From a virus, in IMG/VR virus record IMGVR_UViG_3300035698_014097, positions 1 through 30,569 of that record: a DNA stretch of 30,569 nt; one strand, given 5' to 3'. Positions 1 through 30,569 of this stretch are shown here, in pieces. Numbering within the stretch: position 1 is the first letter of the stretch; each line of letters starts with the position of its first letter. The position numbers and the translations under genes were made by a program. The notes under the pieces are model-generated. The model was not told where the DNA came from. It did not search any database and worked only from the letters and a program-made list of their open reading frames with translations.

Positions 1-194
1 GATATATAACTCCAATTTACTTCATCTTTATATTTTTCAATAAAGTTTTCTGTTAACTTTTGATATTCAGATATATAATTCCAATCTACTTTATCCTCAT
101 GTTTCTCAATAAAAGTTTCTGTTAACGTTTGATTTATAGATATCCAATCCCATCCATTTACATCTGCCATTTGTAATAATTCTTTTTCGGTCAT
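1..194 (-). CDS. WxxIS tandem-repeat protein, N-terminal part
   Basis: Partial gene that starts at the ATG at 194-192 and runs off the left edge of the window. A Shine-Dalgarno AAAAGGAAAA lies about 8 bases upstream of the ATG. The 64 visible residues begin MTEKELLQMADVNGW and then show at least two copies of a 23-residue repeat: aromatic W, I-S, then LTE.FIEK and D.V(D/N), at residues of about 15-37 and 38-60, with a third copy beginning at the edge. Repeats of this kind occur in phage and giant-virus proteins of unknown function. No function can be assigned. The DNA of the repeats is similar enough that recombination could change the copy number. Confidence 0.8.
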   Translation of the reverse strand, partial: MTEKELLQMADVNGWDWISINQTLTETFIEKHEDKVDWNYISEYQKLTENFIEKYKDEVNWSYI

Positions 195-211
195 TTCTAT
201 TTTCCTTTTTA

Positions 212-430
212 TTAAACTTCAATTAATCCTCTTGGGAAATATTTCATTTTAGAATTATCCCACATCTCTTCTGAATACGAAAAACACCATTTATCATCAA
301 AATATTTAAATGCTTTTTCCCTCCCCAATTTTTCGTTTTCTGCATGTATAATAGCAACACAATTATGATCAAAAGTTTTACCGTTTACAGAATGTACATG
401 TTCCTGTCCAAATGTTATATATACTTCCAT
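212..430 (-). CDS. hypothetical protein, 72 aa
   Basis: Small soluble protein that starts MEVYITFGQEHVHSVNGKTF. It follows pncB by two bases, with GGAG about 8 bases before its ATG, so it is probably translated from the pncB transcript. It has one Cys near residue 24 and one near 49 and no clear metal motif, signal peptide or membrane segment. I do not recognise the family. It is placed last in the ligase-pncA-pncB operon, but that alone gives no function. Confidence 0.75.
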   Translation of the reverse strand: MEVYITFGQEHVHSVNGKTFDHNCVAIIHAENEKLGREKAFKYFDDKWCFSYSEEMWDNSKMKYFPRGLIEV

Positions 431-432
431 TT

Positions 433-1623
433 TTATACTCCAAATACTGATTTTAAATAATTAACATAACTTTCATTTTTACACATTGTTTTTCCTTCAG
501 AATCCGAAATTTTAGCTACATCCTGACCATTACATTTAGTAATTTTGATGACATGATTAAGTGGAACAACACCAACATCATTTGTAAGATGGGTTCCAAT
601 TCCAAATGAAACGTTAATTCTGTTATGAAAATGTTCAAACAATTCTATAGCAGATGTAATTGTAAGTCCATCACTGAATACAGCAGTTTTAGATAAAGGA
701 TTTATTTTTAAATGTTCGTAATGTGAACATAATTTATCGCACCAGACGTACGGGCTTCCGCTATCGTGCCTAACTCCATCGAACAATTTAGCAAAGTACA
801 AATCAAAATCTTTTAAAAATGCATCCATACATATGGTATCGGATAACGCAATTCCTAAACTACCTCTGTATTCATCTGCCCATACTTGTAATGCTGTTTT
901 TTGACTATTGATTAAACGACAATCTAATGCTTGATGAGCCATAAAAAATTCGTGTGCTTGCGTTCCAATAGGAGTAATACCAAACTCCTTAGCAAACATA
1001 ACATTACTAGTTCCCGTTAAATTAACTGGTACATGTTTAATTAATTGTTCGAGTACATATTTGTGCCACTCTTTAGAAAACCTTCTTCTTCCACCAAACT
1101 CGGAAAATTTAAACAAAGGATTGTTACCACATTTCCCATTAAACTGTTTTATTTGATCTATTTTCACAGAAAGATTTTTTTTACCGCAATCCCAAACAGT
1201 ATCAATAGAATCTTTAGTGGTATGTTCAAAATATACTTCACTTATAATAGACATAAGATATATCTCAAACATCATTATGTACACCCAAGAACCTTTTATT
1301 TCAATTCCAAGTTTACCATATACATAAGATATTTCTATATGTTCTTTATTTAATTTAAACATACTGAGAAATTCAATAAAATCTTCTTTGAAATAACCCA
1401 AACTTCTAAGATAATCTAATTCGGATTTCTTATATTTCAACTTACATAACATATCAATTTGATGTTTTATTTCATTTATCATTTCAAAGGTAAATTTAGT
1501 ATTTTCGTTTCTAATCTTATATGTATACTCTGCCGATACCGATGTATACTTATGATATATACATTGGCACATAAAAAATTTATAAGTGTCGGTATCTAGT
1601 AATGATGTAATTATGTTATTCAT
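433..1623 (-). CDS. pncB: nicotinate phosphoribosyltransferase
   Basis: Converts nicotinate plus PRPP to nicotinate mononucleotide with ATP hydrolysis (Preiss-Handler route to NAD+), in the cytosol. The 396-residue protein matches bacterial PncB from end to end: LDTDTYKFFM at the N-terminus, SEFGGRRRFS near 174-183, the GTSN motif near 204, GTQAHEF with the expected autophosphorylated His near 224, GIALSDT near 265, GVRHDSGSP near 290 and SFGIGTHLTND near 350. I start it at the ATG at 1623, preceded by AAAGGACAAAAT. A longer reading frame extends 9 codons upstream but has no better start. It overlaps pncA by 8 bases, so the two are coupled. Members of this family are distinct from NAMPT, which uses nicotinamide. 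The phage would rely on host NadD and NadE to finish NAD+ synthesis. Confidence 0.93.
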   Translation of the reverse strand: MNNIITSLLDTDTYKFFMCQCIYHKYTSVSAEYTYKIRNENTKFTFEMINEIKHQIDMLCKLKYKKSELDYLRSLGYFKEDFIEFLSMFKLNKEHIEISYVYGKLGIEIKGSWVYIMMFEIYLMSIISEVYFEHTTKDSIDTVWDCGKKNLSVKIDQIKQFNGKCGNNPLFKFSEFGGRRRFSKEWHKYVLEQLIKHVPVNLTGTSNVMFAKEFGITPIGTQAHEFFMAHQALDCRLINSQKTALQVWADEYRGSLGIALSDTICMDAFLKDFDLYFAKLFDGVRHDSGSPYVWCDKLCSHYEHLKINPLSKTAVFSDGLTITSAIELFEHFHNRINVSFGIGTHLTNDVGVVPLNHVIKITKCNGQDVAKISDSEGKTMCKNESYVNYLKSVFGV

Positions 1624-2269
1624 ATTTTGTCCTTTCGATGTACATATCAAAATCTTCGACTTTTTCTACGATATTTACTCCAAGGTATTTCATTTCTTCT
1701 ATTGCATTTTCAGTTGAGGAAGGTACAACTCCACGACAACCTTCTAGATTTAATATCACATCGAAATATTTTATTAACTGGAAACATGTAGTTTTTACGC
1801 AAAAATCTGTGGCCAATCCGCTTACTATAACATGTTTAATATTACGTGATTTATAATATTCTATAAGTCCAGTACTAATTAAATTTTGTGAATCATGAAA
1901 ACACGCACCATAGGGATGTAAATCCAATTCGATTCCTTTCCATACAAAATAATCATATGTATGTACAGCAGGAAGTCCATCTAATAATTCAAATCCTTTT
2001 TCCCCGATATTACAATGGCTATTCCAACATATATCTACATTATCACCTTCAATGGGATCAAATTGTTTTTGTTTTTCGTTTGCTACCCATATAGCGTTTC
2101 TATTATGTGCATCTTTACTACATGTTTTTATTGAGGCATACTTTAATTGTTTGAGCAATGCAGGTACAATTAAATTCCCTTCTTCTACTGGTAATTCATC
2201 GGGACAAAGTGGTGTAAATCCTTTTTGACAATCGACAAATAATGATGCTGTTTCTTTTATACTGTACAT
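1616..2269 (-). CDS. pncA: nicotinamidase
   Basis: Isochorismatase-fold hydrolase that deamidates nicotinamide to nicotinate. At 217 residues it has the usual PncA length. Visible active-site features are Asp13 (FVDCQKGF), metal-ligand type Asp53 and His55 (SKDAHN), His85 in NSHC, catalytic Lys111 (VWKGIE) and nucleophile Cys157 in GLATDFCVKTT. These match the Asp-Lys-Cys triad and metal site of characterised nicotinamidases. The third PncA metal histidine is less obvious, because the segment after His55 reads NRNAIW instead of the common PxNHxSF. The start ATG at 2269 has AAAGGAAAAT upstream. The gene overlaps pncB, so the pair would convert nicotinamide to nicotinate mononucleotide. Nicotinamide is released by PARP and by NAD-glycohydrolase defences. 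Confidence 0.9.
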   Translation of the reverse strand: MYSIKETASLFVDCQKGFTPLCPDELPVEEGNLIVPALLKQLKYASIKTCSKDAHNRNAIWVANEKQKQFDPIEGDNVDICWNSHCNIGEKGFELLDGLPAVHTYDYFVWKGIELDLHPYGACFHDSQNLISTGLIEYYKSRNIKHVIVSGLATDFCVKTTCFQLIKYFDVILNLEGCRGVVPSSTENAIEEMKYLGVNIVEKVEDFDMYIERTKYE

Positions 2270-2296
2270 ATCTATTTTCCTTTATATTAATTTTTT

Positions 2297-2391
2297 TGAT
2301 AGGGACAGGATTCGAACCTGTCTACACAAATCCACTTCTAGTGAGGAGTTGAACCTTAGTGTGATGTATCCATCAATCGTCCATGCCTATC
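2297..2391 (-). tRNA. irregular tRNA-like gene, class II length, possibly Leu(CAA)
   Basis: Read on the minus strand, the 3' end is canonical: T arm ACAGG-TTCGAAT-CCTGT followed by CCCTATC and discriminator A. The 5' end GATAGGC pairs with it at six of seven positions (C7 against C66 is a mismatch). Total length is 95 bases, which suits a long-variable-arm tRNA. The middle is irregular: TAAGG-TTCAACT-CCTCA could be an anticodon arm with one A-C mismatch, giving anticodon CAA, but position 37 would be a C and the D-arm region is too long and does not fold normally. No CCA is encoded. It lies directly after the ligase stop codon with no promoter of its own visible. It could be a degenerate tRNA or a tRNA-like RNA. 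Confidence 0.5.
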
Positions 2392-2392
2392 G

Positions 2393-3703
2393 TTATGCAT
2401 CTCTTCCATTTTCATATACATGTTTAACCGTGGGAAATCTCAAACTTTCTCCACCTTGATCATTAAGTGTGCGCTCAAAATATCGTGTAGTTATCGTTTT
2501 CCCTATAATATTTTCTGGGTGTTTCATGTATTCTTTTCTTTGATTTATACTCCAACCAGAACCAACACCTACATTATGTTTACCTTTGACTATTTCACCA
2601 TCAATAATAATGTTAGCTCTTAACATCATGATTTCAGTTACTTGTCCAACACCTTTTTTGGTATATGTATATTCTCCTGTTTCAATATCATTAACTTCCC
2701 ATTCTTCATCTCTAAATAATTTGTACTTCAAAATATCTGAGGATCTTTTTCCTTTATAACACGTATCAAGTCTAAAAATCAGTCCTTCCCAACCTTTATC
2801 CTTAGATTCGAGTTTCATTTGTTCGAAGTTTTCTTTGGTGATTTTAGTTTGTGTTACTATACTAAGTGTACTAAATTTATGTTTAAGGAATAATTGTTGA
2901 AGTTGTATATATCTACGAGAAAATAAACGTGTACTAGTTTTACTTTCAAATTCTTCTACGGTCAATACATCAAAAATCTTATACATAGGATGTTCTATTG
3001 TATGGTTTTTTCTTTTGTATTCACTTGCGATTGCTTTAAAATCTTCGGATTCTCCGTTCATAATACATGCTTCACCATCAAATACTATGTTATCAATACC
3101 TTCTGTTAATATTTCTAATTCTGGTATAAGATTATTAAGAGTAAAAAACTGTTTTCCTTTACGTGAATAAAACTTAAATTTACCATTTATTTTTTTACAT
3201 ACATTTCTCAGGCCATCGAGTTTCCTCGAAACATACCAATCTGTTTTGATATCCCATACTTTCGATACATGATCTTTATAACTTTGAGCCAAGGCAACAT
3301 CAAATGTAGGTATAAGATTTGGAATTGCTTTGTTTATACTGCTCTCTGAGAACCCACATTTCAAATCTCTTTTGATTATTTTAGTAATAATATCTTGAGA
3401 TTGTTTATCAAATCTTCCCATTATATCGTTAACATAATTTAATGCATCATTACCAGTTAATGCTCTTTTAGATAAAACAGTTAACATCGTTTCTACAATA
3501 TCTATTTGATCATCGAGTGTAGCAATACCAATACGATCTACTGGAAGAAGTTTTTTTACATAATAATTAGTATCTAACTTATCATATGCAAAAGACAATA
3601 CTTTTACAAACGCTTCATTATCTACATGTTCTTTTATAATAGCAAGTTTATCGTTTTTCTTTGAAGTCGAATTAAGTGCTACTAAAATTTCATGAACTTT
3701 CAT
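2393..3703 (-). CDS. ATP-dependent DNA ligase
   Basis: Seals nicks in duplex DNA using ATP, and serves phage replication, repair and recombination. The 436-residue protein carries the nucleotidyltransferase motifs in order: motif I SRKLDGLR with the catalytic Lys near residue 161, YSRKGK near 179-184, motif III FDGEAC near 208-213, motif IV EGLIFR near 306-311, and motif V LKYKLFRDEEW near 325-335. An alpha-helical N-terminal region and a C-terminal OB-type segment flank the core, as in T4 gp30-like ligases. The start is the ATG at 3703 with AAAAAGGAAAA upstream; a TTG six bases further upstream is less likely. A strong sigma70-like promoter sits 33-60 bases upstream. Because it uses ATP, the enzyme does not draw on NAD+, which matters given the NAD genes downstream in the same transcript. 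Confidence 0.93.
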   Translation of the reverse strand: MKVHEILVALNSTSKKNDKLAIIKEHVDNEAFVKVLSFAYDKLDTNYYVKKLLPVDRIGIATLDDQIDIVETMLTVLSKRALTGNDALNYVNDIMGRFDKQSQDIITKIIKRDLKCGFSESSINKAIPNLIPTFDVALAQSYKDHVSKVWDIKTDWYVSRKLDGLRNVCKKINGKFKFYSRKGKQFFTLNNLIPELEILTEGIDNIVFDGEACIMNGESEDFKAIASEYKRKNHTIEHPMYKIFDVLTVEEFESKTSTRLFSRRYIQLQQLFLKHKFSTLSIVTQTKITKENFEQMKLESKDKGWEGLIFRLDTCYKGKRSSDILKYKLFRDEEWEVNDIETGEYTYTKKGVGQVTEIMMLRANIIIDGEIVKGKHNVGVGSGWSINQRKEYMKHPENIIGKTITTRYFERTLNDQGGESLRFPTVKHVYENGRDA

Positions 3704-3735
3704 TTTCAATTTTCCTTTTTATGACGGTTTATTTT

Positions 3736-3763
3736 AATATAACCTATTTTCAAAAATATGCAA
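3736..3763 (-). promoter_or_regulatory. sigma70-like promoter for the ligase operon
   Basis: On the minus strand TTGCAT (3763-3758) and TATATT (3741-3736) are separated by 16 bases of AT-rich sequence, with GGT before the -10 and TA after it. The same arrangement recurs at seven other places in the window. It should transcribe the ligase, the tRNA-like gene, pncA and pncB. Confidence 0.75.
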
Positions 3764-3783
3764 GTCTTTTTTTATAATATTTT

Positions 3784-3999
3784 TCAGTTAAATTCTGTTT
3801 TGTTTAGTTTTCTTTTGATACAAGTCGTAAACAGCATTCTAATGGCATCTGGGAACTCTACAATGCATTTGTCTTTAGATTGGTAGATATACGTGACCGT
3901 TCCAATACTGCCTGTATCGGCCTCTATGATGTCATTTAAACTAACCTTTATTTTGGGTTTTATTTTACGTTTAGTTTTATATTTGGCTAATGATACCAT
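3784..3999 (-). CDS. hypothetical basic protein, 71 aa
   Basis: Starts at the ATG at 3999 (MVSLAKYKTKRKIKPKIKVS) with AAAGGAAAATAAA before it; the frame is open further upstream, but that part overlaps the preceding gene and lacks a ribosome site. The N-terminal 20 residues are Lys/Arg rich, and the rest (TGSIGTVTYIYQSKDKCIVEF) has the look of a small SH3-like barrel. No family is recognised. It ends just before the ligase promoter. Confidence 0.7.
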   Translation of the reverse strand: MVSLAKYKTKRKIKPKIKVSLNDIIEADTGSIGTVTYIYQSKDKCIVEFPDAIRMLFTTCIKRKLNKTEFN

Positions 4000-4010
4000 T
4001 TTATTTTCCT

Positions 4011-4205
4011 TTATGATCGTTGTAGTTTTAAATCTTCTTCTGTTGTACCAAACATATTCATACATAACCGCGTATCTATGTCTTCTCTGCTTTTTATTTT
4101 AAGTGAAATAGATTCACCAAAACATTGTAGATTACAATTAACAAACCCTGCTGAAATAACTTCACAATCGATTTTCCTAGCCATTGTAGAATTATCTCCG
4201 TACAT
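4011..4205 (-). CDS. hypothetical protein, 64 aa
   Basis: Starts MYGDNSTMARKIDCEVISAG behind AGGAGATAAC. It contains three Cys residues in the first 48 positions but no recognisable metal site. It is tightly packed between the macrodomain gene (8 bases upstream) and the 71-aa gene, so it probably shares their transcript. No function can be inferred. Confidence 0.7.
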   Translation of the reverse strand: MYGDNSTMARKIDCEVISAGFVNCNLQCFGESISLKIKSREDIDTRLCMNMFGTTEEDLKLQRS

Positions 4206-4213
4206 GTTATCTC

Positions 4214-4675
4214 CTATGGTGTATATACAATTAAAGTATGATCTACATCTGTTAATTCTATTTCTATAATATCAGATATAACTCCCCAATTTCCTCCAGC
4301 TAAACCAGCACCAATCATAGGATATCCGATTCTCTTTCCAGCATATACTTTATTAATAGTTTTCATAACCCTTTCAATTGCACCATAATTAACATCAATA
4401 TTTATTTTTGAACCATATCCAACTTGAGTATATGCATTTATAATAACAAACATGTTTCCGTTGCTCATAGGCTGTACATACGAAGTAAAATTTCCTAACT
4501 TTTTCCGATTTCCTTTTGTCGTTGTACAATCTGCCAAATAAGCACCTGGATATCTTGTACGTATTTGATCTGCTATACCTGCACCCATTGTATTAAAACA
4601 ATTACATCCATGTATAATAACATCAAAGTCACCATTTTCTGCCATATCAAGTAAATTTCCATCTAGTTGTTTCAT
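4214..4675 (-). CDS. macrodomain protein (ADP-ribose binding or hydrolase)
   Basis: A stand-alone macrodomain of 153 residues, the normal size for the fold. The first ligand loop is seen as GCNCFNTMGAGIA near residues 23-35, with the conserved Asn25. The second, phosphate-binding loop is GAGLAGGNWGVI near 122-133, and YPMIG precedes it. Macrodomains bind ADP-ribose, and members of this type hydrolyse ADP-ribose 1''-phosphate, remove ADP-ribose from protein or DNA, or act as antitoxins such as DarG. Which of these applies cannot be told from the sequence. A PARP, a NADAR and an ADP-ribose-type NUDIX protein elsewhere in the window point to work on ADP-ribosylated targets. AAAGGAAAATAAAA precedes the ATG. 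Confidence 0.9.
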   Translation of the reverse strand: MKQLDGNLLDMAENGDFDVIIHGCNCFNTMGAGIADQIRTRYPGAYLADCTTTKGNRKKLGNFTSYVQPMSNGNMFVIINAYTQVGYGSKINIDVNYGAIERVMKTINKVYAGKRIGYPMIGAGLAGGNWGVISDIIEIELTDVDHTLIVYTP

Positions 4676-4687
4676 TTTTATTTTCCT

Positions 4688-4867
4688 TTATATCTTTTTA
4701 AACCAATTTATTAAATCTTTAAATGTATAGAATTTTGCCCAAACAACTTCCATGTTGTAATACTCTTCTATAGTAAAAGAGATAAGAGATTTTTGTGAGA
4801 AGGTAGTTCCTTCTTGTCCAAAGCAAAGACTATATCCTTTGTTTTTAATTATCAATTTTATTTCCAT
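4688..4867 (-). CDS. hypothetical protein, 59 aa
   Basis: Small gene that starts at the ATG at 4867 (MEIKLIIKNKGYSLCFGQEG) with AAAGGATTTTT upstream and ends at the TAA at 4690-4688, 12 bases before the macrodomain gene. Rich in aromatic residues toward the end (FYTFKDLINWFKK). No membrane segment and no recognised family. The ribosome site, tight spacing and codon use support it as real. Confidence 0.65.
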   Translation of the reverse strand: MEIKLIIKNKGYSLCFGQEGTTFSQKSLISFTIEEYYNMEVVWAKFYTFKDLINWFKKI

Positions 4868-4883
4868 AAAAATCCTTTATATA

Positions 4884-4907
4884 GAAGAGGACGTTTCCAT
4901 CCTCTTC
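4884..4907 (-). terminator. 8-bp hairpin after the DUF932 gene
   Basis: GAAGAGGA (4884-4891) and TCCTCTTC (4900-4907) form a perfect 8-bp stem with an 8-base loop, just after the DUF932 stop codon. On the minus strand no uninterrupted U run follows at once (TATATAAAGGATTTTT), so it may be a weak terminator or an RNA-stability or processing element. Confidence 0.45.
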
Positions 4908-4914
4908 CAATTAA

Positions 4915-5850
4915 CTATGCGATTAATGACATAATGTTTTTCATTGCTTTCGCTTTCTTGTTATACCCATCTCCGATTGTTGCGGAAACCATTCTCTTTT
5001 CATCGTCATCAGAACGCTTGTGATCAATCCATTCTGTATATCCATTGTACAAATCCCATGCTGTATCCTGACCATTACCTTTACCATATTTGTATAATGA
5101 TTTTACTTCTTTGATCTGATTTTTTGCTTTAGTAGAACGTTCTTTTATATTTGTCTTTTTATTCAGTTTCTTTTCACCAAACATAGATGTAATGAAATCG
5201 TTTACCATTTTTGTATCTGCTTGGATATCGGCCAATCGTTTTGCTGAGTCAATGAAGTCTCTGAAATAACGTTCGCTTTGTAACATGATTTGCATTCGTT
5301 CGGGAATAATTATCTGAGAATTTTTAGTATGTTTCGCAGAGAACATTTGATCTTTAGACATCTTAGTAAGTCCATTAAAACAAACCAAACGTTCTAATCC
5401 AAACCATCCAGTATTTCCCATTGTACCATCAAAAGAAGTTCCCCAATTTACTTCTGCTTTACATTCATCTCCAACACGTACTAATTTGGTTTTTTCAAAT
5501 TCAGCAGTAAGAATAACTTTTCTTCCACCATCGTATACAACACCTTTGCTATAGTTGATACCCAAACTTTTTACGATAGTATCAAACTGTGAATAGTATG
5601 TATTGAATTGTGTAGGATTATAACCACTACCAACAACACCAAGGATTTGTTTATTATCAGAACGAACGATTGCTTTGTGAGAAGGTACACCTAAGAAAGA
5701 TACATTAGTCATAAGTTCTTCCTGTTCAGCGATAAAAGTCATTCCCATTTTTTCCATTGCATCTTCTGGTTGACTAATACCTTTGAGGTCAAAAGTTTCG
5801 ATGATTTTTGGAGCATTAATTGCGTTATCTGTTTCGGTTGAATTATTCAT
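4915..5850 (-). CDS. DUF932 family protein
   Basis: A 311-residue protein of the DUF932 / phage-plasmid-like family often found in large phages and plasmids; its biochemical role is unknown. Recognisable features are HKAIVRSDNKQILGVVG near residues 58-74, YNPTQFNTYYSQFDTI near 77-92, the segment VILTAEF near 112-118, and RLVCFNGLT near 154-162 followed by the SAKHTKN segment. The C-terminal part (TAWDLYNGYTEWIDH) is typical of the family. It has its own good promoter at 5920-5892 and a hairpin after its stop, so it can be expressed independently, probably early. Confidence 0.85.
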   Translation of the reverse strand: MNNSTETDNAINAPKIIETFDLKGISQPEDAMEKMGMTFIAEQEELMTNVSFLGVPSHKAIVRSDNKQILGVVGSGYNPTQFNTYYSQFDTIVKSLGINYSKGVVYDGGRKVILTAEFEKTKLVRVGDECKAEVNWGTSFDGTMGNTGWFGLERLVCFNGLTKMSKDQMFSAKHTKNSQIIIPERMQIMLQSERYFRDFIDSAKRLADIQADTKMVNDFITSMFGEKKLNKKTNIKERSTKAKNQIKEVKSLYKYGKGNGQDTAWDLYNGYTEWIDHKRSDDDEKRMVSATIGDGYNKKAKAMKNIMSLIA

Positions 5851-5891
5851 TTTCGTTATCTCCTTTGATTGTGAATTTCAATGATATACTA

Positions 5892-5920
5892 AAGATAATC
5901 AAATTAAATCTAATTGTCAA
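5892..5920 (-). promoter_or_regulatory. sigma70 promoter for the DUF932 gene
   Basis: Consensus TTGACA (5920-5915), a 17-base spacer and TATCTT (5897-5892) on the minus strand, about 42 bases before the DUF932 ATG. It is the only promoter here with a perfect -35 element. The rest of the 133-base gap (5851-5983) holds no gene. Confidence 0.75.
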
Positions 5921-5983
5921 CTAAATAATTGGTTTTTTTTAATAAATACTTATAATTGGAGAAATTGGGCTAAAAACGCCACT

Positions 5984-6199
5984 TTATATTGGAGAAACTT
6001 CTTTTACTACTTTGAAATTATTGCGAATATCGACAATTTGATACCATTCGTGCATTTCACCGATTCTAATAAGATGTTCAATTGTGTTTTCTTCTGCTTT
6101 TAATTGATCTGTTTTAAAGTCATTGTATCCTTTACTAGATACATCTAATACTGATACTGGACAATATAACCTATATCTCTTACTAGGTCTTGTATTCAT
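5984..6199 (-). CDS. hypothetical protein, 71 aa
   Basis: Starts MNTRPSKRYRLYCPVSVLDV behind AGAAAGGAAAATAATA. Mixed alpha/beta composition with a basic N-terminus, no membrane segment and no recognised domain. It follows the metallophosphoesterase by 17 bases and probably shares its transcript. Confidence 0.7.
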   Translation of the reverse strand: MNTRPSKRYRLYCPVSVLDVSSKGYNDFKTDQLKAEENTIEHLIRIGEMHEWYQIVDIRNNFKVVKEVSPI

Positions 6200-6216
6200 T
6201 ATTATTTTCCTTTCTA

Positions 6217-6924
6217 TTATATGATTTGAATTACATCCTCATAAAGGATCTGGTATTTCCCAACTACTTTGTTAATATGAAAGTGACCACAATATGCTTG
6301 TTTGAAATCGACCATTGTGTATATATGTTGTAGGTAATCACAAGTAGAATCGTGTAATGGATGACCTGCATGAAATGCTTTACAACTAGTTTCCCAGATA
6401 AGACCTTGTGGTAATGTATGCGATAATATATAATCTACTTTATTATGTACAGCTTCAAGATTCTCTAAACCAAAATCCATTTCTTTATGTGATGGAACTT
6501 CTTCTCTCCACCAAGATATACCTTCTGTTCTATGAATTTTATCAACACTTACTGCTCCACCCATTGTGAAAAAAGTTTTGTTGTGGATCGTGTATACATA
6601 TCCTCTTCTCAAATGATAAATAGAATCAGAAACTTTACCGACTACACCACCAAACATATCTACTTTTTTTAGTTTTTGTAATCTGGGGTGATTTTCATGA
6701 TTTCCCGAAATGAAGAGTGTAGTCCAAGGTTTTTCATCGAGCCATTTAGTCCAATATTTTTCTTCTCCATCAGGTACGTTTTTCCAGAGTAAACCAAAAT
6801 CACCTAATATAATAACATAGTCATCTTTAGTTAATTTGTTTCCTTCTGGGAATAATTTGCTAGTTAATTTTTTTACGTCTATTGGCATATGCGTATCGCC
6901 ACATGCGAAAATTTTATTAGCCAT
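6217..6924 (-). CDS. metallophosphoesterase
   Basis: Calcineurin-like phosphoesterase of 235 residues. The metal-binding motifs are present in order: GDTH (Asp10, His12), GDFG (Asp42), GNHE (Asn75, His76), SHT (His near 168) and GHFH near 213-216. Such enzymes hydrolyse phosphomonoesters or phosphodiesters; in phages they act as protein or nucleotide phosphatases (compare lambda phosphatase) or as cyclic-nucleotide or cap hydrolases. The substrate cannot be told from the sequence. The start ATG at 6924 has AAAGGAATC upstream. It follows the sigma factor gene on the same strand by 27 bases. Confidence 0.88.
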   Translation of the reverse strand: MANKIFACGDTHMPIDVKKLTSKLFPEGNKLTKDDYVIILGDFGLLWKNVPDGEEKYWTKWLDEKPWTTLFISGNHENHPRLQKLKKVDMFGGVVGKVSDSIYHLRRGYVYTIHNKTFFTMGGAVSVDKIHRTEGISWWREEVPSHKEMDFGLENLEAVHNKVDYILSHTLPQGLIWETSCKAFHAGHPLHDSTCDYLQHIYTMVDFKQAYCGHFHINKVVGKYQILYEDVIQII

Positions 6925-6951
6925 AATAAGATTCCTTTCTTTCTATTTATA

Positions 6952-7764
6952 TTATTCCGTTTTTATAAAATCAAAATATTCATCTCTTTGTTCTTTATAT
7001 GTATCTAACAACGCAATACTATTTAATGCATGTTCTTTCATATTCCTAAGTGATACAATACCAATACCAGAATCTTTAGCTATTTGTTTCATTGATATTG
7101 ATTTTTGGTTTATTCCGTATATTTTTTTAAGTATACATCGGTCTTCTTCTGGAATAGAATATAAAAAATTGTCTAATGTTTTTTGTTTTAATTTTATATT
7201 TTTCAAAGAATGTTCTGGACTAATAGAATTCTTATCTTCTAATATTTCACTTAATTTTAAACAACCATCATTTCCATGTATCGACTTATCAATAGACGTA
7301 GTATTATTTTTCATATTCATATACGTGTATGAACAAAACGACATTTCATTATCATTATTAGTCTTTTTTAATTCTTTTTTGATTTGTGTACTAACTGACA
7401 CTGGTAATTTAATCAAATCGTCTTTTTCGAGTATAGAACGTTGCATATATATTTTTATCCACCATACAGCATATGATATAAATACATATTCTTTTTTACA
7501 ATTAAAGGTTTCTACTGCTCTGAGAAGTCCGAATACACCTTCGTTAATTAAATCACATGTTTTTATATGTTTACAATTATAAGAATATTTGATTGCCAAT
7601 TTCAATATAAATTTTAAATTACATTCGATAAGTTTTCCCTTGGCTTTTTGATTTCCGTTCTGTGCTTTTTCTAGTAACATTAATTGGTTTTTTTTAGATA
7701 ATACTTTTGTTTTATTTATAGATTTCGCGTACATTACATCAGATTGTGTTTTAAAGTTTGACAT
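6952..7764 (-). CDS. RNA polymerase sigma factor (candidate late sigma)
   Basis: A sigma70-family protein of 270 residues. Region 2 spans about residues 44-115, with LINEGVFGLLRAVETF and FISYAVWWIKIYMQRSI covering the core-binding and -10-recognition helices. Region 4 spans about 195-255, with a helix-turn-helix in KQIAKDSGIGIVSLRNMKEH. Region 3 is present but divergent. I start it at the ATG at 7764, behind GAAGGAAATAT; a longer open frame runs upstream through a terminator and is unlikely to be translated. Several TATAAATA late-type promoter motifs occur in the window, so the protein is a reasonable candidate for the factor that reads them, as gp55 does in T4, although it is longer than gp55. 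That link is inference. Confidence 0.85.
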   Translation of the reverse strand: MSNFKTQSDVMYAKSINKTKVLSKKNQLMLLEKAQNGNQKAKGKLIECNLKFILKLAIKYSYNCKHIKTCDLINEGVFGLLRAVETFNCKKEYVFISYAVWWIKIYMQRSILEKDDLIKLPVSVSTQIKKELKKTNNDNEMSFCSYTYMNMKNNTTSIDKSIHGNDGCLKLSEILEDKNSISPEHSLKNIKLKQKTLDNFLYSIPEEDRCILKKIYGINQKSISMKQIAKDSGIGIVSLRNMKEHALNSIALLDTYKEQRDEYFDFIKTE

Positions 7765-7808
7765 ATATTTCCTTCTTTGTAAATAATTGGGGCAATTAGA
7801 ATTAGTGT

Positions 7809-7850
7809 AAAAGAAAAAAGCTAGAGTTTTGTTATACACCCTAGCTTTTT
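7809..7850 (-). terminator. rho-independent terminator after the SPFH gene
   Basis: AAAAAGCTAG and CTAGCTTTTT (7850-7841 and 7824-7815) form a 10-bp stem, extended by two more pairs including a G-U, around a loop of about 12 bases. On the minus strand a T-rich tail TTTTTTCTTTT follows. It sits between the SPFH gene and the sigma factor gene and should end the SPFH transcript. Confidence 0.85.
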
Positions 7851-7866
7851 ATATGTATTGTGGTTT

Positions 7867-9087
7867 TTATTTGGTTAATTTATTTTCATTATTATATTTG
7901 GCATCAATGTCCATTAAATATTTTAATTGCATTGCTTCTCCAAGTCCACTACCACCTGCTCCACCTTTTCCACCAGAGATAACAATCTTTGGGCCTACCC
8001 ACTTAGCTAATTCGGAAGCAACACCGATACGTGTTTCTTTTTCGATTTGTGCTCTACGAAGAGGTGTCAATCCAGCATTAACTAACAACTTTGCAGCTTG
8101 AGCTTTTGCAGTACCTTCACGTAAGATTTTTAAGGCAACTTGTTTTGCTTTTTCTGCTTCAAGTGTAGATACATCCCTTTCTTTTTCTGCTTGTGTTACT
8201 GCACGAATCTTAATAACTTCTTCTTCTGCTTTTGCAGTAGCTACTTTAGCATCACCTTTATTTTTAGCAGTGATAACATTTTGCTTGGCGGTTTCGGCTT
8301 CTGCTTTAGCAACAACCTGTTTCTGTTCTGCTTCTTTCTTTAACTTGATGTTAGCAGTGGTCAATGGATCAAATTTAAAATCTTTAATAACAAAATCGGT
8401 TATGATAATACCATTCTGAGCTAATACAGAAGGACGTTCAATTACTGGTTTTCCGTTGACTAATTTTAATTCGGTTACAGATTCCCTAATAATTTTAACC
8501 GTTTTTTCTTTTCCATTTCCACCTTCATCTTGAATTTCTTCACGTACTTTTATAGTTGTTGTTGTAGCAAACAAACCTTCTTCTAATTGTCGGAGAACTA
8601 AATTACTAAATTCTGCTCTACGAGTAATGAATGCTTCTTCTGGTCGAAACATAGGGCCAGTTTGTTTCAATGCACCAGCAATAGCGTTTCTCATGAGTTC
8701 CATTTTAATAGCATCTTCAGAACCATATGTCCTATGTAATGCTAATCGATTTTTATCACTAGTAGGTAATACATATTTACATATGCCAGATACATCAGCA
8801 GTAGAGTTTCCCATGAATGTTGCAATCAACGCTTGTGATGCATCTCCATCTCCACCATCTAATTTATCTTTAGAAAAATAGAACATATGTGCTCTGGTAT
8901 ACTCCTTAATTTCTCCAAAATTTTTCATGTAAAATCCTGGATCATTTTTGATTGTCATGTCACCAGAATATATAGCCTGTTTAACATGATAGTCTTTGAA
9001 ATCCACTCTACCTGTAATCGAATTCCACAAAATAGCCGTGGCAATCATTCCAATTACTACCAAAATAACCATTAATTTCTTTTTCAT
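7867..9087 (-). CDS. SPFH / prohibitin-like membrane protein
   Basis: A 406-residue stomatin/prohibitin/flotillin-type protein. Residues 3-21 (KKLMVILVVIGMIATAILW) form one N-terminal membrane anchor. The SPFH (band 7) region follows to about residue 235, and then a long Ala/Lys/Glu-rich coiled coil (for example EAEQKQVVAKAEAETAK) runs to about 355. The tail is Gly rich (SGGKGGAGGSGLGEA). SPFH proteins form large membrane-bound rings or scaffolds that recruit proteases or organise membrane domains. Large phages often carry one, of unknown role. I start at the ATG at 9087, behind AAAGGAGAAAAG; the longer frame upstream runs into the promoter region. It is a single-gene transcription unit with its own promoter (9186-9158) and terminator. 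Confidence 0.87.
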   Translation of the reverse strand: MKKKLMVILVVIGMIATAILWNSITGRVDFKDYHVKQAIYSGDMTIKNDPGFYMKNFGEIKEYTRAHMFYFSKDKLDGGDGDASQALIATFMGNSTADVSGICKYVLPTSDKNRLALHRTYGSEDAIKMELMRNAIAGALKQTGPMFRPEEAFITRRAEFSNLVLRQLEEGLFATTTTIKVREEIQDEGGNGKEKTVKIIRESVTELKLVNGKPVIERPSVLAQNGIIITDFVIKDFKFDPLTTANIKLKKEAEQKQVVAKAEAETAKQNVITAKNKGDAKVATAKAEEEVIKIRAVTQAEKERDVSTLEAEKAKQVALKILREGTAKAQAAKLLVNAGLTPLRRAQIEKETRIGVASELAKWVGPKIVISGGKGGAGGSGLGEAMQLKYLMDIDAKYNNENKLTK

Positions 9088-9157
9088 CTTTTCTCCTTTA
9101 ATTGTTTTTATTGTTTTGATCAAGCATATCGTGATTGACATGTTTGCTTTGATTGGT

Positions 9158-9186
9158 AATATAACCCGTTTTTCAAAAAATAGCAA
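9158..9186 (-). promoter_or_regulatory. sigma70-like promoter for the SPFH gene
   Basis: TTGCTA (9186-9181), a 17-base spacer ending in GGGT, and TATATT (9163-9158), followed by A. Same architecture as the other CTTGC...TATATTA promoters in the window. The transcript would begin about 65 bases before the SPFH ATG. Confidence 0.75.
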
Positions 9187-9194
9187 GTGTTTTT

Positions 9195-9611
9195 TTATTT
9201 TATTTTCAAAGTGACAAATGATTGAATAAATTCATTACAAGATTTTATATTATATTCATGTGTATCGATCTTTGTTGCTAACTGTTTTGCGATAGAAATT
9301 ACATCATCAAAACTAAGATCCGATGTAACCATTCCATCGTATTTAGCTTTGTCCCATGCAGTCTTAATCCCAGTTTTTTTATTATATTGATCTGTCATAT
9401 TACATTTAGAAGTTGTCCATAGTAAAGTACCATCTGTATTTTTACATATTACTATAGTTACACCACCTCTACTTCCAACACGATAGTCCTCTCTTTCAGT
9501 AACATCTAGTGGCTTAAACATCAAACCAACAGGGAAGCACACCGTTTTACTATTCGGGCCTTTAACCTTGGCTAATTTGTGTCTAGCATGTAATATGAAA
9601 TTATATTTCAT
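9195..9611 (-). CDS. hypothetical protein, 138 aa
   Basis: Starts MKYNFILHARHKLAKVKGPN behind AAAGGAGAAAAAA. Predicted soluble, mostly beta in the first half (GSRGGVTIVICKNTDGTLLW) and helical at the end (FDDVISIAKQLATKID). I do not recognise the family. Its start overlaps the end of the 119-aa gene by 11 bases, which suggests translational coupling. Confidence 0.75.
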   Translation of the reverse strand: MKYNFILHARHKLAKVKGPNSKTVCFPVGLMFKPLDVTEREDYRVGSRGGVTIVICKNTDGTLLWTTSKCNMTDQYNKKTGIKTAWDKAKYDGMVTSDLSFDDVISIAKQLATKIDTHEYNIKSCNEFIQSFVTLKIK

Positions 9612-9960
9612 TTTTTTCTCCTTTGTTTAACTTGTACTTTTTAATACAATGTTCAATAAATTGTTTAATTTGATTTGCTTGTTCAATTTCCCATAGTGCT
9701 TCTAATGTATATCTATTAGGTTTTCCCTTTATTGCATACCATATATTAGATATGTAACATTTTGTCCGATATAGGTTAAAATGTGACCCGTTATACCAAT
9801 GATGATCTAATATAGGAAAAGACTTATGTTTAAACTCCAAATAAAATTCTTGTATTTCACCTTCTAAGTATCCTATTTTTACTATATGATTAAAATCAGT
9901 ACATGAACACTCTATATAACTATGACATCCTATATCAGTTTCTATAATGTTGTTATTCAT
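9601..9960 (-). CDS. hypothetical protein, 119 aa
   Basis: Starts MNNNIIETDIGCHSYIECSC. Rich in Cys, His and aromatic residues (HHWYNGSHFNLYR) with no arrangement I can match to a known metal site. The C-terminus is Lys rich. The ribosome site is only a modest AGGA. No function can be assigned. It lies in a run of four small genes (9195-10779) downstream of tRNA-Gln. Confidence 0.7.
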   Translation of the reverse strand: MNNNIIETDIGCHSYIECSCTDFNHIVKIGYLEGEIQEFYLEFKHKSFPILDHHWYNGSHFNLYRTKCYISNIWYAIKGKPNRYTLEALWEIEQANQIKQFIEHCIKKYKLNKGEKNEI

Positions 9961-9979
9961 AATTCACAAATCCTGAACG

Positions 9980-10309
9980 TTAGTCCATATGTTTTTTCAT
10001 ATATTCTAATTGTTTTTGACTTATGTATAATCTATTTTGAAATTCTTGTTTTGTCTTTTTTAATTCGGCCCAATATTCATGGTTGATATTCATAGGATCT
10101 TCAATTACACAATTCATAAAAGTGTTGTGTTCATTTAGAAGGCGTTGTCTATATCTTATTGTACCCTTTTGTTCATCTAGATCCTTTTCAGTATATGTAT
10201 ATGTCAACAAATCATTTGCTTTTTTTATAATAGTCTTTTGAATTTGTTGTTCCTGTCTTTCTTTCTTATCAAACATATGTGATAATTTTTTAAATAATTC
10301 TGATAACAT
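9980..10309 (-). CDS. hypothetical helical protein, 109 aa
   Basis: Starts MLSELFKKLSHMFDKKERQE behind AAAGGAGAATAAC. The composition (Lys, Glu, Gln, Leu heptads such as KKTKQEFQNRLYISQKQLEY) suggests helices or a coiled coil over most of its length. The first 14 residues could be an amphipathic membrane-associating helix. No family is recognised. Confidence 0.7.
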   Translation of the reverse strand: MLSELFKKLSHMFDKKERQEQQIQKTIIKKANDLLTYTYTEKDLDEQKGTIRYRQRLLNEHNTFMNCVIEDPMNINHEYWAELKKTKQEFQNRLYISQKQLEYMKKHMD

Positions 10310-10329
10310 GTTATTCTCCTTTGTTTAAT

Positions 10330-10779
10330 TTAATCCCACAAACTCTCTAAAAAATGTGAAACATATCTAATAAATTCTCCATCATCTTTTATTTTAGATA
10401 ATCCTTCCCACAATGGATATACATACGTATTTTTATATTTAGCTAATTCTTCCACATATGTTCTTAGTCCATCTACTTTTTCTTTGTATTTAGGATTTAA
10501 TGTTGTCGAACTACATGTATCAGCAAACAATTGATCCATCAAATACTCTAATGCTTTTTTAGTTTCTTCATTCTCTCTATGTTCACTATCCATAAACCTA
10601 TGTGTAAATAAATCTTTGAATGCTTTTTTCATTGTTTTAAAGAATTCTCTCAGACGATATTTTATCAATTTAAATTTAGAATCTTTATAATCAACTTCCA
10701 TCCATTCAATTATTTCACCATAGTCCCAACCTCGGAATACTTTTTGTGTTTTGTTTTTTGGATCGTGTAAACTTCTCAT
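10330..10779 (-). CDS. hypothetical protein, 149 aa
   Basis: I place the start at the ATG at 10779 (MRSLHDPKNKTQKVFRGWDY), because the longer frame upstream runs through tRNA-Gln. No convincing Shine-Dalgarno precedes this ATG: the 20 bases after the tRNA CCA are A and C rich. The message may therefore be freed by tRNA 3' processing and translated weakly or by another cue. The protein is rich in charged and aromatic residues and largely helical. No domain is recognised. Confidence 0.65.
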   Translation of the reverse strand: MRSLHDPKNKTQKVFRGWDYGEIIEWMEVDYKDSKFKLIKYRLREFFKTMKKAFKDLFTHRFMDSEHRENEETKKALEYLMDQLFADTCSSTTLNPKYKEKVDGLRTYVEELAKYKNTYVYPLWEGLSKIKDDGEFIRYVSHFLESLWD

Positions 10780-10799
10780 AATATTTTTGTTTGTTTTGT

Positions 10800-10875
10800 T
10801 GGACGGGATACAGAGAGTTGAACTCCGATTGGCGATACCAAAAACCGCTGTCCTAGCCAATTGGACGATATCCCA
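10800..10875 (-). tRNA. tRNA-Gln(UUG) with encoded CCA
   Basis: Acceptor TGGGATA pairs with TATCCCG (U1-G72, in keeping with the weak first pair of tRNA-Gln). D arm GTCC-AATTGGCTA-GGAC, anticodon arm GCGGT-TTTTGGT-ATCGC with anticodon TTG, variable loop CAAT, T arm CGGAG-TTCAACT-CTCTG, discriminator T, then CCA at 10802-10800. A TATAAATA motif lies 11 bases before its 5' end. Confidence 0.93.
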
Positions 10876-10886
10876 TTGTGTATATA

Positions 10887-10894
10887 TATTTATA
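10887..10894 (-). promoter_or_regulatory. T4-type late promoter motif upstream of tRNA-Gln
   Basis: TATAAATA on the minus strand, 11 bases before the tRNA-Gln 5' end, so transcription would start close to the tRNA. No -35 element is needed for this class. Confidence 0.55.
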
Positions 10895-10899
10895 CTTAT

Positions 10900-11346
10900 T
10901 CATAAAAAGTTATTTGCTTCTCTGCTTTGAATATCTTGTAATGTACATGTCAGTCCTTTTTCTTTTCTTTTATTTACCCATATACGTCTTTCGATGTTTT
11001 GTTGTGTACCAGATCTTTCTCTTCCAGGTGCAACCCATGCGATATCTACATCTGAGTTTAATGTCATAGTTAGATCTCTATCTACATCGCTTATATATCC
11101 ACCTTTTGTTTGATATAATCCACTGTGCTGCATCGGAAACCTTGCCCTATGATATACAGTAACCATTTGTTTACTTACACCCAAATATTCTAAATATATT
11201 TGTGCCATTATATCTACACCCATACAATCTCCCACAACAAATATACTATTTTCATCATCTAATACAGCTTTATCTATTACTGGTTTGTAATGATCAAAAA
11301 AATCTTTAACTGTTATGTCTCTATGTCCCGAAATAAAATATTTCAT
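10900..11346 (-). CDS. SLOG-like Rossmann nucleotide-binding protein
   Basis: A 148-residue protein with a first beta strand and turn MKYFISGHRDIT and a second conserved segment SIFVVGDCMGVDIMAQIYLEY near residues 34-54. This arrangement matches small SLOG-superfamily proteins (relatives of DprA, LOG and nucleotide-sugar or NAD-derivative binding enzymes) that are common in phages. The family processes or senses nucleotide derivatives, and some members bind ADP-ribose signals. The exact ligand here is unknown. The call rests on motif appearance only. The ATG at 11346 overlaps the stop of the upstream gene by four bases (ATGA). Confidence 0.6.
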   Translation of the reverse strand: MKYFISGHRDITVKDFFDHYKPVIDKAVLDDENSIFVVGDCMGVDIMAQIYLEYLGVSKQMVTVYHRARFPMQHSGLYQTKGGYISDVDRDLTMTLNSDVDIAWVAPGRERSGTQQNIERRIWVNKRKEKGLTCTLQDIQSREANNFL

Positions 11347-11549
11347 TTCTCTTGTTCCCTTTCAATTTCTTCTAGACATAACTTACATGTTATATCATCT
11401 TTATTAGTTGTTCTTAATGTTTGTCTTGCAGTTTTTCCACACATCGTACTTATATCGGTTTCTAATATATGTTTTGATAATACCCTATGACCATGTACAA
11501 CCCGATTATAATTTTTTCGGGTTTTCCATCCTTGCGTGTTTGTACCCAT
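11343..11549 (-). CDS. hypothetical Cys-containing protein, 68 aa
   Basis: Starts MGTNTQGWKTRKNYNRVVHG. Cys at about 37 (TMCGKTA) and the pair CKLC at 55-58 could form a small zinc site, possibly with His. The N-terminal half is basic, which would suit nucleic acid contact. Coupled to the SLOG-like gene by an ATGA overlap. No family is identified. Confidence 0.65.
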   Translation of the reverse strand: MGTNTQGWKTRKNYNRVVHGHRVLSKHILETDISTMCGKTARQTLRTTNKDDITCKLCLEEIEREQEK

Positions 11550-11591
11550 TTTAACTCTCTTTTTTCATGTATCTATCCCATTGTTTTAATG

Positions 11592-11599
11592 TATTTATA
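11592..11599 (-). promoter_or_regulatory. T4-type late promoter motif
   Basis: TATAAATA on the minus strand, 43 bases before the ATG at 11549. It lies downstream of the sigma70-like promoter at 11674-11647, so the SLOG-like pair may be transcribed both early and late. Confidence 0.5.
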
Positions 11600-11646
11600 G
11601 TAATATTATATTTTCCTTTCTAAAAAATTGTTTTTTGTTTAATTGT

Positions 11647-11674
11647 AATATATACTGTTTTGAAAAATATGCAA
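11647..11674 (-). promoter_or_regulatory. sigma70-like promoter upstream of the SLOG-like pair
   Basis: TTGCAT (11674-11669), a 16-base spacer and TATATT (11652-11647) on the minus strand, with the shared CTTGC start and TTA after the -10. It lies just after tRNA-Gly. The 236-base gap 11550-11785 otherwise holds the tRNA and the late motif, with no convincing gene. Confidence 0.7.
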
Positions 11675-11699
11675 GTATTATTTTTATTTTTTTTTTTGA

Positions 11700-11774
11700 T
11701 GGAGCGGATATTCGGATTCAAACCGAAACCAAAAGATTGGAAGTCTCCTATGCTATCATTGACACCATACCCGC
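11700..11774 (-). tRNA. tRNA-Gly(UCC) with encoded CCA
   Basis: Acceptor GCGGGTA pairs with TATCCGC (one G-U). D arm GTGT-CAATGATA-GCAT, anticodon arm GGAGA-CTTCCAA-TCTTT with anticodon TCC, variable TGGT, T arm TTCGG-TTTGAAT-CCGAA, discriminator T and encoded CCA. A TATAAATA motif sits 8 bases before the 5' end. Confidence 0.92.
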
Positions 11775-11782
11775 ATTTTATG

Positions 11783-11790
11783 TATTTATA
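11783..11790 (-). promoter_or_regulatory. T4-type late promoter motif upstream of tRNA-Gly
   Basis: TATAAATA on the minus strand, 8 bases before the tRNA-Gly 5' end. It overlaps the last codons of the 75-aa gene. Confidence 0.55.
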
Positions 11791-12013
11791 TCGCTACTAT
11801 AGATGGAAATTTACCAATTATTTCTAATAATTTTACACATCCAATATTATCATCTTCAAGCCAACTATTTTCTCTTTCGTTGTGTGTATGTTCTAAATAA
11901 ATTTTGATATATTTTTTTGAAGAAGTTATCATATATACTGTACCATTATATATCTTATCACCAGACATTTTGTATATAAACATATCGCCTTGTTTAACAT
12001 CGCGTATTTTCAT
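11786..12013 (-). CDS. hypothetical protein, 75 aa
   Basis: Starts MKIRDVKQGDMFIYKMSGDK behind AAAGGAAATATACAA. It looks like a small beta-barrel protein with alternating hydrophobic and polar residues (YNGTVYMITSSKKYIKIYLE). No signal peptide. The family is not recognised. Last gene of the small-gene run that begins at 13585. Confidence 0.7.
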   Translation of the reverse strand: MKIRDVKQGDMFIYKMSGDKIYNGTVYMITSSKKYIKIYLEHTHNERENSWLEDDNIGCVKLLEIIGKFPSIVAI

Positions 12014-12026
12014 TTGTATATTTCCT

Positions 12027-12266
12027 TTATTTTTCTATTCTGTACAATTCTACTCTATATAACGAATCGCCTATTTGATATTTTCCACATGCTTCTGTTA
12101 TATATTCGGTATGATTTGAATTGGGATGTATCTTATATGCACAATAACCATCATCTGTCATTGTTATATCCAATATTTCTTCTTTTATTAATCTCTCTCC
12201 AATTGTTCTACTGCCATTATAACAGCCTAACAACATCGATAATATTATACCTATTAAAAATTTCAT
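12027..12266 (-). CDS. small predicted lipoprotein, 79 aa
   Basis: N-terminus MKFLIGIILSMLLGCYNGS has a short hydrophobic signal and a lipobox (LLGC) with the lipidated Cys at residue 15, as in type II signal peptides. The mature part of about 65 residues contains two Cys that could form a disulphide (DGYCAYK and EACGKY). It would be anchored in the cell envelope. A role as outer-membrane spanin, superinfection-exclusion protein or envelope modifier is possible but not shown. AAAAGGAAGTAT precedes the ATG. Confidence 0.75.
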   Translation of the reverse strand: MKFLIGIILSMLLGCYNGSRTIGERLIKEEILDITMTDDGYCAYKIHPNSNHTEYITEACGKYQIGDSLYRVELYRIEK

Positions 12267-12284
12267 GTTTATACTTCCTTTTGT

Positions 12285-12686
12285 TTAATAATCATAATCA
12301 AAACTATCATACATAGATTTGAGTTTATCTATAACCATATCTTTTTCTGTTGTACATATATTAACATTTCCTATTAATGTTTTATGTTTTACAGTCCAAT
12401 CCATTTGGTTTGTATGTTTAAGTTTCCATATGTTTCCATCTTTGTCTTTTACTATTGTTGCCGTTGTATCTTTTTTATCTATCATCAATACGGTATAATC
12501 TTTTTTGAACTCTGTATATGATGATACTTCGGTTTTTACCGTTCTTGTAATTTGTATACTAACCTCTTTTTGATTTTCTTTCCTTTGTTGTATTTCCACA
12601 AATTTAGGAATAACTATTGAAGCTAAAATACCAAGTATAACGAGTATAACCATAAGTTCAATTAATGTAAAACCTTTAGAATTCAT
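12285..12686 (-). CDS. type IV pilin-like protein (pseudopilin)
   Basis: About 133 residues with a textbook class III signal: MNSKGFTLIELMVILVILG, where prepilin peptidase would cut after Gly5 and methylate the new Phe, with Glu five residues further on. A 20-residue hydrophobic helix (to ASIVIPKFVEIQQ) follows, then a soluble beta domain with few Cys. I prefer the ATG at 12686, since GGAG lies 7 bases before it; an ATG six bases upstream is too close to that site. A prepilin in a lytic phage is unusual. It would need the host prepilin peptidase. It overlaps the next gene upstream by 11 bases. Confidence 0.8.
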   Translation of the reverse strand: MNSKGFTLIELMVILVILGILASIVIPKFVEIQQRKENQKEVSIQITRTVKTEVSSYTEFKKDYTVLMIDKKDTTATIVKDKDGNIWKLKHTNQMDWTVKHKTLIGNVNICTTEKDMVIDKLKSMYDSFDYDY

Positions 12687-12909
12687 ATTCATGCTCCAAT
12701 TTTTTCTTCTGGTTACTATCATTGTTTTTAATTATTACTTTAAGGGAATCCACAACTATACATAATGAATCTACTTTATTTATTGCATTTTCTGCATTTT
12801 GTATAGTTTTATTAATTAATGCAAGTCCTTCTTTAGAATTTAAATCGTATGATGCTGGTATACATACACTACATAAACTAATAATCAATATCATCGTAAT
12901 TTTTAACAT
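12676..12909 (-). CDS. small secreted protein, 77 aa
   Basis: N-terminus MLKITMILIISLCSVCIPAS is a signal peptide with a likely cut after ASY or nearby. The mature part is helical with heptad-like Val/Ile/Leu spacing (NAENAINKVDSLCIVVDSLK), so it may form a short coiled coil in the periplasm. AAAGGAAAATAACTG precedes the ATG. Overlaps both neighbours, so it is translated in a coupled run of envelope proteins. Confidence 0.7.
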   Translation of the reverse strand: MLKITMILIISLCSVCIPASYDLNSKEGLALINKTIQNAENAINKVDSLCIVVDSLKVIIKNNDSNQKKKLEHEYEF

Positions 12910-13159
12910 CAGTTATTTTCCTTTCTTTTGTAATTGGTTTATTTGATGATGCTTTAATCATTAATCGTTCTTTATCAATATCAAAACATTGCATATCATC
13001 AGAATCATATACATAACATATAATATTTGTTGCTTTATCGTAATATCGAATAAGACGTTTATCTAATTGTGCTTTATCTGCTTTTTGAAACCATATACTA
13101 GGTTCTTTTGATATACATACTGTCATTAATATCAATACCAATACTATAAAAAATTTCAT
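12878..13159 (-). CDS. small secreted protein, 93 aa
   Basis: Starts MKFFIVLVLILMTVCISKEP, a signal peptide; the Cys at 15 is preceded by Val, so a lipobox is doubtful. The mature domain has RYYDKATNIICYVYDSDDMQC, a pattern seen in small phage and bacterial envelope proteins of unknown role, in which two Cys may pair. Its ATG overlaps the previous stop codon as ATGA. Function unknown. Confidence 0.7.
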   Translation of the reverse strand: MKFFIVLVLILMTVCISKEPSIWFQKADKAQLDKRLIRYYDKATNIICYVYDSDDMQCFDIDKERLMIKASSNKPITKERKITDVKNYDDIDY

Positions 13160-13329
13160 GATTCTTCCCTTACTTTTTGATTGTACAATTCTGTTAATGT
13201 GTTTATTTCGTCTTGAAGAATACTCGGATATAACTTTCCTAACATTTTAGATAAAAGTTCTTTTCTAATCATTATCTCTTCTGCTATTTCTTTTTTTGGT
13301 AACATATCAAATTCTTTTCTATCTACCAT
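13156..13329 (-). CDS. hypothetical protein, 57 aa
   Basis: Starts at the ATG at 13329 (MVDRKEFDMLPKKEIAEEIM) behind TAGGAG and ends with an ATGA overlap onto the secreted-protein gene. It is highly charged and helical. The strong ribosome site and the overlap show that it is real. No function can be given. Confidence 0.7.
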   Translation of the reverse strand: MVDRKEFDMLPKKEIAEEIMIRKELLSKMLGKLYPSILQDEINTLTELYNQKVREES

Positions 13330-13333
13330 ACTC

Positions 13334-13585
13334 CTACCTATTATAATTAGTTAAATTGTATATCTGTACAAATCGTATTGCACATATACGTTGTATTTCG
13401 TTTATAAATATATCTCTATTTTCATCAATCATATTTCCTGTCAAACTACATATGTTTACAAATATCGTTGCCATCTGTTCATTGTATTTTGGGAATAATC
13501 CATTCTCTTCTAAATATATAATACATTCCATACAAATATGTATTGTTTTATTGTCTAATGTTTCTATGTATTCTCTTACTGTCAT
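13334..13585 (-). CDS. hypothetical protein, 83 aa
   Basis: Starts MTVREYIETLDNKTIHICME behind GAGAGATAAAT. It has five Cys residues and several hydrophobic stretches, but none long enough for a clear membrane helix. First protein gene after tRNA-Met and the promoter at 13734-13707, so it may be made early. No family is recognised. Confidence 0.7.
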   Translation of the reverse strand: MTVREYIETLDNKTIHICMECIIYLEENGLFPKYNEQMATIFVNICSLTGNMIDENRDIFINEIQRICAIRFVQIYNLTNYNR

Positions 13586-13612
13586 ATTTATCTCTCTTTG
13601 TTAAATATATAA

Positions 13613-13685
13613 TGAGACTGGAATGGATTGAACATTCGACCTATTTTTTATGAGAAAATTGCTCTACCAACTGAGCTACAGACTC
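13613..13685 (-). tRNA. tRNA-Met(CAU)
   Basis: Acceptor GAGTCTG pairs with CAGTCTC except for a T-T mismatch at the fourth pair. D arm GCTC-AGTTGGTA-GAGC, anticodon arm ATTTT-CTCATAA-AAAAT with anticodon CAT, variable AGGTC, T arm GAATG-TTCAATC-CATTC, discriminator A. No CCA is encoded. The paired first position argues for elongator Met or lysidine-modified Ile rather than initiator. Confidence 0.88.
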
Positions 13686-13706
13686 ATTATATGTTCGTTA
13701 TTTAGT

Positions 13707-13734
13707 AATATAACTCATTCCCATAAAAAAGCAA
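13707..13734 (-). promoter_or_regulatory. sigma70-like promoter for tRNA-Met and the small envelope genes
   Basis: TTGCTT (13734-13729), a 16-base spacer with GAGT before TATATT (13712-13707) on the minus strand. The transcript would start about 15 bases before tRNA-Met. It diverges from the plus-strand HNH gene. Confidence 0.75.
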
Positions 13735-13760
13735 GGGTTATTTTGATTATTTTAAAGAAA

Positions 13761-13768
13761 TATAAATA
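13761..13768 (+). promoter_or_regulatory. T4-type late promoter motif for the plus-strand HNH gene
   Basis: TATAAATA on the plus strand, ending 7 bases before the HNH ATG at 13776. If it is used as in T4, the transcript would start almost at the start codon. Confidence 0.5.
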
Positions 13769-13775
13769 AAGGTAT

Positions 13776-14069
13776 ATGATTTACAAATGTGAATACCCAA
13801 ATTGTGGATATACGACAGAAAATAGATCCCAAATTCATTATCACCATATAGTCCCAAAAGAGCTAAATGGGAGTAATAACCAAGGAAATATGATCTATCT
13901 ATGTCCTAATTGCCATTGTCGTGTGTACGTTCCTAACTGTTCTAGTGGGATTCATTCTATAAAGAGTTCTACTTCGATTATCATAATAAATAAGCTAAAA
14001 TCTACTACTGGAATGGTATTAGAGTATATTGATCATGGAATTACTAATTATCATTTTTATTCAGGTTAA
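13776..14069 (+). CDS. HNH endonuclease (free-standing)
   Basis: The only convincing plus-strand gene. It encodes 97 residues: N-terminal Cys pair (CEYPNCGY), then HYHHIVPKELNGSNN and MIYLCPNCHCRVY, giving the HNH metal site with CxxC-type zinc ligands. Small HNH proteins of this kind act as homing endonucleases or as part of packaging enzymes. Its isolated position, opposite orientation and location among tRNA genes favour a mobile homing enzyme. AAAGG lies 3 bases before ATG, and a TATAAATA motif is just upstream. The end overlaps the minus-strand 53-aa gene by 9 bases. Confidence 0.85.
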   Translation: MIYKCEYPNCGYTTENRSQIHYHHIVPKELNGSNNQGNMIYLCPNCHCRVYVPNCSSGIHSIKSSTSIIIINKLKSTTGMVLEYIDHGITNYHFYSG

Positions 14070-14222
14070 TCTAAGATTTCTGTTGATTATTTTCCCTCTC
14101 TTTCTCATTTTATTATATTTTTTTAAAAAGTTTTTTGTTTCTTGTGATATACATAGTTCAGGAATATCTATTGCATCTATATGTATATTCTTTTCTTTTA
14201 ATTTGTTTAATAATTCATTCAT
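14061..14222 (-). CDS. possible small basic protein, 53 aa
   Basis: Open frame from the ATG at 14222 (MNELLNKLKEKNIHIDAIDI) to the TGA at 14063-14061, with a Lys/Arg-rich end. It has no good ribosome site, and it begins right after the decayed tRNA-Val. Codon composition resembles the other genes. It may be a small gene or a remnant left by the rearrangement that broke the tRNA. Confidence 0.4.
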   Translation of the reverse strand: MNELLNKLKEKNIHIDAIDIPELCISQETKNFLKKYNKMRKRGKIINRNLRLT

Positions 14223-14229
14223 AATATAT

Positions 14230-14292
14230 GGTGGATTTGAACCTCTGTTTTTAGAGTGTAGTCTAACGTTCTGCCAATTGAACTAAGCTCCC
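14230..14292 (-). pseudogene. decayed tRNA-Val
   Basis: The 5' part is tRNA-like: acceptor GGGAGCT, D arm GTTC-AATTGGCA-GAAC, then TTAGA and TCTAA around CTACAC, a loop one base short of the expected Val anticodon loop CTTACAC. A T-loop-like TTCAAAT follows, but the T stem is broken and the acceptor partner AGCTCCC is absent; the sequence runs into ACCATATATT. A TATAAATA motif is still placed 7 bases upstream. I read it as a tRNA gene that has lost its 3' end. Confidence 0.6.
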
Positions 14293-14299
14293 ATGTATC

Positions 14300-14307
14300 T
14301 ATTTATA
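14300..14307 (-). promoter_or_regulatory. T4-type late promoter motif upstream of decayed tRNA-Val
   Basis: TATAAATA on the minus strand, 7 bases before the 5' end of the tRNA remnant, the same spacing as at tRNA-Thr. Confidence 0.5.
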
Positions 14308-14328
14308 CTTTCTTTGAATTTTTATTGA

Positions 14329-14402
14329 TGGAGCTATATGAAGGAGTTAAACCCTCGTAATCGGAATACAACACCGATATTCTATCGTTGAATTAATATA
14401 GC
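14329..14402 (-). tRNA. tRNA-Thr(UGU) with encoded CCA
   Basis: Acceptor GCTATAT pairs perfectly with ATATAGC, discriminator T and encoded CCA. D arm ATTC-AACGATA-GAAT, anticodon arm TCGGT-GTTGTAT-TCCGA (T-T at the loop end) with anticodon TGT, variable TTAC, T arm GAGGG-TTTAACT-CCTTC. A TATAAATA motif lies 7 bases upstream. Confidence 0.9.
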
Positions 14403-14409
14403 ACATATC

Positions 14410-14417
14410 TATTTATA
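14410..14417 (-). promoter_or_regulatory. T4-type late promoter motif upstream of tRNA-Thr
   Basis: TATAAATA on the minus strand, ending 7 bases before tRNA-Thr and just after the stop of the SH3-repeat gene. Confidence 0.55.
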
Positions 14418-14418
14418 T

Positions 14419-15051
14419 TTACTTTGATTCTTCCTTATCTTTCTTAATGATATCCAAAAGACTTTTCTTAAATCCTTCGACATTCATTAATGCTTCCTGA
14501 ACTCTTGAATCATTCATTTTCAAATTTCCTTCACTATCCATTACTTCATCAATAAGTAATGCATCATCTTCACTAACGATTCTTTTAAGTAAATTCTTTT
14601 TCATGTCATTTTCCTTTTCTTGTTTAGTTAATAATTTTAATTTGTCTTCTTCCATGTTCCAACAATGTCCTTCTTTTCCTTTTGCATAATCCCCTACATG
14701 CCCTTTCATGTACTCATCAAATTCTATTCCAAATGATAATCCATTAAAATATATGATAGTTCCAATCAATCCTTTGATTTTTCTATTTTCATAATCGTCC
14801 ATTGCTTCTACTCTATCGCCTACTTGCATATTACCTCTTCTTTCTTGTTTAGTTAATAATTTTAATTTGTTTTTGGGCATGTTCCAACAATGTCCGTTTT
14901 TTCCTTTACCATAACAATTATGTCCATTCATATTATAGTCAAATTCTATACAAAAATTCTTTCCAAATAATTTTAATATAGTTCCAACCAATCCTTTAGT
15001 ATCACCACCGTCATGATTAGATATTGCTTCTACTCTATCACCTACTTTCAT
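14419..15051 (-). CDS. SH3-like repeat protein, two repeats
   Basis: A 210-residue protein with two tandem repeats of about 75 residues. Each reads roughly GDRVEA, then GLxGTI, IEFD, a GH with charged residues, GHCWNM and KLKLLTKQE (residues of about 4-70 and 77-142). The pattern suggests SH3/KOW-type small barrels with a conserved Cys-Trp core. The C-terminal 65 residues are helical and charged. The same repeat occurs three times in the gene at 18155-19477. No enzyme motif is seen; binding of protein or nucleic acid is a guess. Follows YqeY by 9 bases behind AGGAGAAAT. Confidence 0.75.
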   Translation of the reverse strand: MKVGDRVEAISNHDGGDTKGLVGTILKLFGKNFCIEFDYNMNGHNCYGKGKNGHCWNMPKNKLKLLTKQERRGNMQVGDRVEAMDDYENRKIKGLIGTIIYFNGLSFGIEFDEYMKGHVGDYAKGKEGHCWNMEEDKLKLLTKQEKENDMKKNLLKRIVSEDDALLIDEVMDSEGNLKMNDSRVQEALMNVEGFKKSLLDIIKKDKEESK

Positions 15052-15060
15052 ATTTCTCCT

Positions 15061-15498
15061 TTATATTTTACTCGATACATATTTAGATGCAATACCCATA
15101 TTAACGATATCACCAAGAAGTTTTAATTCCTTCATAATCATTCCTTGGTGTTTTCTTTCTAATGTATCAATATCTAATGTATCAATAATAATATCTACTG
15201 CCTTATGTATCTCTTCTTCAGACAACTGTTCGGGAAGGTATGTTTCTAGTATTCCATTTTCAGATAACAATCTTAATGTAATGATAGTATTATCCTTATC
15301 TTTAATCAAATCAAGAGTTTGAGTATTCCTTTTAATTAACGATTTAGCTGATTTAATAATATCGCTATCAGTAACATCTCTAATTTCTTTCTTAGCAATA
15401 GTCAATGCTTCTGAATATAATACACTCAATATACTTTTAGCAATAGCATCATGATCTTTCATTGCTTTTATTCTAGCTTGTTTTAATTTGTTTACCAT
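15061..15498 (-). CDS. YqeY-like (GatB/YqeY domain) protein
   Basis: A 145-residue protein with the YqeY pattern: N-terminal helices (KLKQARIKAMKDHD), LSVLYSEALTIAKKE near residues 23-38, then ETYLPEQLSEEEI near 130-142 of the family layout, here about 100-112, and MKELKLLGDIVNMG near the end. YqeY resembles the tRNA-interacting tail of GatB, the amidotransferase subunit that makes Gln-tRNA and Asn-tRNA. Its own function is unsettled. A phage tRNA-Gln lies 4 kb away, but a link is only a suggestion. Confidence 0.75.
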   Translation of the reverse strand: MVNKLKQARIKAMKDHDAIAKSILSVLYSEALTIAKKEIRDVTDSDIIKSAKSLIKRNTQTLDLIKDKDNTIITLRLLSENGILETYLPEQLSEEEIHKAVDIIIDTLDIDTLERKHQGMIMKELKLLGDIVNMGIASKYVSSKI

Positions 15499-15625
15499 TT
15501 CTTTTCCTTTTAACTAATGTAATATGTACATCTTTATCTGTTTTTGTACACCACGATTTGATCCATTTCTTATTAGAATCTCGTTCGACTATAAGTTTAC
15601 AATGTTTGCATTTATATAAGTTCAT
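15473..15625 (-). CDS. small zinc-ribbon-like protein, 50 aa
   Basis: Starts at the ATG at 15625 (MNLYKCKHCKLIVERDSNKK), which overlaps the stop of the DUF3307 gene as ATGA, and ends in the next gene (26-base overlap with the YqeY start). The CKHC pair plus Cys near 27 (SWC) resemble a half zinc ribbon. The C-terminus is very basic (VKRKRNGKQIKTS). Overlaps on both sides and the coupled start support it. Confidence 0.65.
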   Translation of the reverse strand: MNLYKCKHCKLIVERDSNKKWIKSWCTKTDKDVHITLVKRKRNGKQIKTS

Positions 15626-15951
15626 ATTAACCACATATAAGTTAATATTAATAATGTCATATGTATAGCTTGATCAAATCCTATGTCTGTAAAAAACCAA
15701 TGTATCTCTTTCTTTTCCCATAGATATGTATTAACTCTTGATGTACACCAATCAATACCGAAGTGTAATATACCATTTAAAATTGCAAACTTCCATCCAA
15801 GCAATAAGAAAGGAATTGTATATACCAAACAATGTATACCTAACCATTTATTACTTTTACTTTTGTTCTGTGCCATATTATCAGTTTGACACACGAAATC
15901 AGCAATAAAATGTAACCATATAATTGCTATTATAATTAATATTGATATCAT
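15622..15951 (-). CDS. DUF3307 family membrane protein
   Basis: A 109-residue integral membrane protein with three or four hydrophobic segments. The family pattern is present: HFIADFVCQTDNMAQNKS near residues 14-31, HCLVYTIPFLLLGW near 40-53, FGIDWCTSRVN near 64-74 and GFDQAIHMTLLIL near 91-103. DUF3307 proteins occur in bacteria and are frequent in large phages. Their function is unknown; conserved His and Asp residues in the membrane suggest a catalytic or metal role. Preceded by a structured non-coding RNA region at 16228-15979. Confidence 0.83.
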   Translation of the reverse strand: MISILIIIAIIWLHFIADFVCQTDNMAQNKSKSNKWLGIHCLVYTIPFLLLGWKFAILNGILHFGIDWCTSRVNTYLWEKKEIHWFFTDIGFDQAIHMTLLILTYMWLI

Positions 15952-15978
15952 TTACTCTCTTTCTCTTTAAAAATAAAA

Positions 15979-16228
15979 GGATGATAACGGAAAACTTTTT
16001 CACTACAGAACTCTTAGACAGCAAGGTTATTCCTCGCATACTAAGTTTACGGCCAATTATTCCGCGTTTTACATCACCACACTATCGAATAACCTCCGTG
16101 TAGATTTTGTAGTGCAATAAGGGGAAACGTTCAATACAGATAGTATTGCTTGGGCTAATCATGTCCTTATTTACATCTTTCGTATTTTTCAGTGCCTTAA
16201 ACTATATATTGCTATATCGTTATCATCC
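15979..16228 (-). ncRNA. structured RNA, about 250 bases, closed by an 11-bp stem
   Basis: The gap between two genes is bounded by GGATGATAACG (minus strand 16228-16218) and CGTTATCATCC (15989-15979), a perfect 11-bp pair. Nested inside are a 7-bp pair 16001-16007 with 16108-16114, and within that a 9-bp pair 16024-16032 with 16087-16095. A 6-bp hairpin at 16132-16148 (CAATAC/GTATTG) forms a separate arm. All stems nest without crossing. No open frame of note. I do not recognise RNase P, tmRNA, 6S RNA or an intron core. It may be a free non-coding RNA or the leader of the DUF3307 gene. Confidence 0.65.
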
Positions 16229-16234
16229 TCTTTC

Positions 16235-16456
16235 TTATTCAGTCATATGTTCAATTTCATGTTTAACTATATGTTTATATGCAAAATGATCATATGATAA
16301 ATATAAATAATGTCTAGTTTCTTCTTCTGACATATTAAAAAACGTTAAACCAAATGTATCATCTTTATTTATGTATATGATAACACTCCTTTTACATGTC
16401 ATCATTCTGTACATCGCTAATATGTACATTTTAATATTTATAAAAAATTGTTTCAT
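16235..16456 (-). CDS. hypothetical protein, 73 aa
   Basis: Starts MKQFFINIKMYILAMYRMMT. The first 20 residues are hydrophobic with basic ends and could be an amphipathic or membrane helix. The remainder is rich in Tyr and His (YLYLSYDHFAYKHIVKHEIEH). There is no Shine-Dalgarno: a TATAAATA motif ends 5 bases before the ATG, so a late transcript would be nearly leaderless. Family not recognised. Confidence 0.6.
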   Translation of the reverse strand: MKQFFINIKMYILAMYRMMTCKRSVIIYINKDDTFGLTFFNMSEEETRHYLYLSYDHFAYKHIVKHEIEHMTE

Positions 16457-16461
16457 GATAG

Positions 16462-16469
16462 TATTTATA
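16462..16469 (-). promoter_or_regulatory. T4-type late promoter motif before the 73-aa gene
   Basis: TATAAATA on the minus strand, spanning the stop codon of the HNH gene and ending 5 bases before the next ATG. Confidence 0.45.
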
Positions 16470-17161
16470 TGGTATACGATTTAATGGCTCTATTTACTGT
16501 TGATGTAGCACAATTTAATTTTTTTGCTATTTCACATCCATTCATTCCATTGTTATGCATTTCCATAATTAATCGTCTATCGTATTTTTTTGGTAGTTCT
16601 TTTAATGATATAGATTTTTTATAAATTTCTTCTTTATATTTATTGAATCTTTCATAATCAAAGTGTTTTTTCCCATGACAATTTGCACACAATACAATAC
16701 ATTTATCTAACTCGTTTTTTATTTCTTCTTTTAATTTGTTTATAGATGGACACGTTTTTCTAGCTAATTCGAATTTTTTTTCTTCTGGGTCTTTATGATG
16801 AAAATGTAATGCTCCATTATTTTTATCGTATCCACATATTTCACATTTATCAGCATTTTTAAATTCTAAATATATTTCTTTTGATTTTGTATTTCTTGTT
16901 TCATGACCAATGCTATGTAATGCATAATGACAATTCCTACATAACAATTGACATTTATTTAACTCTTTTTTAATTATTGACCAACGAGATTTTCTATGTT
17001 CATTAAATTTAAATTCTTTTTCTTCTGGGTTTTTATGATGATATGATACAATTTCTGGTGTTATTGTTATTCCGCATATTTCACATTTCCCACCTAAATA
17101 TACAATTCCTTTAAGTTTTTTTAGCCCAAGACAAAATATAACAAGATTTCTGCTCTTTCAT
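16465..17161 (-). CDS. tandem HNH homing endonuclease, apparently frameshifted near its start
   Basis: Two HNH units in tandem: KCEICG...SYHHKNPEEKEF...CQLLCRNCH and KCEICGYDKN...HFHHKDPEEKKF...CIVLCANCH, each with two CxxC pairs and the His core. A C-terminal helix-turn-helix (NGMNGCEIAKKLNCATSTVN) would bind the target. Such proteins are free-standing homing endonucleases. The natural start appears to be the ATG at 17161 behind AAGGAG (MKEQKSCYILSWAKKT), but that frame stops after 16 codons at an A7 tract (17122-17116). The main frame continues from the same tract (KKLKGIVYLGGKCEICG) one base out of register. The gene may be a pseudogene, the victim of a sequencing indel, or use frameshifting. 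Translation from a TTG at 16947 would lose the first HNH unit. Its start region is held in a hairpin. Confidence 0.75.
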
Positions 17162-17206
17162 GATTCGAGTCTCCTTTATATGTATTTATACAAGGAGACT
17201 CGAATC
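17162..17206 (-). promoter_or_regulatory. RBS-sequestering hairpin with a late promoter in its loop
   Basis: GATTCGAGTCTCCTT (minus strand 17206-17192) pairs perfectly over 15 bp with AAGGAGACTCGAATC (17176-17162), which ends directly at the HNH ATG (17161). The second arm contains the Shine-Dalgarno AAGGAG. The 15-base loop carries TATAAATA (17190-17183). Read-through transcripts would hide the ribosome site; transcripts started in the loop would lack the first arm and be translatable. This is the arrangement known for T4 late genes and homing endonuclease genes. Confidence 0.85.
17183..17190 (-). promoter_or_regulatory. T4-type late promoter motif inside the hairpin loop
   Basis: TATAAATA centred in the 15-base loop, 22 bases before the HNH ATG. 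A start 5-7 bases downstream would remove the anti-Shine-Dalgarno arm and keep AAGGAG. Confidence 0.7.
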
Positions 17207-17214
17207 TATTTATA
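17207..17214 (-). promoter_or_regulatory. second late promoter motif abutting the hairpin
   Basis: TATAAATA directly before the first hairpin arm. A transcript from here would start inside the first arm and only partly form the hairpin. Confidence 0.4.
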
Positions 17215-17280
17215 TTTTTAATATTCCTTTAAATTTAATGGTATCGGTGGAAGGTACTTTACCACCCCGCACGTTATATC

Positions 17281-17288
17281 TATTTATA
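17281..17288 (-). promoter_or_regulatory. late promoter motif downstream of the NADAR gene
   Basis: TATAAATA on the minus strand 7 bases after the NADAR stop. The following sequence (17275-17215) can fold as GGTGG-N11-CCACC but shows no complete tRNA or gene. Confidence 0.4.
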
Positions 17289-17294
17289 CATACA

Positions 17295-18005
17295 TCATTC
17301 CTTTTCTAACTCATCTCGTACTTTTGTTAATATTTCACCTAACCAATTAGTACCTCTCCATGTATCTCTACTTAAACATCTTGGATCTTTGGCATTCAAT
17401 TTAATTCCCCATATAGCATCATACGGACTTGCTTCAACTAAAGTAGTTCCTTTTGTTGATGATAATGTGGATCTTAACATTATATTTTGTTTGAACTTTG
17501 CATAGTTAGCCGTGTACACTATTACCTTGGCTTTTTTATTCCATGCTTTTTCATTAAAATTTTTGACTTTTCTTCCTAATGCTTTTTGTTCTCTTGGATT
17601 AGTCGTTTCCATTATTTTATAGTATGTATCAAAATCGGTAAACATATTTGCCTTCATTGCCATCATATATTGCTCTGCACAATTATATGTAACACTATCG
17701 ACGTCAAAATCCGAAATATACCATTGACTAAACGGGCCACCATAAAATAATGTAAATTTTTCTTCTTGTTCTTGTTCTTGTTCTTTTTTAGTTCTAATAC
17801 TCATTTGTATAGTACAATTAGATTCGTCCGTTGAATTCGTAACCGACATATTAATTCTTTCATATTCACAAACAGCTTCCAATGCATCCAACCTATCTGT
17901 AATTTCTGAAGACAATATTTGTTTATCATTCACAAAATATTTACTAGTAAGTTCTTTACATTTAAAATGAACTTCTTTTATAAATTTTTTTACTTCTTCG
18001 TTCAT
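17295..18005 (-). CDS. NADAR domain protein (YbiA/DUF1768 type)
   Basis: C-terminal 155 residues match the NADAR fold: FTLFYGGPFSQWYISDF, then CAEQYMMAMKANMF with the conserved Glu, EQKALGRKVKNF, KFKQNIMLRSTL, TTLVEASPYDAIWGI and RGTNWLGEILTKVRDEL. NADAR proteins are N-glycosidases that cleave ADP-ribose-type bonds. Characterised members remove ADP-ribose from guanine in DNA or RNA and act as antitoxins to DarT1, and some phage members are known to counter such toxins; others act on riboflavin intermediates. An extra N-terminal stretch of about 83 residues ends in a Glu/Gln-rich linker and is not part of the core. I favour the ATG at 18005; one ATG lies 3 bases upstream. GGAG precedes it. It has its own promoter and a structured leader. 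Confidence 0.88.
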   Translation of the reverse strand: MNEEVKKFIKEVHFKCKELTSKYFVNDKQILSSEITDRLDALEAVCEYERINMSVTNSTDESNCTIQMSIRTKKEQEQEQEEKFTLFYGGPFSQWYISDFDVDSVTYNCAEQYMMAMKANMFTDFDTYYKIMETTNPREQKALGRKVKNFNEKAWNKKAKVIVYTANYAKFKQNIMLRSTLSSTKGTTLVEASPYDAIWGIKLNAKDPRCLSRDTWRGTNWLGEILTKVRDELEKE

Positions 18006-18025
18006 CATTCTCCTTTTTGTTTTTA

Positions 18026-18104
18026 AGTGATAGGCTGACTCCTAATACCAGCCTGTATAGTTACGATATCACCAGCTCTACGGCCAGCATTTAATAGTAT
18101 CACT
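18026..18104 (-). promoter_or_regulatory. structured 5' leader of the NADAR mRNA
   Basis: AGTGATA (minus strand 18104-18098) pairs with TATCACT (18032-18026), and a second hairpin AGGCTG/CAGCCT (18054-18049 with 18037-18032) stacks next to it, leaving a 40-base unpaired or pseudoknotted middle. The promoter at 18141-18113 would start RNA at about 18106-18105, so the 5' end of the transcript is the first stem. The middle contains a second copy of GTGATA and two more GCTGG copies, allowing alternative pairing with the 3' strands. It lies 10-15 bases upstream of the ribosome site. It may be a riboswitch-like control or a 5'-protecting structure. It matches no class I know. Confidence 0.6.
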
Positions 18105-18112
18105 CATATCTT

Positions 18113-18141
18113 AATATAACTCATTTTCCGAAAAAAAGCAA
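18113..18141 (-). promoter_or_regulatory. sigma70-like promoter for the NADAR gene
   Basis: TTGCTT (18141-18136), a 17-base spacer ending GAGT, and TATATT (18118-18113) on the minus strand, followed by A. One of the best matches to the shared promoter pattern in this window. Confidence 0.8.
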
Positions 18142-18154
18142 GAGTTATTTTAAT

Positions 18155-19477
18155 TTATTTTTCTGTAATCAAAATAACATTATTCTTGGCAATTACATCG
18201 ATGTTTAAAGGCACATCACCAAAGGCAGATTTAAATACATCTTTATGTACACGTATATTGTAATAACAGTCTACAGTAGCCTTACAATCATTGTCAATAG
18301 GAATTCCATCCTCTTCAATGATAATAAACTTATTAAATATTCGAATACATACCTTATCTCCAACAGAAAAGCCAGCATCTCTTGTTGCTTGTGCTTTTAC
18401 CGAATATCTATTACGTACATCAAATAATTTATTAGTACGTTTGGCAGACATTGTATTTGGTGCTGTTTGTACAGGTGTATCATCAAGGATATCTTCAATA
18501 TCTTCTACATCAAACTCAGGTATATCATTTACATCATAATCAATTATATCTAATTCATCTGGACAAAACAATCTAGGATTTCCTTTTACATCAAGAGTTT
18601 CTATTCCATAATTAAAAGGAAGTATCAATTCTTCTTCTAACATAGTTTTAATTTCGTTATGTATTGCAATTAAACCATTATGTCTTAATTGTTTAGTTAC
18701 ATCATAATTAGTAAAAATTCTTCTTTCTTTTAAAAATTTAGTTACTACATTAAACACATTTGTATTTGTTGCCTTTTCGGGTTTATCTTCTACTATTAGA
18801 TCGAATTCGTCATTTTCTATCCACCATCCTCTATCATTGTATGTATGTCCTTGTACAAATCCATTTAGATCATGACAAACATTCAATACATCTATATCTT
18901 CATCGAATATAACGCCTATACCACTATGTTCGTCAATAATTGCTACAGTACCTTCTTTTCCAATTAAATCTTCTTCATTGATATCAGCATTTGCTTTTAC
19001 TCTATCACCTATTTTAAATTGTATTCTGTCTTTCATTTTCTCTTCCTTTATTATTAATTTTAATTTGTCGTTAGTCACATTCCAACAATGTCCTTCTTTT
19101 TCTTTTTCACCGCAATCATGACCATTTATATGTTCATCGAATTCAACTGAAATAGCTGAACCAAAATCCCCACCAAGATGTCCAACAACAGTACCAATAA
19201 GCCCATTTATCTTTTTGGTATGATGTTCACCTATTCCTTCTACTCTATCACCTATTTTAAATTCCATTTCCTCTTCCTTTGTTATTAATTTTAATTTATG
19301 TTCGGGTATGTTCCAACAATGTCCAGGTTTTCCATCTCCCATACCAGTATGTCCGTCCATGTACTCATCAAATTCAACTAAACAAATACAACCATTGCTT
19401 ATAATAGTTCCTTCAAGTCCAATTAAATCTCTTCTATCATGATTATCTATTACTTCTACTCTATCACCATTTTTCAT
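18155..19477 (-). CDS. SH3-like repeat protein, three repeats plus winged-helix-like region
   Basis: A 440-residue protein. Residues of about 1-66, 72-145 and 150-230 are three SH3-like repeats of the type seen at 14419-15051: GDRVEVIDNHDRRDLIGLEG and PGHCWNIPEHKLKLI in the first, EGHCWNVTNDKLKLI in the second, and a divergent third ending DRGWWIENDEFDLIV. A region at about 238-285 (VVTKFLKERRIFTNYDVTKQ) resembles a winged helix, an acidic linker (residues of about 315-340) follows, and the last 90 residues form a beta-rich domain (GFSVGDKVCIRIFNKFIIIE). The start ATG at 19477 has AAAGGAGAGAG upstream. Directly downstream of the PARP gene (13 bases), so a role together with PARP is possible but unproven. 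Confidence 0.75.
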   Translation of the reverse strand: MKNGDRVEVIDNHDRRDLIGLEGTIISNGCICLVEFDEYMDGHTGMGDGKPGHCWNIPEHKLKLITKEEEMEFKIGDRVEGIGEHHTKKINGLIGTVVGHLGGDFGSAISVEFDEHINGHDCGEKEKEGHCWNVTNDKLKLIIKEEKMKDRIQFKIGDRVKANADINEEDLIGKEGTVAIIDEHSGIGVIFDEDIDVLNVCHDLNGFVQGHTYNDRGWWIENDEFDLIVEDKPEKATNTNVFNVVTKFLKERRIFTNYDVTKQLRHNGLIAIHNEIKTMLEEELILPFNYGIETLDVKGNPRLFCPDELDIIDYDVNDIPEFDVEDIEDILDDTPVQTAPNTMSAKRTNKLFDVRNRYSVKAQATRDAGFSVGDKVCIRIFNKFIIIEEDGIPIDNDCKATVDCYYNIRVHKDVFKSAFGDVPLNIDVIAKNNVILITEK

Positions 19478-19490
19478 TTTTCTCTCTCCT

Positions 19491-20783
19491 TTAATTATCA
19501 AATTCTACTAAATATTTTATATTACACTGATGTAATGTATACACGATCATTTCATTATTCATTACTCCAGATTTACCTTCTTTTGCATATGTAGAATCAT
19601 ACCCAGACTTTGGAAATGATTCGTGACTTCCTTTAGCAATATACTGCTTTCCCATCGCAAAGTCAACAAGAAACATAAAACAATTTGAATCGTGGTTTCC
19701 GCTCCAATATCCTTGAGCATAATTTAATGCCTTAGTCGATATATCAGAAGCATATACACCATCTCCGTACATTCTACCCGTAACATGACTACTAGAACTA
19801 TTGGGTATGATCAATCCAGATTTAAGTATAGATAAACAATTCTCTATACGACTTCCATGCCATAGTTCCATTATATTTCCTATTTGCTTTCCTTTCTTTT
19901 CAAATGCATCATACATCTCATTTATTTTAACTGTATATACCTTTTTAACATCTAATGTATGTGATGTATGTATACGCTTTCTTGTTTTGTTATAGTAATC
20001 TTTTATACGATTAAATTCTTTTGTATCATCTAATATATCTACTTCTACATTAAATATATTTTTTGTCTTTTTATTAGATTTTTTAGTTGTAGGTTTAGAA
20101 CCCAATACATCTTGTAATGAAGCATCTAATGCATCTAATATCTGACCTTCTTTTTGAAATGCATCGGTATCAGGAAATATATATTCAGGATCAAGTTTTC
20201 GTTTTACTTTATGTGGTATCAACTGTACATATTGTTGAAATTGATCTACAAAATGTTTATTTGTATATTGACTTTTCTTTACATATGGCACTAATTCATC
20301 TAATACTACTCTGGCTTTATCTATACCCGTTTGTGTAATAATTCCTAATGGAGTTTTAAACGAACCTTTTGAACTATCATATTTAATTGTAGTAGAAGAA
20401 ACTATGTTATGTATATTCTTTTGTGATAGTAGTTTTATCAACTTAACTGTTTCTGTTGATTGTCCAGCTATTTGTTTTACTGCAATATCTTCTAAATTAC
20501 TATCGTTTTTAACTGTTATTTCGGTATCTTCATCTAATAATACTTCTGCTTTTGTATATCCTTTTTTTGGTGTTGATTTTGATTTTATTTTTTTGTTATA
20601 ATATTTTTCGGCATCGTCCATATCATCAAAACATTTTGGTTTCTGAAATTGACCTTTTCCTCCAACACGTCCATTATGTACATGTATTTCGAAATTATCA
20701 TATAACATTATTTTCCAAAATTTATTATTGTTTTTCTCTACATCTGATTTGATGTACATAGCTTGTTTTACTATTGTTGGCAT
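19491..20783 (-). CDS. PARP-type ADP-ribosyltransferase with WGR domain
   Basis: A 430-residue protein laid out like eukaryotic PARP1-3. Residues of about 8-65 form a WGR domain (FEIHVHNGRVGGKGQFQKPK). Residues of about 95-225 resemble the helical regulatory domain (QSTETVKLIKLLSQKNIHNI). The catalytic ART domain has the H-Y-E triad: ELWHGSR (His309), YGDGVYASD (Tyr344) and NNEMIVYTLHQCNIKYLVEF (Glu411). Such enzymes transfer ADP-ribose from NAD+ to protein or nucleic acid and release nicotinamide, and the WGR domain commonly senses DNA breaks. The glutamate favours poly- or mono-ADP-ribose transfer to acidic or serine-type sites; the target is unknown. A PARP of this type in a phage is uncommon. 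Nicotinamide released here could feed PncA-PncB. Confidence 0.9.
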   Translation of the reverse strand: MPTIVKQAMYIKSDVEKNNNKFWKIMLYDNFEIHVHNGRVGGKGQFQKPKCFDDMDDAEKYYNKKIKSKSTPKKGYTKAEVLLDEDTEITVKNDSNLEDIAVKQIAGQSTETVKLIKLLSQKNIHNIVSSTTIKYDSSKGSFKTPLGIITQTGIDKARVVLDELVPYVKKSQYTNKHFVDQFQQYVQLIPHKVKRKLDPEYIFPDTDAFQKEGQILDALDASLQDVLGSKPTTKKSNKKTKNIFNVEVDILDDTKEFNRIKDYYNKTRKRIHTSHTLDVKKVYTVKINEMYDAFEKKGKQIGNIMELWHGSRIENCLSILKSGLIIPNSSSSHVTGRMYGDGVYASDISTKALNYAQGYWSGNHDSNCFMFLVDFAMGKQYIAKGSHESFPKSGYDSTYAKEGKSGVMNNEMIVYTLHQCNIKYLVEFDN

Positions 20784-20792
20784 TTTAAATTC

Positions 20793-21056
20793 CTATTCCT
20801 CCACGATATAATAATTATTTGTTTTTGCAAAATCTTCATCAATCATTTTATCTCCCATAAATCTCATAAATTTTGGATCAACATCACCAAATTCATATGC
20901 ACAATAAAAACAATATTCTTTAAATTCTACATCTGGATCTTTTCCTTCATCTGCTAATTTTTTTGATTTATTCCATAACACCAAATTATCTTCTGTAACT
21001 TCAGATTCGAACTGTAGTGCTGCAAAATCATCTCCAAATACATATAATACTTTCAT
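20793..21056 (-). CDS. hypothetical protein, 87 aa
   Basis: Starts MKVLYVFGDDFAALQFESEV behind AGGAGAAATGAAA. It is acidic and probably a small alpha/beta protein (NLVLWNKSKKLADEGKDPDV). It lies 9 bases upstream of the PARP gene, so they should share a transcript. No family is recognised. A PARP substrate or regulator is possible, but nothing in the sequence shows it. Confidence 0.7.
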   Translation of the reverse strand: MKVLYVFGDDFAALQFESEVTEDNLVLWNKSKKLADEGKDPDVEFKEYCFYCAYEFGDVDPKFMRFMGDKMIDEDFAKTNNYYIVEE

Positions 21057-21060
21057 ATTT

Positions 21061-21294
21061 TCATTTCTCCTTTGTCATTCGTAAAATTTCATTATTATAT
21101 TCTTCTAACAATAAACATAAGATTGGTACATGTTTGCTTCCAGAATCAAATGTACAATGTAACAACCCACTAAGATGTATTGCTATTCTTCCAGACCAAT
21201 ATAATGCATCAACCATTGTTACATCATCTTCTTTAAGTTTTTTTAAATGGTCTTTGTATTCTTCTAATAATAAATTATATTCGTTTATCGACAT
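21061..21294 (-). CDS. hypothetical protein, 77 aa
   Basis: Starts MSINEYNLLLEEYKDHLKKL. Helical and charged N-terminal 28 residues, then a more hydrophobic part with the segment RIAIHLSGLLHCTFDSGS. The first 25 codons are duplicated as a truncated copy at 21741-21658. A TATAAATA motif lies 13 bases upstream of its ATG. Function unknown. Confidence 0.7.
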   Translation of the reverse strand: MSINEYNLLLEEYKDHLKKLKEDDVTMVDALYWSGRIAIHLSGLLHCTFDSGSKHVPILCLLLEEYNNEILRMTKEK

Positions 21295-21309
21295 ATTACC
21301 TCATCACTA
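21219..21309. repeat. direct repeat copy A, about 91 bp
   Basis: Near-identical to 21669-21756. It covers the 5' part of the 77-aa gene and the shared end SDEVICR of the gene before it. It differs from copy B by a 3-base insertion (AATAATAAAT against AATAAAT) and one base change. Confidence 0.85.
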
Positions 21310-21668
21310 TTTATATAATATTTACCTTGTTTTGGGTGTATTGTTTTATCATCAGACCATGTATATAATTCACAATCATTTCCGACTTCTAATTCAGTCC
21401 ACGGCCCACATGTTATTCTTACACGATCACCAACTTTTAATTTCCCACATCCATAAAAATTAACATCACAATCATTTTTAACTTGTACATCACAATCATG
21501 TTTACATATTAATAAACAATCACTTCCAATGTTTATTTTACAATCTTGTTTTACTTCTATATGCCAACCATTTAACTCTGGGTAATCTATTATAGTATTA
21601 TCACAATAAAATCTAGCATATTTTTTACTGTAATCTATTTCACATTTACCTTCGAATCTAAAATCCAT
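21285..21668 (-). CDS. hypothetical Cys-rich beta protein, 127 aa
   Basis: Starts MDFRFEGKCEIDYSKKYARF. The middle contains short repeats with Cys-Asp (CKINIGSDCLLICKHDCDVQ), which suggest a small beta solenoid or Cys-rich strand repeats, then GKLKVGDRVRI and LEVGNDCELYTW. It lies exactly between two copies of a direct repeat, so it may have arrived or been duplicated as a cassette. Its last seven residues SDEVICR come from the repeat and are shared with the radical SAM protein. Function unknown. Confidence 0.7.
   Translation of the reverse strand: MDFRFEGKCEIDYSKKYARFYCDNTIIDYPELNGWHIEVKQDCKINIGSDCLLICKHDCDVQVKNDCDVNFYGCGKLKVGDRVRITCGPWTELEVGNDCELYTWSDDKTIHPKQGKYYINSDEVICR
21308..21315 (-). 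promoter_or_regulatory. late-type motif before the 77-aa gene
   Basis: TATAAATA on the minus strand, 13 bases upstream of the ATG at 21294. The equivalent place next to repeat copy B lacks it. It is inside coding sequence, so chance is possible. Confidence 0.4.
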
Positions 21669-21741
21669 TTACATCATCTTCTTTAAGTTTTTTTAAATGG
21701 TCTTTGTATTCTTCTAATAAATTACATTCGTTTATCGACAT
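21658..21741 (-). pseudogene. truncated copy of the 77-aa gene
   Basis: Minus-strand frame MSINECNLLEEYKDHLKKLK continuing to DDVNGF and a TAG, 27 codons. It repeats the start of the 77-aa gene (21294-21061) with one residue lost and one changed, then breaks off at the ATG of the 127-aa gene. It is a remnant of the duplication, though its translation could help couple the radical SAM gene to the next gene. Confidence 0.7.
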
Positions 21742-21756
21742 ATTACCTCATCACTA
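21669..21756. repeat. direct repeat copy B, about 88 bp
   Basis: Second copy of 21219-21309. It covers the end of the radical SAM gene and the truncated gene copy. With copy A it flanks the 127-aa gene. Confidence 0.85.
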
Positions 21757-22583
21757 AAACTGCTTTTGTACATCTTCATATCTTTCATATCTAAAAACTT
21801 AGACATTATTTCTGGTTCGTATAAACTTAAATCAAATCTAACATTATTTGGTTTAAGGAATGGGTGAAACAATGCACCAAATGCAATTTTATCTGTACTC
21901 AATTCTTCTACTTTATCAAACAAATATTCATGTTCTAATACTTTTTCATCGGCTCTACCTTTTTTAGTATGAGGTAACAATACAAAGTAATCAATTACAT
22001 CTTGATATTCGTGGTATATATCAACAAATTTATCTACACTTGCTTTATCAGATATAATCAAATGAAGATTAAGTTTTACCTTTACATCACTAAACAATTC
22101 AATAGCCGATTTCCAGTATGCAGATAAATGTTCATGACAAGATATTGCAACCCCACCACAATATTTTTGTGTTGCTTCTATTATATCCTTACTTATATGC
22201 ATTCCATTAGTAGTATAATTAGGGGTGATTCCAATAGCATCAAATGCTTTTAATATATCGATAAAATGTGGATGTAATGTAGGTTCACCTCCACCGATAG
22301 CCACTTGAAAAGGCTTTTGATTCTCATTCATTGTACCAAAGAAACTATTTATATTATCTATGGCATCCATGTAATGTTCTTCAATTGAACTAGAATCCAT
22401 ATAACACCATGAGCATTTTCCGAAACATTTACCAGTAATCTTGACATCATAGAATTCTGGATATTCTAAATCAGCAATAGGTTTAGATTGATCATATGTT
22501 TGTCTTATAGTTTTACCATTAAAATAAATCGATCTATAATTTTCTTTTGGAAACTCTCTTATTTTTATTCCTGAATTAACCAT
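21732..22583 (-). CDS. radical SAM enzyme
   Basis: A 283-residue protein with the 4Fe-4S cluster motif CFGKCSWC (Cys53, Cys57, Cys60) and the SAM-binding GGGEPTLHP near residues 97-105, followed by YTTNGMHIS. It lacks a clear SPASM domain; the length suits a single radical SAM barrel. Reactions of the family range from peptide modification to base modification. Two upstream neighbours share an N-terminal NSST motif, which raises the possibility that they are substrates. The start ATG at 22583 has AAGGGAAATGTA upstream. The C-terminal end SDEVICR lies in the direct repeat. Confidence 0.87.
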   Translation of the reverse strand: MVNSGIKIREFPKENYRSIYFNGKTIRQTYDQSKPIADLEYPEFYDVKITGKCFGKCSWCYMDSSSIEEHYMDAIDNINSFFGTMNENQKPFQVAIGGGEPTLHPHFIDILKAFDAIGITPNYTTNGMHISKDIIEATQKYCGGVAISCHEHLSAYWKSAIELFSDVKVKLNLHLIISDKASVDKFVDIYHEYQDVIDYFVLLPHTKKGRADEKVLEHEYLFDKVEELSTDKIAFGALFHPFLKPNNVRFDLSLYEPEIMSKFLDMKDMKMYKSSFSDEVICR

Positions 22584-22596
22584 TACATTTCCCTTT

Positions 22597-22992
22597 CTAT
22601 GTTTCTGATGAATAACCAAGTACATTAAATGTTTTTTTTATGAAATTAAGTACCTCTGGATGCATACCACCTCTTTCGGCACTAATACTAATTAATTTTT
22701 TATTTTCTTTCTTTGGTTTTTTTATTGTATAACCAATTGTTTGTAATAATTTAATTGCATCTTCTACATCATTATATCCATATTTCTCATTCACATAATA
22801 TAAATCATTTTTTTCAGCATAATCGATATTTAATTTATGACCATATTCATTTGGATATTTTTCTTCTAATGTATATACAAGTTCTCTAACAAGTTTTAAT
22901 GCCTTATCAGTTTTACATACAAACAATTCGGTTGAACTATTTGTAATTACATCTACAAACGAATGTACGCTTATTATTATTTTATCATCCAT
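22597..22992 (-). CDS. NSST-motif protein, 131 aa
   Basis: Starts MDDKIIISVHSFVDVITNSS and is followed by TELFVCK. The N-terminal V-H-S-x-V-D-x-I-T-N-S-S-T motif is shared with the next gene upstream. A similar N-terminal (V/I)(T/S)NSSS peptide is seen in many uncharacterised bacterial and phage proteins. The rest is helical and Lys/Glu rich. It overlaps the upstream gene by 8 bases, and its stop lies 14 bases before the radical SAM ATG. Function unknown. Confidence 0.75.
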   Translation of the reverse strand: MDDKIIISVHSFVDVITNSSTELFVCKTDKALKLVRELVYTLEEKYPNEYGHKLNIDYAEKNDLYYVNEKYGYNDVEDAIKLLQTIGYTIKKPKKENKKLISISAERGGMHPEVLNFIKKTFNVLGYSSET

Positions 22993-23482
22993 TTCTAAAT
23001 CCTTCTCCGTCTATGCTTCCAAGTACTGATTTAATTTTATCTGCTAATGCTGTATATTTTTCGTCTTTAGGAAGTATGTATATGTATGTACTAGAATCTG
23101 GTTCATAATCACTTTCACCCGCATCTAACATCCATTGTGGTTCTTTTACTTCACCTTTTAATACAGACATCATCAAATCCTCAAACCATTTATTTTGTTC
23201 TTTTCGTTCTTTATCATATAACAGTTTTTCTTCTTTATAACTTGCTGTTATTTTTGGTGCACTATCTACTTTATCATATTCAATTTTTTCTTTGTATTTA
23301 TCTTCATCATAAAATACATGATAATAGAATATATCATCTGGGGTTTTATCTGTAATACCAGACAAATTCAATACTTCTTGAACTAACTCTTTAACAACTT
23401 TGATATCGTTTTGATATATGTATACAGTAGTCGAACTATTAGTTATTTGATCAACTACAGAATGTACATTAATTTTAATCAT
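22985..23482 (-). CDS. NSST-motif protein, 165 aa
   Basis: Starts MIKINVHSVVDQITNSSTTV. Shares the N-terminal motif with the 131-aa protein but little else. The remainder is acidic, with a charged middle (DKVDSAPKITASYKEEKLLY) and a C-terminal segment TYIYILPKDEKYTALADKIK. No known fold is recognised. AAAGGAGAAATAGAA precedes the ATG. A structured RNA at 23671-23522 lies just upstream and could be its leader. Confidence 0.75.
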   Translation of the reverse strand: MIKINVHSVVDQITNSSTTVYIYQNDIKVVKELVQEVLNLSGITDKTPDDIFYYHVFYDEDKYKEKIEYDKVDSAPKITASYKEEKLLYDKERKEQNKWFEDLMMSVLKGEVKEPQWMLDAGESDYEPDSSTYIYILPKDEKYTALADKIKSVLGSIDGEGFRNG

Positions 23483-23521
23483 TTCTATTTCTCCTTTTTT
23501 GTTTATGTGTTTAAAAATTAA

Positions 23522-23671
23522 ATGTTATAAGAGAGCGAAGAATTCTATGTACACTATTGAACTCAACTACTCATTTACGTACCTTAGACAATGAACAATA
23601 CCACATTATCTAGTTACAGTGTTCTCTCTGGTACGAGAAGGTTGTAAATTATTGGTTAACTCTTATAACAT
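23522..23671 (-). ncRNA. structured RNA, about 150 bases, closed by a 12-bp stem
   Basis: ATGTTATAAGAG (minus strand 23671-23660) pairs perfectly with CTCTTATAACAT (23533-23522). Inside, CGTACC and GGTACG (23635-23630 with 23583-23578) form a second stem. There is no open frame. The element fills most of the 199-base gap between the NUDIX gene and the NSST-motif gene, 40 bases before the latter's start. It may be a leader element or a processed small RNA. Confidence 0.65.
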
Positions 23672-23681
23672 GTTAATATGT

Positions 23682-24194
23682 TTAATTATTTTCATATAAA
23701 TATAATCCTGCATATATACCAGAACTAACTAATTTTCCTTGTTCTTGTTTATCTTCTAACCAAGGTATTATACAATCCATTCTTACCTTATGTACAATAA
23801 TTTTTTCATTATCAACTCCACCACCTTCTGCAACTTTAATACAATCTCTGGCAATGTATTTGTGTTCTGTTTCAGTACTCATTCCAGGTGATTTTGGAGA
23901 TGTATATGCTAACTCCCAATTGTTAGAAGTATATCCAGTTTCTTCTAACAATTCTTTTACTGCACATTGTAACGGTAATTCGTTTTTATCATGATCTCCA
24001 ATAACTCCTGCGGGACTTTCTATAACATATTTATCTACAGGAACTCGATATTGTTCTACTAAAATAATCTCATTGTCTTTTGTTACTGCTAATATAGATG
24101 CTATTTCTCCAGTACTAGTTTTTCTTTCTACTACTTCCCAACCATGTATACTCTTTAATCTAAGAAATTTTCCTTCGTATAACATTTTACTCAT
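23682..24194 (-). CDS. NUDIX hydrolase, ADP-ribose pyrophosphatase type
   Basis: A 170-residue NUDIX protein. The ADP-ribose pyrophosphatase signature is visible upstream of the NUDIX box: VEQYR (46-50) and ESPAG (59-63). The box itself runs from about Gly66 to KELLEETGY (80-88), with Lys in place of the usual Arg at the first position of REUxEExGU. Enzymes of this type split ADP-ribose into AMP and ribose 5-phosphate; some also act on NADH or other nucleoside diphosphates. Here it could dispose of ADP-ribose set free by the macrodomain or NADAR proteins. It has its own promoter at 24278-24251. The start ATG at 24194 is preceded by GGGAAAAAA; a second ATG is three codons in. Confidence 0.85.
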   Translation of the reverse strand: MSKMLYEGKFLRLKSIHGWEVVERKTSTGEIASILAVTKDNEIILVEQYRVPVDKYVIESPAGVIGDHDKNELPLQCAVKELLEETGYTSNNWELAYTSPKSPGMSTETEHKYIARDCIKVAEGGGVDNEKIIVHKVRMDCIIPWLEDKQEQGKLVSSGIYAGLYLYENN

Positions 24195-24250
24195 AATATT
24201 TTTTCCCGTGTTTATCGTATATAAAAAATTAATTTGTTGCTTTGTACTTT

Positions 24251-24278
24251 AATATAATAAAAATATCGGAAAAAGCAA
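24251..24278 (-). promoter_or_regulatory. sigma70-like promoter for the NUDIX gene
   Basis: TTGCTT (24278-24273), a 16-base spacer and TATATT (24256-24251) on the minus strand, followed by A, about 57 bases before the NUDIX ATG. Confidence 0.72.
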
Positions 24279-24305
24279 GCATTATTTTGAATTGTTTTTA
24301 TTTTT

Positions 24306-24336
24306 TTGTAAGTCTGTATAACACAACGACTTACAA
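24306..24336 (-). terminator. 9-bp hairpin at the end of the small membrane protein gene
   Basis: TTGTAAGTC (24336-24328 on the minus strand) pairs with GACTTACAA (24314-24306), loop 13 bases, overlapping the stop codon of the 63-aa gene. On the minus strand it is followed by As rather than Ts, so it is not a standard terminator; it may be a stability or processing element. Confidence 0.35.
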
Positions 24337-24522
24337 TACCTCATGTAATAATAAGAGTCCAAATATAAAGACTAAAACAATACTCAATGAAATCCATAAA
24401 GGAGATAATACCCACCACCAAGACCATGCAATAAAATTAGTCAATTTCAAACCTACAAACAATACAGTCAATAATCCTGCAAAACCTATTCCACCACTGC
24501 TACTACTTGTACTATCACTCAT
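24331..24522 (-). CDS. small membrane protein (transmembrane Fragile-X-F type)
   Basis: A 63-residue protein with a polar Ser-rich start (MSDSTSSSSGGIGFAGLL) and two membrane helices (about residues 12-29 and 38-60) separated by AWSWWWVLSP. Small phage proteins with this GGIGF...WSWWWVL pattern are often annotated as transmembrane Fragile-X-F proteins. Their role is unknown. AAAAGGAGAATAGTT precedes the ATG. Its start overlaps the previous gene by 8 bases. Confidence 0.75.
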   Translation of the reverse strand: MSDSTSSSSGGIGFAGLLTVLFVGLKLTNFIAWSWWWVLSPLWISLSIVLVFIFGLLLLHEVL

Positions 24523-24895
24523 AACTATTCTCCTTTTTTAATATGTTTTCTTTTGTATTTCCTTCTATCTCATTATTTATTGCTTGCATCAAAGAACCAA
24601 TTTTGAATATTCCATTTACATCATAAAATCGATTTCTTTTTATCCAGTCACATATAACAAACAATCTAAAACCATCTGGATTATGTTTATCTTTAGTTTT
24701 TCTTTTTGAAAATCTAATACCATCTGGAATTTCACCATATACTTTAATAAGATCTTTTTTCACAAAATTTAGTTTGTATTTTAATGATAGTCCAGATACA
24801 TCTAATACTCTAAGTTTATTTCTTATACGTCCACCAATAGTTCTAATTACTTCTTTACAATGGATATGATTGGCCTTAACATTATGTATACTCAT
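24515..24895 (-). CDS. hypothetical basic protein, 126 aa
   Basis: Starts MSIHNVKANHIHCKEVIRTI. It is basic, with KRKTKDKHNPDGFRLF in the middle and a Lys/Glu-rich tail. The composition would suit nucleic acid binding, but there is no motif to support it. Its ATG overlaps the stop of the upstream gene (ATGA). Confidence 0.72.
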   Translation of the reverse strand: MSIHNVKANHIHCKEVIRTIGGRIRNKLRVLDVSGLSLKYKLNFVKKDLIKVYGEIPDGIRFSKRKTKDKHNPDGFRLFVICDWIKRNRFYDVNGIFKIGSLMQAINNEIEGNTKENILKKENSYE

Positions 24896-25314
24896 GTATC
24901 TCCTTTATCTGTAAATATTCCAAGATCTTCAATTGCTTTGTTTATATTCTCTTCTGTAAACAATTCCTCCAATTCTTTTTGAATTTTTAATGATTGTGGT
25001 TTAGGTTCTATTGGTTTACATTCTATACTATTCTTATCACAATTAATTACGATATATGTATACATCCCAAAATCTTGCATAGATATTCTAAATGCATCTT
25101 CTTTTAATTGTTTTAATCCGTTTATATATGACCTCATTAAACTCTTTTGATTTTTTTGAGTCCAATCCATTATTGCTTGAATAGATTTGTCTTTTTTTAT
25201 TATATTTTTAAGAGATGATAATATCCATTTTTTATCACATTCTGCTAATAATTGCCAATAATCAATTTCATTGTTATCATCAGGTATATCATCCCAACTT
25301 TCTATTTCATCCAT
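24892..25314 (-). CDS. hypothetical acidic protein, 140 aa
   Basis: Starts MDEIESWDDIPDDNNEIDYW with an acidic first 25 residues, a helical middle (QKNQKSLMRSYINGLKQLKE) and a C-terminal helix (LEELFTEENINKAIEDL). No recognised family. It overlaps the next gene by four bases. Confidence 0.72.
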   Translation of the reverse strand: MDEIESWDDIPDDNNEIDYWQLLAECDKKWILSSLKNIIKKDKSIQAIMDWTQKNQKSLMRSYINGLKQLKEDAFRISMQDFGMYTYIVINCDKNSIECKPIEPKPQSLKIQKELEELFTEENINKAIEDLGIFTDKGDT

Positions 25315-25325
25315 ATATATTCCTC

Positions 25326-25493
25326 TTATTTACACAAATATGTTACTGAGTATGTTAGCACTGATGCAGCACCCCAATAAACTCCTTGACCTATTATACC
25401 TTTATACAAGTATATAATACAACTAACAATACCAAAAACAATCATAATAGTTGGTATTATTTTTTCGTAATTATGTACAAAATAATTAATCAT
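25326..25493 (-). CDS. small membrane protein, 55 aa
   Basis: Starts at the ATG at 25493, which overlaps the stop of the upstream gene (ATGA), and ends at the TAA at 25328-25326. Residues of about 13-31 (IPTIMIVFGIVSCIIYLYK) and about 35-52 (GQGVYWGAASVLTYSVTYLC) are hydrophobic, giving two membrane helices. Holin-like in size, but nothing else supports lysis. Function unknown. Confidence 0.65.
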   Translation of the reverse strand: MINYFVHNYEKIIPTIMIVFGIVSCIIYLYKGIIGQGVYWGAASVLTYSVTYLCK

Positions 25494-25690
25494 GTATGTA
25501 TATTTTGATCTATATACTTGAGAACTACCGTTAATACCTCTCCTTGTGCGTTTTTAATCTCTTGTGCTTTAGCCTTTTGTGGTGGAGATACTTTTTTTCC
25601 ATCGAATCTATCGGGAATAGGATTTTTTCCTATATTCTCAATCAAATCAAATACATATTTTCTTATCTTTATTGTTGCATCACTTTTCAT
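25490..25690 (-). CDS. hypothetical protein, 66 aa
   Basis: Starts MKSDATIKIRKYVFDLIENI behind AAAGGAGAATTAAAA. A basic central stretch (DRFDGKKVSPPQKAKAQE) and helical end. Located just after the VWA gene, with coupling to the small membrane protein downstream. No family is recognised. Confidence 0.68.
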   Translation of the reverse strand: MKSDATIKIRKYVFDLIENIGKNPIPDRFDGKKVSPPQKAKAQEIKNAQGEVLTVVLKYIDQNIHT

Positions 25691-25711
25691 TTTTAATTCT
25701 CCTTTGAATAA

Positions 25712-27040
25712 TTATTTTTCGTACCTTTCTAAATATGCTACATATCCCCATGTACATCCATATGGAGGTGTGTATCCATCGTCTTTACTATGTAACAACC
25801 ACATTACTTTTGTTTTTAATGGTTGTGTTGGACACGATGCTTGTCCATCTGTAAATATAACTAATCCATCTGCCTTTGTAGTATCTGCATAATCGATAAC
25901 TTCTTGGAAATCTGTTCCACCTCTACCAGTAACTTCAAATGAATCTTTTGCTTTTTTAAAATCTTTTTCTATTTTAAGTATTTTTGTATCGAATAATACA
26001 TATGTTATTTTTGCATGACCACATATAGAATTCATTACACACATACCTTCTGCTAAATCATTATCAGACATCGAACCAGAAGAATCAGTAGCAAATATAA
26101 TATGTGTATCGTATTCTCTACGTTGTCCAGGTTGAGATAAACCATATCTTCTATTTAACTTCATTCTAGATGCATATCTTCTAACAGACAAAACTGATTT
26201 ATTAAAACGTCTTAACAGTTCTTTCCATGATATTTTTGGTGTATGTGCAGATAAAATTTGTGCTACCATCTCTCCGCTTATATCACCCCATAAATGAGAT
26301 CTACTTCTATTTGTATCAACCAATTGTTTTATATCAGATTCTAATAATGTATTCTCTCCCCAATCTTTATTGCTAGTTGAATTAGGATCGAAATAATCTT
26401 TCATTCCATCATTTTCGTTTTTGAATTCTTTAAAGCCTTTTCCATCCTTATCTTCTGATGTATCGTTATTATCTTTTGATTGATTGTTTAATGCTTTTTC
26501 GATTTCATCATTCTGTTCTTCCTTAGACATAGAATTCCAAATTTCTTTTATTTTTTCATTTGTATCATCTTGTCGATCCATCAATTCTCTAAAATATTCT
26601 TCAAAACATTGATCACGTTTTAATCCAAATGTTTCAGGGTATGGATAAAAATCATGCATATCGTTTTTCTTTAATATGTTACCTAAAGAAAATGGTGTAA
26701 TTGTTATGTTACTGGCAAGAGAAGCTATTTGTCTAGGTTCTGCTAACCTTGTAGTAGCATGTTTCAAAAGAATTTTAAATCCTTCCATTGCCATAACACA
26801 TTCCAACCGTTCTGTAGATAACATATTGATAAAATTAGGATTGTATTTAATAATTGGTGGTCTTGTTTTTGAATCAATTCCGATTGTATGTTGATCATTA
26901 GACGGAACTTTTTTAAACATATTCAATGCTTCTAACATCATTGGTTCTTGTATGAACCATTTTATGATTATTTTTTCGATCTTTTTTTCTGCTTTTTTAA
27001 TTTTCAGAAAATCGGAAGCAAAGTTTTTGTCATTCACCAT
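25712..27040 (-). CDS. VWA-like protein (DUF2201 / VMAP-type), partner of the MoxR ATPase
   Basis: A 442-residue protein. The N-terminal 140 residues match the metallopeptidase-like part of DUF2201 proteins, though the usual HExxH is not intact (FKILLKHATTRLAE near 88-101). An acidic Asn/Asp-rich linker covers about 185-225. The C-terminal VWA domain has a complete MIDAS: FATDSSGSMS (Asp319, Ser321, Ser323), GGTDF (Thr376, Asp377) and FTDGQ (Asp398). VWA proteins paired with MoxR AAA+ ATPases work as chaperones for complex assembly or metal insertion. Here the partner is encoded at 27344-28498, with one small gene between. The target is unknown. Confidence 0.85.
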   Translation of the reverse strand: MVNDKNFASDFLKIKKAEKKIEKIIIKWFIQEPMMLEALNMFKKVPSNDQHTIGIDSKTRPPIIKYNPNFINMLSTERLECVMAMEGFKILLKHATTRLAEPRQIASLASNITITPFSLGNILKKNDMHDFYPYPETFGLKRDQCFEEYFRELMDRQDDTNEKIKEIWNSMSKEEQNDEIEKALNNQSKDNNDTSEDKDGKGFKEFKNENDGMKDYFDPNSTSNKDWGENTLLESDIKQLVDTNRSRSHLWGDISGEMVAQILSAHTPKISWKELLRRFNKSVLSVRRYASRMKLNRRYGLSQPGQRREYDTHIIFATDSSGSMSDNDLAEGMCVMNSICGHAKITYVLFDTKILKIEKDFKKAKDSFEVTGRGGTDFQEVIDYADTTKADGLVIFTDGQASCPTQPLKTKVMWLLHSKDDGYTPPYGCTWGYVAYLERYEK

Positions 27041-27049
27041 AATATTAAT

Positions 27050-27325
27050 TTACCTTAATTTTGTAGCAATGATCTTATCTCCAAATATACCTTTGTAAAA
27101 TTCTCTAGCAAATCTTGGTTTTGATCTATGACCATTTTCAAGAGCAGATACATTAAGTTTGTACTCGGTATATGCATTTAATTTCGATGCACCTACAATT
27201 TTATTTTTACTAATACCCTGAAGATAAATTCTTCTATTGGGTTTAACTGTCAAATAATATTCAACCTTTGATGGTTTATCCCTTGCTACTATGTAAGGGT
27301 ATTTGTGTTTTAAATTTGTATTCAT
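27050..27325 (-). CDS. hypothetical basic protein, 91 aa
   Basis: Starts MNTNLKHKYPYIVARDKPSK behind AAGGAGAGAATAAACA. It is strongly basic and beta rich (EYYLTVKPNRRIYLQGISKN). It sits between the MoxR and VWA genes in the same transcript, so it may be a substrate or adaptor of that pair, but this is only positional. Confidence 0.7.
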   Translation of the reverse strand: MNTNLKHKYPYIVARDKPSKVEYYLTVKPNRRIYLQGISKNKIVGASKLNAYTEYKLNVSALENGHRSKPRFAREFYKGIFGDKIIATKLR

Positions 27326-27343
27326 TGTTTATTCTCTCCTTGT

Positions 27344-28498
27344 TTATATTTCTGGTTCGTCTATATTATCTTGTAATTCGTCATCGTTTTCTTTTGCACT
27401 CAATGTTTCAAAATATCCTTCTGCTAAATCAGGATTCATTTTCATCATACTTTTTGCATATGTTTCTTTACCTACATTATCTACAGCCATAATATTAAAA
27501 AATTGTGCCATTGGTTCTTTGCCGATTATATCAAGATATTTGGTTAAACTTTTCATTGCAGTTACTTGCATTTTCTTATTTTCTAATAATATCTCTTCGT
27601 ATTCTTTAAACCAAAAGCAAATCTGTCTATTCATATGTATTATATCTACTACTTCATAATCTTTCAATGCATCTTTAACTTTAGAATCCCACTTCATTAT
27701 AACTGTATTAGCTCCAAGTGCTTTTCTTTTTTCTCTTATGTACATAGAAAATCTTGATGTTGCTGTACTTCCTACAATACCTTCTACTATTATTCTGAGT
27801 AAACTTTCATTGTATTCTAGATCTTTATTTTTTATTAATGTATTAGATACTTTATGCCAACTTCTACGTGATGGTTGTATGTCAGTAGCTTTTATTCCTG
27901 ATTTTGCATCTGTAACAGGATCTAACATGTCTCTATGTCTTCCTATAAAACCAATAACATGTCTATGTAGTTTCTCTCTCATAGAGAAATCCAACCATTC
28001 TTCGTGTGTTGGAGCAAACTCATATACATTAAATCTATCTAAAAACGCTGGATCAAATTCGTCTACTAAATAATACCCATCATCTGATAATGGATTTATT
28101 AAACCTATTACAATACAACCTTCAGGCAAATCTTTACCCATCAGTTTACGATTCAAAACCATATCCATAATACATTGCATTACTTCGGGTTTACCACGAT
28201 TCAATTCATCTAAAATTAAAACAAATTTTTCACCTTCCTTTTTCGGCCACCAAAACGGAGGTCTAAATACAGTATGTACATATCCAGTAGTTTCATTTTT
28301 TTCTCTATCTGGCAATCCTACAATATCACCTGCATCTGCCATTTGACCTACAAACAAAGTCTGTACACGATAACCTTTATTTACATAATGATTAGTGAAG
28401 ACTTGACTTTTACCAATTCCATGTATACCAGAAAATAATAAAGCTTGATTTGAAGGAGTGTTATCTGCAATTTGAATGCATTCTTTAATACTAGGCAT
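27344..28498 (-). CDS. MoxR-family AAA+ ATPase
   Basis: A 384-residue AAA+ protein. Walker A is GIHGIGKSQ near residues 24-32, Walker B LILDELNR near 94-101 and sensor 1 GLINPLSDDGYY near 132-143, followed by the FDPAFLDRFNVYEF segment with the arginine-finger region. The C-terminal lid is helical with an acidic tail (ENDDELQDNIDEPEI). MoxR ATPases work with VWA proteins to remodel or mature other proteins, as RavA-ViaA do in E. coli. Several large phages carry such a pair with no assigned role. A TATATT -10 element lies about 40 bases upstream. AAAGGATTTCG precedes the ATG. Confidence 0.87.
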   Translation of the reverse strand: MPSIKECIQIADNTPSNQALLFSGIHGIGKSQVFTNHYVNKGYRVQTLFVGQMADAGDIVGLPDREKNETTGYVHTVFRPPFWWPKKEGEKFVLILDELNRGKPEVMQCIMDMVLNRKLMGKDLPEGCIVIGLINPLSDDGYYLVDEFDPAFLDRFNVYEFAPTHEEWLDFSMREKLHRHVIGFIGRHRDMLDPVTDAKSGIKATDIQPSRRSWHKVSNTLIKNKDLEYNESLLRIIVEGIVGSTATSRFSMYIREKRKALGANTVIMKWDSKVKDALKDYEVVDIIHMNRQICFWFKEYEEILLENKKMQVTAMKSLTKYLDIIGKEPMAQFFNIMAVDNVGKETYAKSMMKMNPDLAEGYFETLSAKENDDELQDNIDEPEI

Positions 28499-28535
28499 CG
28501 AAATCCTTTCATTTGTGATGTGCTTACCTAGTATT

Positions 28536-28564
28536 AATATAACAAAGAATTTTCCCTAAGTACT
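28536..28564 (-). promoter_or_regulatory. probable promoter for the MoxR-VWA operon
   Basis: TATATT (28541-28536) followed by AA, as in the other early-type promoters, but the -35 position reads AGTACT, a poor match. It may be weak or activated. It begins just after the 91-aa membrane protein gene. Confidence 0.5.
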
Positions 28565-28839
28565 CATTCTTTGGACTTTTTTATTATTTTTTCTACTCCT
28601 TCATCGAACATTTGCTGGTGATTGGTTTCAGAGGCTTCTTCTCCAATGCGAATTTGATCTTGTTCATCGTCTGCCTTATAAATGAAGTTGTATATATCAT
28701 TCATCCATTCTATATGTTTAGCAAAAATCTCTTTTCTTTGATCCATTGTTTCTGCTATACCTTTTAAAACAGATAATAACAATAATGTAATTACTGATAA
28801 TATTCCGATTATTATATATAGTGCCATTAATTCAGTCAT
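28564..28839 (-). CDS. single-pass membrane protein, 91 aa
   Basis: N-terminal membrane helix at about residues 5-26 (ALYIIIGILSVITLLLLSVL), then a charged helical cytoplasmic or periplasmic part (ETMDQRKEIFAKHIEWMND and FDEGVEKIIKKSKE). Its size and layout resemble an inner-membrane spanin or a scaffold protein, but there is no outer-membrane partner next to it. Its ATG overlaps the HAD gene stop as ATGA. Confidence 0.7.
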   Translation of the reverse strand: MTELMALYIIIGILSVITLLLLSVLKGIAETMDQRKEIFAKHIEWMNDIYNFIYKADDEQDQIRIGEEASETNHQQMFDEGVEKIIKKSKE

Positions 28840-29420
28840 AAATTTATATCCTTTATTGATTCTACTTTAGTGAATGTATTGTTAAAATTGTTATTACATA
28901 TATTTATCGAATCGTTGTTGTACTTTGTATATTTATTATTTATACCGTATACTTTTAATCCTATTATAGATGACTTGTGTATATCTACAGGATTATCATC
29001 TGCTGTGACTTCAATTTCCAATTCTTGATATAACGTTATTTTAGCATCCGTTTTATGTTCTACAAAATGTATACTCTTAAAAAAACCAACACCAAAATCT
29101 CTATTTAACATTTCTACTGTTGCGATTTGTACACTCGGAGTTCTTGCAGATATAATGTATAACTCATGACCATCTTTTTTCCATTGTACTAATTTTTCTT
29201 TAGCACCATCATATATTTTCAAATTTCCCATATAACGAGGAGAATCAAAATGAGCAAAAATAAGATCGGTAAAATATTTTGGGAATTTGTTTATTTCTGG
29301 TTTGTTATATACCCAATGGAGAACGTCTTCTGTCTTATGTTCTAATCCTAAAAGATCACTAACTCTATCCACTACATCTAAATGATATAATGTCATATCT
29401 ATATCAATACTAATTTTCAT
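28836..29420 (-). CDS. HAD-family 5'-nucleotidase (NT5C type)
   Basis: A 194-residue HAD phosphatase. Motif I is SIDIDMT (Asp6 nucleophile, Asp8), motif II ISART near 91-95, then a Lys before EIEVTADDNPVDI, where the acidic pair of motif IV lies. These fit 5'(3')-deoxyribonucleotidase-like proteins, which remove phosphate from nucleotides. The tail after residue 160 is Asn-rich and poorly ordered. I start at the ATG at 29420, behind AAAAAAGGACACAAA; it overlaps the stop of the GIY-YIG gene (ATGA). In the NAD context it might also act on nucleotide monophosphates released from ADP-ribose, which is speculation. Confidence 0.8.
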   Translation of the reverse strand: MKISIDIDMTLYHLDVVDRVSDLLGLEHKTEDVLHWVYNKPEINKFPKYFTDLIFAHFDSPRYMGNLKIYDGAKEKLVQWKKDGHELYIISARTPSVQIATVEMLNRDFGVGFFKSIHFVEHKTDAKITLYQELEIEVTADDNPVDIHKSSIIGLKVYGINNKYTKYNNDSINICNNNFNNTFTKVESIKDINL

Positions 29421-30028
29421 TTTGTGTCCTTTTTTAATAATATACAATAATACTTATTCTTAAATGATTTATTTCTTTTTATACAATCTGAAACATATGC
29501 TATACTTGTATTAGTGTATTCGTGGCATTCTGTTAATGTACCAAATACACTAAAAGTATTATCAACTATATTGTAACATAAAACTGATTTAGCAGCATGG
29601 TTTTTTGTTCCTAGCTGAAATTCTGTTAATTGTTTCCTAACTTCTGGTCGTTTAGCTGGATTATTATCTCCTGTCATTAATAAACTATGTTCTGGTCGTT
29701 TTCTGCCAGTATTAGGATGGTCTTTCCCAGAATATCCTCCACAACCACCTTTATCGATATTATAACCTATATTTTTATTAAGTAAATCAAATTTAGCAAT
29801 CCATTTCGTTTCTTTTTCTGTTCTTTCTTCTAATGTACAATAATGATCCAATATTATTCTTCTAAAATTTTTCTTTTTATGTTTTTTAACTGATCTCATT
29901 ATATATATACCAGAACCAAAATATCTATCAGAAGCACTTGTATGATGATAACCAACATAACCCATCCCATCTAATAAACATACCGAAAAATAAATTATTC
30001 CTATGCATTCTTTTATTTGTGTTTTCAT
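29417..30028 (-). CDS. GIY-YIG homing endonuclease
   Basis: A 203-residue protein with the GIY-YIG core near the N-terminus (CIGIIYFSVCLLDGMGYVGY), Arg and Glu catalytic-type residues in YFGSGIYIMRSVKKH and ERTEKETKWIAKFD, then NUMOD3-type DNA-binding repeats (HPNTGRKRPEHSLLM and NNPAKRPEVRKQ) and a C-terminal NUMOD1-like helix-turn-helix (CYNIVDNTFSVFGTLTECHE). This is the Seg/I-TevI type of free-standing homing endonuclease. It carries its own late promoter and structured leader and is joined to the HAD gene by an ATGA overlap. AAGGAGTATTT precedes the ATG. Confidence 0.9.
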   Translation of the reverse strand: MKTQIKECIGIIYFSVCLLDGMGYVGYHHTSASDRYFGSGIYIMRSVKKHKKKNFRRIILDHYCTLEERTEKETKWIAKFDLLNKNIGYNIDKGGCGGYSGKDHPNTGRKRPEHSLLMTGDNNPAKRPEVRKQLTEFQLGTKNHAAKSVLCYNIVDNTFSVFGTLTECHEYTNTSIAYVSDCIKRNKSFKNKYYCILLKKDTK

Positions 30029-30053
30029 AAATACTCCTTACCAAGTGGTAGTT

Positions 30054-30113
30054 ATGTAAAGGTAAGTTTTCGGGTAAGCAAAAACAGGTTTATAACGCCT
30101 TGTCCCTTTACAT
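30054..30113 (-). promoter_or_regulatory. structured leader of the GIY-YIG gene (three-way junction)
   Basis: ATGTAAAGG (minus strand 30113-30105) pairs with CCTTTACAT (30062-30054), a perfect 9-bp stem. Inside, AGG/CCT (30100-30098 with 30088-30086) and GTTTT/AAAAC (30085-30081 with 30070-30066) give two short arms. A further small hairpin TACC-ACTT-GGTA lies between this and the AAGGAG. The late motif at 30124-30117 would start transcription at about the first base of the outer stem. It matches no riboswitch class I know. Confidence 0.55.
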
Positions 30114-30116
30114 ATG

Positions 30117-30124
30117 TATTTATA
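30117..30124 (-). promoter_or_regulatory. T4-type late promoter motif before the GIY-YIG gene
   Basis: TATAAATA on the minus strand, five bases after the stop of the 46-aa gene and about 90 bases before the GIY-YIG ATG. Confidence 0.6.
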
Positions 30125-30128
30125 ATAG

Positions 30129-30269
30129 TTACGTCTTTTCTATGTTTCGGTAATCTCGCACATCTAATTTATTTCTCCTATATGGTTCAGTTTTGGGAAT
30201 TCTCACTTCTTTTCTTTTTTTATCTCTTCCGTATAGCCTATTCGTTTCTTTCTTTGATAACTGTTTCAT
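30129..30269 (-). CDS. small basic protein, 46 aa
   Basis: Starts at the ATG at 30269 (MKQLSKKETNRLYGRDKKRK) behind AGGAAATAAA and ends at the TAA at 30131-30129. It is very rich in Lys and Arg, so binding to nucleic acid is plausible. It follows the lytic transglycosylase by 11 bases. No family is recognised. Confidence 0.6.
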   Translation of the reverse strand: MKQLSKKETNRLYGRDKKRKEVRIPKTEPYRRNKLDVRDYRNIEKT

Positions 30270-30280
30270 TTTATTTCCTA

Positions 30281-30569
30281 TTAGCCGTTTATTGGCAACT
30301 CATTACTTATAATTTTCTCGAATAAAGAATCTTGTTTCATTACATTATGTACGTAATTTTTAGTTTCGTTTGCTAATCTGTCCATCAATTTCATCTCTAA
30401 TGAATCCAAAGTAACTCCATTCATGTGCTTTCTGTACAATCCCCATCTGTATGATTGTCTAAATCCCCCATTATATGCAGCTACGGAGCGTTCTAAGTCA
30501 CCTTTAGAGTTTTTGGGTACTTTGTATAGAAAATCTAAATACCACGCTGTAGCCCTTATATTGAACTTA
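30281..30569 (-). CDS. lytic transglycosylase, C-terminal part
   Basis: Partial gene that enters from the right edge; 95 codons are visible up to the TAA at 30283-30281. The segment NIRATAWYLDFLYKVPKNSK followed by GDLERSVAAYNGGFRQSYRW is the C-terminal half of the SLT lytic transglycosylase domain; the AYNGG motif lines the glycan cleft. The catalytic Glu would lie upstream, outside the window. Such enzymes cut peptidoglycan between MurNAc and GlcNAc, in lysis or during DNA entry from the tail. The helical tail after the domain is about 45 residues. Virion or lysis role cannot be decided here. Confidence 0.8.
   Translation of the reverse strand, partial: KFNIRATAWYLDFLYKVPKNSKGDLERSVAAYNGGFRQSYRWGLYRKHMNGVTLDSLEMKLMDRLANETKNYVHNVMKQDSLFEKIISNELPING

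Follow-up and report, generated by a model that had tools for sequence, protein, structure and literature searches.

A start-abutting RNA hairpin with a putative T4-type late promoter in its loop at an HNH endonuclease gene of an environmental phage

A hairpin over the ribosome site has been described for the homing endonuclease genes I-TevI, I-TevII, I-TevIII, segB and Aeh1 mobE (PMC2988022), and a corresponding arrangement for T4 e, soc, 49 and I-TevI (PMC3014915). SegB is a tRNA-array endonuclease that cuts inside tRNA genes at RAWTSGAAC and drives tRNA gene amplification in T4 and T6 against tRNA-cutting defences (PMC13096335). As a control on T4 sequence, the hairpin together with a late-type box was recovered for soc, e, I-TevII and segB, with CATAAATA in the segB leader and CCTCGTATAAATATGAATACGAGG before the I-TevII ATG. 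The same combination was not recovered for mobB, mobC, mobD, segA and segF. The precedent invoked in the first-pass annotation of the present DNA (e, soc and I-TevI) is documented in both earlier papers, PMC2988022 and PMC3014915, and the anatomy of e and soc is visible in the T4 sequence itself.

The element analyzed here lies in a 30,569-nucleotide viral stretch (hereafter the window) and belongs to this already known kind of regulatory device. It shares with the I-TevI, I-TevII and I-TevIII leaders a hairpin over the ribosome site, a promoter whose RNA would lack the 5' arm, and an endonuclease gene downstream; unlike those intron endonucleases, the window gene is free-standing, encodes an HNH-HNH-HTH protein and has a stem that abuts the ATG. 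T4 segB and Aeh1 mobE, too, are free-standing genes for homing endonucleases in which a hairpin covers the ribosome site (PMC2988022). The segB gene lies in the T4 tRNA region, as most relatives of the window gene lie in tRNA arrays, but SegB is a GIY-YIG enzyme, whereas MobE is an HNH protein whose gene lies in a ribonucleotide reductase gene. In T4 e and soc, as is proposed for the window, read-through RNA is closed by the hairpin and TATAAATA lies near the ribosome site (PMC3014915), although these are lysis and capsid genes with shorter, less perfect stems. That the window element would work like the T4 leader hairpins is well supported, as a likeness of arrangement. The features of the locus, all on the minus strand, are as follows.

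17162–17206, minus strand: perfect inverted repeat, predicted RNA hairpin, with 15-bp arms and a 15-nt loop; covariation with six relatives
17159–17161, minus strand: ATG start codon of the HNH gene, directly abutting the stem with zero gap; N-terminus aligns with homologues
17183–17190, minus strand: TATAAATA in the hairpin loop, a putative T4-type late promoter; transcript start expected at ~17177 by inference from T4
17207–17214, minus strand: second copy of TATAAATA, at the hairpin's 5' foot; the hairpin would still form in RNA begun here
17281–17288, minus strand: third TATAAATA, a sequence match just past the NADAR stop codon
16465–17157, minus strand: HNH-HNH-HTH endonuclease coding frame, 230 codons without a start of its own
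17113–17125, minus strand: GCTAAAAAAACTT with an A7 run, one A above the homologue-implied A6, interrupting the frame downstream of the ATG and ahead of the HNH domains
17295–18008, minus strand: co-directional gene with a NADAR domain, lying upstream; possible origin of read-through RNA

The hairpin and its predicted switch

The repeat at 17162–17206 is a real, non-random structure. It is the longest perfect inverted repeat in the window and the sole one of at least 13 bp, the runner-up having 12 bp. Its RNA fold of −27.7 kcal/mol compares with a shuffled mean of −9.1 (z −7.7), and none of 200 shuffles was as good. On a score for start-abutting repeats that overlooks bulged stems, the start at 17161 reached 15, while every other ORF start in the window scored at most 7. 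The minus strand reads TATAAATAGATTCGAGTCTCCTTGTATAAATACATATAAAGGAGACTCGAATCATG across the region, with GTATAAATACATATA as the loop and AAGGAGACTCGAATC as the 3' arm, which contains the Shine-Dalgarno sequence AAGGAG. The first-pass annotation had described exactly this anatomy, and each part was found as described: the arms are perfect, AAGGAG lies in one of them with the ATG at 17161 right after it, and the promoter-like sequence in the loop is TATAAATA, at 17190–17183. No Rfam family reached its gathering score at the site. A weak sub-threshold match to RT-14 over 17162–17291 (33.3 bits, cutoff 48.1) was missing from ten homologous loci and was treated as chance.

Two features of the T4-type late-start hairpins are seen here at the sequence level, namely a Shine-Dalgarno site that is paired in long RNA and a late promoter sequence inside the structure, from which RNA would lack the 5' arm. 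The predicted mean unpaired probability of AAGGAG was 0.09 both in long RNA and in RNA from the box at 17214, against 0.59 in RNA begun at 17177, a start point assumed from T4. By these predicted folds the ribosome site would be freed solely by the loop box. The hairpin would close the HNH gene start in every RNA entering from upstream; RNA polymerase at a T4-type late promoter in the loop would start just ahead of AAGGAG, and the resulting RNA, omitting the 5' arm, would leave the ribosome site free, so that probably only RNAs begun late in infection would be translated. An RNA hairpin that closes the HNH start and has a T4-type late promoter within the loop is, on present sequence evidence, the best explanation of the locus and a probable one. 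We infer that the loop box is active, with activity late in infection, and that long RNAs go untranslated. The earlier claim that long RNA is silent and loop-started RNA free fits the predicted folds, but not every late RNA would be freed, because RNA begun at 17214 would still fold the hairpin.

The boxes at 17214 and 17288, upstream of the hairpin, had been missed by the first-pass annotation. On the coding strand of the window, TATAAATA occurs 16 times against about seven expected, and among 8-mers in upstream regions it has the strongest strand bias both in the window (4:0) and in G001 (24:1), a 202.5-kb genome and the one relative that turned up for the AAA ATPase gene of the window (47% identity). 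In G001 the box lies mostly 15–45 nt before genes of a long forward-strand block, and this genome encodes homologues of the T4 Gp23 capsid protein (E 4e-82) and of gp55 (E 1e-10). The sigma factor encoded in the window had been called late-type; it matches phrog_351, shows no similarity to gp55 and was rejected as a T4 late sigma factor. G001 has a phrog_351-type homologue too (E 2e-35), and no gp55-type late sigma gene was seen in the 30.6-kb window fragment.

Start-abutting hairpins in the homologue family

Homologues were collected from scans of IMG/VR and huge-phage records. The full-length double-HNH/HTH homologues sit mostly inside tRNA arrays of large phages, and almost all of them have an inverted repeat abutting the ATG, with stems that differ but compensate. 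The element TATAAATACATATAAAGGAG is common to L078 and the window. Three further leaders read as follows.

L077: 5' arm AAGTTCGTTTTTATTTT, loop TTAATATATAACT, 3' arm AAAATAGAAACGAACTT
L082: 5' arm AGTTCGTATTTTTATTT, loop AATATATAC, 3' arm AAATAAAAATACGAACT
L084: 5' arm ATTTCGGGATCTTTTT, loop GGATAAATAATT, 3' arm AAAAGGATCCCGAAAT

Mean arm pairing was 11.5 for a phage's own arms and 5.8 when arms were swapped between phages, a difference matched in 0 of 20,000 permutations; L085, L170 and L167 were exceptions, with pairing no better than cross-phage pairing. In an alignment of seven members, 97% of cells pair and both sides have changed in six of the ten pairs. Covariation among these alignable members was 0.55, compared with 0.21 when shuffled and at most 0.17 when the alignment was slid. 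Contig G004 (L255) carries three close paralogous HNH genes (starts 3801, 6688 and 8187, minus strand), at each of which a separate hairpin abuts the start and the arms show compensating changes. A 19-bp perfect repeat is present at L362, a locus fetched only once the other tests were done. The compensating changes across the family show that pairing has been kept, with the caveat that matched arm changes would also be expected of a dyad DNA site that a dimer binds.

Among control ORF starts from the same genomes, 31 of 1178 scored at least 9, nearly all of them in AT-rich, Shine-Dalgarno-poor genomes. Within Shine-Dalgarno-using genomes this score was reached by eight of 11 family HNH genes but by only one of about 530 control starts. 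No start-abutting hairpin was found in 40 cellular HNH genes, and short single-HNH phage genes mostly had none (3/95 scoring at least 9). A separate short-HNH subgroup (L095, L103, L130, L132, L137 and others) has an ATG-abutting hairpin in which TATAAATA overlaps the 5' arm.

The leaders fall into two classes by Shine-Dalgarno use. In genomes where 31–63% of genes use a Shine-Dalgarno site, most family leaders contain NATAAATA, a sequence with strand bias in the regions upstream of genes in those genomes. Across the family, NATAAATA followed by a Shine-Dalgarno-like site was found in nine of 22 leaders against 0.06 expected in shuffles, with 19–26 nt from NATAAATA to the ATG. In AT-rich genomes with 1–8% Shine-Dalgarno use, the loops hold a ATATATAC-like sequence and the hairpin is kept. 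The strand bias of NATAAATA in these genomes is little or none (18:14 in G002, 4:4 in W01, but 36:17 in G006) and that of the ATATATAC-like sequence is weak, and a universal loop promoter was rejected on these grounds. The sequences no more than suggest that every loop holds its own phage's promoter. Since the AT-rich class keeps the hairpin, the hairpin is the constant part, while the box and the Shine-Dalgarno site vary by phage. Judged from the leader sequences, the T4-type box is not a universal part of hairpin leaders, because Shine-Dalgarno-poor relatives keep the hairpin without NATAAATA or a Shine-Dalgarno site.

In the open-access literature searched, we did not find the family-wide conservation of the start hairpin described. 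A regulatory device familiar from a few T4-group genes is thereby extended to an entire family of selfish endonucleases carried by large environmental phages. Since SegB drives tRNA gene amplification, timing control of tRNA-array endonucleases may matter for the way in which phages manage these arrays.

The broken reading frame and alternative explanations

In the encoded protein, two HNH domains are followed by a C-terminal HTH (PHROG HNH families down to 9e-36, Pfam HNH, HTH_38), the combination of nuclease and DNA-binding module that marks an HNH homing endonuclease. In the record no intact frame runs from the start codon to these domains, the break lying at the A7 run. The frame of the ATG at 17161 translates to MKEQKSCYILSWAKKT*, ending after 16 codons, and the HNH frame from 17157 to 16465 contains no ATG, GTG or TTG before 16947 (residue 71). 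The homologues begin with MNKSDNSYVLRWTKK-IKAIELLGG in L078 (MNKSDNSYVLRWTKK/IKAIELLGGKCEHCG) and MKTKREYAYILAWNKK-IKAINLLGG in L079 (MKTKREYAYILAWNKK/IKAINLLGGKCEKCG). Because these N-termini align with it, the 16-codon piece is taken as the true N-terminus and 17161 as the right start; the same homologues imply A6, so the extra A in GCTAAAAAAACTT separates the N-terminus from the HNH domains. Assigning AAGGAG and the ATG to the HNH gene, as had been done previously, is borne out by where the homologues start, but the ATG and the HNH domains are in different frames in this record. From the sequence, the gene would be either damaged by mutation or affected by a wrong base call, and no second copy with A6 or A7 was found in the viral contigs searched.

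The A7-run frameshift and the lack of a second copy in viral contigs would fit a pseudogene whose hairpin is a functionless relic here. We regard this as a minority possibility, given that the stem is a perfect 15 bp with box and Shine-Dalgarno site intact and that HNH and HTH models match the remaining 230-codon frame, which is open; a homopolymer miscall would look identical. It is highly improbable that the repeat is a transcription terminator or the end of a mobile element. A perfect inverted repeat between genes could suggest either, but no T-run follows the stem and no terminator-like site was detected, by which the terminator was rejected, and in other phages this gene has repeats of unrelated sequence at its start codon.

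The repeat might instead act mainly as a DNA operator, the endonuclease binding half-sites that flank the promoter and repressing its own transcription, a role that may coexist with one in RNA. I-TevI sets a precedent, as it autorepresses at an operator resembling its homing site. Family members sit in tRNA arrays, and their arms are often T-arm-like: [AG]TTC[AG]NN[CT]C occurs in eight of 22 outer arms against 0.17 in shuffles, and the SegB cleavage site in tRNA genes, RAWTSGAAC (PMC13096335), resembles the reverse complement of this motif. We nevertheless consider a mainly operator role unlikely: the arms reach 19 bp with loops of about 4 to 30 nt, the inner stem sequence is not conserved, the seven-row alignment contains G-U pairs, and the 3' arm runs up to the ATG. 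A tentative proposal, which we would not expect to hold in full, joins both roles in a dual switch at the start of tRNA-array HNH genes, where arms mimicking the tRNA T-arm would serve as autorepression operator and as RNA closure, and the loop would hold the host phage's promoter box (NATAAATA, or a TTWATATATAC-like sequence in AT-rich phages with low Shine-Dalgarno use). Under a dual switch, the T-arm would likely be the enzyme's target.

Other sequence features of the window

Several further boxes and genes were recorded. TATAAATA lies shortly upstream of window tRNA genes (10800–10894, 11700–11790 and 14300–14417) and also precedes tRNA-like sequence in G001; from this placement, the tRNA genes may have late-type promoters of their own. 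It also lies seven nt before the ATG of a second small HNH gene (13761–14069, plus strand) and ~88 nt upstream of the start of an endonuclease-like ORF (29417–30124), which is GIY-YIG-like by eye and has no Pfam match. At 28485–28537, the AAA ATPase gene (start 28498, minus strand) has its ribosome site and ATG in the loop of an 11-bp perfect inverted repeat. The window also carries an NAD/ADP-ribose gene set (433–2269, 4214–4675, 17295–18008, 19491–20783 and 23682–24194), whose members are a nicotinate/nicotinamide phosphoribosyltransferase, a nicotinamidase-like ORF, a macro domain, NADAR, WGR-PARP and a Nudix-like ORF, assigned by Pfam or PHROG matches except for the nicotinamidase and Nudix ORFs, which were judged by eye.
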